Assembly: GCF_016863135.1 (NCBI RefSeq)
Contig: NZ_BOOH01000058.1
Coordinates: forward strand, 62,001 to 126,000
Origin: Planobispora longispora
Lineage (GTDB): Bacteria > Actinomycetota > Actinomycetes > Streptosporangiales > Streptosporangiaceae
DNA length: 64,000 nucleotides
Reading direction: 5' to 3'
Under the pieces are notes generated by a model, which ran no database searches, was not told the DNA's origin, and saw only the letters and a list, made by a program, of their open reading frames with translations. The number at the start of each line of letters is the position of its first letter. The stretch's first letter is position 1. Made by a program: the position numbers and the translations under genes. Positions 1-64,000 of the stretch are shown here, in pieces.

Positions 1-92
1 GCCCGCTGGCCGCCCTCTGCCCGGCGTACGGCGCCGGCCCCACGGACGCCGCGGAGGCCGCGAAACTGGTGCGCCCCGGCCCGTTCTCGTGA
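1..92 (+). CDS. nth: Endonuclease III, C-terminal end (partial)
   Basis: Only the last 29 or so codons are inside the window, ending in TGA at 90-92. The readable tail (P-L-A-A-L-C-P-A-Y-G, then G-P-T-D-A-A-E-A-A-K-L-V) resembles the C-terminus of actinobacterial endonuclease III, where the last cysteine of the 4Fe-4S cluster sits in an L-C-P-x-Y-G context just before the end. Endonuclease III is a DNA glycosylase/AP lyase that removes oxidised pyrimidines. A NUDIX hydrolase downstream is also a common neighbour of nth in actinobacteria. The call rests on a short stretch and the catalytic helix-hairpin-helix is outside the window. Confidence 0.6.
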   Translation, partial: PLAALCPAYGAGPTDAAEAAKLVRPGPFS

Positions 93-152
93 CGGCCCGT
101 TCCGGGAAGCACCGGCGGGGATGTCGTGTTGGAGAAGATCGGAGGTGGGACC

Positions 153-797
153 GTGGAGGTGCCTGGATGGTTGGAGAGGCTGGCCGAGCGGGTCGTGACG
201 GCCCCGGTGCCCCCGGTGATGCGCCCGCCCCGCTCCGGCGGGCGCCCGGCCGCGGTGCTCCTGCTGTTCGGTGAGGGGCCGCTCGGCCCGGACGTGCTGC
301 TGATCCAGCGCAGCTCCCGGGGGCGGCGGCACGCGGGCCAGCCCGCCTTCCCCGGCGGAGGGGTCGATCCCGCCGACGGCGGCCCGGTCGCCGCCGCGCT
401 GCGCGAGGCCGAGGAGGAGACGGGGCTCGACCCGGCGGGCGTTCACGTGATCTGCACCATGCCCGAGCTGTACGTCAGCCGCAGCGACAACCGGGTGACG
501 CCGGTCATCGGCTGGTGGCACACGCCCTCGGCCGTCCACGCGGCCTCGCCCGACGAGGTGGAGGCGGTGGAGCGGGTCCCCATCGCCGAGCTGGTCGACC
601 CGGCCAACCGGCTCCGGCTCCGCCACCCCGGCGGCTACTCGGGACCGGCCTTCCGGGTCCGGGGCCTGCTGGTCTGGGGGTTCACCGCCGGGGTCCTCGA
701 CGGAGTGCTCGCCGACGCGGGCTTCGAGCGTCCCTGGGACCGCTCGCGGGTCGAGGACCTCCCGCCCGACGTCGTGAACCTCGCCTCACGAGGGTAG
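153..797 (+). CDS. NUDIX hydrolase, CoA pyrophosphatase type
   Basis: A 214-residue protein of the NUDIX superfamily, which hydrolyses nucleoside diphosphates linked to another group. The Nudix box is visible about 85 residues in: G-G-G-V-D-P-A-D followed by R-E-A-E-E-E-T-G-L, the usual Mg2+-binding R-E-x2-E-E-x-G-L core. The G-G-x-x-D-x-x-D spacing before it is typical of the NudL/CoAse branch, which cleaves CoA and its derivatives. The GTG at 153 is preferred because GGAGG lies at 141-145 with a 7-base gap; another in-frame GTG at 126 lacks such a site. Its last codons overlap the convergent HEAT-repeat gene by 12 bases. Substrate is inferred from family only. Confidence 0.85.
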   Translation: MEVPGWLERLAERVVTAPVPPVMRPPRSGGRPAAVLLLFGEGPLGPDVLLIQRSSRGRRHAGQPAFPGGGVDPADGGPVAAALREAEEETGLDPAGVHVICTMPELYVSRSDNRVTPVIGWWHTPSAVHAASPDEVEAVERVPIAELVDPANRLRLRHPGGYSGPAFRVRGLLVWGFTAGVLDGVLADAGFERPWDRSRVEDLPPDVVNLASRG

Positions 798-1337
798 GGA
801 GCGGTCCGGCGTCGCCCTGCCCTCCGAGCCGCTCACCAGGGCCGTGCCCAGGCAGGCCCAGTCGGCCACGTCGTCGTCGGAGTCCCTGGCCAGGCGGCGC
901 AGCGCGGCCATCCCCGCCGGGTCGGGCGGGTCGCCCACGATGTTGGGCAGCGCGTAGGCGGCGCCGTACCGGACGGCCGCGTCGGGATGTTCGGCGAGCA
1001 CGATCACCGAGGGCAGCGCGCGGGGGTCGCGCAGGTGCCCGAAGGCGATCAGCACCGAGTAGAGCACCATCGGGTCCTCCTCGGCGGCGGCCATGTAGCG
1101 CAGCAGCGGCATGCTCCGGTCGGCGAAGCCGAGCCCGCCGAGGATGTCCACCCCGAGCATGCGCTCGGCGGCCGTCTCACCCCCGCACAGCCGCCGCGCC
1201 GCGGTGAAGGCCTCCAGACCTCCGTGTTCGTGCAGGCTGGCGATCACCTGCCAGCGGGTCGTTCCGTCATGATCCGGGTCGCGTAGCGCCTTCTCGATCA
1301 GCGAGGCGACGGACCCCGGCCCCCCGGTCGTTGCCAT
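786..1337 (-). CDS. HEAT-repeat domain protein
   Basis: A 183-residue alpha-helical protein without signal peptide or membrane segment. It has at least three HEAT-like units of about 30 residues, each with the pattern of two short helices (for example D-P-R-A-L-P-S-V-I-V-L-A-E-H-P-D-A-A-V-R). HEAT repeats form solenoid scaffolds for protein contacts; no catalytic motif is seen. The start is the ATG reading M-A-T-T-G-G at 1337; a much longer upstream open frame runs antisense through the protease gene and is not believed. Divergent from the MarP-like gene, whose start is only 72 bases away. Function unknown. Confidence 0.75.
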   Translation of the reverse strand: MATTGGPGSVASLIEKALRDPDHDGTTRWQVIASLHEHGGLEAFTAARRLCGGETAAERMLGVDILGGLGFADRSMPLLRYMAAAEEDPMVLYSVLIAFGHLRDPRALPSVIVLAEHPDAAVRYGAAYALPNIVGDPPDPAGMAALRRLARDSDDDVADWACLGTALVSGSEGRATPDRSLPS

Positions 1338-1409
1338 ACGGTCACGATAACCGGGCGGAGCCCTGAGAACGGGTGCACGCGCGGCGCGGCGGATGGATAC
1401 CTTTGAGGG

Positions 1410-2603
1410 GTGAGCGGTGATCTCCTCGACCTGATCCTGATCGGTTTGATGATTGCTTTCGCGGTGTCGGGATACCGTCAGGGATTCATCATCGGCGCCA
1501 TGAGCTTCATCGGCTTCGTCGGCGGTGTGCTCCTGGGCGTCTTCATCGCGCCCCCGATCGCCGGTGCCGTGATCGACGGCGAGACCGAGCGGGCACTGCT
1601 CGCCATCGTGATCGTCTTCCTCACCGCCATCGTCGGGCAGTTCGCGTCCTCGACGATCGGCGCGGTGATCCGCAGCCACGTCACCTGGGAGCCGGCGAAG
1701 GTCGTCGACGCGGTCGGCGGCACGTTCGCCAGCGCGCTGGCGGTGCTGATCGTCGCGTGGTTCATCGGCTCGCTGGTCGCCTTCTCCCCGTTCACGTTCG
1801 TCAACGAGCACGTCAACAGGTCGGTCCTGCTGGGCGCCGTCGACCATGTGATCCCGCAGGCGGCCAAGGGCATCCAGCAGCCGTTCAAGCAGTTCATCGA
1901 CACCTCGGGCTTCCCGCAGGTGTTCGAGGGCATCGGGGGCGCCCGTCTCGTCGACGTCCCGCCGCCCGACAAGAGCGTCGCCAAGTCCCCGCAGCTCGAC
2001 CGGGCCCGCCGGGGCATCGTCAAGGTCCAGGGCGTCGCGACGGGCTGCCGCAGGCACATCGAGGGCACCGGCTTCGTCTACGCCCAGAACAAGATCATGA
2101 CCAACGCCCACGTGGTCGCCGGGGTCAACCAGGATCTCCAGGTCATCGACTACCGCAACAACGTCCGCCCGGCGAAGGTCGTGCTCTACAACCCCGACCG
2201 CGACATCGCGATCCTGCACGTCCCCGGGCTGGGCCTGCCGATCCTCCGGTTCGACGGCACCGCCGAGAAGAACGACGACGCGGTCGTCGCGGGCTTCCCG
2301 CACGGGGAGGGCTTCACCCTCAACGAGGCCCGCATCCGGGTGCGACAGCGGGCCGAGGGCCCCGACATCTACGAGAGCAAGACCGTCATCCGCGACATCT
2401 ACTCGATCCGCGGGCTGGTCCGCCCGGGCAACTCCGGCGGGCCGCTGCTCACCCCCGACGGCAGGGTCTTCGGCGTGGTCTTCGCCGCCGCCCCCGACCA
2501 GCGGGAGACCGGCTACGTGCTCACCGCCGCCGAGGTCGCGCCGGACGCCGAGGACGGCGCCCGGCTGTTCAACCGGGTCGACACCCAGGAGTGCGACCAC
2601 TGA
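1410..2603 (+). CDS. MarP-type membrane serine protease (CvpA plus trypsin-like domain)
   Basis: A 397-residue membrane-anchored periplasmic protease. Residues 1-130 hold four hydrophobic segments of the CvpA family; residues 195-397 form a chymotrypsin-like domain. The catalytic triad reads H234 (T-N-A-H-V-V), D265 (D-R-D-I-A-I-L) and S342 (G-N-S-G-G-P). C213 and C395 stand where the Mycobacterium tuberculosis MarP disulfide links residues 214 and 395. MarP (Rv3671c) supports acid and oxidative stress resistance through cleavage of a cell-wall hydrolase; that role is family knowledge, not shown here. In mycobacteria marP lies next to nth and the CoA NUDIX gene, as here. The GTG at 1410 has GAGGG directly in front, a poor spacing, so the mRNA may be leaderless. 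Confidence 0.93.
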   Translation: MSGDLLDLILIGLMIAFAVSGYRQGFIIGAMSFIGFVGGVLLGVFIAPPIAGAVIDGETERALLAIVIVFLTAIVGQFASSTIGAVIRSHVTWEPAKVVDAVGGTFASALAVLIVAWFIGSLVAFSPFTFVNEHVNRSVLLGAVDHVIPQAAKGIQQPFKQFIDTSGFPQVFEGIGGARLVDVPPPDKSVAKSPQLDRARRGIVKVQGVATGCRRHIEGTGFVYAQNKIMTNAHVVAGVNQDLQVIDYRNNVRPAKVVLYNPDRDIAILHVPGLGLPILRFDGTAEKNDDAVVAGFPHGEGFTLNEARIRVRQRAEGPDIYESKTVIRDIYSIRGLVRPGNSGGPLLTPDGRVFGVVFAAAPDQRETGYVLTAAEVAPDAEDGARLFNRVDTQECDH

Positions 2604-2617
2604 CGTCCGCCCGCCCG

Positions 2618-3064
2618 TCAGGGGCGGAGAAGGTCCCTGATCCTGGCGATCGCCGCCGGCGCGTCCTCGACGTCCAGCTCGCGGGCGGCCAGGGCGAGGG
2701 CCTCGTACGGCACGCCGTACGCGCCGATCCTCTCCGCGCCCCGCGCGAGCAGCGCCGCGGCGCCGCGCCGGTTGCCCCGCTGCAGGTGGGTGAGGCCGAC
2801 GCAGATCTGCGCCAGCCCCTGCCACAGGTCCCGTTCCCGCGCCGGACCGGTCTTCCAGCGGGCCTCCAGCACCTCGTGGGCGTGGAAGGGTCGTTCCTCG
2901 CCGAGCAGGCGGCGGGCCTCCGCCAGGGCCTCCTCCGCGTCCGGCGCATAATCGTCGGGGATGCGTTCCACGCCCTCGGCCCCGTGCGGGAGGGGACGCC
3001 CGAACGCGTCGCGGGGACGCTGGTTGCGGGCCCTGCCGTCGGGGTCGCGGTCCCGGGTGATCAA
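2618..3064 (-). CDS. DUF309 family protein
   Basis: A 148-residue soluble helical protein. It contains the DUF309 hallmark F-H-A-H-E-V-L-E-x-x-W at about residues 55-65 and the later stretch L-W-Q-G-L-A-Q-I-C-V-G-L-T-H-L-Q-R-G-N, which form an up-and-down helical bundle. The family is widespread in bacteria and has no established reaction; the conserved histidines and glutamates suggest a metal site, which is inference. The TTG start at 3064 overlaps the TGA of the upstream alpha/beta hydrolase (TTGA), so the two are probably translationally coupled. It is convergent with the MarP-like protease, with only 14 bases between the stops. Confidence 0.82.
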   Translation of the reverse strand: MITRDRDPDGRARNQRPRDAFGRPLPHGAEGVERIPDDYAPDAEEALAEARRLLGEERPFHAHEVLEARWKTGPARERDLWQGLAQICVGLTHLQRGNRRGAAALLARGAERIGAYGVPYEALALAARELDVEDAPAAIARIRDLLRP

Positions 3065-3984
3065 CGGTCCGGTTCCGCGTCGGTGAGCCAGCTGACCAGC
3101 TCGGTGTCGAAGCTCTCGGGGCGCTCCTCGTGCGGGAAGTGCCCGGCGCCCTCGATCAGCCGCCAGCGGTAGGGAGCGGCCACGTAGCGGCCGGACCCCT
3201 GGGCGGTCCGCGGCAGGACGCGCCCGTCGAGCGCGCCGTGCAACTGCAGCGTGGGCGTCTCGATCTCGGCGCGCATGACCCTGGCGTACCGCAGCCCGTC
3301 CGGGCGGAGCTGGGAGCGGGTGAACCAGCGGTGGTACTCCAGCGCGCAGTGGGAGACGTTGGGGATGGCGAACGCCTCCCGGTAGGTCCGGGACACCTCC
3401 GCGTCCGGCCACCCCGGCCCCGACCACTTCTCCAGCAGCCGGCCCACCATGGCGGAGTCGTCGGCGGTCAGGCGGCGTTCGGGCAGGATCGGCAGCTGGA
3501 ACTCCAGCGTGTGGCCGCTGGCCCGCAGCTGGCCGAACGGGTCGGACAGCAGGGCGGCGCGGAGCCGGAGGGGGTGCGGGGCCGAGACCGGGACCAGGCG
3601 CCGGACGACCTTGGGGTCCAGTACGGCCATCGTCCAGGCCACCAGACCGCCCCAGTCGTGGCCGACGACGGTGGCGCCGGTCTCGCCCAGCGCGCGGACC
3701 AGGCCGACCGCGTCGGCGGCCAGGGCGGGCAGGTCGTAGCCGCGCGGCGGCTTGTCGCTCGCGCCGTACCCGCGCAGGTCCACGGCGACGGCGCGGTAAC
3801 CCGCCGCGGGCAGGGAGACGAGCTGGTGGCGCCAGGTCCACCAGAACTGGGGGAACCCGTGCAGCAGCAGCACGAGCGGGCCCTCACCCGCCTCCACGAT
3901 GTGGAAGCGGGTGCCGCGGGCGTGCACGGAGCGGTGGGTCCACGGGCCCTCGACCCGGACCACGGACTCGTCGGGGCGGCTCAC
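3061..3984 (-). CDS. Alpha/beta hydrolase, epoxide hydrolase/haloalkane dehalogenase-like
   Basis: A 307-residue cytosolic alpha/beta hydrolase. The oxyanion segment H-G-F-P-Q-F-W-W-T-W is at residues 42-51, the nucleophile elbow G-H-D-W-G-G places an aspartate (D110) as nucleophile, and the catalytic histidine is in G-A-G-H-F-P-H-E-E-R near the C-terminus. An aspartate nucleophile with H-G-F-P is typical of epoxide hydrolases and dehalogenases rather than esterases. No substrate can be named. The GTG start overlaps the stop of the holin-X gene by 4 bases (GTGA), and its own stop overlaps the DUF309 start, so it sits in a coupled run behind nhaA. Confidence 0.9.
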   Translation of the reverse strand: MSRPDESVVRVEGPWTHRSVHARGTRFHIVEAGEGPLVLLLHGFPQFWWTWRHQLVSLPAAGYRAVAVDLRGYGASDKPPRGYDLPALAADAVGLVRALGETGATVVGHDWGGLVAWTMAVLDPKVVRRLVPVSAPHPLRLRAALLSDPFGQLRASGHTLEFQLPILPERRLTADDSAMVGRLLEKWSGPGWPDAEVSRTYREAFAIPNVSHCALEYHRWFTRSQLRPDGLRYARVMRAEIETPTLQLHGALDGRVLPRTAQGSGRYVAAPYRWRLIEGAGHFPHEERPESFDTELVSWLTDAEPDR

Positions 3985-4463
3985 CGGTCCGATCTCACTG
4001 ACTCTCGGTGCGAACCGAGCTGCCCGGCGGTGTTCGGCGCGGGGACGGCGGGGGTCTCGGCCTCACCGCTCTTGAGGTTCTTGAGCGAGCGGAGCGTCCG
4101 CTTCATCCCGGTCAGGCCCTTGAACCGGCGGACGCCGATGATGACCATGGCCACGGCCAGGACCACGTAGAAGAGGGTGACGGCCAGGAAGGCCCAGACC
4201 TCCGCCCAGTCGAAGATGGCCACCAGGGCGTAGGCGATGGTGAAGGAGGCGAGGATCAGGCACAGGTGCGCGACGAACGCGGCGGCGGCGAACAGCCCGA
4301 CTCCCATGCCGACCCGCTTGGCGTCGAACCTGAACTCGGCCTTGGCCAGTTCGAGCTCGGCCCGGATGAGGGCGGAGACGTGGCTGCTGGCCTCGGCGAC
4401 CAGTGCGCCCAGCGACTCCTGCTGCGGCTCCGCGGCCGGGTTCGTGGCCGGATTCTGCGTCAT
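3981..4463 (-). CDS. Actinobacterial holin-X family membrane protein (phage holin family)
   Basis: A 160-residue protein with a soluble N-terminus containing an amphipathic helix (A-L-I-R-A-E-L-E-L-A-K-A-E-F) followed by two closely spaced hydrophobic segments at about 75-100 and 108-130 and a basic C-terminal tail. This is the pattern of the holin-X/DUF1469 family, common in actinobacterial chromosomes away from prophages; no lytic role is established. The ATG at 4463 has GGAGA 7 bases upstream. It begins 10 bases after the nhaA stop and its own stop overlaps the hydrolase start, which suggests one transcript. Confidence 0.8.
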   Translation of the reverse strand: MTQNPATNPAAEPQQESLGALVAEASSHVSALIRAELELAKAEFRFDAKRVGMGVGLFAAAAFVAHLCLILASFTIAYALVAIFDWAEVWAFLAVTLFYVVLAVAMVIIGVRRFKGLTGMKRTLRSLKNLKSGEAETPAVPAPNTAGQLGSHRESVRSDR

Positions 4464-4473
4464 GAACGGTCTC

Positions 4474-5715
4474 CTATCGAGCGCGGGTGTCAACATCATC
4501 CTGCGCGTTGAGGTGTTTGCGCACGCGCACCCTGAGCAGGATCGCCGCCAGGACGGAGGCGGTGAGGCTGGCCGCGAGCACACCGGTGGTCACCGCGGAC
4601 GCCCTCTCCGGATCATCGCCGAAGGCGAGGCCGCCGATGAGCAGTGACACGGTGAATCCGATCCCGGCCAGTATCGACACCGCGGCCATGTCCCGCCAGT
4701 GCAGATCCTCCGACAGCTTCGCCAGGCCGAGCCGCACGGCCAGCCAGGCCCCGCCGAAGACGCCGAGGAACTTGCCGACGACCAGGCCGGCGATCACGCC
4801 GAGGACGACCCGGTCGCCGGCCATCCCGCCCAGGGAACCGGCGTCGAGCACCACCCCGGCCGACAGGAAGGCGAACGCCGGGACGGCGAGGCCCGCGGAG
4901 ACGGGCCGCAGGCGGTGGTCGGCCAGTTCGGCGGGGGAATTCTCCTCGCCGGGGGCGCTGTGCACGCGGGTCACGAGGCCGAGGGCTACCCCGGCGACGG
5001 TCGGGTGAACACCGCTGATCTCCACGAGGTACCAGGCGATGAGGGCCAGCGGCACGTAGATCCACGCTCCCCGGACGCGCCGGGCCTGGAGCAGGCCGTA
5101 CAGGCCGATGACCGCCGCGCCGGCGGCGAGGGCCAGGACGTCGACGTGCTCGGTGAAGAACACGGCGATGATGGTGATCGCGCCGAGGTCGTCGACCACC
5201 GCGCTGGTCAGGAGGAAGGCCCGCAGCGCCGTCGGCATCGCGCTCGCCGTCACGGCCAGGACGGCCAGGGCGAAGGCGATGTCGGTCGCCGTGGGGATGG
5301 CCCAGCCCCGGGAGGCCTGCGGCGCCCCCCAGCTCACCGCGAGGTAGACGAGGGCGGGGACGATCATTCCGGCGACGGCGGCGAGGACGGGGAGGGCAGC
5401 CTTGCGGAGGTTGGCCAGTTCGCCGTGGATGAACTCTTCCTTGACCTCGATGCCGGCGATGAAGAAGAAGATCGCAAGCAGGCCGTTCTGTGCCCATTTG
5501 TAGAGTTCGAGGTCGAGGTGGAGGAACTCCGGGCCCGCGACGGCGGTGCGCAGCGCCTCATAGGAGTCGCCGGCGACGTTGGCCCATATGAGCGCGGCGA
5601 CCGTGGCCAGCAGCATGACGACGCCGCCGACGGTCTCGGCTCGGAGGGCTTCGCCGAGCTGGCGGGCGTATCGGACGGTGATCGGGAAGGGCCACTTCTC
5701 TGCGGCGCGGCGCAT
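4474..5715 (-). CDS. nhaA: Na+/H+ antiporter NhaA
   Basis: A 413-residue inner-membrane antiporter that exchanges internal Na+ (or Li+) for protons and contributes to pH and salt homeostasis. Around eleven to twelve membrane segments are visible. Key residues of the Escherichia coli protein are present: D145 in T-A-T-D-I-A-F-A-L (E. coli D133), D175-D176 in V-V-D-D-L-G-A-I (D163-D164), and a lysine in V-V-G-K-F-L-G-V corresponding to K300. The start at the ATG reading M-R-R-A-A-E-K-W is supported by GGAGG a few bases upstream; a longer reading from 5778 is less likely. First gene of the probable nhaA-holinX-hydrolase-DUF309 operon. Confidence 0.95.
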   Translation of the reverse strand: MRRAAEKWPFPITVRYARQLGEALRAETVGGVVMLLATVAALIWANVAGDSYEALRTAVAGPEFLHLDLELYKWAQNGLLAIFFFIAGIEVKEEFIHGELANLRKAALPVLAAVAGMIVPALVYLAVSWGAPQASRGWAIPTATDIAFALAVLAVTASAMPTALRAFLLTSAVVDDLGAITIIAVFFTEHVDVLALAAGAAVIGLYGLLQARRVRGAWIYVPLALIAWYLVEISGVHPTVAGVALGLVTRVHSAPGEENSPAELADHRLRPVSAGLAVPAFAFLSAGVVLDAGSLGGMAGDRVVLGVIAGLVVGKFLGVFGGAWLAVRLGLAKLSEDLHWRDMAAVSILAGIGFTVSLLIGGLAFGDDPERASAVTTGVLAASLTASVLAAILLRVRVRKHLNAQDDVDTRAR

Positions 5716-5918
5716 GGAGCCTCCAGGAGTACAGAGAGGGCCAGTTCCCCCACTGGCCGACCAGACTTCCCGGCACACCTCCGCGTCAGTTTACCCAAAC
5801 CGCCCAAAGTGACCTTAGCTGGCTATGTCTCTCCTCCTCCTCCTCCTCGCACTCCCTCCGGACCGCCGCGTTCCCCCTCCTCGTCGTCCCGGGTCCGATC
5901 CTCACGGCGCCGGCACGG

Positions 5919-5955
5919 CGGTGGCCCGGCGCCGCCGCACGGCGCCGGGCCACCG
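5919..5955 (-). terminator. Strong inverted repeat, terminator of acsA
   Basis: Perfect 16-base arms (5919-5934 and 5940-5955) around a 5-base loop, 22 bases beyond the acsA stop. The stem is almost pure G/C and is not followed by a T run, as is common in actinobacteria. The rest of 5716-5976 holds only the nhaA promoter region; a CTC-rich run lies at 5829-5848. Confidence 0.75.
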
Positions 5956-5976
5956 GACCTTCGAGTCAGACGAGGA

Positions 5977-7962
5977 TCAGTCCTCGCTCTTGGCGCTGGG
6001 CAGCTTCTCGGAGATGAGGTTCATCACCGTGCTGTCGGCGAGCGTGGTGACGTCGCCGATGCTGCGGTTCTCCGCCACGTCGCGGAGGAGACGCCGCATG
6101 ATCTTGCCGGAGCGCGTCTTCGGCAGCTCGGGCACCACCAGGATCTGGCGGGGCTTGGCGATCGGGCCGAGCGTCTTGGCCACGTGGGCGCGCAGCTCGG
6201 TGGCGATGTCCTCGCTCTCCTCGGCGCTGCCGCGCAGGATGACGAAGGACACGATGGCCTGGCCGGTCACCGGGTCGGTCGCGCCGACCACGGCGGCCTC
6301 GGCGACCTTCGGGTGGGAGACGAGGGCCGACTCGACCTCGGTGGTCGAGATGTTGTGGCCGGAGACGAGCATGACGTCGTCGACGCGGCCCAGCAGCCAG
6401 ATGTCGCCGTCCTCGTCCCTCTTGGAGCCGTCGCCCGCGAAGTACATCCCCTCGAACCGGGACCAGTAGGTGTCGATGTAGCGCTGGTCGTCGCCCCAGA
6501 TCGTACGGAGCATCGACGGCCACGGGTCGCGGATCGCCAGGAAGCCGCCGCCCCCGTTCGGGACGCTCTCACCCTGGTCGTCGACCACGTCGGCGGTGAT
6601 GCCGGGCAGCGGGCGCATGGCCGCGCCGGGCTTGCCGCTGGTCACGCCGGGGAGCGGGCTGATCATGATGGCGCCGGTCTCGGTCTGCCACCAGGTGTCC
6701 ACGACCGGGGTGCGGTTGCCGCCGATGTGCTCGCGGTACCAGACGTAGGCCTCGGGGTTGATCGGCTCGCCGACGCTGCCCAGGATCCGCAGGGACGACA
6801 TGTCGTACTTGGCGGGGATGTCGTCTCCCCACTTCATGAACGTGCGGATCGCGGTCGGCGCGGTGTAGAGGATCGTGACCTTGTACTTCTGCACGATCTC
6901 CCAGAACCGGCCGCGGTGCGGGGTGTCGGGGGTGCCCTCGTAGATGACGCTCGTGGCGCCGTTGGCGAGCGGGCCGTACACGATGTAGGAGTGACCGGTC
7001 ACCCAGCCGATGTCGGCGGTGCACCAGTAGATGTCGGTCTCCGGCTTGAGGTCGAAGACCGCGTGGTGGGTGTAGGCCGCCTGGGTCAGGTAGCCGCCGG
7101 TGGTGTGCAGGATGCCCTTCGGCTTACCGGTGGTGCCGCTGGTATAGAGGATGTAGAGCGGGTGCTCGGCGTCGTGCGGGACCGGGGCGTGCTCCGCGCT
7201 CTGGCGCTCCACCAGGTCGTGCCACCAGACGTCCTTGTCGGTCCACCCGACGTCCTGGCCGGTCCGGCGGACCACGAGCACGTGCTCGATGCCCGGGCAC
7301 TCCTTGACCGCCTCGTCCACGGTCGGCTTGAGCGCGCTCGGCGCGCCGCGGCGGTAGCCGCCGTCGGCGGTGACCACGACCTTGGCGTCGGCGTCCTGGA
7401 TCCGGCCGCTGAGCGCGCTGGCGGAGAACCCGCCGAAGACCACCGAGTGGATCGCGCCGATGCGGGCGCAGGCGAGCATGGTGACCGGCAGCTCGGGGAT
7501 CATCGGCATGTAGATCGCGACCCGGTCGCCCTTGCCGACGCCCAGCTCGGTCAGCGCGTTCGCCGCCTTGGAGACCTCTCTCTGGAGGTCGGCGTAGGTG
7601 ATCGTACGGCTGTCGCCCTCGGGCTCGCCCTCCCAGTGGTAGGCGACCTTGTCGCCGTTCCCGGCCTCGACGTGGCGGTCGACGCAGTTGTAGGCGATGT
7701 TCAGCTCTCCGCCGAGGAACCACTTGGCGAAGGGCGGGTTCCACTCCAGGACGGTGTGCCAGCGCCTGGACCAGCTCAGCCGGTCGGCCTGCTTCTCCCA
7801 GAAGGCCAGGCGGTCGGCCTCGGCCTCGGCGTAGGCCTGCTCGGTCACGTTCGCGGCGGCGGCGAGCTCGGCGGGAGGAGCGAACCGCCGGGTCTCGTGC
7901 AGCAGGTTCGACAGCGTCTCCTGGGTCTCACGCGGTTCGGAACCAGGGGTCTCCGGGGCCAC
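5977..7962 (-). CDS. acsA: Acetyl-coenzyme A synthetase
   Basis: A 661-residue cytosolic AMP-forming enzyme: acetate + ATP + CoA gives acetyl-CoA + AMP + PPi. Motifs of the adenylate-forming family are clear: the phosphate-binding loop [18 protein letters not shown] (A5), and the C-terminal P-K-T-R-S-G-K whose lysine (about K620) is the acetylation switch in homologues. Length matches the family. The GTG at 7962 is chosen because AAGGAG stands 6 bases upstream. It is transcribed away from the Fic-like gene; the shared upstream region carries a DasR-like site. A strong hairpin follows the stop. Confidence 0.96.
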
Positions 7963-8035
7963 TACGCACTCCTTCTCGTACTGCTCGTCGGCTTCGGCTG
8001 TGTCCCACTTCACCAGTCCACAGGTGTCCGCCACA

Positions 8036-8051
8036 AGAGGTCTAGACAGGT
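8036..8051. promoter_or_regulatory. DasR-like operator (dre-type) upstream of acsA
   Basis: The 16-mer AGAGGTCTAGACAGGT matches the GntR-family DasR consensus AGTGGTCTAGACCACT at 12 of 16 positions, including the central GGTCTAGAC. It lies 74-89 bases upstream of the acsA start. DasR senses aminosugar phosphates and in some actinomycetes is reported to act on acetyl-CoA synthetase genes; regulation here is inference. Confidence 0.45.
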
Positions 8052-8055
8052 CTGT

Positions 8056-8065
8056 ACCAATTGGT
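8056..8065. promoter_or_regulatory. Palindrome ACCAATTGGT upstream of acsA
   Basis: A perfect 10-base palindrome five bases from the dre-like site, within the weaker frame TGT...ACA. It looks like a second regulator site or part of the acsA promoter; no regulator is assigned. Confidence 0.3.
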
Positions 8066-8291
8066 GACAAGCGAGGCGTAACTTCGCACCGCCCCTGACG
8101 CTGCGTAGCGGCATCGGGAGAAACGTTGCGATTCCGACACCGTAGAAAGGTAGAGGGCGTTATTCCAGACACGCCGGTACGGCGGTGCGCCGGATGGCCC
8201 GATGCGCTCGGTGAACGGTCCCGGGGCGGTTCTCCCGGAAGTGGTCGTGGCGGCGTCTGCGACTTGTTAACCGGCGGGTAAGGTCGGGGCC

Positions 8292-9065
8292 GTGAGCGAC
8301 CCATTGGCTGTCATCGCCGAGATGCCCGGAGTGCCTGAAGCGGTCACCGAAGCCCGCAAGGCCGTGGACCGCCTCTACGGACACCGCGTGCTGCGGCGCA
8401 AGAGCCCCCAGGTGTCGGCGCAGTCGGCGCTGCACGGCGCCCGCGCGTCCGCCGCGCTCGACGGCGTGGACGTCCCGCTGGAGGTCATCCCGGAGGTCAC
8501 CGACCCCGTGGTGCAGGGCGCGCTGCGCGTCTCGGCCGAGCTGGGGCGGCTCGGTCCCACCTGGCGTACGGCGCCGCGTCAGGTGCTGGCCAGGTTGCAC
8601 ACGCTGGCCGCCGTCGGCCTGGCAGGAGATCTCGGCCGCCCGCGGGATTCCGCCGACGCACCCGACCCCCTCGGCCTGGGCGCCGCGCCGGGGCCGGAGG
8701 AGGCGGTGGCCCGGATGGACGGCCTGGTCGGCCTGGTGACCGGCGGTTCCAAGGCGCCCGCGCTGGTCCTGGCCGCCATCGTGCACGCCGAGCTGGCGGC
8801 GGTGCGGCCGTTCGGTTCGGCGGACGGGGTCGTCGCGAGGGCGGCGGAGCGGTTGACGCTGACGGAGTTCGGCCTGGACCCGAAGTCCCTGTCGGCGGTG
8901 GAGCTGGGGCATCTGGAACTGGGGCCGGCCTACGGGGAGAGCCTGCGCGCCTATCTGACCGGGACCGCCGACGGGGTGGCGACGTGGGTGCGCCACTGCG
9001 CCGAGGCGGTCGTGCTGGGGATCCGGGAGGCCACGGCGATCTGCGAGGCCATGCAGCGGGGCTGA
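8292..9065 (+). CDS. Fic-fold protein with degenerate catalytic motif
   Basis: A 257-residue helical protein. Residues 163-183 ([21 protein letters not shown]) align by eye with the Fic core, where active enzymes have H-P-F-x-[DE]-G-N-G-R-x-x-R and AMPylate target proteins. Here the catalytic His is Arg172 and the G-N-G-R anion hole is lost. At residues 53-58, S-A-A-L-D-G resembles the inhibitory motif [ST]-x-x-x-E-[GN] with Asp for Glu. The protein is thus probably a non-enzymatic or altered Fic relative. Similar genes sit beside acsA in other actinomycetes and have been called oxidoreductases, for which I see no support. The stop codon is embedded in a tandem repeat. Confidence 0.6.
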
Positions 9066-9140
9066 GTCATGCGGCGGGGCTGAGTCATGCGGCGGGGCTG
9101 AGTCATGCGGCGGGGCTGAGTCATGCAGCGGGGCTGAGTC
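9044..9140 (+). repeat. 18-bp tandem repeat containing the stop codon of the Fic-like gene
   Basis: The unit CTGAGTCATGCGGCGGGG is repeated at 9062, 9080, 9098 and 9116 (the last with one change) and partly before and after. Each copy keeps the reading frame and ends the same short peptide M-[RQ]-R-G-stop, so the real gene end appears to have been copied several times. A slippage origin is inferred. Confidence 0.85.
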
Positions 9141-9200
9141 ATGCGGTGCGGGCGAGCGGTCATGCGGTGCGGGCGAGCGGTCATGCGGTGCGGGCGAGCG
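9138..9200 (+). repeat. Three perfect 21-bp tandem repeats
   Basis: Three identical 21-base units begin at 9138, 9159 and 9180, each starting GTCATGCGGTGCGG. They abut the 18-base array and share its GTCATGCGG start, so one array probably gave rise to the other. Two looser copies of a roughly 20-base unit (ATGTGACGCGGCTG / GTGCGACGCGGCTG) follow to 9240. Confidence 0.85.
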
Positions 9201-9331
9201 GCCATGTGACGCGGCTGGGAGCCGTGCGACGCGGCTGACCGTTGGGCCGCGGCCGTACGGAGTCGCCGTACGGAGTCACGGAGAGGCCGGCTGTCGGCGG
9301 CTGGAATTACGGACGACCTGAAGGCAAAGCA

Positions 9332-9359
9332 GACGGCGCCCCTGAGGTGGGGCGCCGTC
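9332..9359. terminator. Hairpin downstream of the Fic-like gene
   Basis: Perfect 11-base arms GACGGCGCCCC / GGGGCGCCGTC around a 6-base loop, without a following T run. It is the first strong hairpin after the repeat arrays and a likely transcription terminator. Confidence 0.6.
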
Positions 9360-9654
9360 GCCAGCACGCCACATCGGGTTACCAAGCGTGCACCTGTAAT
9401 CGTCGGAGCGGGTCAAGCCCGTCTCGACGCGCCTCCCGCGGCTGGTCGCGCGTGGGTGCCCGATGGACGTGCCCGGACACATCGTCCGTGCAACCTTTGT
9501 ACGACGAATCCGGGCTGATGGGAACCCCTGGAACCAAGACCTTTACGGATCGGGGGACATTCATCAATGAACCACCCCGAACCCTCCATGGCCGCCGGGG
9601 GCGGCCCAACCCGCTGATCAGCTGGTGATCCCAGGGGGTTCGATCAGGCGGAAT

Positions 9655-9673
9655 CGATCACTATAAGTGATCG
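9655..9673. promoter_or_regulatory. Operator-like dyad CGATCACT-N3-AGTGATCG
   Basis: Perfect 8-base arms with a 3-base spacer in the gene-free region ahead of ssd. A related GTGATCA appears at 9711-9717. The form suits a dimeric regulator; which one is unknown. Confidence 0.4.
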
Positions 9674-10201
9674 GTACGGGGCTGTTCCGGAGGTCCCGAA
9701 TCGGGGGTCAGTGATCAGATTGTCACATGAAAAACGGTAGAAAACGGAGATTCCTCCTCGACGGGCCGCAAGTGGATGAGGCAGCATACGGATGTATCTC
9801 CATGAGGCGGGGGCGTCGCGCATGGCCGGTTTTTCCGGTCTCTTGCCACACCCTGTTCGATTGTTGAAAGCTTTTCTCTGAAACGGGCCCGGCTCTACCC
9901 CCCCGGAGCCGGACCGTTCGGCGGCCCCCGCTATCCCCCCCAGCGGGGGTCGCCCCTTTTCCCGGCCAGTTTCCGGCCGCCCGCGCTTCCTCGGACGACT
10001 GCCTCTCGGGACGCCCCTGTTCAGGCGCCGCCTTCCGGATCGCCGGATGCCTTCCCGAACGGACTTCCCTGCGCGGGCTTCCCAGGCAGGCTTCCTGTGC
10101 GAGTTCCTCAGGCGGGCGCCTTGTACGGGTTCCTCAGGCGGAATCGGGCGTTTTCCCGGACAGGACCGGGAGTCTTCCCCAGACGGAGCCGGGAGGCGCC
10201 G

Positions 10202-10210
10202 TTGTCCACA
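10202..10210 (+). promoter_or_regulatory. DnaA box TTGTCCACA upstream of ssd
   Basis: Exact match to the 9-mer favoured by actinobacterial DnaA, 75 bases before the ssd start. A single 9-mer can occur by chance, but three more lie before the pilin gene of the same locus. Confidence 0.5.
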
Positions 10211-10284
10211 GAACGCGGCTCGGGGCCTCGGTCGAGGCGGTCCCCCCGGGAGGTTGGGGCTCCCCACGTCTCAGGGAGGCACCC

Positions 10285-11331
10285 TTGGACCGTCCCCTGG
10301 CCATCACCGATGACCACGACCTTCTCGACGATCTGCTCCGCGTCGCCGCCGCCGCCGGCGCGGAGCTCAATGTGGCCCACCTGCCCGCGCACGCCCGGCC
10401 GTACTGGTCCCACGCCCCGATGATCGTCGTCGGCAGCGACATGGCCGACGCTCTGGCGGCCACCGGGCCGCCGCCCCGTTCGCGCGTCATGCTCGTCACC
10501 CGCACCCCCGACGATCCCGACACCTGGCGCAAGTGCGTGGCGGTCGGAGCGCAGGCCGTGCTGGAACTGCCCGCCGCCGAGCGGCGGCTGGTCGACGAGT
10601 TCGCCGATGTCGTGGAACCCGCCGCCGGGGACGGGCTCGTCGTCTGCGTCGTGGGCGGGCGGGGCGGGGCCGGCGCGAGCGTGCTCGCCGCCTCGCTCGC
10701 GCTGACCGCCTCCCGGAGGGAACTGCGCACCCTGCTCGTCGACGCCGATCCACTCGGCGGCGGCATCGACCTCCTGCTCGGTCAGGAGGAGGCAGAGGGA
10801 GCCCGCTGGGCGGATCTGGTCGCGCGGGCGGGCAGGGTCAGCTTCACCGCGCTCCAGGCGGCGCTCCCCAGCTTCTCCGGGCTGACCCTGCTCTCCTTCC
10901 ACCGGGGAGAGGCCGGGGCCATCCCGGCCGAGGCGATGCGCTCGGTGCTCGACGCCGGGCAGCGCGGCTTCGACCTGGTGGTCGCCGACCTGCCCCGCCG
11001 CCCCGATCCCGCCGCGGTGGAGGCCCTCGGCCGTGCCACGACCACCCTCGTGGTCGTCAGCGCCGACGTGCGCGGGGTCCTGGCCGCGGCCCAGGTGCTC
11101 ACCGGGCTGAGAGAGCACACCGGTGACATCCGGGCGGCCGTCCGCGACGGTGTCCTGGCCGACGACGTGGTGAGCGCCTCCCTCGGGGTGCCCTGTGCCG
11201 GGAGCCTGCCCGACCAGCCGCGGCTCGCCTCCGTGCTGAACCGCGGAGACGTCCCCCCGCTGGGCTCCCGGACTCCTCTCGGCAGGTTCTGCGGAGCATT
11301 CCTGAGCTCCCTGACCGGAGCGGAACGATGA
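10285..11331 (+). CDS. ssd: CpaE/Ssd-like ATPase of the Tad pilus locus
   Basis: A 348-residue protein of the MinD/ParA superfamily found at the head of actinobacterial tad clusters (septum site-determining protein in mycobacteria, CpaE-like). The N-terminal 110 residues resemble a receiver-like domain; the ATPase part starts with a deviant Walker A, G-G-R-G-G-A-G-A-S at 124-132, lacking the usual lysine pair, and continues with V-D-A-D-P-L-G-G-G. The TTG start is supported by GGGAGG at 10274-10279. Its stop overlaps the tadA start (ATGA). It probably localises or regulates pilus assembly; a role in septum placement is reported for mycobacterial Ssd. Confidence 0.85.
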   Translation: MDRPLAITDDHDLLDDLLRVAAAAGAELNVAHLPAHARPYWSHAPMIVVGSDMADALAATGPPPRSRVMLVTRTPDDPDTWRKCVAVGAQAVLELPAAERRLVDEFADVVEPAAGDGLVVCVVGGRGGAGASVLAASLALTASRRELRTLLVDADPLGGGIDLLLGQEEAEGARWADLVARAGRVSFTALQAALPSFSGLTLLSFHRGEAGAIPAEAMRSVLDAGQRGFDLVVADLPRRPDPAAVEALGRATTTLVVVSADVRGVLAAAQVLTGLREHTGDIRAAVRDGVLADDVVSASLGVPCAGSLPDQPRLASVLNRGDVPPLGSRTPLGRFCGAFLSSLTGAER

Positions 11332-12803
11332 GCGCGACCGGCCCCGCCGGTGCGGCCCCTCCCGACCTCGTGGGGGCGGTCCGGGTGCGGCTCGCGCGGA
11401 CCGGCGCCGAGCCCAGCGCCGCGAACGTCGCCGTCGCGCTCCGGGCGGAGCGGGCGGTCCTGGGAGACGCGGAGATCTTGGCGGTGGCCCGCGCCCTGTG
11501 CGCCGACCTCATCGGCGCGGGGCCGCTGGAGCCGTTGCTGGCGGAAGCGGAGATCACCGACGTCCTGGTGAACGGAGCCCGCGAGGTCTGGGTCGACGAC
11601 GGCCGCGGCCTGCGCCGAACCCAGATCACCTTTCCCGACGAAGACGCGGTCAGGAGGCTCGCCCAACGGCTCGCCTCGGCCGCGGGCAGACGCCTCGACG
11701 ACGCCTGCCCCTACGTCGACGCCCGGCTCGCCGGAGGCGTCCGGCTCCACGCCGTGCTGCCCCCGATCGCCCCCGAAGGCACATGCCTGTCCCTGAGACT
11801 CCCGCCGCGCCGCGCGTTCACCCTCTCCGACCTGGTCACGGCGGGGGCGCTCAGAGCCGACGCCGTCCCGCTCCTGACCGCGGTGGTCGAGTCGAGACTC
11901 GCCTTCCTCGTGTCGGGCGGCACCGGAACGGGCAAGACGACCCTCCTGTCCGCCATGCTCTCCCTGGCCGATCCGGGTGATCGTCTCCTCCTGGTGGAAG
12001 ACTCCGCCGAGCTCCGGCCCCTGCACCCGCACGTCGTGCGGCTGGAGTCCCGCCCGGCCAACCTCGAGGGCGCGGGCGGCGTGGGCCTGCGCGACCTCGT
12101 CCGCCAGGCGCTGCGGATGCGCCCGGACCGCCTCGTCGTCGGAGAGGTCCGCGGGGCCGAGGTCGTCGACCTCCTGGCCGCGCTCAACACCGGTCACGAA
12201 GGCGGGTGCGGCACCCTGCACGCCAACACCGCGACCGATGTCCCGCCACGACTGGAGGCCCTCGGCTGCGCCGCGGGCCTCAGCCGGGAGGCGGTCCACA
12301 GCCAGCTCGCCGCGGCGCTGGACATCGTGATCCACCTCACCCGCGGCCACTCCGGCGGCCGGCGCCGGGTGGCGGAGATCTGCGTGATGTCCCGCCAGGC
12401 CTCCGGCCTGGTCGAAGCCGAGCCCGCCCTCACCTTCTCCCCGGACGGCAGGGCGACGCCGGGCCCGGGCCTTCCCGCCCTCCTCGCGCGCCTTCCCGCC
12501 GTCTCCGCCGAGTTGAAGAACTCCTCCGGCCAGGCCGTCCGCGTCTCCGAGCAGATTTCTCGCGTCTCCGAGCGGAAGGTCTCCACCGGCCCGCACGGCT
12601 CCACCCCCGGTGAGACCTTCGTCGGCCACCGAATCCCCGTTCCCGATGGGGCTCCCGTTCCCGGCCGGGCCTGTGTTGATCGCGTAGCCGCCGCTTCCGG
12701 CGAGGCGCCCTCCGAGGACCGGGGCCCCGTCCCGGCTCAGGTCCCTGTTCCCGGACGGGTCACCTCCGGTGCGCGGGTCCCCGGCGCCCTCATGTGGCGA
12801 TGA
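11328..12803 (+). CDS. tadA: Tad secretion ATPase TadA/CpaF
   Basis: A 491-residue type II/IV secretion hexameric ATPase that powers Flp pilus assembly. Walker A is G-G-T-G-T-G-K-T-T (197-205), the Asp box V-E-D-S-A-E-L at 223-229, Walker B-like V-V-G-E-V-R-G at 270-276, and the His box G-T-L-H-A-N at 295-300. Family members normally end soon after the G-L-P-A-L-L-A-R-L helix (381-389); here about 100 further residues follow, rich in Pro, Val, Gly and Ser and probably disordered. Start ATG overlaps the ssd stop and its own end overlaps the tadB start, so translation is coupled. Confidence 0.92.
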   Translation: MSATGPAGAAPPDLVGAVRVRLARTGAEPSAANVAVALRAERAVLGDAEILAVARALCADLIGAGPLEPLLAEAEITDVLVNGAREVWVDDGRGLRRTQITFPDEDAVRRLAQRLASAAGRRLDDACPYVDARLAGGVRLHAVLPPIAPEGTCLSLRLPPRRAFTLSDLVTAGALRADAVPLLTAVVESRLAFLVSGGTGTGKTTLLSAMLSLADPGDRLLLVEDSAELRPLHPHVVRLESRPANLEGAGGVGLRDLVRQALRMRPDRLVVGEVRGAEVVDLLAALNTGHEGGCGTLHANTATDVPPRLEALGCAAGLSREAVHSQLAAALDIVIHLTRGHSGGRRRVAEICVMSRQASGLVEAEPALTFSPDGRATPGPGLPALLARLPAVSAELKNSSGQAVRVSEQISRVSERKVSTGPHGSTPGETFVGHRIPVPDGAPVPGRACVDRVAAASGEAPSEDRGPVPAQVPVPGRVTSGARVPGALMWR

Positions 12804-13513
12804 CGGCGGCGGCCATGGCTCTCGCCGTGCTGGCGGCGTGGTTGTGGGCGGGGCCCGGCGCCGGGGCCGTCCGGCTGGAGCGGCTCAGCCGGCCGGGGCG
12901 GCGGGCGGCGGAGGAGATGAACCGTCTCAGACAGTCGCTCGCCGGCTTCTCCCGGCCGTCACGCCGGGCGGAGGCCTGGAGGGTGGCGTCGATCGAACTC
13001 TGCCAGGGGCTCTCCGCCGAACTGGCCGCCGGGCGCACCGCCGGGGAAGCGCTGACCCGGGCCGTGTCGGCCGTGGCGTTCCCCGACCCGCAAGCGCTCC
13101 GTCCCGCGGTCGCCGCGGCGCGGGACGGGGGTGACGTTCCAGCGGCCCTGCTGGCCGCCGCCCCGGAACGGGGCGGCGAAGGCCTCCACCGGCTGGCTGC
13201 GTGCTGGCGGGCGGGCGTGACCGTCGGGGGCGGGCTCTCCGTCCTCATCGATCGTGTGGCGGTCTCCCTCAGGGAGGCCGAGCTCCACCGCAAAGACGTC
13301 GCCGCCCAGCTCGCCGGGGCACGCGCGACCGCCCGGCTGCTCGCCGGGCTTCCCGCACTGGGCCTGCTGATGGGGGCGGGGCTTGGCATGCGCCCGCTCG
13401 ACTTCCTGTTCGGCGGTCCGGTGGGAATGGCGTGCCTGGCCGCGGGCGTCGCGCTCGACGGGTGCGGTCTGTGGTGGACTCGCCGCCTGATCATCCGAGC
13501 GGAGCGGGCATGA
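12800..13513 (+). CDS. tadB: Tad platform membrane protein TadB
   Basis: A 237-residue type II secretion F-domain protein that forms the inner-membrane platform contacted by the ATPase. A hydrophobic N-terminal segment (2-18), a helical cytosolic domain with E-L-x-A-G-R-T-A-x-E-A-L (the usual F-domain start), and two C-terminal membrane segments (about 185-225) are visible. The ATG at 12800 overlaps the tadA stop as ATGA; a GTG at 12794 would add two residues. It is shorter than proteobacterial TadB, as is normal for actinobacterial forms. Confidence 0.88.
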   Translation: MTAAAMALAVLAAWLWAGPGAGAVRLERLSRPGRRAAEEMNRLRQSLAGFSRPSRRAEAWRVASIELCQGLSAELAAGRTAGEALTRAVSAVAFPDPQALRPAVAAARDGGDVPAALLAAAPERGGEGLHRLAACWRAGVTVGGGLSVLIDRVAVSLREAELHRKDVAAQLAGARATARLLAGLPALGLLMGAGLGMRPLDFLFGGPVGMACLAAGVALDGCGLWWTRRLIIRAERA

Positions 13514-13809
13514 TCACCTTTCTCCCCGCCCTCCTGGGCGGCCTCTCCCGATGTGAGCGGACGCGACCGCCCTCCCCTGTTTCGCGGATGACGGTCTTCT
13601 TCACGGCTCTCGCAGGTACGGACTCGCAGGTACGGAGCGGACGGGGTCGTCCTTTCCCCTCTCCCCGGCGGTGGCCTTTTCCAGGGCGCCTGCCGATACG
13701 ACCTTCGTCGGTACGGCGGTTCCCGGCCGGAAGGGGACGGTGGACCTGCGTTCCTGCGGCGCCGAGACCCGGTGCCAGAGCCCGATGTCTCCACGTCTCC
13801 GCGCTGTAA
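13510..13809 (+). other. Spacer between tadB and tadC with a weak 99-codon open frame
   Basis: Actinobacterial tadB and tadC usually abut; here they are 305 bases apart. An open frame starts with ATG overlapping the tadB stop (ATGA) and reads M-I-T-F-L-P-A-L-L-G-G-L, then an Arg/Pro/Ser-rich stretch with no family resemblance and codon use unlike the neighbours. It is either a small orphan gene or degenerate spacer sequence; GCAGGTACGGA occurs twice near 13612-13636. Confidence 0.3.
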
Positions 13810-13818
13810 GGGGTTCAG

Positions 13819-14604
13819 ATGACGGATGTTCCGCTGGGCGTCGTGCCGGCCGCCGTGCTCGCCGGGCTGGCCGTCTGGTTGTGGGAGTCGCCCGACGACC
13901 CTGTTCGCAGGCTCCGTCAGGCGTGTTCCCGCCCTGCCGATCTCCCGGAGGCGCGCGTGCCGGCGCCGGGCGAACCCGGGCGGGAAGAAGCCGGGAGACG
14001 ACGGCCGGGCAGGGGAGACGCGGCGATCGGGGTCGCCGTGGGGCTGGCGACCTTTCTCCTGCTGGGAGGTACGGCCGGAGCCGTCCTGGGAGTGGTCGGC
14101 TCCGTGGCCGTGCCGCTGATCCTCCGCAGGCGTGAGCCGCCGGGATCACGCGCGGAGCGCGACCGGATCACCGCCGACCTGCCGCTGGCGGCCGACCTCA
14201 TGGTGGCCTGCCTGCGCGCGGGGCAGTCGGTCACCGGAGCGCTCGACGTCACCGTCCAGGCGATCGGCGGACCGCTCGGAGACCGGCTCGCGTGGGTGAA
14301 CGGGCAACTGAGGCTGGGAGCCGCTCCGGAGAGCGCGTGGTCCACCCTCGCGGCCGAACCCGCGCTCGCCTCGCTGGCCCGCACCATGAACCGGGCGGCC
14401 CTCAGCGGTGCTCCTGTGGCGGACGTGCTGACGCGGGTGGCGGACGATTCCCGTCAGACGGTCCGCGCGATGTCGGCGGCGGCGGCCCGGCGGGTGGGAG
14501 TTCAGGCCGTGGCGCCGCTGGGCCTGTGCTTCCTGCCCGCTTTCGTTCTCCTCGGCATCGTTCCCGTCGTGGCGGGTCTCGCCGGCGAGGTCATGCTCCC
14601 GTGA
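13819..14604 (+). CDS. tadC: Tad platform membrane protein TadC
   Basis: A 261-residue F-domain membrane protein, partner of TadB in the pilus platform. A membrane segment at about 8-23, a pair at about 73-105, the helical F-domain (L-P-L-A-A-D-L-M-V-A-C-L-R-A-G-Q-S-V-T-G-A-L) at 125-150, and a C-terminal hydrophobic hairpin (L-G-L-C-F-L-P-A-F-V-L-L-G-I-V-P) are seen. The ATG follows AAGGGG by about 6 bases. The region after the stop carries DnaA boxes rather than the next gene directly. Confidence 0.9.
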   Translation: MTDVPLGVVPAAVLAGLAVWLWESPDDPVRRLRQACSRPADLPEARVPAPGEPGREEAGRRRPGRGDAAIGVAVGLATFLLLGGTAGAVLGVVGSVAVPLILRRREPPGSRAERDRITADLPLAADLMVACLRAGQSVTGALDVTVQAIGGPLGDRLAWVNGQLRLGAAPESAWSTLAAEPALASLARTMNRAALSGAPVADVLTRVADDSRQTVRAMSAAAARRVGVQAVAPLGLCFLPAFVLLGIVPVVAGLAGEVMLP

Positions 14605-14605
14605 G

Positions 14606-14665
14606 TTATCCACAGGGCTGGAGTGCGTGCGGAAAGTTATCCACAGGGTGATGTTCGTGTCCACA
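14606..14665 (+). promoter_or_regulatory. Cluster of three DnaA-box 9-mers before the pilin gene
   Basis: Two exact TTATCCACA sequences (14606-14614 and 14637-14645) and GTGTCCACA (14657-14665, one mismatch to TTGTCCACA) lie in the same orientation within 60 bases, each followed by GG. They begin two bases after the tadC stop, 78-137 bases before the pilin start. They may be DnaA-binding sites controlling the pilin, or the repeat may serve another factor. Confidence 0.6.
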
Positions 14666-14742
14666 GGCCCATGCGCTCGTCGGAGAGTCTGGTTCGACCG
14701 GCGCCGGGCACAGGGCCCGGCGGCGATCTCCAGGAGGAAACG

Positions 14743-15045
14743 ATGGCTGGATCAGGAGTCGACGGCATCTTGCGTGGCCTGTGGAGGCTTGGTCCCGGCG
14801 GCCGGGCCGGCGGCGGGCTCGGGACCCGCAGGGCCCTGCGCCGCCTGCGGAGCCGTTGCCGTGACCGCTGGGCCCTGCTGACCACGGGCACGGCCCGGGA
14901 GCGCGGCATGTCCACCGCCGAATACGCCGTCGGCACGATCGCCGCCTGCGCGTTCGCCGCCCTTCTCTTCAAGGTCGTGACCAGCCCGGAAGTCCAAGAG
15001 ATGATCACCAGTCTCATCAATCGGGCTCTCAAGGTCGCCGGGTGA
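14743..15045 (+). CDS. Flp-type pilin, DUF4244 family
   Basis: A 100-residue prepilin. A long Arg-rich leader precedes a cleavage site R-G|M-S-T-A-E-Y-A-V: glycine before the cut, Glu at +5 and Tyr at +6, the hallmark of Flp pilins processed by a TadV-type peptidase. A single hydrophobic helix (G-T-I-A-A-C-A-F-A-A-L-L-F-K-V-V) follows. Mature size is about 45 residues. AGGAGG lies 5 bases before the ATG. It is the putative major subunit of the pilus made by the ssd-tadABC products; the prepilin peptidase is not in the window. The 55-residue leader is longer than in proteobacteria. Confidence 0.87.
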   Translation: MAGSGVDGILRGLWRLGPGGRAGGGLGTRRALRRLRSRCRDRWALLTTGTARERGMSTAEYAVGTIAACAFAALLFKVVTSPEVQEMITSLINRALKVAG

Positions 15046-15049
15046 TCTG

Positions 15050-15469
15050 ATGCGTCCGCACGTCTCACGGCTTGTGTGCAAGGTGATGGATCGTTTCCCC
15101 GGTCCGGGGCCTGTGTCGCGCCCTTCCCGGGGCTCGGTGACCGCGGAGACCGCGGTGGCGCTTCCGGCTCTCATCGTGGTCCTGGCAGCCGGGCTGTGGG
15201 CGGTGGCGGTTGTCGAGGCGCAGCTGGAATGCGCGGACGCGGCACGATCGGGCGCGCGGGCCGCGTCGAGGGGGGAGCCGCTGGAGTGGGTGCGCGACGG
15301 CGTCCGCGCAACCGCTCCGGTGGGGGCCCGGGTGACGGTCACCCGCGACGCCGAGCGCGCCCGGGTGGAGATCTCCGCCGGCGTCAGGCCCCACTGGGGT
15401 CTTTCGCTGCCCGAGGTGGCCGTTCACGCCGTCGCCGTCTCCGCGGTCGAGCCCGGGGTCGGGCAGTGA
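15050..15469 (+). CDS. tadE: TadE-family pseudopilin-like protein
   Basis: A 139-residue protein with a single N-terminal-half membrane segment (T-A-E-T-A-V-A-L-P-A-L-I-V-V-L-A-A-G-L-W) preceded by R-G-S-V, the usual R-G-x-x-x-x-E pattern of TadE minor pseudopilins, and an extracytoplasmic C-terminal part. It starts four bases after the pilin stop. ATG 15050 is used; an ATG at 15086 is an alternative. Its stop overlaps a GTG in frame with the next gene (GTGA). Confidence 0.83.
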   Translation: MRPHVSRLVCKVMDRFPGPGPVSRPSRGSVTAETAVALPALIVVLAAGLWAVAVVEAQLECADAARSGARAASRGEPLEWVRDGVRATAPVGARVTVTRDAERARVEISAGVRPHWGLSLPEVAVHAVAVSAVEPGVGQ

Positions 15470-16242
15470 GGCGGCCGGCCGGATGCGCGATGAGGCGGTT
15501 CCGGCTCCCGGAGGAACTGCGGTCACGAGAGCGGGGATCGGCGACGATCTGGATGATCGGGGTCGCGGCGGTGGTCTTCACGGCCGCGGTGGCGGTGACG
15601 ATCGCCGGGAGCGCCAGGGCGGCACGTCACCGGGTGCAGGCCGCGGCCGATTTCGGAGCACTCGCCGCCGCCCGGCTGGCCTTGGCCGATCCCGCGCGGG
15701 GGTGTGCCGAGGCGGCTTTGCTCGCGGCGGAGAACGACGCACGACTCACCCGGTGCGACATCGGCGCGGACGGCGTCGCCGTCGTCCGGACGACCGTGCG
15801 ACTCTCTCTGCCCGTCGTGGGCGACCGGGAGATCATGGCTCACGCGCGGGCGGGTCCCGTCCACATCGCGGGGCCGCCGACGACAGGGGAGCCGTCGGTC
15901 TGGCCGGGGGTTCTCATTCGGCCGGAGGCGGGAGATGCTGATCATGAAGGTGGCAAAGTTCCAATCGAATCACGACTTTTTGGACTCCGTGTCCAAGAGG
16001 CAGACATCTCTCATAAGGTTCCGCTTACCTTCCGTCCATGCCGCCCCCTTCCTCAGGTGGGGCGGCGGGTCGCGGGCAGCCGCGCCGGAGTGCCGCTCAT
16101 GGCGGTCCGGTCATGCTCGCGGCCGAGGTCGGAGGTCTGGATCGGCGGGAGCCGGTCCGGGGGACTGGCAGGCTCGGCCGCTGCCCGATGGTCGTACGGG
16201 GTGCCCGGGTCGCTCGGCTCTCGACGAAGGGAAGCGTCGTGA
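15466..16242 (+). CDS. TadG-like (helicase/secretion-neighbourhood) protein with unusual C-terminal run-on
   Basis: The first 140 or so residues match the Rv3654c-type family: E-R-G-S-A-T-I-W-M-I-G-V-A-A-V-V-F-T-A-A membrane segment, then H-R-V-Q-A-A-A-D-F-G-A-L-A-A-A-R, a conserved stretch in proteins that share tad loci with the DUF1998 helicase. Homologues end near residue 130-140. Here the frame stays open for about 110 more codons, through sequence of lower G+C that contains an operator-like dyad and a terminator-like hairpin, and ends overlapping the next start (GTGA). The extension looks non-coding in character; a lost stop or frameshift is possible. Start GTG 15466 overlaps the tadE stop; ATG 15490 is an alternative. 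Confidence 0.65.
   Translation: MRRPAGCAMRRFRLPEELRSRERGSATIWMIGVAAVVFTAAVAVTIAGSARAARHRVQAAADFGALAAARLALADPARGCAEAALLAAENDARLTRCDIGADGVAVVRTTVRLSLPVVGDREIMAHARAGPVHIAGPPTTGEPSVWPGVLIRPEAGDADHEGGKVPIESRLFGLRVQEADISHKVPLTFRPCRPLPQVGRRVAGSRAGVPLMAVRSCSRPRSEVWIGGSRSGGLAGSAAARWSYGVPGSLGSRRREAS
15980..15996. promoter_or_regulatory. Dyad TTGGAC-N5-GTCCAA and probable promoter region
   Basis: Perfect 6-base arms inside the apparent run-on of the tadG-like gene, in a stretch of lower G+C (15935-16035). A hairpin with 8-base arms (16040-16047 / 16059-16066) follows. Together they suggest a true intergenic region that provides a promoter for the secreted-protein gene starting at 16239. Confidence 0.4.
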
Positions 16243-18095
16243 CGACGGTTCGCAGACTGGTCGCCCTGGCGGCGATCACGTCCATCGTGTCCATGTCCGT
16301 CGTGCTCGGCGCGGCAAGCCCGGCGCAGGCTCGGGCGCGACTGGACATGCCGTCCCGCGTCACCTCCGGTCAGCCGGTGACGATCTCCGGCAAGGTCGAC
16401 TTCGCGTTCGACGCCTTCCTCTACGTCAACGGCCAGCAGGTCGCGAAGGGAGACCAGAATGTCTCCTACACCTGGAATCCGATGGTTCGTCCGAACGGGA
16501 GCTACAAGATCAAGCTGGTCCAGCGCGGCAAGCTGCTGGGCAGCAAATGGGATGAGACCTCCGAGACTCTGATCCAGGCCGTCCCTCCCGCGACCCCCCG
16601 CGGGGTCAGCGCCCGGTTGCAGGGGAACCGGGCCGTGGTGACCTGGGCGAAGGGCTCCGAGCCCGATCTGCGGGGCTACCAGATCTCCACGAGCAAGAAC
16701 GGCAGGGTCGGCACGGTGCGGGCTGACAGCGCGTGTCGCGGCGGTTCGTGCAGGGCGACCCTGGCCGTGCCCGCCAAGGCGGGCGGGCAGCGGGTCGGGT
16801 TCACGGTGCGGGCCCTGCGCGGCGACGGCGGCGGCGGCACTCTGGCCTCGGGCCAGTCAGCGGCCGCGACGGTGAAGGTCCCCGCGCCCAAAGCACCGAA
16901 GACCTCGGATTCCGGCCAGGGGAGCGATACGCGGCAGGACGAGCAACGCGATCAGAAGAACGACAGCCGCCAGAGCGGCGTGCGGAACCTGCCGCAGCTG
17001 CCTCCGAAGAAGCCGACGGCGGCCCCGGTGCAATCGACGAAGCCCGCGGCCGTGCCGACGAAGGTTCCCAAGCTCCCCGAGGAGGTCCGGGGAACGGGCG
17101 CCGACGACTCCAAGAACGGTTCCAAGCGCGGTTCCAAGGACGGCGCCGAGACCGGTTCCGGGGACGGCAGCTCACCGATCCTCGGCTCCGAGCCGGCCGC
17201 GGCCGGGACGGATGTCATGCCGGCCACGGATACGAACATCACGGCCGGGTCGGCCGGCCCACCGGCCGGCGGGACGACCCGGTACGGCCTTTTGATCGCG
17301 GGCGGCCTGATCCTGCTGCTTCTCGGGGCGCACGGCGGCGCGTGGTTCCGCCGCAGACTTCTGGCCGAAGGCGCTGCGGGCGCGGCCACCGCCGATACCG
17401 GTGACGGGATCAGGCACACTCCGCACGGCGACAGCGAGTCCCAGCCCGGTACGGTCACGATCTCCCGCCGTCCAGCGGTCATCCTCGCGGTGACCAAGAC
17501 CCGCTATCCCGAACCGTCCCGGCCGATGCCGCCGATGCCCTCGCCCGCTCCGGCGTCTCCGGCCCCGGCGCACCCCGGTGACGGCGACGGTCCCATCCTC
17601 GCCGGCAACGGTGGGGGAGGACCGGTTCCCACGCACGATGCAGATCGGCCGACGGCCGCCGGAAGCGGTGGGCGGCTGGTTCCTGCGCCCTCCGCGAGTC
17701 CGGCCGCCCCCACCGCAAACGGCAGCAACCCGGCTCCCGCGCAGCCCGTGGAGCAGGGGGCGCCTGCCGCGCCCGGCGGGGCGCGGCAGGTCATCTCGCG
17801 TCTCACGGGGCGGTCGGCCGAGGAGCCCGTCCGGCCGGTGGCCGGGCGGGCGGATCCCGGCACGCGACCGGTTCCCGCCACCCGTCCCGCGTCCACCCGG
17901 TTGGCCCTTCCCGCCGCGGCCCCGATCCCGGAGGTGAGCGTGGTCACCCCGGTCGTGGTCCGTGCCGGCGACCACCAGTGGGACGACTACCTTCCGCCCG
18001 CGCCGCGTTCCATGGAAGACAGCGGATTCTGGGAGCGGCCGCAGCCCGGCGCGGAGGACTTCTGGGCGGCCGACAAGGACGGCCCGACCCCTTAA
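16239..18095 (+). CDS. Secreted, membrane-anchored protein with FN3-like domain and Pro-rich tails
   Basis: A 618-residue protein of unknown function. Signal peptide with Ala-x-Ala end (A-S-P-A-Q-A) at 1-30; a beta-rich N-terminal module of about 90 residues (V-T-S-G-Q-P-V-T-I-S-G-K-V); a fibronectin-III-like unit at about 118-210 (P-P-A-T-P-R-G-V-S-A-R ... V-V-T-W); a long Lys/Pro/Gly disordered stretch; one membrane segment (L-L-I-A-G-G-L-I-L-L-L-L-G) near residue 355; then a 240-residue Pro/Ala-rich tail that would be cytosolic, ending in an acidic aromatic cluster (D-D-Y-L ... F-W-E-R ... F-W-A-A). GAAGGGAAG precedes the GTG. Its position after the Tad genes suggests a cell-surface partner of the pilus, which is inference. 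Confidence 0.7.
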   Translation: MTTVRRLVALAAITSIVSMSVVLGAASPAQARARLDMPSRVTSGQPVTISGKVDFAFDAFLYVNGQQVAKGDQNVSYTWNPMVRPNGSYKIKLVQRGKLLGSKWDETSETLIQAVPPATPRGVSARLQGNRAVVTWAKGSEPDLRGYQISTSKNGRVGTVRADSACRGGSCRATLAVPAKAGGQRVGFTVRALRGDGGGGTLASGQSAAATVKVPAPKAPKTSDSGQGSDTRQDEQRDQKNDSRQSGVRNLPQLPPKKPTAAPVQSTKPAAVPTKVPKLPEEVRGTGADDSKNGSKRGSKDGAETGSGDGSSPILGSEPAAAGTDVMPATDTNITAGSAGPPAGGTTRYGLLIAGGLILLLLGAHGGAWFRRRLLAEGAAGAATADTGDGIRHTPHGDSESQPGTVTISRRPAVILAVTKTRYPEPSRPMPPMPSPAPASPAPAHPGDGDGPILAGNGGGGPVPTHDADRPTAAGSGGRLVPAPSASPAAPTANGSNPAPAQPVEQGAPAAPGGARQVISRLTGRSAEEPVRPVAGRADPGTRPVPATRPASTRLALPAAAPIPEVSVVTPVVVRAGDHQWDDYLPPAPRSMEDSGFWERPQPGAEDFWAADKDGPTP

Positions 18096-18109
18096 GGCCC
18101 TGAGGACGT

Positions 18110-18415
18110 CCGAACGCGCGGTGGGGAGAAGCCCAGGGGCCGGCAGGGGAAGTCCAAGCACTCGGGGGTGAAGCCTCGGGCGTCACTGGAAAGACCGCCG
18201 GGCGTGCTTCAGAGGAACGGACACCCGCCAGGGAGATCGCCGAGCGTGTCCCGGGGTAGTTGGGTATCCCGAAGATCGTCAGGCTTCCTCCGGGGCCGGG
18301 GCCGGGGGCGTTTTCCCGGGAGATCGTCGGGTGTTCTCCAAGGTGGGCGGGTGTCTTCCTACGAGATCATCGGGCGTGTCCCGGGACCGGGGCATCTAGG
18401 AGATCGTCAGGTGTC
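18110..18415. repeat. Degenerate tandem repeats between convergent genes
   Basis: The 311-base gap between the secreted protein and the helicase contains about five loose copies of a roughly 35-50 base unit with the core GAGATCGTCGGGTGT (near 18234, 18274, 18320, 18362 and 18399), alternating with TCCCGGGG segments. The last copy reaches the helicase stop codon. The string GGCGTTTTCCCGG is shared with the region before ssd (near 10146). No gene or clear terminator is seen. Confidence 0.55.
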
Positions 18416-20734
18416 CCCCAGGGAGAGCAGGGCGGCCAGCATGCGGAGGGCGCCGGTTTTGTCCAGGGGCTCGTTGCCGTTTCCGCACTTCGGGGACTGG
18501 ATGCAGGAGGGGCAGCCGCGGTCGCACTCGCAGGAGGCGATGGCCTCCCGGGTCGCGGTGAGCCACTCGGCGGCGCGCGCGTAGCCGCGTTCGGCGAAGC
18601 CCGCGCCCCCCTCGTGACCGTCGTAGACGAAGACGGTGAGCAGGCCGGTGTCGGCGTGGAGTTCGGTGGAGACGCCGCCGATGTCCCAGCGGTCGCAGGT
18701 GGCGAACAGCGGGAGCAGGCCGATGGAGGCGTGCTCGGCCGCGTGGGCGGCGCCGCCGAGGTCCAGTCCCTCCTCGGCCAGGGCGGTGACCGCCGAGGCG
18801 GGCAGCGTCCACCAGACCGCGCGGGTGCGCAGGGTGCGCGGGGGCAGGTCGAGTTCCTCGTCGCCCAGCATCTCACCGCTCTGCAGGCGGCGCTTGATGT
18901 AGGAGACCACCTGGCGGGTGACCTCCACCGATCCGAAGTGGAGCTCTCCCGGGCCGAGCGGTCGCGAGCGCAGCGACTCCAGGACGGAGATCTCGGTGAC
19001 GTCCCTGGCGAAGGTCGTGTAGTCGGGCGTGCCCGCCTCGACGAGCGCGACCCCCGCCTCCAGGTCGAGCTCCCCGACCAGGAAGGCCTCGCCCTGGTGG
19101 ATGTAGACGGCCCCGGTGTGCACGGTCGTGTGGGCCGACGGCTCGTCCACGGTGCCCAGCAGCCGTCCGGTGGACGCCTCGACGACCTGGACGGGCGGGC
19201 CGCCGGCGCCGCGGATGTCGGCGAGGTCGGTGGCCCACTCCCTCCTGGTCCAGAACCACCCGGTGGGACGCTGCCGGAGCAGGCCCTGCGCGACCAGGCC
19301 GGTGAGCGCGTCCTTCGTCGCGGGACCGAAGATCTCCAGATCGTCCTCGGTGAGCGGGACCTCGGCGGCCGCCGCGCACAGGTGCGGACCCAGGACGTAC
19401 GGATTGTCCGGGTCGAGAACGATCGCCTCGACCGGGCGGCCGAACAGGGCCTCCGGGTGGTGGACCAGGTAGGTGTCGAGCGGATCGTCCCGGGCGATCA
19501 GCACCGCCAGGGCGTCCTGCCCGGACCGGCCGGCCCGCCCGGCCTGCTGCCAGAGCGACGCCCGGGTTCCGGGCCATCCCGCGATGAGGACGGCGTCCAG
19601 CCCCGACACGTCGACGCCGAGCTCCAGAGCGCTGGTCGTGGCCAGCCCGAGGCACTCTCCGGATCGCAGGGCCTTCTCCAGCTTCCGGCGGTCCTCGGCG
19701 AGATATCCGGCCCGGTAGGCCGAGACCTTCTCCGGCAAGTCGGCCGGGAGCCCCGCGTCGGCGGCGAGATCGGAGAGCCGGGCGCGGGTGGTGAGCGACA
19801 CGGACTCGGCGGCGCGGCGGGATCGCACGAAGGCGAGGGTGCGGACGTCGGCGAGCACGAGGTCGGCGAGGAGGTCGGCGGTCTCGGCGGTGGCCGGGCG
19901 GCGCACGGGTGCCCCTCTCTCGCCCCGTAGCTCGGTCAGGGGCGGCTCCCAGAGGGCGAAGGTGGTCGCACCCCGGGGGGAGGCGTCCGTGGTCACCTCG
20001 GCCATCTGGAGGCCCGTCAGGCGGGTGGCGAAGGCGCGGGGCTCGCTCGCGGTCGCCGAGGAGAGGAAGAAGACCGGGCGGGAGCCGTACCGCGCGCAGA
20101 TCCGGCGCAGGCGGCGCAGGATCTGCGCCACGTGGGAGCCGAAGACGCCCCGGTAGCCGTGGCACTCGTCGATCACGACCATGCTCAGCCGCCGCCAGAA
20201 GGCCGACCAGCGGGGATGGCGCGGCAGCAGGCTGCGGTGCAGCATGTCCGGATTCGTCAGGATGTAGTTGGCGTGACGCCGGACCCAGTCGCGTTCGTCG
20301 TAGGACGTGTCGCCGTCGAAGGTCGCCGCGCGGAGTCCGGGGAGATCGAGCCCGTTCAGGACGCGGAGCTGGTCGGCGGCCAGGGCTTTGGTGGGGGTCA
20401 GGTAGAGGACCGTGCCGCCGTCGAGGACCGAGGTGATCGCGGGGACCTGGTAGGCCAGAGACTTCCCCGAGGCGGTGCCCGTGGCGATGATGACGTTCCG
20501 GCCGCCGTGGGCCAGCTCGGCGGCCTCGGCCTGATGGGGCCAAAGACCCGAAATACCCTGGTTCGCCCAGCGCGTAACCAGCGGCTCGGCGACCCAATCC
20601 GGCCATCGGGCTTGACCGGCTTGACGTGCTGGAACATGCTCCACATGAGTGACGCGTTCCCGACGTGCGGGAACGCCGAGCAGGCGGGACAGGAGAGGGC
20701 CTGGTCGGAACTGTGAGGAAGAGGACGGACTCAC
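18407..20734 (-). CDS. DEAD/DEAH-box helicase with DUF1998 zinc-binding C-terminus (MrfA/Rv3649-like)
   Basis: A 775-residue superfamily 2 helicase. Walker A A-T-G-T-A-S-G-K-S (84-92), motif II D-E-C-H (189-192), motif III S-A-T, and the helicase C-domain with Q-Q-A-G-R-A-G-R-S are present. The C-terminal DUF1998/MZB region ends with five cysteines (735, 737, 741, 744, 750), four of which are the expected Zn ligands. Bacillus MrfA with the same architecture repairs mitomycin lesions; the actinobacterial protein lies next to tad loci and gave the helicase/secretion-neighbourhood its name. Start GTG 20734 has no clear Shine-Dalgarno sequence. Transcribed convergent to the Tad operon and divergent from bldG. 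Confidence 0.92.
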   Translation of the reverse strand: MSPSSSSQFRPGPLLSRLLGVPARRERVTHVEHVPARQAGQARWPDWVAEPLVTRWANQGISGLWPHQAEAAELAHGGRNVIIATGTASGKSLAYQVPAITSVLDGGTVLYLTPTKALAADQLRVLNGLDLPGLRAATFDGDTSYDERDWVRRHANYILTNPDMLHRSLLPRHPRWSAFWRRLSMVVIDECHGYRGVFGSHVAQILRRLRRICARYGSRPVFFLSSATASEPRAFATRLTGLQMAEVTTDASPRGATTFALWEPPLTELRGERGAPVRRPATAETADLLADLVLADVRTLAFVRSRRAAESVSLTTRARLSDLAADAGLPADLPEKVSAYRAGYLAEDRRKLEKALRSGECLGLATTSALELGVDVSGLDAVLIAGWPGTRASLWQQAGRAGRSGQDALAVLIARDDPLDTYLVHHPEALFGRPVEAIVLDPDNPYVLGPHLCAAAAEVPLTEDDLEIFGPATKDALTGLVAQGLLRQRPTGWFWTRREWATDLADIRGAGGPPVQVVEASTGRLLGTVDEPSAHTTVHTGAVYIHQGEAFLVGELDLEAGVALVEAGTPDYTTFARDVTEISVLESLRSRPLGPGELHFGSVEVTRQVVSYIKRRLQSGEMLGDEELDLPPRTLRTRAVWWTLPASAVTALAEEGLDLGGAAHAAEHASIGLLPLFATCDRWDIGGVSTELHADTGLLTVFVYDGHEGGAGFAERGYARAAEWLTATREAIASCECDRGCPSCIQSPKCGNGNEPLDKTGALRMLAALLSLGDT

Positions 20735-20905
20735 TGGTTTTCGGTCTCGTATCTCTGGGCAGAGTCGCCGGGAATCGTGATTTCGTATAGATACTGAGCG
20801 TACGCATGGTTGAATGCCGCGCGTCGGGGCTTGTCGTCACGGGACCTCCAGGTCTCAGAAGTCACGCCCGAATCGGTACTTTCGCAGGAAGGCGCTGGAG
20901 GATCT

Positions 20906-21256
20906 GTGGATCTGAAGTTGGACCACCATTCCGAGGACCGTCTCACCATCGTCGAGGTCGAAGGTGAGATCGACGTCTACACCGCGCCAAGGTTGCGTGA
21001 GCTCCTGATCGACCTCGTCAACAAGGGGAACTTCCACCTCCTCGTCAACATGGAGAAGGTCGACTTCCTCGACTCCACGGGCCTGGGCGTCCTGGTCGGC
21101 GGGCTCAAGCGGGTCCGGGCGCACGACGGGTCCCTGGAGCTCGTGTGCACCCAGGAGCGCATCCTCAAGATCTTCCGGATCACGGGGCTGACCAAGGTGT
21201 TCGGCATCTACGCCTCGGTCGAAGAGGCCAAGGAAGCGCACGGTCGAGACAAGTAG
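20906..21256 (+). CDS. bldG: Anti-sigma factor antagonist BldG
   Basis: A 116-residue STAS-domain protein. Identity with Streptomyces BldG is extensive: E-V[10 protein letters not shown], then [21 protein letters not shown] and [15 protein letters not shown]. Ser57 is the phosphorylation site. BldG is a pleiotropic switch that, when dephosphorylated, sequesters anti-sigma factors controlling differentiation and stress sigma factors. The GTG at 20906 is chosen because its N-terminus matches BldG and GGAGG precedes it; an upstream ATG at 20810 gives an unrelated extension. Followed after 2 bases by its putative kinase. Confidence 0.95.
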
Positions 21257-21258
21257 TC

Positions 21259-21711
21259 ATGGCTACCGTCGAGCTGACGTTCAGCGCCCTCCCCGCCCAC
21301 GTGCGTACGGCGCGCCTGCTCGCCACGGCGATCGCACGGCGCACGGGCGTGGAGGAGTCACTGCTGGACGAGGTACGGCTCGCCGTCGGTGAGGCCTGCT
21401 CCCGGGCGGTCGAGGCGCACCGCCTCCACTGCCCGGAGGAGCCGATCCGCATCGAGCTGTGCGATGATTCCGGGCGGTTCGAGGTGATCGTCACGGACGT
21501 GGCTCCGAGCGACGAGCTGGAGCACACGCCGGAGCGCGCCCCGTTCCGTCTCGACGACCCGCTCGGGCAGCTTCCCGACACGCTGGTGTCCGGGTTCGGC
21601 ATCGCGGTCATCGCGGGCCTGGCCGACGACGTCGAGGTCTACCCGAGCCAGAAGGGCATGCGCATCCGCATGAGCTGGCCCGCGGCGGCCGGCGGCCTCT
21701 CGCCCGTCTGA
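21259..21711 (+). CDS. RsbW-like anti-sigma factor / serine kinase partner of BldG
   Basis: A 150-residue GHKL-fold ATP-binding protein. The N-box helix E-V-R-L-A-V-G-E-A-C-S-R-A-V-E-A-H replaces the usual N of other kinases at one position, D-V-A-P lies at the G1 box, and G-F-G-I-A-V-I at the lid/G2 region. Streptomyces has the same bldG-plus-anti-sigma pair (ApgA, SCO3548). It would phosphorylate BldG and bind a sigma factor; the cognate sigma gene is not in the window. Starts 2 bases after bldG, so the pair is an operon; a hairpin follows. Confidence 0.87.
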   Translation: MATVELTFSALPAHVRTARLLATAIARRTGVEESLLDEVRLAVGEACSRAVEAHRLHCPEEPIRIELCDDSGRFEVIVTDVAPSDELEHTPERAPFRLDDPLGQLPDTLVSGFGIAVIAGLADDVEVYPSQKGMRIRMSWPAAAGGLSPV

Positions 21712-21746
21712 TCCCCGTCTGACGCGGCTCGTCCCAGAGCTTCCGG

Positions 21747-21780
21747 CAGCCGGGCATGTCCATGAGGGCATGCCCGGCTG
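21747..21780. terminator. Terminator hairpin after the bldG operon
   Basis: Perfect 12-base arms CAGCCGGGCATG / CATGCCCGGCTG with a 10-base loop, 35 bases past the stop of the anti-sigma gene. Confidence 0.75.
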
Positions 21781-22166
21781 TCTGCGTGCGGGCCCGGGGT
21801 TTACGGACGGGACATTTCGCAAAATAGCGGCACTCTGAAATGTCGGCGAAAAAAGAGCTGTTAGCCCGGCCTGCCGGTTCAAATGGTGTTTTAGGCAGGC
21901 CATTGACAAGCGGGTTAGCGGACACGTCATTAATTGGCCACCTGGAGAGACTTCATATCCGCGTCGTCGCTGCGTAGACTCCCGGCACCGGCCAAGGTTT
22001 GTCCTTCGGACCGGGCCGTAAACGTGCCCGGCGCCGCAAGGAAGTCTGCGGACGCAACCGGAAGCGGCACTGCCAACCACCCCGGACGTGCGCCGCCGGC
22101 CCGCCGATTCGTCAACCGCAGCGCACTCCGGGCAGGACGCGATCCCGTCTTGCCGAGGAGAGTCGG
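21781..22166 (+). promoter_or_regulatory. Leader and promoter region of hppA
   Basis: 386 bases without a credible gene. An AT-richer segment (21830-21950) contains TTGACA at 21903-21908 followed by GTCATTAAT about 17-20 bases on, a plausible vegetative promoter. The remaining 200 or so bases would be a long 5' leader ending in the GAGGAG ribosome site at 22155-22160. No riboswitch was recognised. Confidence 0.4.
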
Positions 22167-24512
<2,346 letters not shown>

Positions 24513-24660
24513 GTCCCGTCCGGGCCCGGTCCGGGTCCTCCGGCCCCGGGTCATCCAGGTCCGGCCCGGACCCTGCGGATTCGGACCCTCCGGTCCGAGT
24601 CGCGGTCCTCCGGACTCGGATCCTCCGGGTCCGGTCCGGGCTCACCGGGCCCCGTGCGGG
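24513..24660. repeat. GGTCC-rich degenerate repeats after hppA
   Basis: About 140 bases of interleaved TCCGGGTCCGGTCC-like units of variable length between the hppA stop and its terminator. No coding sense; strong potential for alternative hairpins. Confidence 0.6.
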
Positions 24661-24689
24661 AAGGGGTGCACACGATGTGTGCACCCCTT
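24661..24689 (+). terminator. Bidirectional terminator after hppA
   Basis: Perfect 13-base arms AAGGGGTGCACAC / GTGTGCACCCCTT with a GAT loop, followed by T and C; one of the clearest hairpins in the window. Confidence 0.85.
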
Positions 24690-24870
24690 TCGCGTATGCG
24701 GAACACCCCAGTGGAAAACTGCTGGGCATGACCGTTCCCCTGAGGGGAACGTCTTCCCGCCCCCTCCACCGAGGCGGGCGGCCAGGCCCTGACCGTTCCG
24801 ATCACACCGACCCTGACGAGAAGGCGGCTCCCCGCCGGGGTGAACCCGCGGGTGGACCGCTAGGAGAACG

Positions 24871-24975
24871 ATGGAAGAGCAGCCCTCCGGAGGCAAGACG
24901 CTCGTCATGATCCTGCTGGCGATGGCCGTGGTGTTCGCGGTGATCGTCGCGCTGGCCATGTGGGCGGCGAGGTGA
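24871..24975 (+). CDS. Small single-span membrane peptide
   Basis: A 34-residue open frame: M-E-E-Q-P-S-G-G-K-T, then an uninterrupted hydrophobic helix (L-V-M-I-L-L-A-M-A-V-V-F-A-V-I-V-A-L-A-M-W) and A-A-R. AGGAG lies 4 bases before the ATG. It ends 2 bases before the sixA-like ATG, so the two are probably cotranscribed. Composition and context argue for a real micro-protein; its function is unknown. Such short peptides are easily missed by automatic annotation. Confidence 0.65.
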   Translation: MEEQPSGGKTLVMILLAMAVVFAVIVALAMWAAR

Positions 24976-24977
24976 CG

Positions 24978-25445
24978 ATGCGCACGCTGATCGTGCTGCG
25001 GCACGCCAAGGCGGTCCACACCCCCGGGCTCGCCGACCCGGAACGTCCCCTCACCGAGTGCGGCGAGCGGGACGCCCGACGGGTCGGGGAGACCTTCGCC
25101 GCCCTGGGCCTCCGGCCCGACCTGGTTGTCTGCTCGCCGGCCGTACGGACCCGGCAGACCGCGGAGCTGGCCCTGCCCGGCGAGCCGATCGAGTTCGAGC
25201 GCGACATCTACGAGGCCTACGCCGACGAACTGCTCTCGCTGATCCGCGGGACCGACCCGCAGGTGCGCACGCTGCTCCTGGTCGGGCACAATCCCGGGGT
25301 CCACGAACTGATCATGGGTCTCACCACGCGCCTCGGCGACCCCGGTTTCCCGCCCGGCGCGTTCGCGGTCATCGAGAGCGACGAGGAGTGGGCCGAGCTG
25401 GACACGGGACGCGTGGTCACCCGGTGGAGCCCGAAGGACCACTGA
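24978..25445 (+). CDS. SixA-type phosphohistidine phosphatase
   Basis: A 155-residue histidine phosphatase. The N-terminal L-R-H-A-K holds the phosphate-accepting His9, arginines lie in S-P-A-V-R-T-R-Q-T-A, and the second histidine is in V-G-H-N-P-G. SixA-like proteins dephosphorylate histidine-phosphorylated signalling proteins; the target here is unknown. The start at 24978 has GAGGTGA in front, which overlaps the end of the micro-protein gene. Convergent with serB; a hairpin separates them. Confidence 0.88.
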   Translation: MRTLIVLRHAKAVHTPGLADPERPLTECGERDARRVGETFAALGLRPDLVVCSPAVRTRQTAELALPGEPIEFERDIYEAYADELLSLIRGTDPQVRTLLLVGHNPGVHELIMGLTTRLGDPGFPPGAFAVIESDEEWAELDTGRVVTRWSPKDH

Positions 25446-25459
25446 CCCGCCGGCGCGCC

Positions 25460-25494
25460 GACCCGTACCCCGGCGCGCGAGCCGGGTACGGGTC
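25460..25494. terminator. Hairpin between sixA-like gene and serB
   Basis: Near-perfect stem GACCCGTACCCCGGC / GCCGGGTACGGGTC (one bulged C) around GCGCGA. Downstream, ATCTCCCCAGGGCAG is directly repeated near 25513-25543. Confidence 0.7.
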
Positions 25495-25595
25495 AGGTCC
25501 CCACGGGTCAAGTCTCCCCAGGGCAGATCTCCCCAGGGCAGCTCGCGGCGCGTCGGCTTCTCGCGAGGAGCTCCCGGGGACCGGCCTTTCCCGGG

Positions 25596-26819
25596 TCAGC
25601 TCTCCACGACGGTGACGCCGTCCTCGGCGTCGGCGGCCTCGACCTCGTCGCGCGGGATGCCGAGCAGGTACAGGATCGAGTCGAGGTAGGGCACGTTGAC
25701 CGCGGTGTCGGCGGCCTGGCGGACCACCGGCTTGGCGTTGAACGCGATGCCCAGGCCGGCCGCGGCGATCATGTCCAGGTCGTTGGCGCCGTCGCCGATG
25801 GCCACGGTCTGGCTGATCGGGATGCCCGCCTCGCGGGCGAAGCGCTCCAGCGCGCGCGCCTTGCCGGGGCGGTCCACGATCTCGCCGGTGACCCGGCCGG
25901 TGAGCACGCCGTCCACGACCTCCAGGGTGTTGGCCGCGGAGTAGTCGATGCCGAGGTCTTCCACGAGGGCGTCGGTGAGCTGGGTGAACCCGCCGCTGAC
26001 GATCGCGAACCGGTAGTCGAGCCGCTTGAGCGTCCGCACCAGTGTCCGCGCGCCGGGGGTGAGCACGACCTCCTTGCGGACCTTCTCGAAGACCTCCTCG
26101 GAGAGGCCCTCCAGCAGCGCCACCCGGCGGCGGAGCGACTCGGCGAAGTCGAGCTCGCCGCGCATCGCCTCCTCGGTGACCCTGGCGACCTCCTCCAGGC
26201 AGCCCGCGTGCGCGGCCAGCAGCTCGATCACCTCGGCCTGGATGAGCGTGGAGTCCACGTCCATCACGATCAGCCGCTTGGCCCTGCGGTACAGGCCGGC
26301 CCGCTGCACGGCCACGTCGACCTGCTGCGCGTGCGCCTCGGAGGCGAGCTCGGCGCGGAGGGCGTCCGGGTCGGCGCCGGAGACGGCCAGCTCGATGCAG
26401 GTCACCGGGTAGCTGGACAGACGCTCGATCCGGTCGATGTTGGCCCCGGCGGCGGCGATCCGGCCGGCGATGCCCGCCATCGCGGCGGGCTGCAGCGGCG
26501 CGCCGAGCACGGTGACGTGCAGGCGTCCGCGCCGCCGCTTCTCCTTGGCGGAGGAGCTGGTGGACAGCTCCACCTCCAGCCCGAGGTCCTCGGCGGTCCG
26601 TTCGACGGCGGTCCACAGGGCGCCGAGGGTGCCGCCGGTCCCGGTCGGAACGTCCCCGGCGTAGGCGACGAGGACGCCGAGGGTCAGCCGGCCGCGGATG
26701 ACGACCTGCTCGACGTCGGCGACGACGACGGGGAAGCCGGCCAGGACGGCGAAGAGCCGCGAGGTGACGCCCGGCCGGTCGGGGCCGGTCAACGTGATCA
26801 GAAGCGTGCGCTGGTTCAT
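25596..26819 (-). CDS. serB: Phosphoserine phosphatase with tandem ACT domains
   Basis: A 407-residue HAD-superfamily enzyme catalysing the last step of serine synthesis (phosphoserine to serine). Two ACT-like regulatory modules occupy about 5-85 and 98-175. The HAD motif M-D-V-D-S-T carries the nucleophile D187 and D189; S-G-G-F and G-D-G-A-N-D-L are motifs II and III. ATG 26819 is preceded by GGAACC. Mycobacterial SerB2 has the same ACT-ACT-HAD order and is serine-inhibited through the ACT part; that applies here by homology only. Confidence 0.95.
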   Translation of the reverse strand: MNQRTLLITLTGPDRPGVTSRLFAVLAGFPVVVADVEQVVIRGRLTLGVLVAYAGDVPTGTGGTLGALWTAVERTAEDLGLEVELSTSSSAKEKRRRGRLHVTVLGAPLQPAAMAGIAGRIAAAGANIDRIERLSSYPVTCIELAVSGADPDALRAELASEAHAQQVDVAVQRAGLYRRAKRLIVMDVDSTLIQAEVIELLAAHAGCLEEVARVTEEAMRGELDFAESLRRRVALLEGLSEEVFEKVRKEVVLTPGARTLVRTLKRLDYRFAIVSGGFTQLTDALVEDLGIDYSAANTLEVVDGVLTGRVTGEIVDRPGKARALERFAREAGIPISQTVAIGDGANDLDMIAAAGLGIAFNAKPVVRQAADTAVNVPYLDSILYLLGIPRDEVEAADAEDGVTVVES

Positions 26820-26934
26820 CGGTTCCTACGCTACTTGGCCGCCGAAACGGCCGTGAACGTGGTTCATCATCCGGACGCCTGACGTTCGCGGTCCTCCCCG
26901 TCCCCGCGTTACCCGGGGGTGTCTTCATAGCCTC

Positions 26935-27795
26935 ATGACGACGATCCCCGCAGAGCGGCGTGTCGCTCGCTACACCGTCGGGCTGGCCCGTACCGCCGCC
27001 GAGATGCGGCGGGCCCAGCGGTTGCGTCACCAGATCTTCGCCGAGGAGATGGGCGCCCGGCTGGACACCCCCGTCACCGGCCTGGACGTCGATCCGCTCG
27101 ACGCCTACTGCGACCATCTGCTGGTACGGCAGGAGGACACGGGGGAGGTCGTGGGGACCTACCGGCTGCTGGCCCCCGGCCGGTCCGACCGGCTCTACGC
27201 CGACTCCGAGTTCCATCTGGGCGCGCTGGCCGGCATCCGGCGCGGCCTGGTCGAGGCGGGCCGCGCCTGCGTGCACCCCGATCACCGGGACGGGGCGGTG
27301 GTCGGGCTGATGTGGGCGGGCATCGCCCGCTACATGGTCACGGAGGGGTACGGCTGGCTGGCCGGGTGCTGCTCGGTGCCGACGTCCGAGGCTGCCGAGA
27401 TCATGGGGCAGGTCCCGCTCGCGCCACCGGAGTATCGGGTGACCCCGCTCCTTCCCTGGCCGGTTCCGGGACACGCGCGGGCGGACCGCGACGCGGGGGA
27501 CGGCGGGAAGGGGAACGGCGGGAAGGAGAAGGGCGGGAAAGGGAAGGGCGGGAAAGGGAAGGGCGGGGAGGGAGACGGCGGGGACGCGCGGGCCGGCACG
27601 TCTCCGTCCGGGGCCGGGCGATCGGGGTGGGCGGGGCTGCCGCCCCTGCTCCGGGGTTACCTCCGGCTGGGCGCCTGGGTCTGCGGCCCGCCCGCCCACG
27701 ACCCGGAGTTCGGTGTCGCCGACTTCTTCGTCCTGCTCCCGATGTCCGCCGTGAACCCCCGCTACCTGCGCCACTTCCTCGGGGCGGCGACATGA
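26935..27795 (+). CDS. OlsB-like acyl-ACP N-acyltransferase (GNAT/hemolysin type)
   Basis: A 286-residue acyltransferase resembling ornithine-acyl-ACP N-acyltransferases: A-Q-R-L-R-H-Q-I-F-A-E-E-M-G-A, Y-C-D-H-L-L-V, V-V-G-T-Y-R-L-L, and V-E-A-G-R-A-C-V-H-P. OlsB acylates ornithine (or a related amino acid) to the lyso-lipid. The following gene is a PlsC-type acyltransferase with an ATGA overlap, the same pairing as OlsB/OlsA, so ornithine or another aminolipid is the likely product. Residues 188-217 are a Gly/Lys-rich linker encoded by a G-rich tandem repeat and absent from typical homologues, inserted between the acyltransferase core and the C-terminal part. Confidence 0.72.
   Translation: MTTIPAERRVARYTVGLARTAAEMRRAQRLRHQIFAEEMGARLDTPVTGLDVDPLDAYCDHLLVRQEDTGEVVGTYRLLAPGRSDRLYADSEFHLGALAGIRRGLVEAGRACVHPDHRDGAVVGLMWAGIARYMVTEGYGWLAGCCSVPTSEAAEIMGQVPLAPPEYRVTPLLPWPVPGHARADRDAGDGGKGNGGKEKGGKGKGGKGKGGEGDGGDARAGTSPSGAGRSGWAGLPPLLRGYLRLGAWVCGPPAHDPEFGVADFFVLLPMSAVNPRYLRHFLGAAT
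27496..27585 (+). repeat. In-gene G-rich tandem repeat (potential G-quadruplex)
   Basis: Units close to GGCGGGAAAGGGAAG repeat about five times, encoding the Gly-Gly-Lys-Gly-Lys linker of the OlsB-like protein. On the coding strand there are more than eight GGG runs separated by 1-4 bases, a strong G-quadruplex pattern. Confidence 0.8.
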
Positions 27796-28712
27796 ACCCG
27801 TGGCTCCCGATAGCGCCCTGCATGCCCGTCACCTGCATTCTCCCGCCCACGGCCACCGTGTCCCGGCCGCGCCGGGCGCTGCGCCTGCTGACCGCCGCGT
27901 CGCTGGTGCTCGCCGGGGCGGTGCTCGGGCTCGTGGGCCGCGCGCTCGGCACGGAGGGGCGGATCCGGCTGGCGAACACCTGGTCCCGCCTGCTGCTGCG
28001 GGCGCTCGGCGTGCGCATTCAGGTGCGGCAGGGCTTCACCTTCGTGGCTCCCCGCCCCCGGGAGGGCGGCTTCTCGCCGGGACCGGCGGTGAACGTCGTG
28101 ACGGGACCTCCCGCCGCCGCGGAGTCCTTCCCCGGTACGGCACCGCTGATCGTGGCCAACCACGTGTCCTGGCTGGATCCGGTGGTCCTGTCCGCCGCGC
28201 TGCCGTGCCGGCTGCTGGCCAAGCGCGAGATCCGGTCCTGGCCGGTGATCGGCGGGCTGGCGACCGGGGCGGGCGCGCTGTTCATCGACAGGGACCGGCT
28301 CTCGGCGCTGCCCGAGGCCGTCACCGATGTGGCGGGGGCGCTGGCGCGGGGGCACGCGGTGACGGCCTTCCCGGAGGGGACCACCTGGTGCGGCCGGGAG
28401 ATGGGATCCTTCCGGCCCGCGGTGTTCCAGGCGGCGCTGGACGCCGGGGCGCCGGTCCGGCCGGTGGCGATCCGCTACCTGGACGCCTACGGAGCTCCCG
28501 CCACCGGGCCCGCCTTCGTCGGCGACGACACCCTGACGATCTCCATCCGCCGGGTGGCGTCGCTCCGGCGGCTGACCGTGGAGGTGACGTTGCTGCCGCC
28601 GGTGACGGCACGCGACCGCCGGACGCTCGCCTGGCTGGCGGAGTCCTCGGTCGCGTCGGTGGTCGTCACCCCGGCGGAGTACGCCGGGCACGGCGTCCGG
28701 AGCGCCGCCTGA
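27792..28712 (+). CDS. PlsC-type 1-acyl-glycerol-phosphate/lyso-lipid acyltransferase
   Basis: A 306-residue membrane acyltransferase. The N-terminal membrane segment is at about 30-50; the catalytic N-H-V-S-W-L-D motif (H124, D129) and the F-P-E-G-T-T motif (193-198) are intact. Coupled to the OlsB-like gene by ATGA, it would add the second acyl chain (OlsA role) or make phosphatidic acid. The stop codon lies inside a 41-base tandem duplication. Substrate is inferred from context. Confidence 0.82.
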   Translation: MNPWLPIAPCMPVTCILPPTATVSRPRRALRLLTAASLVLAGAVLGLVGRALGTEGRIRLANTWSRLLLRALGVRIQVRQGFTFVAPRPREGGFSPGPAVNVVTGPPAAAESFPGTAPLIVANHVSWLDPVVLSAALPCRLLAKREIRSWPVIGGLATGAGALFIDRDRLSALPEAVTDVAGALARGHAVTAFPEGTTWCGREMGSFRPAVFQAALDAGAPVRPVAIRYLDAYGAPATGPAFVGDDTLTISIRRVASLRRLTVEVTLLPPVTARDRRTLAWLAESSVASVVVTPAEYAGHGVRSAA

Positions 28713-28788
28713 GCTCGGCGGGCTCCGGACCGCGGGACACCACCGTCACCTGAGCTCGGCGGGTTCCGGACCGCCGGACACCGCCGTG
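28708..28788. repeat. 41-bp tandem duplication spanning the plsC stop codon
   Basis: Two 41-base units start at 28708 and 28749, each beginning CCTGAGCTCGGCGGG and ending in a GGACACC-N-CCGT-type stretch, with four or so differences. The first copy contains the plsC TGA. Confidence 0.8.
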
Positions 28789-28797
28789 GACGATCGT

Positions 28798-29799
<1,002 letters not shown>

Positions 29800-29803
29800 T
29801 CAC

Positions 29804-30160
29804 ATGAAGATCGGGGAGCTGGCCCGGGAGAGCGGGGCGAACCCGCGCCTGCTGCGTTACTACGAGGAGCAGGGGCTGCTGCGGTCCGAGCGCAGCGGCG
29901 GCGGGCACCGCCGCTATCCGGAGAACGCCGTCGCCGTCGTCAGGAACATCCGGACCCTCCTGGCGGCCGGTCTGCCCACCGCGGTCATCCGCGAGGTCCT
30001 GCCGTGCATCGAGGGGCCCGGTCCCGACATCCATCCCTGCGTGCTCTCCTACCTGCAGGAACAGCTCGGCGACCTCGACACCCGGATCTCGGCGCTCCAG
30101 GGCGCCCGCACCTCCCTCGCCTCCCTCATCGAGGCCACCCAGCGGACCCACGCCGCCTGA
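29804..30160 (+). CDS. MerR-family transcriptional regulator
   Basis: A 118-residue regulator with the winged-helix motif I-G-E-L-A-R-E-S-G-A-N-P-R-L-L-R-Y-Y-E-E-Q-G-L-L and a C-terminal dimerisation helix. It contains two cysteines (C83-like in L-P-C-I-E and C94 in H-P-C-V-L), spacing unlike metal-responsive MerR loops, so the inducer may be an organic or redox signal. GAGGAAGG precedes the ATG. Divergent from the aldo/keto reductase. Confidence 0.9.
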   Translation: MKIGELARESGANPRLLRYYEEQGLLRSERSGGGHRRYPENAVAVVRNIRTLLAAGLPTAVIREVLPCIEGPGPDIHPCVLSYLQEQLGDLDTRISALQGARTSLASLIEATQRTHAA

Positions 30161-30170
30161 CCGACGGGCT

Positions 30171-30872
30171 CTAGGCGGAGTTGAGATAGGCGATGACGGC
30201 GGCCACCCGGCGGTGGGTGTCGGGGCTGTTCTCCAGGGCCAGCTTCATGAAGATCGAGTTCACGTGCTTCTCGATCGCGGACACCGACAGGTGCAGGGCG
30301 CGGGCGATGCCGCCGTTGGACAGACCGTGGGCCATCTCGCGCAGGACGTCCAGCTCCCGGGGGGTCAGCTCGGCGGGCGGCGGGCTGTCGCGCACGCCGC
30401 GCTTGGCCAGCAGGCCCTCCACCACCTTCGGGTCGATCACCGACCCGCCCGCCGACACGGACCGGATCGCGCCGAGCAGCTCGTCGAGGTCGCCGACCCG
30501 GTCCTTGAGCAGGTAGGCCCGGCCCTCCGTGCCGTCCTTGAACAGGTCCAGCGCGAACATCGCGTCGGAGAACTGGGAGAGCACCACGATCCCGATGGCG
30601 TCGTCGGGGCCGTGGGAGGCGGCGCGGATCCGGTGCGCGGCGTCGATGCCCTCCATGCCCGGCCGGACGATCTCGGCGGAGCCGGGCATCCGGATGTCGG
30701 TCACCACCACGTCGGGCCGGAGCCGCCGGGCGGCGTCGAGCAACTCGTCGGCGGTGCCCACGGCGGCCACCACGCTGATCTCACCGGATGACTCCAGGAG
30801 CTGGCGGGTGCCCTCGCGCACCAGGTAATGGTCTTCAGCCAGGACGATCCTGAGCTCGGCCGGGGTGGTCAT
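30171..30872 (-). CDS. Orphan NarL/LuxR-family response regulator
   Basis: A 233-residue response regulator. Receiver domain with acidic pocket E13-D14 and phosphoacceptor D59 (V-V-V-T-D-I-R-M-P); a 12-residue insertion (G-S-A-E-I-V-R-P-G-M-E-G) follows the M-P turn. C-terminal LuxR helix-turn-helix L-T-P-R-E-L-D-V-L-R-E-M-A-H-G-L-S-N-G-G-I-A. No histidine kinase is adjacent; the kinase at 34.5 kb already has its own partner. ATG 30872 reads M-T-T-P-A-E-L-R; the longer upstream reading is less likely. Confidence 0.9.
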   Translation of the reverse strand: MTTPAELRIVLAEDHYLVREGTRQLLESSGEISVVAAVGTADELLDAARRLRPDVVVTDIRMPGSAEIVRPGMEGIDAAHRIRAASHGPDDAIGIVVLSQFSDAMFALDLFKDGTEGRAYLLKDRVGDLDELLGAIRSVSAGGSVIDPKVVEGLLAKRGVRDSPPPAELTPRELDVLREMAHGLSNGGIARALHLSVSAIEKHVNSIFMKLALENSPDTHRRVAAVIAYLNSA

Positions 30873-31089
30873 GGACTGATCCTGCCCGGTGCCGGGCGCC
30901 GGCGCATATGCGGTTGTCCGCACAGTACGGCCGCGCATGCGCCGCGACCAGGCCGCCCGGCCCCCTCCGGGTGGCGTGACCCCTGTGCGCGTACGGCCGC
31001 GCGGACGGCGAAGAGCCCTCGTCCCGGGGCGGGACGGGGGCTCTCGGCGGACGCGGCCGGCGGGCTGGCGGGAGCGCCGGCCGTACGGG

Positions 31090-31644
31090 CTAGCGAACGA
31101 TCTTGGTCTTGATCTTCTTCACGAAGTACCAGGACTTGACGCCGATGCGCTCGAACTCGTCCCGGCTCAGGTTCTCCGCGCCGTTCGGCAGGTCGACGCT
31201 GTCGACGCCCCAGTAGCCGGTCGCGGTGCCCTTGGCCTTCTTGCTCAGCTTGACGACGACCTTGATGGCGGTGCGGTCGTCGACCTCGAGGGCCTCGGGC
31301 ACGATGCACCAGTAGCCGTCCTCGTACCAGTCGCACTCCGTGCCCTCGGGGCCGTAGACCGCGCTGATCGTCGAGTTCTTCGGGGGGACGCCGCCGATCC
31401 AGTAGGAGTCCGCCAGGTGCGGGCCCAGGTTGGTGGCCGTGATCGTGTAAGAGATCTTGCCGCCGGCGCGCACCTTCTTCGGGGCCGACACCTGAACCTT
31501 GAAGGAGGAGTACGGCTCGTCGGCCGCCGTCACGGCGGCGCCGGCCTGCACGGGAGCGGCCGAGGCCGCCGGAGCGAACAGCAGGCTGCCCGCGAGCGGA
31601 ACGGCGAGGGCAAGTGCGGTGATCTTGGAGATCGGGTGGCGCAT
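31090..31644 (-). CDS. Small secreted beta-rich protein, paralogue 1 of 3 (DUF11-like)
   Basis: A 184-residue exported protein. Signal peptide 1-29 ends A-S-A-A. The mature part is an Ig-like fold resembling DUF11/CARDB repeats (V-R-A-G-G-K-I-S-Y-T-I-T-A-T-N-L-G-P). Shared with its paralogues are the G-P-x-G-x-x-C-D ... C loop, a probable disulfide, D-L-P-N-G and the C-terminus K-T-K-I-V-R. L-S-R-D-E-F near the end is shared with paralogue 3. GGGAG lies 7 bases before the ATG. Function unknown; a surface or matrix protein is likely. Confidence 0.75.
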   Translation of the reverse strand: MRHPISKITALALAVPLAGSLLFAPAASAAPVQAGAAVTAADEPYSSFKVQVSAPKKVRAGGKISYTITATNLGPHLADSYWIGGVPPKNSTISAVYGPEGTECDWYEDGYWCIVPEALEVDDRTAIKVVVKLSKKAKGTATGYWGVDSVDLPNGAENLSRDEFERIGVKSWYFVKKIKTKIVR

Positions 31645-31859
31645 TCAACGTCTCCCAGCTGATTGTTTTCCGGGACGACGAAACCGCCCCCGGTCAAGAC
31701 GGGAGCGTTGTATCACGGTTCACTGTGAAAAGTAAATTTAAATGTTTCTATTGTGATTTATGGAGAAGCGCCCGGAGTGGCAGCCGTGGCGGGCGGGGTG
31801 CCGGCCCCGCGCCGGCCGGCGCGCGCGTGTGCCCCCTCCGGGCGTCTCGGCCTGTGCCG
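31645..31859 (-). promoter_or_regulatory. AT-rich upstream region of secreted paralogue 1
   Basis: 215 bases with a run of low G+C (31700-31760), unusual for this genome. The dyad TTCAC-A-GTGAA (31719-31729) sits about 75 bases before the start and may bind a regulator. No gene seen. Confidence 0.45.
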
Positions 31860-32399
31860 CTATCGGACGATCCGGGTCTTCACCTTCACGTACTTCAGGT
31901 CCACGCCCGTCTCGACGCCGTGGATGTTCAGGGTGTCGAGGCCGCCCGCGGGCACGTCGATCGAGGCGCTGGCGAACTCGGCGGTCGCGGTGCCCGAGGC
32001 GCCGCTCCTGAGCCACACCTTGACCTTGACGGTGGCGGACTTGCCCGGGTTGAGGGTGTCGAGCAGGCAGCCGACCTCGCGCCCGTCGACGTCGCAGTAG
32101 GAACCGGAGGGGCCGGTGATCTGGACCTTGCGGGCCTGCTTGGGGACGTAGCCCCCGACGTAGACGATGTCGGAGTACCAGTCGCCGACGTTCTTGGCCT
32201 TGAGCGTGTAGGTGATCGTCTTGCCCGCGTAGGCCCGGCGGGGGTAGGAGGCGGTCAGCTTGATCGGCGACAGCGGGGCGGACTGCTGGGCCGCGGTGCG
32301 GGCCGGGGCGGTGTGGGTCTGGGCGCTCGCGGCGTGCGGGACGAGCAGCATGCCTCCCGCCAAGGCGGTGGCGGCGAAGGCGGTCAGGTGCCGGCGCAT
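31860..32399 (-). CDS. Small secreted beta-rich protein, paralogue 2 of 3 (DUF11-like)
   Basis: A 179-residue exported protein with signal peptide ending H-A-A-S-A. The mature domain (A-G-K-T-I-T-Y-T-L-K-A-K-N-V-G) aligns with paralogues 1 and 3 throughout, including G-P-S-G-S-Y-C-D and the second cysteine, D-V-P-A-G and the terminal K-T-R-I-V-R. It lacks the L-S-R-D-E segment of the others. GGAGT precedes the ATG. It lies 215 bases upstream of paralogue 1 on the same strand, so the two may be a tandem duplication with separate promoters. Confidence 0.75.
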   Translation of the reverse strand: MRRHLTAFAATALAGGMLLVPHAASAQTHTAPARTAAQQSAPLSPIKLTASYPRRAYAGKTITYTLKAKNVGDWYSDIVYVGGYVPKQARKVQITGPSGSYCDVDGREVGCLLDTLNPGKSATVKVKVWLRSGASGTATAEFASASIDVPAGGLDTLNIHGVETGVDLKYVKVKTRIVR

Positions 32400-32575
32400 G
32401 GTTACTCCAGTCGGGACTCGGTTCTTGTGATCAGAATGCGGGAACCGACTTGGAGATCCCTTGTGATCGGCTGGCTCGCCTTGCAGCCGACTGGCCGGAA
32501 CCTTGATCGACCGAGTCCGGGCCGCGCTCCCGGAACCTCGCCCCCGGAGGGCTCGGCGATCTTCCGGGCGTCAGG

Positions 32576-33670
32576 CTACCTCAGGATCAGATGGAGATCG
32601 CCGAACTCGTGCCAGAGGTACCTCTCCCTCAGCGCCTCCTCGTAGGACCGGGCGAGCAGCTCCTCCCCGGTGATCGCCGACAGCATCAGCAGATGGCTGG
32701 AGCGCGGCTCGTGGAACCCGGTGATCAGGCCGTCCACCGCCCGCACCCCGGACGCCGGCGTGACGACGTGGGACGTCCAGCCGCGCGCGGCACGGACCGG
32801 CCCCCCGCCGGAGGCGGCCGTCTCCAGCGCCCGGACCACGGTCGTGCCCACCGCGATCACCCGCCCGCCCGTCTCGCGGGCGAGATCGACCTGCCGCGCC
32901 GTGCTCTCGGGCACCTCGAACCGCTCCGGATAGGGCGGTTCGTCCTTCTCCGGCGACGCCACGCCCGTGTGCAGCGTGAGGGGCGCGACCCCGATCCCGC
33001 GCGACACCAGCTCGGTGACCAGCCCGGCGGTGAACGGCCGGCCGGCGCTGGGCATCTCCGCGCTCCCCGGGACGTGGCCGAACACGGTCTGGTAGTCGGC
33101 CAGCGGCCAGTCGCGTTCCACGTAGGAGTACCGGATGGGCACGCCGTACCGGCTCAGGTAGGCGGGGACCGGCCGGTCCAGCCGGGCCCGCCACAGGCGC
33201 GGCGTCGTGCGCTCCAGCAGCCGCAGGGTGGCCCCGCCGGGCAGCGGGAGCCACTCGCCGCCGCTGCCGCCGGGGTAGGGCTCGGTGGCCGACGCCGTAC
33301 GGCGGCGCAGCTCGACCAGCCAGGTGCCGTCCTCGTGCTCGGTCGAGAAGTGCACGGCGAGCCGGTCCAGGCGGATCGCGGCGGGGAGCGTGGCGGAGTT
33401 GTTGACCACGAGCAGATCGCCCGGACGGAGCAGATGGGGCAGATCGGTGAACGCGTGATGGCCGATCTCCGCGGCCTCGTCGCCCCCCTCCCCACCGGCC
33501 CCGCCCCCACCGGCCCCGCCGTTCCGGCGGCCGCTGCCGGCCGCGCCCCGCGAGACCAGGAGGCGGACCGCGTCGCGGGGCAGGCCCCGCGCCTCCGGCG
33601 GTTCGTGCGCCTCCAGTTCCGGAGGCAGGACGAAGTCCCTCTCCAGGACGTCTGTCACGGTCTTGCCCAT
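32576..33670 (-). CDS. QueA-like SAM:tRNA ribosyltransferase-isomerase, divergent
   Basis: A 364-residue relative of QueA, the enzyme that moves the ribosyl part of SAM to 7-deazaguanine in tRNA. The fold is recognisable (D-Y-Q-T-V-F, I-A-V-G-T-T-V-V-R-A-L-E, V-D-G-L-I-T-G-F-H-E-P-R-S-S-H-L-L-M-L). Yet core motifs differ from E. coli QueA: A-A-P-T-A-G-L-H-F is E-M-P-S-A-G-R-P-F, G-A-G-T-F-Q-P-V is G-V-A-S-P-E-K-D, and the Y-P-G-F segment is absent. An unusual Gly-rich linker lies at about 45-65. No other queuosine genes are in the window. Probably cotranscribed with the SDR gene 52 bases upstream. Reaction uncertain. Confidence 0.75.
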   Translation of the reverse strand: MGKTVTDVLERDFVLPPELEAHEPPEARGLPRDAVRLLVSRGAAGSGRRNGGAGGGGAGGEGGDEAAEIGHHAFTDLPHLLRPGDLLVVNNSATLPAAIRLDRLAVHFSTEHEDGTWLVELRRRTASATEPYPGGSGGEWLPLPGGATLRLLERTTPRLWRARLDRPVPAYLSRYGVPIRYSYVERDWPLADYQTVFGHVPGSAEMPSAGRPFTAGLVTELVSRGIGVAPLTLHTGVASPEKDEPPYPERFEVPESTARQVDLARETGGRVIAVGTTVVRALETAASGGGPVRAARGWTSHVVTPASGVRAVDGLITGFHEPRSSHLLMLSAITGEELLARSYEEALRERYLWHEFGDLHLILR

Positions 33671-33722
33671 GGCTCCCCCTCCGCTGCCGCGGTGTCCGTG
33701 CGCCGTCCGTGTCCGCCGGCGC

Positions 33723-34388
33723 TCATGCGTGACTCACCCGCCCGCTGGCCGGGCGCTCCCGGATCAGCCGGAGCAGCGTGGGCACGACCGTCTCGGGGCC
33801 GGGAGCCGCCGCGGCCTCCCCGGCGCCGACCGCGTCGGCGAGCATGACCGTGTTCATCTCGCCCGGGTCCACCCACCAGACCGCGACCCCGGGCTCCTCG
33901 ACGGCCAGCACGTGGGAGATCTGGTCCAGCGCGGCCTTGGTCGCGCCGTAGCCGCCCCAGCCCTCGTAGGCCTCCACCGCCGCGTCGGAGGAGATGTTCA
34001 CGACCGCGCCGCCCCGCTCCCGCAGGCTCGGGATGACCGCCTGGATCAGTGCCAGCGGGGCCAGCACGTTGGTGCCGAACAGGTCCGCCAGGACGTCCAG
34101 CGGGTAGGAGGCCAGCGGCGGCAGCGGCGTCGCACCCAGCCCGGAGGCGTTGTTGACCAGCAGGTCCAGCCCGCCGTGGTCCCGTACGGCCCGCGCCAGC
34201 CGCTCCCGGTGCGCCGGGTCCGCCACGTCCCCGGCGAGGGCGAGGGCGCCGACCTCGTCCGCCACGGGCTTGAGCGGGTCCGCGCCGCGCGCTGTGAGGA
34301 TGAGCCGCCAGCCGTCCGCGGCCAGGCTGCGGGCCAGGGCCAGGCCCAGTCCGCGGGAGGCGCCGGTGATGAGTGCTGTCTTCGTCAT
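33723..34388 (-). CDS. Short-chain dehydrogenase/reductase
   Basis: A 221-residue NAD(P)-dependent oxidoreductase. T-G-A-S-R-G-L-G (7-14) is the cofactor motif, N-N-A-S the structural motif, and S-S plus Y-G-A-T-K the catalytic Ser-Tyr-Lys set. Arginine after S in the glycine motif suggests NADPH. Start ATG 34388 reads M-T-K-T-A-L-I-T-G. It precedes the QueA-like gene by 52 bases on the same strand and may act in the same pathway; substrate unknown. Confidence 0.88.
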   Translation of the reverse strand: MTKTALITGASRGLGLALARSLAADGWRLILTARGADPLKPVADEVGALALAGDVADPAHRERLARAVRDHGGLDLLVNNASGLGATPLPPLASYPLDVLADLFGTNVLAPLALIQAVIPSLRERGGAVVNISSDAAVEAYEGWGGYGATKAALDQISHVLAVEEPGVAVWWVDPGEMNTVMLADAVGAGEAAAAPGPETVVPTLLRLIRERPASGRVSHA

Positions 34389-34532
34389 GGTTGTGACGCT
34401 AGGAAACCGGCGCCCGCCGTACATCGGCCGCGGGACCGGTCGTGTCCGGGCCGATGGGCCTAGGACGGCCGCCCCTGGGCCTAGGACCGATGACGCGGTC
34501 CGGTGACCGGCCTGGTTGCCTAGAGTTTTGTT

Positions 34533-35735
34533 GTGAGTTCCGAAAGCCCGGCACATCCCGAAAGCCCGGCACGTCCCGAAAGCCCGGCACGCTCCCCGAG
34601 CTCCGCGGGGGCGGAGATCGAGGGCCTGGACGCCGTCCTGCAGGCCGTGAGTTCCGCCGTGCTCGCGGTGACCAGGCACCTGTCGGTGCGCGAGGTGCTC
34701 CAGGTGATCGTCCGCTCCGCGCAGTGTCTCCTGGACGCGCGGTACGCGGCCCTGGGAGTGCCCGACGAGGACGGGGCGTTCGCCGAGTTCGTCGCCGAGG
34801 GCATCTCCGACGAGGAGTGGGAGGCCATCGGCCCGACGCCCCGCCAGCACGGGATGCTGGGGGCGATGCTGCGCGAGGGCGCGCCGGTCCGGCTGCCCGA
34901 CATCCGCCGCGACCCCCGGTTCGAGTACTGGCCGCGGGCCCATCCGGTGCTGAAGGACTTCCTCGGGGTGCCGATCCGCGACGGCGACCAGGTGCTCGGC
35001 ATCATCTTCCTGTCCAACAAGCGGATCCCCGGCGGGTTCACCGAGGACGACCAGCGGCTGCTGACCATGTTCGCCGCGCACGCGGCGATCGCCCTCACCA
35101 ACGCCCGCCTCTACGAGAACGGCCGGGAGCTCGCGCTGGTGGAAGAACGCACCCGGATGGCGCGGGAGCTGCACGACGCGGTGACCCAGAAGCTGTTCTC
35201 CCTGCGCCTGACCGCCCAGGCGGCGGCCTCACTGGTCACCCGCGACCCGGAACGGGCGCTGGGGGAGCTGGAGCGGGTCGAGCGGCTCGCCGGTGAGGCC
35301 CTCGCCGAGCTCCGGGCGGTGATCGTGGAACTGCGCCCGGCGGAACTCGACCGCCACGGCCTGCCCGAGACGCTCCGCAAGCATGTCCGCCTGCTGGACC
35401 GGCTCCACCCGGCGTCGTTCACGTTCGAGGAGCGGCCGGTCTGCGTGCCCGATCCGGCGACCGAGGTGGCGGTGCTGCGGGTGGCGCAGGAGGCCCTGCA
35501 CAACGCCTCCCGGCACGCGGCGGCGGAGACGGTGGCGGTACGGCTCGGCTGCGAGGACGGCCTGGTCGTCCTGGAGGTGCGGGACGACGGGACCGGCTTC
35601 GACGTGGCCGCGGCCGCCGGGCGCGGGCTGGGCATCGCGTCGATGGGCGACCGGGCTCAGGCGCTGGGCGGGAGCCTGCGGGTGACGTCGGAGCCGGGCC
35701 GCGGCACGCTGGTGCGGATGGAGGTGCCGGTGTGA
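34533..35735 (+). CDS. GAF-domain sensor histidine kinase (HisKA_3/NarL type)
   Basis: A 400-residue soluble kinase. Residues 1-25 are three S-P-A-[HR]-P-E repeats; a GAF domain occupies about 38-190; the HisKA_3 phosphoacceptor is H214 in R-M-A-R-E-L-H-D-A-V-T-Q-K; the HATPase has E-A-L-H-N-A-S-R-H and D-D-G-T-G-F and G-L-G-I-A-S-M. No membrane segment, so it senses a cytosolic signal; no heme-binding His can be assigned with confidence. Coupled to the response regulator by GTGA. Confidence 0.92.
   Translation: MSSESPAHPESPARPESPARSPSSAGAEIEGLDAVLQAVSSAVLAVTRHLSVREVLQVIVRSAQCLLDARYAALGVPDEDGAFAEFVAEGISDEEWEAIGPTPRQHGMLGAMLREGAPVRLPDIRRDPRFEYWPRAHPVLKDFLGVPIRDGDQVLGIIFLSNKRIPGGFTEDDQRLLTMFAAHAAIALTNARLYENGRELALVEERTRMARELHDAVTQKLFSLRLTAQAAASLVTRDPERALGELERVERLAGEALAELRAVIVELRPAELDRHGLPETLRKHVRLLDRLHPASFTFEERPVCVPDPATEVAVLRVAQEALHNASRHAAAETVAVRLGCEDGLVVLEVRDDGTGFDVAAAAGRGLGIASMGDRAQALGGSLRVTSEPGRGTLVRMEVPV
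34542..34595 (+). repeat. Three 18-bp tandem repeats in the kinase N-terminus
   Basis: Units GAAAGCCCGGCACATCCC and two near-identical copies begin at 34542, 34560 and 34578 and encode E-S-P-A-[HR]-P repeats directly after the start codon. Confidence 0.85.
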
Positions 35736-36388
35736 TCCGGGTGCTGATCGCCGACGACCATCCGGTCGTCAGACAGGGGCTGCGCACCTTCCTGGACCTG
35801 CAGGACGACCTCGACGTGGTGGGAGAGGCGGGTGACGGGGCCGAGGCGGTGGACCTGGTGGAGTCGCTCTCCCCGGACGTGCTCCTGCTCGATCTGAAGA
35901 TGCCGGTCCTCGACGGTCTCGGCACGCTGGTACGGCTCGCCGAGCGGGGCCTGACGCCGCGCGTGCTGGTGCTGACCTCGGTCAGCGACCGCGGTGACGT
36001 GGCCCCGGCGATGCGGGCCGGGGCGGCGGGGTTCCTCTACAAGGACGTCGAGCCCACGGCGCTCGTCCAGGCCGTCCGCGCGGTCCACGGCGGGCAGGTG
36101 CTGCTGGCCCCCGAGGCCGCCGAGGCCATGCTGGCCGGCGCGGGCCGGGACCGTCCCGAGCGGGCCGATCCCGCGCCGTCCCGGGCCGAGCCGGTCGCGC
36201 CGCTGACCGACCGCGAACGCGAGGTGCTCGTCCTGATCGCCTCCGGCCGTTCCAACCGGGAGATCGCCCGGGATCTGGCGGTGGCGGAGAAGACGGTGAA
36301 GACGCACGTCTCCAACGTCCTGATGAAACTGGGCGTGCAGGACAGGACCCAGGCCGCGCTGTACGCCGTACGGCACGGCCTGGCCTGA
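35732..36388 (+). CDS. NarL/LuxR-family response regulator
   Basis: A 218-residue partner of the GAF kinase. Receiver with D8-D9 and phosphoacceptor D54 (L-L-L-D-L-K-M-P), K in F-L-Y-K-D; LuxR helix-turn-helix L-T-D-R-E-R-E-V-L-V-L-I-A-S-G-R-S-N-R-E-I-A. Start GTG overlaps the kinase stop. Targets are unknown; the divergent secreted-protein gene downstream ends against it, with a hairpin between. Confidence 0.93.
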   Translation: MIRVLIADDHPVVRQGLRTFLDLQDDLDVVGEAGDGAEAVDLVESLSPDVLLLDLKMPVLDGLGTLVRLAERGLTPRVLVLTSVSDRGDVAPAMRAGAAGFLYKDVEPTALVQAVRAVHGGQVLLAPEAAEAMLAGAGRDRPERADPAPSRAEPVAPLTDREREVLVLIASGRSNREIARDLAVAEKTVKTHVSNVLMKLGVQDRTQAALYAVRHGLA

Positions 36389-36401
36389 GAGCGCCGGGCG
36401 G

Positions 36402-36432
36402 CCCCGCGCCCGCCGGCCTGGCGGGCGCGGGG
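36402..36432. terminator. Bidirectional terminator hairpin
   Basis: Perfect 13-base arms CCCCGCGCCCGCC / GGCGGGCGCGGGG with loop GGCCT between the convergent response regulator and secreted paralogue 3. Confidence 0.8.
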
Positions 36433-36461
36433 TCCACGGCGAGGGCCGGGATCCCCGGGGC

Positions 36462-37139
36462 TCAGGTGTCCTTCTTCTCCTCGCGCCGGTCCGGCGGCGG
36501 CGGGGGCTGGGGCGGCGGCGGGGGCGTGTAGGTGCGGTCGCCGCCACTGCTGCGGCGCGGGGGCGCCGGGTGAACGATCTTGGTCTTCACCGTCTTGGTG
36601 ATGTACCAGTGAGGGAAGTTCATGCGCTTCCACTCGTCGCGGCTGAGGTCGTCACCGCCGGTGGGGACGTTCCAGGTGTCCACGCCCAGCCTGGCGACGG
36701 CGGTGCCCTTGGTCTTCTTCTTGAGCTTGACCCAGATCCTCAGCGACTCCGACTCGCCCTTTTCGAGGATCCACGGCGTCCAGCACCAGAAGCCGTCGTC
36801 GTAGAAGTCGCACTCGGTCCCCTTGGGACCCTTGTAGTAGACGGTGTCGTTGATCCCCCGGGGCAGGAGGGTCCCGCCGATGTAGTAGTAGTCGGCGGCC
36901 TCGGGTCCGGTGTTGCTGACCTTGACCTCGTACATGAACTCCTGGCCGTTGCGGACCCGCTTCGGAGCCTTGATCGAAATCTTGAAGTTGGACCAGGGCT
37001 TGTCGAGCGCGGCCCGCGCCGGGGCCGAGGAGGACGCCGCGGGGGTGGCGGGGCCGGCGGTGGCGGCCGACGCGGTGGGCGCGACCGCCATGGGTGTGAG
37101 GAGGCCGAGGCCTAGGAGCATGCCGAATGTTCGGCGCAT
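36462..37139 (-). CDS. Small secreted beta-rich protein, paralogue 3 of 3, with Pro-rich tail
   Basis: A 225-residue exported protein. Signal peptide ends T-A-S-A-A. The core matches paralogue 1 closely: P-W-S-N-F-K, A-P-K-R-V-R-N-G, G-P-K-G-T-E-C-D-F-Y-D-D-G-F-W-C, L-S-R-D-E-W and K-T-V-K-T-K-I-V-H. Unlike the others it continues for 30 or so residues with a polyproline tail and a charged end (R-R-E-E-K-K-D-T), as seen in wall-spanning proteins. ATG 37139 has GGAGA 6 bases upstream. Divergent from the WD40 kinase. Confidence 0.75.
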   Translation of the reverse strand: MRRTFGMLLGLGLLTPMAVAPTASAATAGPATPAASSSAPARAALDKPWSNFKISIKAPKRVRNGQEFMYEVKVSNTGPEAADYYYIGGTLLPRGINDTVYYKGPKGTECDFYDDGFWCWTPWILEKGESESLRIWVKLKKKTKGTAVARLGVDTWNVPTGGDDLSRDEWKRMNFPHWYITKTVKTKIVHPAPPRRSSGGDRTYTPPPPPQPPPPPDRREEKKDT

Positions 37140-37307
37140 GGGCGTCTCCGCGCGGATGAGGGGCTGAGAAATCATCACTCGCCATGACAACTATCACTTT
37201 GGTGAACTATCTCAAAGCTAGGATGATCTACCTGAGTTTGCCTGATTGTCGCGTATTAGGTGTTCCGGAAGACGCCGCCGGCTCCAGGCCAGTGACGGGA
37301 GGTTCAC

Positions 37308-39704
37308 GTGCCGGACACGCAGCCGCTGCGTCGCGGCGATCCGGAGACGCTGGGCTCCTACCGGCTCGTCGGGCGACTGGGCGAGGGAGCGCAGGGCGTC
37401 GTCTACGCGGGACGGGCTCCCGACGGGGGCATGGTCGCGATCAAGTTGCTCCACTCCCGCCTGGGGACCACCGGACTCGACGGGGACCGCTTCCTCCGCG
37501 AGGTCGCCGCCACCCGCCGGGTGGCGCAGTTCTGCACCGCCCAGGTCCTGGGCGTCCACCTGGACGGCGACAGCCCCTACATCGTGAGCGAGCTCATCGA
37601 GGGCGTCTCGCTGCAGCGGGTCGTGCAGACCGAGGGGCCGCGCGCCGGCAACGCGCTCTACCGGCTCGCGGTCGGCACGGTGACCGCGCTGGCCGCGATC
37701 CACCGGGCCGGGATCGTGCACCGCGACTTCAAACCGAGCAACGTGCTCCTCGGCCCGGACGGTCCCCGCGTCATCGACTTCGGCATCGCCCGCGCGCTGG
37801 ACTCGGCGATGACCGTGACGAGCGGCGTGGTGGGCACCCCCGCGTACATGTCGCCGGAGCAGATCGGCGGGCAGCGCGCCGAGCCCTCCTCCGACCTGTT
37901 CAGCTGGGGCCTGACCATGGTGTTCGCCGCGACCGGGCGGCCCGCCTTCGGCCAGGACAACATCCCCGCCGTCATCTACCGGGTGATGCACGAGGACCCC
38001 GACCTGTCGGAGCTCCCGGACAACCTGCGGCCCGTCGTGGCCTCCTGCCTCAGCAAGCGGGCCGAGGAGCGGCCCAGCGCGTCCGAGGCGCTGTTCGCGC
38101 TCCTGGACAGCCGGGCCGAGGCGGCGGCGGCCGGGAGCGGGGAGGCCGATCTCGACCGCTCGCTGGACGCCGGCTCCAAGGCCGCGGCCGGGGCGTCGCC
38201 CGCTCCACCGTCTGGTCCGGCTCCCGGCTCAGATCCCGGCCGAGCGCCCGGCCTGTCGCCCGTTCCGGCGTCCGGCCCGGAGCCCGGGGCGCGTTCCGCT
38301 CCCGGTCCGGACTTCGCCCCGCCGTCCGGTGACCGGCCCGCTCCGCCGCCCGTCGAGGAGACCCGCTGGGTACGGCCCTCCGGGGTGGACCCGGTGAGCG
38401 CCTTCAACGCCGCGAGCGGTCCGGCCCTCCCGCCGCCCGGCGGCGCCCCGCCCGGGGCGGCCGGAAGGCCGCGGCGGAGGAAGGCGTTCCTGGTGGCCGG
38501 GGCGCTGACGGGGGCGCTGGCTCTGGCCGCCGCGGTCCTGGTGATCGTGCCGGGCGCGATGAACCGCTCCCCGGACGATCCGTCCCGGGAGCACGCCCGG
38601 GCCGACCGCACCTCGTGGCCGCCGGCTCCGTCCTCCCCGGTGACCACCTCGGCTCCCACCTCGGCCCCCACGTCGGCTCCCACCGGGGTCTCCGCCTCCG
38701 GCACGCCGGCCCCGGCCTCCGAGCAGCCGGTCACGCCGTCCCAGCCCTCCACCGTGACGGTCTTCGACGGTCAGGACGGCAAGGCGCTCAAGGGCCACGG
38801 CAAGGCCGTGCAGTCGCTCGCCTCGACCAGGATCGGGGACCGGCAGGTCGTGGTCTCCGGGAGCCAGGACGGGACCCTGCGGATCTGGGACCCGGCCGGG
38901 CACAAGAGCCTGCACCGGCTGCGCGGGCACAGCGGCGAGATCTACGCGGTCGCCACGATCACGATCAAGGGCACGCCGTACGCGGTGACCGGCGGGTACG
39001 ACCACAGCGTCCGCCTCTGGAACCTGAAGACCCGCAAGTCCAGGAGCCTGGGCCACCACCCCATCGGGGTCTTCGCCGTCGCGGCCGGGAACGTCGACGG
39101 CTCGCCGCTGGCCGTCACCGGCGACGGCGACGGGATGCTGTACTTCTGGAACCTCAAGAGCCGGCGGCAGATCAAGGCCGTCCGGGCGCACCGCGACGAC
39201 GTCAACTGGCTGGCCTTCGGCCGGTTCGGCGACCGCGACGTGGTCGTGTCGGCCAGCGCCGACGAGTCGCTGAAGGTCTGGGACCTGACCCGCAGGAAGC
39301 AGTACGGCAAGACCTACAAGGGCCACGACAAGGCGGTCTTCTCGGTCGCCGCGGGCACCCTGGACGGTCGCCCGGTGGTCGCCTCCGGCGGTAAGGACAA
39401 GCGGATCAGGCTCTGGGACCCGAAGACGGCCAAGTCCGTCGGCAAGCCGCTCAAGGGGCACACGGGCAACGTCTACTCCCTGGCGTTCGGCACGGTGGGG
39501 GAGCGCACGCTGCTGGTCTCGGGCGGCACGGACGGGAGCGTCCGGCTCTGGGACCCGGTCGTCGGCGAGCAGCTCGGCAAGGCCGTCAAGGCGCACAAGG
39601 GCGGTGTCTACGCGGTCGGCTTCACGACCGTCGACGGCCGCCCGGTCGTCGTCTCGGCGGGCAAGGACCGGTCCGTCAGGATCTGGAAGCTGGCGTCCGG
39701 CTAG
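37308..39704 (+). CDS. Ser/Thr protein kinase with transmembrane segment and WD40 propeller
   Basis: A 798-residue membrane kinase. Kinase domain about 15-275: glycine loop G-E-G-A-Q-G, K46 (A-I-K), H-R-D-F-K-P-S-N with D140, D-F-G 157-159, and S-P-E in place of A-P-E. A Pro/Ala-rich juxtamembrane stretch leads to a membrane helix at about 390-415, a Thr/Pro linker, and seven W-D type repeats (each [ST]-G-x-x-D-x-x-[LIV]-x-[LIV]-W-[DN]) that form one complete propeller outside the cell. The propeller probably senses an extracellular ligand or wall component. GGGAGG precedes the GTG. The divergent neighbour is secreted paralogue 3, a candidate partner by position only. Confidence 0.93.
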   Translation: MPDTQPLRRGDPETLGSYRLVGRLGEGAQGVVYAGRAPDGGMVAIKLLHSRLGTTGLDGDRFLREVAATRRVAQFCTAQVLGVHLDGDSPYIVSELIEGVSLQRVVQTEGPRAGNALYRLAVGTVTALAAIHRAGIVHRDFKPSNVLLGPDGPRVIDFGIARALDSAMTVTSGVVGTPAYMSPEQIGGQRAEPSSDLFSWGLTMVFAATGRPAFGQDNIPAVIYRVMHEDPDLSELPDNLRPVVASCLSKRAEERPSASEALFALLDSRAEAAAAGSGEADLDRSLDAGSKAAAGASPAPPSGPAPGSDPGRAPGLSPVPASGPEPGARSAPGPDFAPPSGDRPAPPPVEETRWVRPSGVDPVSAFNAASGPALPPPGGAPPGAAGRPRRRKAFLVAGALTGALALAAAVLVIVPGAMNRSPDDPSREHARADRTSWPPAPSSPVTTSAPTSAPTSAPTGVSASGTPAPASEQPVTPSQPSTVTVFDGQDGKALKGHGKAVQSLASTRIGDRQVVVSGSQDGTLRIWDPAGHKSLHRLRGHSGEIYAVATITIKGTPYAVTGGYDHSVRLWNLKTRKSRSLGHHPIGVFAVAAGNVDGSPLAVTGDGDGMLYFWNLKSRRQIKAVRAHRDDVNWLAFGRFGDRDVVVSASADESLKVWDLTRRKQYGKTYKGHDKAVFSVAAGTLDGRPVVASGGKDKRIRLWDPKTAKSVGKPLKGHTGNVYSLAFGTVGERTLLVSGGTDGSVRLWDPVVGEQLGKAVKAHKGGVYAVGFTTVDGRPVVVSAGKDRSVRIWKLASG

Positions 39705-40441
39705 ACGAGCTCGGTGATGGCGTGGTGGGCGGCCACGCGCGCGCGCCGTACCGCGCGGTCGAGCTCGCGCAGGGCCTGGCCCCGGACGGCGACCTGGGCC
39801 GAGGTGAGGCCGCGGTCGTCGGCCAGGCGGAGCACGGCGGACAGGCGGGCGGCCAGGGCGGCGACCCGGTGGGCGCGGGCGGGGTAGCCGGGGGCGAGAC
39901 CGTCGTGGTCGAGGCGCGTCCGCCGGTGGCCCTGGGCCGGTCCCTCCACACCGAGCAGGGCGTCGGTGGCCGCCTGCATCGCCCGGGTCAGGGCGTGCTC
40001 GGCCTCGGCCAGGGACGGCACGTCGGGGGTGGCGGCGGAGGCCTCGAACGTGCTCCAGCGCACCCCCTCGTAGGACGACCCGCGGCGGTCCCGTTCCGGG
40101 ACCAGGCCGACGCGCCTGGCGGGGAGGACGGCGATCGTCGCCTGCCCGGCCTCGATGGCCGCGCTGTTGAAGGCGGGCGGGCCGCTGAGGCCGAGGGGGT
40201 CGCCCGCGACGGGGAGGGCCAGGCGCAGCGAGGACATGCCCTCGATCCGCAGGTCGGCGAGGAAGGCGCGGAGCGGGACGTCGCCGTCGCCGGTGTCGAC
40301 GAGCTGCGGGCCCGCCTGCCGTTCCACCCGGTCGGCGGCCTCGTCGAGACCGGCCTGTCCGGTGAGCCAGGCGTTGCCCCAGCAGACCAGCGTGGCCGCG
40401 ATAGGTGAATCAGGGTGCACCGGTCCACGATATGTCCTCAT
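39701..40441 (-). CDS. Conserved hypothetical protein
   Basis: A 246-residue soluble protein with no motif I recognise. The N-terminal half is mixed alpha/beta (S-L-R-L-A-L-P-V-A-G-D-P-L-G-L), the C-terminal 100 residues are strongly helical and Ala/Arg-rich. Similar lone proteins occur in other actinomycetes. Its last four bases overlap the WD40 kinase end (convergent). The ATG is preceded by CCTATT at about -10, so the message may be leaderless. Divergent from the ABC ATPase gene. Confidence 0.6.
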   Translation of the reverse strand: MRTYRGPVHPDSPIAATLVCWGNAWLTGQAGLDEAADRVERQAGPQLVDTGDGDVPLRAFLADLRIEGMSSLRLALPVAGDPLGLSGPPAFNSAAIEAGQATIAVLPARRVGLVPERDRRGSSYEGVRWSTFEASAATPDVPSLAEAEHALTRAMQAATDALLGVEGPAQGHRRTRLDHDGLAPGYPARAHRVAALAARLSAVLRLADDRGLTSAQVAVRGQALRELDRAVRRARVAAHHAITELV

Positions 40442-40487
40442 CCTGCAATAGGTTTTGATCGAGCGATTCTCAAGGAGGGCGTGGGGA

Positions 40488-41282
40488 ATGGGCGGTCAGG
40501 TGCTTCGGCTACAGGACGTCACCGTCCGCAGAGACGGGGCGGCCCTGCTCCGGGACATCGACTGGACCGTTCACGAGGACGAACGGTGGGTCGTCATCGG
40601 TCCCAACGGTGCGGGGAAGACGACGTTGCTGCAGGTCGTGGGGACCATGTTGTTCCCCACGGAGGGTGTGGTGGAGGTCCTGGGCGAGCGGATCGGCCAG
40701 ACCGACGTGTTCGACCTGCGGCCCCGGATCGGGCTCGCGAGCGCCGCGCTGGCGGAGCGGGTGCCGCCGGAGGAGAAGGTCATCGACCTCGTGCTCACCG
40801 CCTCCTACGCGATCCTCGGCCGCTGGACGGAGGAGTACGACTCCCACGACGTCACCCGGGCCGTCGAGCTGATCGACCAGTTCGGCTGCGCCCATCTGAT
40901 CCGGCGCCGGTTCAACACGTTGTCGGAGGGCGAGCGCAAGCGGGTGCAGATCGCCAGGGCGCTCATGCCGGACCCCGAGCTGCTCCTGCTGGACGAGCCC
41001 GCGGCCGGGCTGGACCTGGGCGGCCGGGAAGACCTGGTGCGCCGCCTGGCGACCTTCGCCAACGATCCGAAGGCCCCCACGATGGTGCTGGTCACCCACC
41101 ACGTGGAGGAGGTGCCGGTGGGGTTCACCCACGCCCTGCTGCTCCGGCACGGCTCCGTGGTCGCCCAGGGCCCGATCGAGCACGTGATGACCGCCGACAA
41201 CCTCGCGCGGACGTTCGGCATCCCGCTCAGCCTGGAGCGCGGTTCCGACGGGCGCTGGTACGCCCGCGCGCATCAGTTCTGA
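40488..41282 (+). CDS. ABC transporter ATP-binding protein (YlmA/ModF-like), orphan
   Basis: A 264-residue ABC ATPase. Walker A G-P-N-G-A-G-K-T-T, Q-loop region, signature L-S-E-G-E-R-K-R-V-Q, Walker B L-L-L-L-D-E-P-A-A-G-L-D and switch histidine V-T-H-H are complete. No permease is adjacent. The pattern fits the YlmA-type single ATPases whose partner is unknown. ATG 40488 is used, with AAGGAGG 10 bases upstream. Confidence 0.9.
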   Translation: MGGQVLRLQDVTVRRDGAALLRDIDWTVHEDERWVVIGPNGAGKTTLLQVVGTMLFPTEGVVEVLGERIGQTDVFDLRPRIGLASAALAERVPPEEKVIDLVLTASYAILGRWTEEYDSHDVTRAVELIDQFGCAHLIRRRFNTLSEGERKRVQIARALMPDPELLLLDEPAAGLDLGGREDLVRRLATFANDPKAPTMVLVTHHVEEVPVGFTHALLLRHGSVVAQGPIEHVMTADNLARTFGIPLSLERGSDGRWYARAHQF

Positions 41283-41374
41283 GTTCGTTATGGCGGGCCC
41301 AACGTAAATAAAAGTAAAACGAAATATCATTCCGGGACAAGGAACCATTTGACTCGACCACCCGGAGTGGCCAT

Positions 41375-42439
41375 ATGGGACCGTCGCTCATCGCCGCGCT
41401 GATCGTGGTGGCCATCGCGGGGTTCGCGCTGGTCCGCACGGTTCGCATCGTGCCGCAGGCCACCGCCGGGATCGTGGAGCGGCTCGGGCGTTATCACCGC
41501 ACGCTCCTGCCCGGACTGAACCTGGTCGTGCCCTTCATCGACCGGATCAAGGGCACGATCGACCTGCGGGAGCAGGTGGTCTCGTTCCCGCCGCAGCCGG
41601 TCATCACCTCCGACAACCTCGTGGTCTCCATCGACACGGTGATCTACTTCCAGGTCGTCGACCCCAGGGCCGCCACCTACGAGATCGCCAACTTCCTGAT
41701 CGGCGTCGAGCAGCTCACCGTGACCACGCTGCGCAACGTGGTCGGCGGCATGGACCTGGAGCGCACGCTGACCTCCCGGGAAGAGATCAACACCGAGCTG
41801 CGCGGGGTCCTCGACGACGCCACCGGCAAATGGGGCATCCGAGTCAACCGGGTCGAGCTCAAGGCGATCGACCCGCCCGCCTCCATTCAGGACTCCATGG
41901 AGAAGCAGATGCGCGCCGACCGCGACAAGCGGGCGGCCGTGCTCGCCGCCGAGGGGCAGAAGCAGGCGGCCATCCTCACCGCCGAGGGCCAGAAGCAGGC
42001 GGTGGTCCTCAAGGCGCGCGGCGAGGCCGAGGCCGCGGTGCTGCGGGCCCAGGCCGAGGCGGAGGCGAAGGCGATGCGCGCCAAGGGCGAGGCCGACGCC
42101 ATCGCGATGGTGTTCCGGGCCATCCACGAGGGCAAGCCCGACCAGGAGCTCCTCGCCTACCAGTACCTGAGGACGCTCCCCGAGATCGCCAAGGGCGACT
42201 CCAACAAGGTGTGGATCGTGCCCTCCGAGATGGGCAAGGCCCTGGAAGGGCTGGGCGGTCTCTTCACGAACATCACCGGCGCGGGCGAGCCCGGCGCCAA
42301 CGGCGCCGGACCGGCCGAGGGCCCGCCGGGCGCCCCCGGCGAGCTGGACGCCGCCGGGCAGGGCGGCGGGCGCGGCGGGGCCGGACGGGACAGCGTCGGA
42401 CGGGACATGAGCGGAAAGGACACCCCCGCCGCCGGCTAG
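41375..42439 (+). CDS. SPFH/band 7 membrane protein
   Basis: A 354-residue protein with one N-terminal membrane helix, a band-7 domain (V-P-F-I-D-R-I ... V-D-P-R-A-A-T-Y-E-I-A-N) and a long Ala/Glu/Lys coiled coil (Q-A-E-A-E-A-K-A-M-R-A-K-G-E-A), then a Gly-rich tail. Such proteins oligomerise in membrane microdomains and often pair with NfeD; no NfeD gene is adjacent here. The 92 bases upstream are unusually AT-rich (41301-41335). CGGAG precedes the ATG. Confidence 0.9.
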   Translation: MGPSLIAALIVVAIAGFALVRTVRIVPQATAGIVERLGRYHRTLLPGLNLVVPFIDRIKGTIDLREQVVSFPPQPVITSDNLVVSIDTVIYFQVVDPRAATYEIANFLIGVEQLTVTTLRNVVGGMDLERTLTSREEINTELRGVLDDATGKWGIRVNRVELKAIDPPASIQDSMEKQMRADRDKRAAVLAAEGQKQAAILTAEGQKQAVVLKARGEAEAAVLRAQAEAEAKAMRAKGEADAIAMVFRAIHEGKPDQELLAYQYLRTLPEIAKGDSNKVWIVPSEMGKALEGLGGLFTNITGAGEPGANGAGPAEGPPGAPGELDAAGQGGGRGGAGRDSVGRDMSGKDTPAAG

Positions 42440-42516
42440 TCCGGGCACCCTCCTAAGGTGCGGTGAAGTGCCGTGCACCGCTTCCGGGCGCGAGCCGTAC
42501 GAGCGAGGAGGGCGCA

Positions 42517-43296
42517 ATGACGCCGTGGGAGGCGGTCGCGGTGTTCGCGGCCGGAATCGGGGCCGGGGGCATCAACGCCGTCGTCGGCTCGGGGTCGCTG
42601 ATCACGTTCCCCACGATGGTGGCGGTGGGACTGCCGCCGATCGTGGCCAACGTCTCCAACAACATCGGGCTGGTGCCCGGCTCCCTGACCGGGGCGCTGG
42701 GCTACCGCGCCGAGCTGAAGGGGCAGCGCGACCGGCTGATCCGGCTGGGCCTCGGGTCGCTTCTCGGCTCCCTCATCGGCGGCGTGCTCCTGCTCTCCCT
42801 GCCCGAGCGCACCTTCACCGTGGTCGTGTCGGTCCTGATCGGCCTGGCGTGCGTGCTGGTCGTCCTCCAGCCGAGACTCAGCGCGTGGGTGAGCGCCTGG
42901 CGCGAGCACGAGCACCCGCACGGCGGCCCCTGGCTCTGGCTCGGCGTCTTCGCGGGCGGGATCTACGGCGGTTACTTCGGCGCGGCCCAGGGCGTGCTGC
43001 TCATCGGGCTGCTCGGCATCTTCCTCGACGACGACCTGCAGCGGGTGAACGCCGCCAAGAACGTGCTCGCGCTGGTGGTCAACGCCACCGCGGCGGTGCT
43101 GTTCATCCTCGCCGACGCGCTGGATCTGTTCGCCGGGGCCGTGGTGGACTGGACGGCGGTGCTGCTGGTGGCGGCGGGGGCGACGATCGGCGGTTTCCTG
43201 GGCGCGAAGGTGGGCCGGAAGCTGCCCGCTCCGGTGCTGCGCGGGTTCATCGTGTGTGTCGGAATCGCCGCGATTATCAAACTGGTGTACGGATAA
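42517..43296 (+). CDS. TauE/SafE family anion exporter
   Basis: A 259-residue membrane protein with about eight helices and the family's internal duplication: G-A-G-G-I-N-A-V-V-G-S-G-S-L-I-T-F-P near the N-terminus and G-I-Y-G-G-Y-F-G-A-A-Q-G-V at about 155. The family exports sulfite, sulfoacetate or other organosulfur anions; substrate here is unknown. GAGGAGGG precedes ATG 42517. Confidence 0.9.
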   Translation: MTPWEAVAVFAAGIGAGGINAVVGSGSLITFPTMVAVGLPPIVANVSNNIGLVPGSLTGALGYRAELKGQRDRLIRLGLGSLLGSLIGGVLLLSLPERTFTVVVSVLIGLACVLVVLQPRLSAWVSAWREHEHPHGGPWLWLGVFAGGIYGGYFGAAQGVLLIGLLGIFLDDDLQRVNAAKNVLALVVNATAAVLFILADALDLFAGAVVDWTAVLLVAAGATIGGFLGAKVGRKLPAPVLRGFIVCVGIAAIIKLVYG

Positions 43297-43313
43297 AACC
43301 TACACCTTATGGG

Positions 43314-43319
43314 TATAAA
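43314..43319 (+). promoter_or_regulatory. -10 element TATAAA for a leaderless small gene
   Basis: TATAAA ends 6 bases before the ATG at 43326, the distance expected when transcription begins at the start codon. There is no Shine-Dalgarno sequence. The upstream 30 bases are AT-rich. Confidence 0.55.
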
Positions 43320-43325
43320 ACCGGC

Positions 43326-43565
43326 ATGAAAGGCGACAAGGTAGAGATCGTCATCGATGCGGGAGACACCTCGCGCACCTATGAGATCGCAGCGACCAAG
43401 GCGGGCCGCCGGGTGGAGGTCGCCAACCAGCGCGGCGGCGTGATCGAGGTGAGCGAGGTCACCCGGAGCGGCACGCCGGTGCGTACCGCCCGGTTCATGT
43501 CCAACCGGGTTCTCGCCCTGGTGGAGCACCCGGCCGACGGCGATTCCGACGGCTCCGACGACTGA
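43326..43565 (+). CDS. Small conserved beta-rich protein
   Basis: A 79-residue soluble protein: M-K-G-D-K-V-E-I-V-I-D-A-G, then alternating strands (T-Y-E-I-A-A-T-K-A-G-R-R-V-E-V-A) and an acidic tail. Coding bias (G/C at third positions) and the promoter spacing support a real gene. No function is known. The stop codon sits in the left arm of the following hairpin. Confidence 0.7.
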   Translation: MKGDKVEIVIDAGDTSRTYEIAATKAGRRVEVANQRGGVIEVSEVTRSGTPVRTARFMSNRVLALVEHPADGDSDGSDD

Positions 43566-43596
43566 CGGCACGGCCGCCGGGCGGCCGTGCCGTCAG
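43562..43596. terminator. Hairpin between convergent genes, overlapping a stop codon
   Basis: Perfect 15-base arms (43562-43576 / 43582-43596) around CCGGG; the arm begins CTGACGGCACGG and so contains the TGA of the small protein gene. Confidence 0.8.
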
Positions 43597-43621
43597 TTCC
43601 GGGCCGGTCGGCTCCGGGCCG

Positions 43622-44536
43622 TCAGGCCTGGGCCGGGCGGACCTGGATGATGCCGTCGCGGCGGATGCGGGTCTCGAAGGACGGCTGCGGCGCGGTCGCG
43701 GGACCGTGGGCGACGGACCCGTCCGACAGGCGGAAGGTGCTCCCGTGCCACGGGCACACCACGCAGGTCTCCCCGTCCTCGGAGACCAGCCGTCCCTGGT
43801 GCAGCGGTCCCGCCAGGTGCGCGCAGCGATCGGCGAGCACCGACACCGTCTCGCCGACCCGCAGCACGAACAGGTCGATGTAGCCCAGCCGGCGGGCCAC
43901 CGGGCGGCCGTCCGGCAGGTCCTTCAGGGCGCACAGGTCATGCCAGCCGAGCGGCACCAGATGGGTGACCGACTCGGCGTGGTTGGCGCCGGCGGCCTGC
44001 CGGTAGGCCAGGTGGCCGCCCAGGTAGCCGCCCATGCTCGCCGCGCCCAGGCCCGCGAACGCCAGCATCCGCCCGGACCGTTCGCGGCCGGTCAGCCGCA
44101 TCGCCAGCGACCCGGCGTAGAGGCCGACCGCGGTCAGATTGGCGATCGCGTGCACGAAGCCGACCCGCTGCTGCTCCCGGTGGAGGGAGGACCAGTCGGT
44201 GATCCCGGCCGCCGCCGTGGGCAGCACGCTGGCGAGCCCGGTGGTCAGCAGCGCCCGCGTCGCGCGGGGATCGGCCTTGACCACGTCGAGCACCGCGGTG
44301 GCCAGCAGGCAGCCCAGGCTGAAGGTGGCCAGCGGCGGATGGAGGGGTTTGCCCAGGGGCACCCCGTGCAGCACGTCGCGCAGCCGTCCCGGGCCGATCC
44401 GCTGGCGCACCGCCTTGGCCAGCCCGCGGATCGGCTGATCGGCTCTCGACGACCTCTCGATCCGGCCGGGAAGGTCGATCGGGGGCACCAATTGTCTGAG
44501 GCTCCGGCGCCCCGTTTTCACTGTTTCCTCCACCAT
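43622..44536 (-). CDS. DUF2231 membrane protein fused to a Rieske 2Fe-2S domain
   Basis: A 304-residue protein. The N-terminal part has four membrane helices of the DUF2231 type (L-H-P-P-L-A-T-F-S-L-G at the start); the C-terminal 100 residues are a Rieske domain with C-A-H ... C-V-V-C-P-W-H-G cluster motifs (Cys-x-His and Cys-x2-His). It would pass electrons at the membrane; partner unknown. Start 44536 has a G-rich ribosome site. Confidence 0.88.
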   Translation of the reverse strand: MVEETVKTGRRSLRQLVPPIDLPGRIERSSRADQPIRGLAKAVRQRIGPGRLRDVLHGVPLGKPLHPPLATFSLGCLLATAVLDVVKADPRATRALLTTGLASVLPTAAAGITDWSSLHREQQRVGFVHAIANLTAVGLYAGSLAMRLTGRERSGRMLAFAGLGAASMGGYLGGHLAYRQAAGANHAESVTHLVPLGWHDLCALKDLPDGRPVARRLGYIDLFVLRVGETVSVLADRCAHLAGPLHQGRLVSEDGETCVVCPWHGSTFRLSDGSVAHGPATAPQPSFETRIRRDGIIQVRPAQA

Positions 44537-44576
44537 CGCCCCCTCTCACGCTATAGGGACCTACCCGGGAACCGCG

Positions 44577-45182
44577 TTATGCACGCTCCAGATGTCCCCG
44601 GCTGATGGAGAGTTCGACGATCTCGGTGGCGTAGGCGCCGAGCGTCGGTGACCCCTCTTCGATGATCTTCACTTTCTCCAGCACCTGATCCGCCGTCACC
44701 TTGTAGAGCGACCAGGTGCCGCCCTCGTTGTGATGGTTGGCCAGGATCGGCGCGATCCGGTCGAGGGCCTTGGCGAAGCGGGCCTCGGGGGTCGCGCGCT
44801 CCTCGAACTCGTCCCAGAGCGCGCGCAGCCGCTCCGCCTGGTCCTCGGGGAGCAGCCCGAAGATGCGGTCGGCGGCCTTGCGCTCGATGCCGAGCTGGGC
44901 CTCGACGGCCGAGGCGTCGTAGATGAACGTGTCGCCCGCGTCGATCTCGACGATGTCGTGGACGAGCAGCATCGCGACGACCCGGTCCAGGTCGATCCCC
45001 GGCGGAGCGTGCTCGGCCAGCACCATCGCCAGCATGGCCACGTACCACGAGTGCTCGGCGTCGTTCTCCCGGCGGGACCCGTCCAACAGGGTGTTGCGGC
45101 GGACGATTCGTCTGAGCTTGTCGATTTCCATCGCGAAGGAGAGCTGAGCGTGCAGACGGTCCTGTTCTGGAGGGGTGGTCAC
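44577..45182 (-). CDS. HD-domain hydrolase (HDDC2/YfbR 5'-deoxynucleotidase-like)
   Basis: A 201-residue metal-dependent phosphohydrolase. The H...HD...D metal residues are in A-E-H-S-W-Y and V-H-D-I-V-E-I-D-A-G-D-T. The R-R-x-T/N-L-L-D-G-S-R-R-E-N-x-A-E-H block is typical of YfbR/HDDC2 proteins, which remove phosphate from dNMPs. GTG 45182 is chosen since homologues begin ahead of the R-L-H-A-Q-L helix; ATG 45131 would remove it. It follows the molybdopterin gene on the same strand by 50 bases. Confidence 0.87.
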   Translation of the reverse strand: MTTPPEQDRLHAQLSFAMEIDKLRRIVRRNTLLDGSRRENDAEHSWYVAMLAMVLAEHAPPGIDLDRVVAMLLVHDIVEIDAGDTFIYDASAVEAQLGIERKAADRIFGLLPEDQAERLRALWDEFEERATPEARFAKALDRIAPILANHHNEGGTWSLYKVTADQVLEKVKIIEEGSPTLGAYATEIVELSISRGHLERA

Positions 45183-45232
45183 CTGCGCAAGCCTAGTCCG
45201 AGCCGCGACATGTTTCCCGATCGGCCATGCCC

Positions 45233-47401
45233 TCACGCGGGGGCGAGCGTGACCGGAACCCCGTTGAACACCGCGTTCCCCGAGGGAAGGTCGATCCTGG
45301 ATTCGTCCGTCAGCGCGTTCACGCTGACCCCGGCGTGCTCGGCCGCGACCCGCTGGGTGGTCCCGGCGTGCCCCCAGCCGTGCGGGAGGCTGACCACCCC
45401 GGGCATGATCGAGTCGGTGGGCTCCAGCGGCACGGTCAGCTCCCCGGCGGCGCTGCGCACCACGGCGTGGCCGTCGAGCCCGAGCCGGGCCACGTCCCGC
45501 GGATTGATCTGCAGCGTGCACCGGTTGCTCCCGCCGACCAGCGGCCCCACGTTGTGCAGCCAGCTGTTGTTGGAGCGCAGGTGCCGCCGTCCGATCAGCA
45601 CGATTTCCGGGGGCGGCGCGGCCAGCCGCTCGCGCAGCCGTACGACGTCCTCGACCAGCTGCGGCGGGGCCAGCTCCACCCGTCCCGAGGCGGTGCGCAC
45701 CATCTCCGGCAGGCGGGGCTGCAGCGGGCCGAGGTCGATGCCGTGCGGGTGCTCCCGGAGCGCGGCCAGCGACAGTCCGTACGGGCCCAGCTTGAGCATG
45801 GCGTCCAGCCGCCGCTCCGCCCCGGTGTCCCCGTCCAGCCCCGCGCGGAGCTCGGCGGCGTCCTGGCCCTCGACGGGCGAGCCGGGCGTCTGGACGGCCC
45901 GGCGCAGCATCTGGTCGAGGATCACCTCGTCCAGCAGGGCCGGGTCGGCGTCCGCGCCCTGCCCGGAGGCGATCATCGCCAGCCGGGCGAGGATCTCCGA
46001 CTCCGAGGGGCGCCCCGGCTCCGGGGGCAGCACCGGCGGGGAGAACCTGGCGTAGTTGCGCACGGCCACGAACAGCAGGGACAGGTCGTAGTGCGGCGAG
46101 CGCAGCACCGGCGGCGGCGGGAGGATGACGTTCGCGTGCCGGGTCGTCTCGTTGAGGTAGGGGTCGACGGAGACCATGAACTCCAGGCCGGCGAAGGCCC
46201 GGTCCAGGCGGGTGCCGTTCGGCGCCGACAGCACCGGGTTGCCCGCCACCGTGACCAGCGCCCTGACCTGGCCCTCTCCCGGCGTCTCGATCTCGTCGGC
46301 GAGGGTGGCCACCGGCAGCTCGCCGTTGGCCTCCGGCAGCTCGCGCACGCGGCTGTGCCAGCGCCCGGTGGCGTACGGCTTGCTCCTGCGGCCGATCTCG
46401 ACGGCGGTCTTGGCGAACATGACGCCGCCGGGGCGGTCGAGGTTGCCGGTCAGGACGTTGATCACGTCCACCAGCCACTGGGAGACGGTGCCGAACTCGG
46501 CGGTGCAGGTGCCGATGCGGGCGTAGACGGCGGCGGTGGGGGCGGCGGCCAGCTCGCGCGCCAGCCGCGTGATGACGTCGGCGGGCACCCCGCACGCCTC
46601 GGCCACCGCCTTGGGGGAGAACTCCTCGGCCAGCTCGCGGACGCGGTCCAGGCCCTCGACCTCGACGCCGACCGCGGTGAGGCCCTCGGCGAAGAGGGTG
46701 TGGACGATGCCGAACAGCAGGTAGGCGTCGGCGCCGGGCCGGACGAACACGTGCTCGTCGGCGAGGGAGGCGGTGCGCGTGCGGCGGGGGTCGACGACCA
46801 CGAACCTGCCGCCGCGCCGGCGCAGCGCCTTCAGCCGGCCGGGGAAGTCGGGGGCGGTGCAGAGCGAGCCGTTGGATTCCAGCGGGTTGGCGCCGAGCAT
46901 CAGCAGGTAGTCCGTGCGGTCCAGGTCGGGGACCGGGATGGCGAGCGGGTCGCCGAACATCAGGCCGCAGGAGACGTGCTTGGGCATCTGGTCGGCGGTG
47001 CTGGCGGAGAAGACGTTCCGGGTGCCGAGGGCCTTGATCAGCGGCGGGTTGTACAGGGCTCCGGCCACGGTGTGCGCGTTCGGGTTGCCGAGGTAGATCG
47101 CCAGTGACTGGCGGCCGTGGGCTCCGATCACGCCGGACAGGCCGCGTTCGACGGCGCGGAAGGCCTCCTCCCAGGTGACCTCGCGCCACCGGCCGTCGTC
47201 GTCGCGGACCATCGGGGCGTCCAGCCGGTCGGGATCCTCGTCGAGGGCTCCGAGGCTGGCGCCCTTGGGGCAGATGAAGCCCTTGGAGAAGGGGTCGTCG
47301 GGGTCGCCCTTGACCGAGACGACGTGCTCGGCGTCGTCGAGCGTGAGCCGCAGGCCGCACACGGCCTCGCAGAGGGGACAGGTCCGGTGCGCGGTTCTCA
47401 T
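45233..47401 (-). CDS. Molybdopterin-dependent oxidoreductase (formate dehydrogenase/nitrate reductase-like), single subunit
   Basis: A 722-residue member of the DMSO reductase family. N-terminal 4Fe-4S ligands C-P-L-C-E-A-V-C and G-F-I-C-P-K-G, then molybdopterin-binding domains and the C-terminal C-x-L-x-I-N-P-x-D-V-A cap. At the metal-ligand position where formate dehydrogenases have Sec or Cys, I read S-T-A-D-Q-M-P-K-H without either. No small subunits or accessory genes lie nearby. ATG 47401 has GGAG 6 bases upstream. Substrate unknown. Confidence 0.85.
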   Translation of the reverse strand: MRTAHRTCPLCEAVCGLRLTLDDAEHVVSVKGDPDDPFSKGFICPKGASLGALDEDPDRLDAPMVRDDDGRWREVTWEEAFRAVERGLSGVIGAHGRQSLAIYLGNPNAHTVAGALYNPPLIKALGTRNVFSASTADQMPKHVSCGLMFGDPLAIPVPDLDRTDYLLMLGANPLESNGSLCTAPDFPGRLKALRRRGGRFVVVDPRRTRTASLADEHVFVRPGADAYLLFGIVHTLFAEGLTAVGVEVEGLDRVRELAEEFSPKAVAEACGVPADVITRLARELAAAPTAAVYARIGTCTAEFGTVSQWLVDVINVLTGNLDRPGGVMFAKTAVEIGRRSKPYATGRWHSRVRELPEANGELPVATLADEIETPGEGQVRALVTVAGNPVLSAPNGTRLDRAFAGLEFMVSVDPYLNETTRHANVILPPPPVLRSPHYDLSLLFVAVRNYARFSPPVLPPEPGRPSESEILARLAMIASGQGADADPALLDEVILDQMLRRAVQTPGSPVEGQDAAELRAGLDGDTGAERRLDAMLKLGPYGLSLAALREHPHGIDLGPLQPRLPEMVRTASGRVELAPPQLVEDVVRLRERLAAPPPEIVLIGRRHLRSNNSWLHNVGPLVGGSNRCTLQINPRDVARLGLDGHAVVRSAAGELTVPLEPTDSIMPGVVSLPHGWGHAGTTQRVAAEHAGVSVNALTDESRIDLPSGNAVFNGVPVTLAPA

Positions 47402-47455
47402 GGACACTCCTGAGTTCGGTCAACGAACTCATCATTACCCGGCACCGGAGGCGAA

Positions 47456-47488
47456 AGGAAGCCCCGGAGACGGTCTCCGGGGCTTCCT
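47456..47488 (-). terminator. Terminator of the FtsK-like/80-residue gene pair
   Basis: Perfect 15-base arms AGGAAGCCCCGGAGA / TCTCCGGGGCTTCCT around CGG, 9 bases past the stop at 47497 and followed on the minus strand by CTTTC-like sequence. Confidence 0.85.
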
Positions 47489-47496
47489 CCGAGCGG

Positions 47497-48156
47497 TTAC
47501 GCGGTCCGTGGGAGGCCGTGCCCTCGCGGTTCCTCCCCGGTCTCGCGCGACCGCTTCCGGGGGGTGGTCCAGCCGGTCTCGCCGTAGAGCCGTTCGAACT
47601 CGGGGGAGAGTCCCACGGGGGTGCTCGCGCCCCTGCGGACGATCTCCACGATGATCATGTTCGCCCGGCGGGGGTGCCGGGAGACGGTGACCCGCTGGGC
47701 GAGGCACGCCGCGGCGATCTCCTCGGCGTGCGCCCGGAAATCGGAGGCGCAGATCCCGGCCCTGGTCATGATCACAACCCGTTCGCCGGCGGCGGTGGGG
47801 GTGATGCGCATGATCAGCGGAATTCTGCCCGTCCGGGTGTGCAGTGAGGGGATCTCCATGCACACCCGCTGGATCCGGTGCCGGGAGACCACGCAGTACA
47901 GGTGCGCGCGTATCCGGCCGCGCCCCGAGGAAGTGACGGCGGGGGCCATGACGGTGCTGGTGAGCGCGAGGAACGGCCACCAGTCGCCCTCCCGCAGAGC
48001 GGCGATCACCAGGACCGCGACGGCGCCGGTCGCGGCGGCGAGGGCGGTCTCCGTCCGCCAGCGCCAGATCCGCACGAGAAACGACGGCCGCCGGAGCGGG
48101 CCGGAGCCGTCCGGCGGCCGATGACGGGCTGCGTTGCGGAAATCACGCGGCGGCAT
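47497..48156 (-). CDS. Membrane protein resembling N-terminal part of conjugative FtsK-type proteins
   Basis: About 219 residues: basic N-terminus, two hydrophobic segments (T-A-L-A-A-A-T-G-A-V-A-V-L-V and L-A-L-T-S-T-V-M-A-P-A-V), then a soluble part with M-R-I-T-P-T-A-A-G-E-R-V-V-I and V-T-V-S-R-H-P-R-R-A-N-M-I-I-V. This order resembles the N-terminal region of actinomycete FtsK/TraSA-like transfer proteins, but the ATPase is absent. It may be a remnant or a stand-alone accessory protein. ATG 48156 (or GTG 48162) overlaps the end of the upstream small gene. Confidence 0.5.
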   Translation of the reverse strand: MPPRDFRNAARHRPPDGSGPLRRPSFLVRIWRWRTETALAAATGAVAVLVIAALREGDWWPFLALTSTVMAPAVTSSGRGRIRAHLYCVVSRHRIQRVCMEIPSLHTRTGRIPLIMRITPTAAGERVVIMTRAGICASDFRAHAEEIAAACLAQRVTVSRHPRRANMIIVEIVRRGASTPVGLSPEFERLYGETGWTTPRKRSRETGEEPRGHGLPRTA

Positions 48157-48385
48157 TTCCACTCACGCTCTCCGCGCAGGCCTCCGAATAGATGCGCTCG
48201 GCCTTCTGCAGGTCGAATAGGGGATTGTGGTAGGACCGGGCCCCGAAACCGTTCTCCTTCACGGTCCAGCCGAGCCGATAGGCCCATTCATCCTGGTCCA
48301 TGCAGAGTTCCCGGTCGGCTCGATCGATCTGGTGGAGGATCCAGATTTTGACCCGGGAGACCCCATTGATACCGTGAAAGTGCAT
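48143..48385 (-). CDS. Small hypothetical protein (80 aa)
   Basis: An 80-residue soluble protein, M-H-F-H-G-I-N-G-V-S-R-V-K-I-W, then L-C-M-D-Q-D-E-W-A-Y-R-L-G-W and a helical C-terminus. AGGAG lies 6 bases before the ATG. Its 3' end overlaps the start of the membrane protein gene, so the two form an operon. I do not recognise the family; similar short proteins accompany FtsK-like genes in actinomycete mobile elements, which is a weak recollection. Confidence 0.6.
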   Translation of the reverse strand: MHFHGINGVSRVKIWILHQIDRADRELCMDQDEWAYRLGWTVKENGFGARSYHNPLFDLQKAERIYSEACAESVSGNAAA

Positions 48386-48703
48386 GGGAGGCTCCTTTCG
48401 TGGCGTCGATGCGGAGCTCTTGTGGCAACCGGGCTGGTGGCCGCCGGCCCGGTGCGTTATTCGCCCGTTCAGGGCTCTGTGCGATCGTGCGTGAGATCGG
48501 ATGTGTGCGACTGTGAGCCGTCGCGCGCTGCTGCCGCTCTTCCCCCGTCGGCCTCCCGAAGTCGGCGGCGAGTCTGAGGCGTCGGCACAGTCCCGGTCGT
48601 CGCAGTCCCGCCTGGTGGAACCCCTAAGCAGATACTCCTCCCGGATGTCAAATGCTGCAATACCTTCTGCGGAACTATCGGAGAAGTTGGAGTGCAATCC
48701 TGC

Positions 48704-48716
48704 GTGCAACTTGCAC
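48704..48716. promoter_or_regulatory. Operator candidate GTGCAACTTGCAC
   Basis: Perfect dyad, GTGCAA and TTGCAC about a central C. A second copy with one change occurs 220 bases to the right. Position before the XRE-family gene suggests autoregulation. Confidence 0.5.
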
Positions 48717-48923
48717 GACAGGTGTACCGACCGTCCTGTGAGGCGGGTGACTGGAGCTGCTCCGGAGGCGCGGCGAATCTCTGGGGTGAGTGGTGCCGCG
48801 ATACGTGAAAAATCTTCGTATGGGCCCGTAGCCTGCGCGAAAGCTCTCTAGACAACCCTCTTCGCGGTGAAGCTCAGAGTGAGGGAGCCCGGAGAATTGC
48901 CGGGAAAATGGCCGCAGCATTCC

Positions 48924-48936
48924 GTGCAACTTGCAG
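48924..48936. promoter_or_regulatory. Operator candidate GTGCAACTTGCAG
   Basis: Same 13-mer as at 48704-48716 except for the last base, 86 bases before the XRE gene start. Confidence 0.5.
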
Positions 48937-49021
48937 TGTACGATGAGGCGCGGGATCCTCTGAAGAGGCTCTTGAGCAGCCCTGCGGCGATACAGCTTCA
49001 TATCGGTGAGGGGGGAGGACG

Positions 49022-49882
49022 TTGCTCGAGCGTGGCAGTCCGACCGTTCGCCGGCTCAGGCTCGGTCAGGAGTTGCGTCGGCTGCGTGAGCGCCGCGCCC
49101 TTAGCGGTGAAGACGTCGCGACGAGATTGAAATGGTCGGCGTCCAAGGTCAGCCGGATCGAGAACGCCAAAACCATGCCTCGCAGGAGCGATGTCGAGGC
49201 TCTCGCCGGATTGTACGAGGTGGACGAGGTCCGGCAGCAGGAGTTACTTGATCTTCACCAGGATGCGACCCGGAGAGGGTGGTGGGAGGACTATTCTGAC
49301 TCTCTGTCCCCGGAAGTCATCACCTTGCTGGGGTTGGAGGCGGAGGCGACATCGGCACTGAACTGGGAACCCCAGATCGTGCCAGGTCTGCTCCAGACCG
49401 AGGACTACGCCCGCGAGGTCATCCGTGCCACGCAGGCCGTTATGCGGATTCCGCCAGGTGAGCTCCGTGATCTGGTCAAGACGCGTATGGCTCGTCAGGA
49501 TCATCTTCTCAGAAGCGCGGATCCGCTCAGACTCTGGGTGGTTCTGGACGAGTCGGTGCTGCTGCGTCGCTTCGGCGGCGCGAGCGTGATGCGCGAACAG
49601 CTTGAACGTCTGATCGAATGGTCCAGACTGCCGAACATCCGGGTGCAGGTGCTGTCGTTGAGCGGGTCGAATCCGGTCAACAGCGGTTCTTTCCTGCACC
49701 TCACGTTTCCAGATTTCCATGACATGGTCTATCTGGAGGCGCTTCACGATTCGCGTTTCGTGGAGAACGAGAAGCTTGTCTACGACTACGAGATCGCATT
49801 CAGTCAGCTTCAGTCTGAAGCGTTCGGCGTCGACGCGTCAAGGGAGCTCATCGGAAACGTCATCGAAGAACGTTGGAGATAG
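49022..49882 (+). CDS. XRE-family regulator with DUF5753 domain
   Basis: A 286-residue DNA-binding protein. The helix-turn-helix is at about 14-60 (L-G-Q-E-L-R-R-L-R-E-R-R ... W-S-A-S-K-V-S-R-I-E-N-A-K-T); the DUF5753 part includes P-Q-I-V-P-G-L-L-Q-T-E-D-Y-A-R and V-L-D-E-S-V-L-L-R. Such proteins are paired with DUF397 proteins in most filamentous actinomycetes (WhiJ-type systems) and can influence development. TTG start with GGAGG just upstream. Codon use is less GC-biased than in its neighbours, which may reflect transfer. Confidence 0.88.
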   Translation: MLERGSPTVRRLRLGQELRRLRERRALSGEDVATRLKWSASKVSRIENAKTMPRRSDVEALAGLYEVDEVRQQELLDLHQDATRRGWWEDYSDSLSPEVITLLGLEAEATSALNWEPQIVPGLLQTEDYAREVIRATQAVMRIPPGELRDLVKTRMARQDHLLRSADPLRLWVVLDESVLLRRFGGASVMREQLERLIEWSRLPNIRVQVLSLSGSNPVNSGSFLHLTFPDFHDMVYLEALHDSRFVENEKLVYDYEIAFSQLQSEAFGVDASRELIGNVIEERWR

Positions 49883-49961
49883 CCGTCTTCTCACACTGCG
49901 GGGCAGTTGCCTGCTCTAAAGGGGACCGAAGATGCTTCCCGTCGCAAGGAGAGAACAAGAA

Positions 49962-50198
49962 ATGAACGATGTCGACCTGTCGGGCGCCATCTGGAGAAAG
50001 AGCAGCCGGAGCAATTTGGGGAACTGTGTGGAGGTCGCCCGGCTTTCCGGCGGGTTGATCGGCGTCCGGGACAGCAAGGCTCCCGAGGACGCCGCCCTGG
50101 TCTTCACCCCCGCCGAGTGGGATGCGTTCGTCGCCGGGGTGAAGGACGGCGAGTTCGACCTCCAGGACGACCGGCTCTCATTCGCGGCGGACCGCTGA
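49962..50198 (+). CDS. DUF397 protein, partner of the XRE-DUF5753 regulator
   Basis: A 78-residue protein with the family core W-R-K-S-S-R-S-N-x-G-N-C-V-E-V-A and V-R-D-S-K, ending with F-T-P-A-E-W-D-A-F. DUF397 proteins are thought to act as antagonists or toxin-like partners of the adjacent XRE protein. It starts 79 bases after the regulator. AAGGAG is 10 bases before the ATG. Confidence 0.9.
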   Translation: MNDVDLSGAIWRKSSRSNLGNCVEVARLSGGLIGVRDSKAPEDAALVFTPAEWDAFVAGVKDGEFDLQDDRLSFAADR

Positions 50199-50223
50199 GT
50201 CGCACGGATGTGCTGAGCGGCCT

Positions 50224-50246
50224 GGCTCGCCGGGGACGGGCGAGCC
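50224..50246. terminator. Hairpin after the DUF397 gene
   Basis: 8-base arms GGCTCGCC / GGCGAGCC around a 7-base loop, 25 bases past the DUF397 stop. Confidence 0.55.
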
Positions 50247-50290
50247 GCCTCGGTTCCGTCGTTTCGACGCGGCCACGATGAGCCAGGCTG

Positions 50291-50342
50291 TTCCTGCTTC
50301 CTGCTTTCTGCTTTCTGCTTTCTGCTCCGGCTCCGGCTCCGG
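50291..50342. repeat. Pyrimidine microsatellite
   Basis: Short tandem units CTTCCTG, CTTTCTG (three times) and CTCCGG (three times) run together; the opposite strand is purine-only over much of it. Sits just downstream of the Fur-family gene. Confidence 0.75.
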
Positions 50343-50425
50343 TGAGCGGAGCGGTCGCCCTCCCGGAAGGGCGAAGCCGCGCCGGGAGCGCATGGGAAAT
50401 CGCCGTTTTCGCCTGTGCGGATCCG

Positions 50426-50866
50426 TCAGCGGCAGCCGGGACAGACGCCCCAGTAGGTGACGTCCGCCTCGTCGACCAGATATCCGGCGTCGGAGACGGG
50501 GTCGAGGCAGGGGGCGTGCCCGACGGCGCAGTCGACGTCCGTGACCCGGCCGCACCGGCGGCAGACGAGATGGTGATGGTTGTCACCGATCCGGGTCTCG
50601 TAGCGGGCGGGACTGCCCGCCGGTTCGATCCGGCGGAGAAGCCCTCTGCCGTGCAACGCGTTCAGCGCCTCGTAGACGGCCTGCAGGGAGACCTGGCCGA
50701 CCCGTCGCAGCACGCCCCGGTGGATGGCGTCCGCGTCGAGGTGGTCGCCCTCCCGCACGGTCTGCATGATCGCCAGCCGGGCGGCGGTGACACGCAGCCC
50801 GGCGTGACGGAGCCGGTCGCCGTCCTCCATGGCCGCCGGATCATGTCGCGAACGTGAGTCCTTCAC
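50426..50866 (-). CDS. Fur-family metalloregulator
   Basis: A 146-residue regulator (134 if the ATG at 50830 is used). Winged helix L-R-V-T-A-A-R-L-A-I-M-Q-T-V and V-S-L-Q-A-V-Y-E-A-L; metal/peroxide-sensing histidines in N-H-H-H-L-V-C-R-R-C-G; C-terminal C-P-G-C, so both CxxC structural zinc pairs are present. The pattern is closer to FurA/CatR or peroxide-type regulators than to Zur; no katG adjoins it. GTG 50866 has GGGAG 8 bases upstream. Divergent from the CapA-like gene. Confidence 0.88.
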   Translation of the reverse strand: MKDSRSRHDPAAMEDGDRLRHAGLRVTAARLAIMQTVREGDHLDADAIHRGVLRRVGQVSLQAVYEALNALHGRGLLRRIEPAGSPARYETRIGDNHHHLVCRRCGRVTDVDCAVGHAPCLDPVSDAGYLVDEADVTYWGVCPGCR

Positions 50867-50955
50867 CTTCCGGACTCCCTCCGATAGGGGCGAGAGGATT
50901 TCCCGCGAAGCGAGTCGTCCCCTCCACCGTGCTTGAGATGGCATGCTCAGTAGTG

Positions 50956-52050
50956 ATGAACACGTATACCCGCCGTCTCGGGGTGGCCTGCGCCGCCGCC
51001 TCCGTTCTGCTCGCCGCGGCCTGCACGGCGGCCGAGTCCTCCACCCCGGGGGCGGCGCCGGACGTCGCGGAGAAGCCGACCACCTCGGCCGAGCCCACCC
51101 CCACCCCCGAGCGCAAGCCGTACACCATCTCCTTCGGCGGCGACGTGCACTTCGAGGGGGTCCTGCGGACCAGGCTCAACGCCAACCCGCGCACCGCGAT
51201 GGGGCCGATCGCCTCGGTGCTCCGCAAGGCCGACCTCGCCATGGTGAACCTGGAGACCGCCATCACCACCGGCGGCACCCCCGCCCCCGGCAAGCAGTAC
51301 ACCTTCCGGGCCCCCGCCAGCGCGCTCACCGCGCTGAAGGCGGCCGGGGTGGACGTGGCGTCCATGGCCAACAACCACGGCATGGACTACATGGAGAGCG
51401 GGCTGGCCGACTCGCTGGCCGCGGTCAAGCGCGCGAAGTTCCCGATGGTGGGCGTCGGCAAGAACGAGGCCGAGGCGTACAAGCCGTGGCGGACGACCGT
51501 CAACGGCAACCGGGTGGCGATCATCGGCGCGACCCAGGTGCTCGACGCCGAGTTCATCTCCGCCTGGACGGCCTCCGGCGACAAGGGCGGCCTGGCGTCC
51601 GCCAAGAACGAGGCGCGGCTCATCCAGGAGGTGCGCAAGGCGCGGCGCAACTCCGACACCGTCATCGTGCACCTGCACTGGGGCACCGAGCTGCAGAAGT
51701 GCCCGAACGAGGCGCAGCGGGGCCTGGCTCCCAAGCTGGTCGCCGCCGGGGCCGATGTGATCGTGGGCGGGCACGCGCACATCCTGCTCGGCGGCGGCTA
51801 CCTGAAGAACGCCTACGTCAACTACGGCCTGGGCAACTTCGTCTTCTACAACTGGGGCCCGGACACCGGCAGGACCGGCGTGCTCACGCTGACGATCAAC
51901 GGTCGCCAGGTGCTCAAGGACCAGTGGACCCCGGCCACCATCCAGGGCGGCGTGCCGGTTCCGCTCACCGGGACCGCCCGGCAGCAGGCCGTCACGGGCT
52001 GGAAGGCGCTGCGCGGGTGCACGGGATTGGCCGCGAAGCCGCGCGGGTGA
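50956..52050 (+). CDS. CapA-family lipoprotein (poly-gamma-glutamate synthesis type)
   Basis: A 364-residue exported protein. Signal peptide ends L-L-A-A-A-C, a relaxed lipobox; a Thr/Pro linker follows. The metallophosphatase-like domain shows G-G-D-V-H-F-E-G, N-L-E-T-A-I, M-A-N-N-H-G-M-D-Y, H-L-H-W-G-T-E and G-G-H-A-H-I. CapA proteins are tied to capsule polyglutamate in Bacillus, but most actinomycete members stand alone and have unknown function. ATG 50956 gives the best signal peptide. Confidence 0.85.
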   Translation: MNTYTRRLGVACAAASVLLAAACTAAESSTPGAAPDVAEKPTTSAEPTPTPERKPYTISFGGDVHFEGVLRTRLNANPRTAMGPIASVLRKADLAMVNLETAITTGGTPAPGKQYTFRAPASALTALKAAGVDVASMANNHGMDYMESGLADSLAAVKRAKFPMVGVGKNEAEAYKPWRTTVNGNRVAIIGATQVLDAEFISAWTASGDKGGLASAKNEARLIQEVRKARRNSDTVIVHLHWGTELQKCPNEAQRGLAPKLVAAGADVIVGGHAHILLGGGYLKNAYVNYGLGNFVFYNWGPDTGRTGVLTLTINGRQVLKDQWTPATIQGGVPVPLTGTARQQAVTGWKALRGCTGLAAKPRG

Positions 52051-52172
52051 TCGGCTGACGGGAGCAGACGGGGTCAATCGGTGATTGCCCCCGATCGCCC
52101 TGATAGCCGGGCAAATCATCTGATTGGCTCAGAGGGCCTGACCTGGAGGGAACGGGCGGGCAAGATGGTGGG

Positions 52173-52814
52173 GTGTCCACCCTGCCTGTCGAGGAGTCCG
52201 GTGAGGCTCCACTGCGGCGTCAGCCCACCCAGCGGCGGAGCGCACGGCGCGTCGAGCGGATGCTCGACGCCTGCGCCGACCTGCTGGACGAGATCGGTTA
52301 CGAGGCGCTGACCACCACGCGGATCGCCGAGCGCGCGGGTGTCGCGATCGGCTCGGTCTACCAGTTCTTCCCGGACAAACGAGCCATCGCGCAGGCCGTG
52401 ACCCGGCGTCACGTGGAGCGCTTCATCTCCCGGATCGGCGCGCGTTTCCTCGCGGAGGACTACGGCGGCTGGTGGGAGGCGGTCGACGCGATCATCGACG
52501 AGTACGTCGAGATGCACAGGACCGTCCCCGGCTTCCGGTCCCTGCACTTCGGCGACGTGGTCGACCTCAACCTGCTCGACGCGGTCTCCGAGAACAACAC
52601 GGTGATCGCCGGACGGCTGCGCGGCCTGCTCCTGCAGGAGTACGGCCTGGCCGACAGCGAAGAGCTCGACCTGGCCATCATGGTCGCGGTCGAGGCCGGG
52701 GACGCCGTGCTGAAACTGGCCTTCCGGCACGACCCGGACGGCGCCCCGCAGGTCGTGGGGGAGGCCAAGCGCCTGATCCGGGGCTACCTGAACCGGCAGT
52801 TCGCCAGAGCCTGA
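52173..52814 (+). CDS. TetR-family transcriptional regulator
   Basis: A 213-residue repressor-type protein. N-terminal helix-turn-helix T-T-T-R-I-A-E-R-A-G-V-A-I-G-S-V-Y-Q-F-F-P-D-K-R at about 45-68, ligand-binding helical domain after. No obvious adjacent target besides itself; the preceding 120-base region is AT-richer. Followed by a duplicated 39-base sequence. Confidence 0.9.
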   Translation: MSTLPVEESGEAPLRRQPTQRRSARRVERMLDACADLLDEIGYEALTTTRIAERAGVAIGSVYQFFPDKRAIAQAVTRRHVERFISRIGARFLAEDYGGWWEAVDAIIDEYVEMHRTVPGFRSLHFGDVVDLNLLDAVSENNTVIAGRLRGLLLQEYGLADSEELDLAIMVAVEAGDAVLKLAFRHDPDGAPQVVGEAKRLIRGYLNRQFARA

Positions 52815-52827
52815 CCTGCCGGGGTCT

Positions 52828-52905
52828 CCCCGGACGGGGGCCCGTGCGGGCGTGAACCCCGAACCCCCCGGACGGGGACCCGTGTGGGTGTGAACCCGGC
52901 ACTCT
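52828..52905. repeat. 39-bp imperfect tandem duplication
   Basis: Two 39-base units begin at 52828 and 52867, both starting CCCGGACGGG and containing CGTG-GGG-GTGAACCC blocks, directly after the TetR gene. No coding sense. Confidence 0.7.
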
Positions 52906-52956
52906 CCTGGCCGGCGGCTCGCCATGGCATTCCGGGCTCCCGGCGCGCCTTCCGGG

Positions 52957-53460
52957 TCAGCCCAGGGGGTTCTCGGGGGACCGGTCCGCGGGGTTCTCCG
53001 CCAGCGGCCTGGGGACCGGCCCGCCGGACCGCTCGGCCGTCTCCGGCCCCTCCAGCCAGTACCGCCTCTCCCGGACGACCGTGCCCCGCACGGTCTCCCC
53101 GATCGGCGAGATGACCTCACCGTCCCCTCCGTGCGTCTTACGCCTGCGCTCGCGGTCCGCCGCCCTGTCCGGTCTCTCCCGGCCCGCGTCCGGCCCGCGG
53201 GCCGAGACGGGCGGTTCCTGCGCCCCGTCCGGTTCCCGCTGGGAGCGGGGGACGAGGTCGCACGGCGCCGGGACGGGCGCGGTGATCCACTGCGTCTGCC
53301 CGGCGCGCTCCGAATCCCGCAGCCGGTCCTCCAGGGCGGAGAGTCTGCGATAGGTCTCCTCGACGGCGTCCACTCTCGCGGAGAGGTATCCGGCGCCCCC
53401 GGGAACGACCACGGCCAGCAGGGCCGCACACGCCAGGGTGAAGGTCCTCTGCTTGGACAT
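52957..53460 (-). CDS. Small single-pass membrane protein with charged tail
   Basis: A 167-residue protein. One N-terminal hydrophobic segment (L-A-C-A-A-L-L-A-V-V-V-P-G-G-A-G-Y), then a short coiled coil (V-D-A-V-E-E-T-Y-R-R-L-S-A-L-E-D-R-L-R-D) and a long Arg/Pro/Glu-rich region. No family recognised. ATG 53460 is the choice; 53487 would add nine residues. Confidence 0.6.
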   Translation of the reverse strand: MSKQRTFTLACAALLAVVVPGGAGYLSARVDAVEETYRRLSALEDRLRDSERAGQTQWITAPVPAPCDLVPRSQREPDGAQEPPVSARGPDAGRERPDRAADRERRRKTHGGDGEVISPIGETVRGTVVRERRYWLEGPETAERSGGPVPRPLAENPADRSPENPLG

Positions 53461-53639
53461 TCCCACCGCCGCTCCTCCCCGTGACATCGCTCCACCGGCT
53501 TTCACCGGCGGATGCGACCCGCATATGCCCGCTTTCCTCGGAGAACACGCTCAGCGTAGTCAAGTGTGTACATGTGATTGCTTAACCGATACCTGTTATT
53601 GGGCGGACGCAGTAGAGCCACGCTCGGTACTCTCGCGGT

Positions 53640-54179
53640 GTGGCGCATGTGACACGTGAGCACCTCGATCGACTTCTCGAGCGAGCCCTCCTGGCCGACG
53701 ATCACGAAGACCTCGCCCGGCGGCTGGAAGCGCTGGTCGAGGCATACGTGTCGGGCGATATGCCGCGGGCGGCGATCCTCGTGCTCGCCGCGGAGGCGTG
53801 GCGGCAGGCCGGGCAGCCCGCTCGTGCTCTCGATTGCTTCCAGAGGGCGCTGGAGGACGGGACGGAGGTGGGCGTCGATCCCCGGACGGGGATCGCCGAC
53901 ACGCTCTTCGAGTTGGAACAGCCGGGTGAGGCCCATGAGGTGATCAAAGCGATCAAGGCCGACGGCGACGTCTCCCCGGTGACCGCCCTCGCGGTGGCCG
54001 AGACGCTCGCCGCCTACGGCGAACCCCACGAGGCCCACGTCTGGGCCACCGAGGGCGCCCGGGCGGCGGCCCCGGGCAGCGGCGAACACGCCGCGCTGCT
54101 GCGGGTCCGCTATCTGATCCGGGTGGACCTCGGCCTGCCGGAGGACGAGCTGGACGCACTGCTCGACGTGTCGCACTGA
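53640..54179 (+). CDS. TPR-like helical protein
   Basis: A 179-residue soluble protein of paired helices resembling tetratricopeptide repeats (L-V-L-A-A-E-A-W-R-Q-A-G-Q-P-A-R-A-L-D-C-F-Q-R-A at about 45-70). No catalytic motif. The upstream 80 bases are AT-rich with TTAACC and TGTTAT blocks, a likely promoter. Its 3' end overlaps the convergent secreted-protein gene by 70 bases. Confidence 0.65.
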   Translation: MAHVTREHLDRLLERALLADDHEDLARRLEALVEAYVSGDMPRAAILVLAAEAWRQAGQPARALDCFQRALEDGTEVGVDPRTGIADTLFELEQPGEAHEVIKAIKADGDVSPVTALAVAETLAAYGEPHEAHVWATEGARAAAPGSGEHAALLRVRYLIRVDLGLPEDELDALLDVSH

Positions 54180-54535
54180 CGGGCGCAGACGCGGGCGGCG
54201 GGCGCGCCCGGCAGGCCGGGCAGGTCCGGGATGGGCGAGAGCAGCTCCACCCACCTCAGGCCGGGGCGCCCGGGAGCGCCGAAGGGCAGGGCGGGGAAGC
54301 CGAGGCCCGCCGCGACACCGCCCGCGTCGGCGACGCTGATGACGGCGGAGGCGCGCGAGAGCCCGGGCAGGCCGGCGGTCCGCGCGAGCCGTTCCATGGC
54401 CGGCATCGCGACGCTCTCGACGGGGACGCGCCGCCCGTCGGCGGCGCCGGCGGCCGGGGCGGCCGTCATCCAGCTCACCCCGGCCACCAGCGCCGCGGTC
54501 GCGAGCACCCCCCGGACGTTCCGCGATGCGTTCAC
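54110..54535 (-). CDS. Secreted hypothetical protein
   Basis: A 141-residue exported protein. Signal peptide of about 33 residues ends P-A-A-G-A-A. The mature part is Gly/Ala/Pro-rich (P-G-L-R-W-V-E-L-L-S-P-I-P-D-L-P-G-L-P) and has two cysteines (C-A-R-Q-C) near the end, followed by a Ser-rich tail that overlaps the neighbouring gene on the other strand. No family recognised. The overlapping tail may not be translated if the true stop is misread. Confidence 0.5.
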   Translation of the reverse strand: MNASRNVRGVLATAALVAGVSWMTAAPAAGAADGRRVPVESVAMPAMERLARTAGLPGLSRASAVISVADAGGVAAGLGFPALPFGAPGRPGLRWVELLSPIPDLPGLPGAPAARVCARQCDTSSSASSSSSGRPRSTRIR

Positions 54536-54620
54536 CGCTACCCCCGTACTTCCAGCGGTCAGACGACTGCTGAAGGTAACAGCGGGACGTCCCCCGGGAG
54601 CGGCTTTGACCGGATCCCGG

Positions 54621-57203
<2,583 letters not shown>

Positions 57204-57353
57204 CTATATTTGCCTCACTTCGTTCGGCGGCTCGGGGCTGGTAACCGGTGCCTTCCCTCGTCGTGCTCCGTCGCTGCGCTCCCTCGCCCTCCTCAGTCCA
57301 GTGCACCGGCGCCCCCTCGCGGCCCTCGTCACGTGCTCGGGACGACCGCGGGA

Positions 57354-57701
57354 TCAGGCCGGTGGCAGCTGGTAGCGGACCAGGGCGCGGATCGTCGCCA
57401 GCTCGGCGCGGAGCCGGTGGACCTCCTCGCGCAGCCGCAGCGTCTCGTTCTCCAGCGCCAGGATCCGCTTGATGCCCGCGAGGTTGATGCCCTCCTCCTG
57501 GGAGAGCCGCTGGACCTCGCGGAGCATCACGATGTCGCGTGTGGAGTAGAGCCGCCCCCGTCCCGCCGTGCGCCCGGGGCTGACCAGGCCGAGCCGGTCG
57601 TACTGGCGCAGGGTCTGCGGGTGCAGCCCGGAGAGCTGGGCGGCCACCGAGATCACGTAGACGGGGGTGTCGTCCGACAGATCGAAGTAGTTGGCGTCCA
57701 T
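57354..57701 (-). CDS. hspR: Heat-shock repressor HspR
   Basis: A 115-residue MerR-family repressor. The winged-helix part has P-V-Y-V-I-S-V-A-A-Q-L-S-G-L-H-P-Q-T-L-R-Q-Y-D-R-L-G-L, followed by a helix with L-A-L-E-N-E-T-L-R-L-R. HspR binds HAIR inverted repeats and uses DnaK as corepressor, closing the feedback loop. It starts two bases after the dnaJ stop. Confidence 0.95.
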   Translation of the reverse strand: MDANYFDLSDDTPVYVISVAAQLSGLHPQTLRQYDRLGLVSPGRTAGRGRLYSTRDIVMLREVQRLSQEEGINLAGIKRILALENETLRLREEVHRLRAELATIRALVRYQLPPA

Positions 57702-57703
57702 GG

Positions 57704-58891
57704 CTACTCGCTTCTGGCCTGCTGTATCAACTCGGCTCGCGGGTCGCCGCCCGCGGTGGCGTCCCGGAAGTCCTCCAGGGCGCCGCGGGCCTTGTCGTCG
57801 AGCCGCTGCGGCACCAGGACCTCGACCGTGGCGAGCAGGTCGCCCTTGGTGCCGTCCTTGCGGGGCACGCCGCGGCCCCGCACCCGGAAGGTGCGGCCGT
57901 TCGGGGTGCCCTCGGGGATGCGCAGGGTGACCGGCAGTCCCTTGAGGATCGGCACCTTGATCTCGGCGCCGAGCGCCGCCTCGGCGAAGGTGACCGGCAC
58001 GGTGATCGTCAGGTTCTCGCCGGAGCGGCCGAAGACCGCGTGCGGCTTGACGTGGATCTGGACGTACAGGTCACCCGCGGGACCGCCGTTCTCGCCGGGC
58101 GCGCCCTTGCCCTTGAGCCGGATGCGCTGGCCGTCGCCGACCCCGGCCGGGATGCGCGCCTGGATCGTGCGGGTGCTCTTGCCCCGCCCGCTCCCCTCGC
58201 ACACCGGGCAGGGGTCGTCCACGAGCAGGCCGCGGCCCTTGCAGTCGCGGCACGGCTCGGAGAAGGCGAAGTTCCCCAGGTTGCGGCTGGCCGCGCCGGT
58301 GCCCTCGCAGGTCGGGCAGACCCGCGGGGTGGTCCCGGCCTTGGCCCCGGTGCCGGCGCACACCGTGCAGGCCGAGGAACTGGTGAGCCGGAGCGAGACC
58401 GTGGCGCCCTCGACCGCCTCGGTGAAGGAGAGCGTGACCTCGGACTCGACGTCCTGGCCGCGCCGCGCCCTGGTGGTCCCGGCGGTACGGCCGGCGCCGG
58501 CGCCGCCGCCCCGGTTGAACAGGCCGCCGAAGATGTCGCCGATGCGATCCCCGGCGCCCTGCTGCCCGGTGCCGCCGAACAGGTCGCCCAGGTCGAAGGA
58601 GAACCCGCCCGGGCGGGCGCCCCCCGGGGCTCCCGCGTAACCGCCGAGGCCCGATCCGAACAGCGTCCGCGCCTCGTCGTACTCCTTGCGGCGCTTGCCG
58701 TCGGACAGGACGTCGTAGGCCTCGGAGACCTCCTTGAACTTGGCCTCGGTCTCCGTGCTGCCCTGGTTGGCGTCCGGGTGGTACTGCCTGGCCAGCTTCC
58801 GGTACGCCTTCTTGATCTCATCGGCGGTGGCGGACTTGGGCACACCAAGGACGGCGTAGTAGTCCTTCTCCAGATAGTCCTTGGTGCTCAT
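57704..58891 (-). CDS. dnaJ: Chaperone DnaJ
   Basis: A 395-residue type I J-protein. J domain with H-P-D at 38-40; Gly/Phe region; four zinc-finger motifs ([32 protein letters not shown]); C-terminal substrate domains. It stimulates DnaK ATPase. AGGAAG precedes the ATG. Confidence 0.97.
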
Positions 58892-58916
58892 CTATCTTCC
58901 TTTGCCAGGTAGTGGA

Positions 58917-61561
<2,645 letters not shown>

Positions 61562-61575
61562 TTAAAAGAGCGGCG

Positions 61576-61655
61576 CTGTGTTCCCCGAATCCCGTTGTAT
61601 TCCGGGGAACTCGTGTGTTCCCCGGATCCCGCGTGTTCCCCGGATCCCGGAGAAC
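61576..61655. repeat. Tandem GTGTTCCCCGGATCCCG units
   Basis: Four loose copies of a 17-base unit (GTGTTCCCCGGATCCCG and variants) lie between the dnaK promoter and the next terminator. One inverted pair, CCGGGGAAC / GTTCCCCGG, could form a 9-base hairpin near 61602-61626. Confidence 0.7.
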
Positions 61656-61657
61656 AT

Positions 61658-61691
61658 GAAGCGTCCCGCGAGAGGTCTCGCGGGACGCTTC
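61658..61691 (-). terminator. Terminator of the sugar dehydrogenase gene
   Basis: Perfect 15-base arms GAAGCGTCCCGCGAG / CTCGCGGGACGCTTC around AGGT, 20 bases past the stop at 61712. Confidence 0.85.
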
Positions 61692-61711
61692 GGCCGGGGA
61701 CGGTCGGGCCG

Positions 61712-64000
61712 TCAGGAGATCGGGGTGTTCATGGCGGTGGCGATCTCGGCGGGGGTCAGGGCGCGGTTGTGGATGCGGACCTCGTCGATGAGGCCGGAGA
61801 AGTACTCGCCCCAGACGTTGTTGCCGCCGATGCGCAGGGAGCCGCCGTCGGCGCGGATGGCCCCGGTGACGGCCCGCTGGCCGACCTGGGTGCCGTTGAC
61901 GTACAGGCGCAGCATGCCGCCGTCGTAGGTGGCGGCCAGATGGCTCCAGGTGCCCTGCGGCAACGCGGAGGTGCCGTCGGCGTTCCAGTCGCCGCTGGTG
62001 GACAGATAGGCGGTGGGGACTCCGGCGCTGTCACGGGTGTACAGCGCGTAGGCCAGGCCGCTGGCGTGCTCCTTCAGCATGGCGGTGCCCCAGTCGCTTC
62101 CCCCCGCGGCGGGCTTGACCCACGCCTGCATGGTCATGGCGCCGGACAGGCGCAGGGAGGGGGAGTCGGCGACGGTGACCCAGCTGGAGTTGCCGTTGAA
62201 GGTCAGGGCCTTGCCGTACTTGCCGGACGTCGACCAGGTGGTGTCGGTGGCCGTGCCGTTGTTGCCCCGGCCGGAGGAGTCGGCCACGGCGCTGCCGGTG
62301 CCCTCGTTCATGCCGTAGGCGGCGACCAGGCCCGAATCGGTCGTCGTCGGGGTGTAGGTCGCGGTGTAGGCGGTGGCGTTCGCCGGGGCGATGATGTTGT
62401 GGCCGGCGGTGCCGCCGTCCGACCACGAGGCGAAGCCGTACGCCGTGCCGTTGCGGGTCTGCGGGGACGGCGCGGACACGGAGTTGGCGGAGCCCACGAT
62501 CACCGTGCGGGTGAAGGGAGTGGTCGCCTGCTCGCTGTTGAAGCCCAGCTGCAGCCCGGAGGGCGAACTCTGGAAGGTGAGCTGGACCGTCTTCGGCTGG
62601 AGGGTCACGCTCTCGGTGTCGGTCAGGCCCTGGGCGTCCGTGACGGTCAGCCGCAGCTCCAGATGGGACGGGTACTCGTGGTCGGGAGCCGTGAAGCTCC
62701 CCGACGTCCCCGTGAACGAGGTGATCTGGTGCTCGTGGCAGGTGCTGGGGCAGTGGTGCATGATCAGCGCCCAGTTCATCCTGGAGCCGGGGATCGTGCC
62801 GTCCTGCGGGTCGGTGCCGGCGCCGGAGAAGGAGATCGTCTCGCCGACGGCCCATTTCACGGTGGAGCCGGGGCTGTTGATCGTGGCGGTCGGCGGCGTG
62901 TTGCTGACGTTGATCGTGACGGTGGCGTCGTCCTGCCCGCCCCGGCCGTCGCTCACGCGGAGCCGGACGGTGGGGGAGCCCGGCTGGTTGTAGGTCCACG
63001 AGGGGGTGGCGGAGGTGGAGTCGTCCAGCGCGCCGTCTCCGTCCAGGTCCCACGCGTAGGTCAGCGGGTCGCCGTCGTCGTCGCTGGACCCCGTGCCGGA
63101 GAACTGGACGGTCATCGGCGCGTTGCCGGACGTCGCGCTCGCCCCGATCACCGCGTTCGGCGGGGTGTTGGCGTAGATGTAGCGGACCAGCGCCCCGTTG
63201 CTGATGTCGAGCATGAACAGGTCGCCGCCGGGGCCGGTCTCCAGCTCGACCGGGCCGACCGACGAGTCGACGTTCGCGACGGTCGCCGGGTCGGGCAGGC
63301 CGTTCGAGCCCCGGGTCATCACCCAGACGCAGGAGCGGCTGTAGTCGGAGAAGAACATCGCCCCGTCGTAGGAGTCGGGATAGGAACCGCCCGGGTAGAA
63401 GGCGATCCCGCTCGGGGAGCTGCCGCCGGAGGGGCAGGGGTCGCCGGGGCCGGCGACCTTGTTCGCGTGCAGGTAGGAGAAGTACGGCTGCACGCGCGCG
63501 CCCGTCCCCGCTGCGTAGAGGTTCTCGCAGAGGGTCAGGTTGAGGTTGTCGTATCCGGCCTGCCGGTTCGGGCCCTCGTAGCAGGGCCAGCCGAAGTTGG
63601 CCACGGGGCCGGTCGGGCTGGTGATCCGGTCGATCTCCTCGTAGGTGTTCCACCCGGTGTCGGCCACCCAGAGCTCGTTGGTGCCGGGCCGGAGGGTGAT
63701 GCGGAACGGGTTGCGCAGGCCGTAGGCGACGATCCTGGCCCGGTTCGCGTCGGGGTTGCCGGCGTTCGGGTTGCCCGGGGCGGCCGCGCCGGTGTTCGGG
63801 TCGATCCGGATGACGGTGCCGTCGAGGCCCGTGGGGTCGGCCGAGGTGCGCATGTCCTGCGAGCGGAGTGCGCCGCCCTCCGCGGAGGGCGGGGTGAGAG
63901 CGGTGCCGACCGGCGACGGCGGGTCGCCGCACGGGTTGTCCGGGGTCACGTCGGAGGCGGGCGTGCCGTCCTGGCCGTAGTCGGCGTAGCTGAAGCTCGC
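61712..64000 (-). CDS. Secreted PQQ-type sugar dehydrogenase with PKD and LamG domains (5' end outside window)
   Basis: At least 762 residues are visible and the frame runs on past the window edge, so the start and signal peptide are missing. The first visible part belongs to the glucose/sorbosone dehydrogenase propeller (L-D-G-T-V-I-R-I-D-P-N-T-G, G-L-R-N-P-F-R, W-V-A-D-T-G-W, F-F-S-D-Y). Then come a PKD domain (G-S-S-D-D-D-G-D-P-L-T-Y-A-W-D-L-D-G-D), a second Ig-like unit, and a C-terminal LamG/concanavalin domain (A-M-T-M-Q-A-W-V-K-P, L-Y-V-N-G-T-Q-V-G, I-D-E-V-R-I-H-N-R-A-L). It likely oxidises or binds polysaccharide outside the cell. A gene with this module set suits a soil saprophyte. 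Confidence 0.88.
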   Translation of the reverse strand, partial: ASFSYADYGQDGTPASDVTPDNPCGDPPSPVGTALTPPSAEGGALRSQDMRTSADPTGLDGTVIRIDPNTGAAAPGNPNAGNPDANRARIVAYGLRNPFRITLRPGTNELWVADTGWNTYEEIDRITSPTGPVANFGWPCYEGPNRQAGYDNLNLTLCENLYAAGTGARVQPYFSYLHANKVAGPGDPCPSGGSSPSGIAFYPGGSYPDSYDGAMFFSDYSRSCVWVMTRGSNGLPDPATVANVDSSVGPVELETGPGGDLFMLDISNGALVRYIYANTPPNAVIGASATSGNAPMTVQFSGTGSSDDDGDPLTYAWDLDGDGALDDSTSATPSWTYNQPGSPTVRLRVSDGRGGQDDATVTINVSNTPPTATINSPGSTVKWAVGETISFSGAGTDPQDGTIPGSRMNWALIMHHCPSTCHEHQITSFTGTSGSFTAPDHEYPSHLELRLTVTDAQGLTDTESVTLQPKTVQLTFQSSPSGLQLGFNSEQATTPFTRTVIVGSANSVSAPSPQTRNGTAYGFASWSDGGTAGHNIIAPANATAYTATYTPTTTDSGLVAAYGMNEGTGSAVADSSGRGNNGTATDTTWSTSGKYGKALTFNGNSSWVTVADSPSLRLSGAMTMQAWVKPAAGGSDWGTAMLKEHASGLAYALYTRDSAGVPTAYLSTSGDWNADGTSALPQGTWSHLAATYDGGMLRLYVNGTQVGQRAVTGAIRADGGSLRIGGNNVWGEYFSGLIDEVRIHNRALTPAEIATAMNTPIS

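Follow-up and report, generated by a model that had tools for sequence, protein, structure and literature searches.

The window, a 64,000-nucleotide stretch of Planobispora longispora DNA, contains a gene pair encoding a short-chain dehydrogenase/reductase (SDR) and a protein resembling QueA (tRNA preQ1(34) S-adenosylmethionine ribosyltransferase-isomerase), which raises the question of whether the latter is a queuosine enzyme or acts on something other than preQ1 in tRNA. The QueA reaction, a ribose transfer with rearrangement, ranks among the strangest ways in which SAM is used, and to our knowledge its chemistry has been described only for tRNA. A widespread separate branch of QueA-like proteins, with a near-obligate SDR partner and a redox-sensor neighbour in several lineages, would mean that this chemistry has been recruited elsewhere. 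The features of the locus are collected in Table 1. Both reading frames of the pair are real and are kept as proteins in relatives. On either side of the pair are small DUF11 proteins, three in all (window positions 31090–31644, 31860–32399, and 36462–37190), and similar ones recur at the loci of relatives.

Table 1. Features of the SDR/QueA-like locus, in window coordinates
Feature	Position	Strand	Remarks
QueA-like protein, 364 aa	32576..33670	-	ATG at 33670, stop at 32576; non-queuosine branch of PF02547; signature EMPSAGR + WHEFGD
Spacer between SDR and QueA-like genes, 52 nt	33671..33722	-	4-nt stop/start overlap instead in 37/62 relatives
Dedicated SDR, 221 aa	33723..34388	-	ATG at 34388, stop at 33723; SDA...W...YGxxK signature
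Divergent promoter region between SDR and histidine kinase genes, 144 bp	34389..34532	.	
Conserved element GGNCCNNNGNCCNAT	34423..34437	-	Starts 49 nt upstream of SDR start; candidate response-regulator site
Second GGNCCNNNGNCCNAT copy, opposite orientation	34477..34491	+	
Sensor histidine kinase with GAF, HisKA_3, and HATPase_c	34533..35735	+	Divergent neighbour of the pair
NarL-type response regulator, receiver and LuxR HTH	35732..36388	+	Adjoins the kinase gene

Comparison of the QueA-like protein with QueA

Like QueA (TIGR00113, PF02547; 1vky, 1wdi, and 1yy3), the window protein retains the core positions and contains the Queuosine_synth domain and the QueA fold over its full length, in agreement with the fold originally predicted, and it is 32% identical to E. 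coli QueA. The curated QueA equivalog cut-off is nevertheless missed, with scores of about half the threshold for both TIGR00113 (132 bits versus a cut-off of 267.45; E. coli QueA, 567.8 bits) and NF001140 (167.5 bits versus a cut-off of 324; E. coli QueA, 513.8 bits). The three motif replacements that had been pointed out are all present, with E-M-P-S-A-G-R-P-F (residues 205–213) in place of A-A-P-T-A-G-L-H-F (residues 177–185 in E. coli), G-V-A-S-P-E-K-D (residues 236–243) in place of G-A-G-T-F-Q-P-V, and T-P-A-S aligned with Y-P-G-F. A motif check against the QueA alignment found the QueA-invariant motifs APTAG[LF]H, GTFxP, and PLPPY to be absent from the QueA-like protein. Whereas A[AP]PTAG[LF]H is present in 26/26 actinobacterial QueAs, the motifs E-[MA]-[PA]-S-A and HEFGD are each absent from all 26 and occur together in 63 of the 64 family members tested, the exception (locus L143) lacking the first motif, so that the differences are fixed in the subfamily and not due to chance. 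The reported loss of a histidine holds for the position of QueA H184, but a different histidine, invariant in 27/27 QueAs and 69/69 relatives compared, is kept as H320. The further assumption that the altered segments contact SAM and the tRNA base is not established, as the T. maritima and B. subtilis QueA structures are without substrates and the mode of SAM or tRNA binding is described as unclear in section 2.5.2 of a 2023 review (PMC10491745), where the reaction itself, by way of an ylide, a vinyl sulfonium, and an epoxide, is presented as a proposal; an earlier text treats QueA as a SAM fold (PMC1282579). What is said here of individual residues is accordingly inferred.

When 69 QueA-like proteins were compared with 27 QueAs, 40 columns carried the same residue at ≥90% conservation in both groups, including those of YQT, GTTxxRxxE, TxxH, and FGD; one of these columns is the start Met, which was set by script, leaving 39 shared positions. 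Another 20 columns are conserved at ≥90% within each group but with different residues, and at these a Rhizobium protein has the QueA-like residue in ten and the QueA residue in two. The simplest reading of this column conservation is that a SAM-handling core has been kept and combined with a new acceptor side. It is fairly likely that the enzyme uses SAM, its chemistry with this cofactor being probably preserved because the core residues of QueA, on which this reading rests, are preserved. Alternatively, the protein could be a non-catalytic member of the fold, such as a SAM-sensing subunit of the SDR, which would fit the many changed QueA-invariant residues and the strict pairing with the SDR; the 39 positions conserved in both groups, however, suggest that an active site has been kept and render this reading very improbable. 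The mean net charges of −4.1 (69 QueA-like rows) and −2.0 (27 QueA rows) overlap widely and are indecisive on RNA binding, and in all three genomes having both proteins the QueA-like one is the more acidic.

Independence of the QueA-like branch from queuosine synthesis

In a tree of 70 proteins built by maximum likelihood, a 100/99 branch separates the 27 QueAs, E. coli QueA among them, from the window protein, which shares its side with 39 relatives found in the phylum and two proteins encoded on Rhizobium plasmids. Set against characterized QueA in this way, the window protein thus falls outside QueA, in a clade of its own. A third QueA-like lineage is represented by G061, which is 36% identical to the window protein and lies next to QueA on a long branch; its gene (locus L059, positions 8152–9243) is followed by genes for a flavin-type oxidoreductase and an APH-type phosphotransferase. 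This homologue (L059, also L156), which is without an SDR, was excluded from the family counts, as was the 44-residue fragment G001.

The enzyme TGT is needed for preQ1 to enter tRNA. No match to TGT was obtained in the genome of the window, which is 99.96% complete, or in any of the 101 genomes sampled in its order, using a search that was positive in 14/14 control genomes. QueG likewise gave no match in the window's genome (the QueG search being positive in 7/14 controls). The sole QueC match there was weak (21.5 bits over 65 of 210 positions) and was not counted because it lies in an open reading frame that reads as a GMP synthase by sequence. The suggested check for tgt, QueG, and QueC therefore returned none of the three. 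In contrast to QueA, the window protein is accompanied by an SDR gene and not by tgt.

A model of the branch identified it in 81 of 396 genomes of the phylum; in the window's order, 45 of the 101 genomes have it. In the phylum search, whose E-value limit of 1e-60 also admits real QueA, the separation was good, with members scoring at least 257 bits (fragments included) and others at most 232 bits, a split that was read from the score list. Fifty-six of the 81 carriers are without TGT, 45 of these being ≥90% complete, and the 25 carriers with TGT comprise 23 from one family together with G474 and G256. The cross-table of branch and TGT contains 240 of the 241 TGT genomes tallied, with no TGT-free carrier among the TGT rows listed; the corresponding Fisher test (p = 1.7e-9) ignores kinship and was given no weight. 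In the three carriers with TGT that were opened (G198, G316, and G474), tgt has a real QueA gene as its neighbour, whereas the QueA-like gene lies at a different place. The mostly TGT-free carriers and the co-existence with a genuine queA-tgt pair show that the branch does not depend on the queuosine pathway and has not arisen by its decay. A phage origin was rejected, as no relative turned up when viral contigs were scanned twice. Two branch matches per genome were seen in G348 and G479, the second in G479 being partial. In family f6, two genomes of genus g34 (G138 and G174) have TGT without any QueA match, and the same genus also holds genomes with the QueA-like gene and without TGT, such as G196 and G250.

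The QueA-like protein is almost certainly not a queuosine enzyme. The label of ordinary QueA has been applied to it in Streptomyces, a 2016 table giving S. coelicolor SCO1804 as QueA among tRNA enzymes (PMC4932002), and such an enzyme might be kept for salvaged preQ1 or queuosine. Identity with ordinary QueA is rejected on the strength of the sub-threshold scores, the separate clade, and the absence of TGT from the window's genome and the 101 genomes of its order, and with a real QueA co-existing in other genomes the salvage explanation is scarcely credible. Our results thus strongly support the original prediction that the protein acts on something other than preQ1-tRNA. If the branch is read correctly, QueA labels such as that of SCO1804 are called in question.

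The SDR partner

The SDR of the window has complete nucleotide-binding and catalytic motifs of the short-chain dehydrogenase/reductase superfamily (PF00106), with TGxxxGxG, Ser, and YxxxK all present. TGxxxGxG, S134, Y147, K151, and R34 are invariant in 19 aligned relatives, and R34 suggests that the cofactor is NADPH. Equally invariant in these relatives are D135, W144, and D174, which set this SDR apart from the superfamily at large as a subfamily of its own that tracks the QueA-like gene.

Among 74 stretches examined, including the window, three did not contain family members (G061 twice and one fragment), and at 69 of the remaining 71 loci the QueA-like gene is accompanied on its own strand by an SDR of a single cluster, with a transporter gene in between in four; a 1-kb piece duplicating another locus (L153) was left out. 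The two exceptions are L043, which lies at a contig edge and retains a remnant of the SDR, and L055, where a transporter gene takes the place of the SDR. At 80 named loci from Streptosporangium, Nonomuraea, Actinomadura, Streptomyces, Micromonospora, Glycomyces, Catenulispora, and others, drawn from at least 554 confirmed relatives, an SDR lies within 2.5 kb upstream in 79, and the sole miss (L185) starts 1.3 kb from the contig end. The two counts overlap, as some genomes are in both sets (for example, L157 is G040). A model of the SDR matched 45 of the 101 genomes in the order, namely 43 of the 45 with a QueA-like gene and, more weakly (229–231 bits), 2 of the 56 others; the QueA-like genomes it missed are G041, which has the transporter instead (L055), and G081, in which the SDR reading frame is incomplete (L050). 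At 37 of 62 loci the SDR and QueA-like genes share exactly 4 nt, compared with the gap seen in the window, and at 50 of the 62 the stop codon of the SDR is overlapped by a start codon that is in frame, start codons having been chosen by script and the loci L050, L133, L138, L145, L146, and L148, as well as those without an SDR call, having been dropped. In a mirror-tree comparison, SDR and QueA-like distances are correlated (Pearson 0.89, Spearman 0.70; 64 pairs), but this was not used because shared species history alone can yield such a correlation.

The coupling to an SDR, first noted at this locus, is thereby far stronger than one window could show, and the QueA-like protein and its dedicated SDR are shown to be passed on together as a near-obligate pair. 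That the SDR functions in the pathway of the QueA-like protein is very likely. No description of the pair was found in open-licence literature. Judging from numbering and annotation, SCO1804 and SCO1803 would be this pair in S. coelicolor, where a Ser139Phe substitution in a sco1803 homologue is given in a 2024 paper as one of four mutations in a mutant with diminished secondary metabolites; that work pursued ccr1, another of the four (PMC11272600).

Regulators, neighbouring genes, and proposed function

In the window's order and at the named Streptomyces loci, the pair is divergent from genes for a GAF histidine kinase and a NarL-type regulator, the kinase being present at 74 and the regulator at 75 of the 80 named loci (of at least 554 relatives), and at L127–L129, L139, and L143 both of these genes are found upstream and have the orientation of the pair. 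At 15 other actinobacterial loci their place is taken by a divergent soxR, and the SoxR protein of one of them, L134, reaches 181 bits with the SoxR model TIGR01950 (cut-off 116.9), against which one Rhizobium SoxR was also checked. Plasmids from Rhizobium lentis, R. etli, and strains T136 and NXC14 have the annotated order soxR, SDR, QueA-like gene, with soxR divergent, in all four annotated neighbourhoods opened from 32 Rhizobium records with a match. None of the Streptosporangiales or Streptomyces loci examined, the window included, has a soxR neighbour, and the one clear SoxR gene in the window's genome is on another contig than the pair.

The SoxR box, which we take to be CCTCAAGN4CTTGAGG, barely stands out in the SoxR-type promoters (3–7 mismatches of 14 versus a shuffled mean of ~5.4). 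A palindrome refitted on these promoters, TTSAAGTNNACTTSAA, was found with at most two mismatches in 13 of 16 SoxR-type promoters, 0/50 others, and 1/3200 shuffles, after L133, L138, L145, and L148, at which the SDR call was uncertain, had been dropped; it starts 32–72 nt upstream of the SDR in the 13, while three of the 16 have no good site and the promoter of the window does not contain it (best match, 6 mismatches). The element GGNCCNNNGNCCNAT, which may resemble DevR/DosR sites, occurs, when one mismatch is allowed, in 37 of 43 kinase-type promoters (4.7 expected), 0/14 SoxR-type promoters, and 1/8 others, and in the kinase-type promoters mostly begins 48–50 nt ahead of the SDR. For both elements the counts include promoters from which the element was itself derived. 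Control by SoxR is probable in some actinobacteria and in Rhizobium, and in the window's lineage the GAF kinase and NarL-type regulator perhaps act on the repeated promoter sites. As the Streptosporangiales and Streptomyces loci are without a soxR neighbour, redox control in that lineage would be by analogy only, although redox or stress regulation of the pair in general is likely. Known units of the SoxR regulon combine a divergent soxR with a detoxifying oxidoreductase. The related loci resemble these in having soxR divergent to an oxidoreductase gene and a palindrome like the SoxR box but differ in the QueA-like protein as second gene, of which no report for a SoxR unit was found in open-licence literature, and the window pair differs further in being without an adjacent soxR.

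Further neighbours are lineage-limited and may be positional. A gene of an MFS cluster is located at the pair in five loci (Pfam-checked in L055), lying between the SDR and QueA-like genes in L052, L053, L063, and L066 and replacing the SDR in L055. In L122–L125 (family f6), genes of the AMP-binding and enoyl-CoA-hydratase types, identified by Pfam in L122, follow the pair on the same strand, and upstream of it are soxR and the gene for a large cluster-31 protein.

The separate branch, the fixed pairing with an SDR, and the mostly missing queuosine machinery probably indicate a chemistry other than that of QueA. We find it somewhat probable, on balance, that the pair is a regulated two-enzyme module in which QueA-like SAM chemistry on an acceptor other than preQ1-tRNA is combined with an SDR under stress or redox control. 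A small molecule as acceptor is moderately favoured because of the SDR partner, the stress-type regulators, the transporter-cluster gene at five loci, and the AMP-binding and hydratase-type genes at four. In the proposed mechanism the QueA-like enzyme would deprotonate SAM with loss of adenine, after which a nucleophile of the acceptor, such as an amine of a small molecule, would add to the vinyl sulfonium, followed by ring closure and release of methionine. The SDR, with its intact catalytic set and NADP-type Arg, would reduce or oxidize the same acceptor or the product, so that a redox-related metabolite would be inactivated, exported, or made when the sensor fires.

RNA as acceptor is possible but rather unlikely; a ribosyl or cyclopentyl group derived from SAM would be added at another position in tRNA or rRNA, a modification that the SDR would finish as QueG or QueH does for queuosine. 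QueA as described in the review acts on tRNA (PMC10491745), the whole fold is retained, and the SDR could replace the missing reductase, QueG being absent. The patchy presence in 45 of the 101 genomes of one order, the soxR or two-component neighbours, the SDR partner, and the replacement of residues fixed in QueA nevertheless argue against an RNA substrate, and a genome without TGT would have no preQ1 in its tRNA. A cleavage of SAM without any acceptor, or repair of SAM or of a damaged SAM by-product with reduction of the freed sugar aldehyde or ketone by the SDR, would be compatible with the conserved core and changed QueA-specific motifs, the catalytically intact SDR, and the stress-type regulators; however, a general repair function would predict a presence wider than 81 of 396 genomes, and this explanation is improbable. 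Returning to the small-molecule module, its broadest form can be put forward only tentatively, namely that the QueA fold has a second, non-RNA role in many actinobacteria and rhizobia, where, with a dedicated SDR and under SoxR or two-component control, it would transfer a SAM-derived ribosyl or cyclopentyl group to a small molecule and has been mislabelled as queuosine biosynthesis.

A further QueA homologue, encoded on the Sinorhizobium meliloti GR4 plasmid pRmeGR4a (L254, positions 5923–6948), has no adjacent SDR and stands in a run of genes for an NTF2-like protein, two radical SAM proteins, an annotated diaminopimelate decarboxylase, and a CPBP protease, which looks like a small-molecule or peptide cluster.
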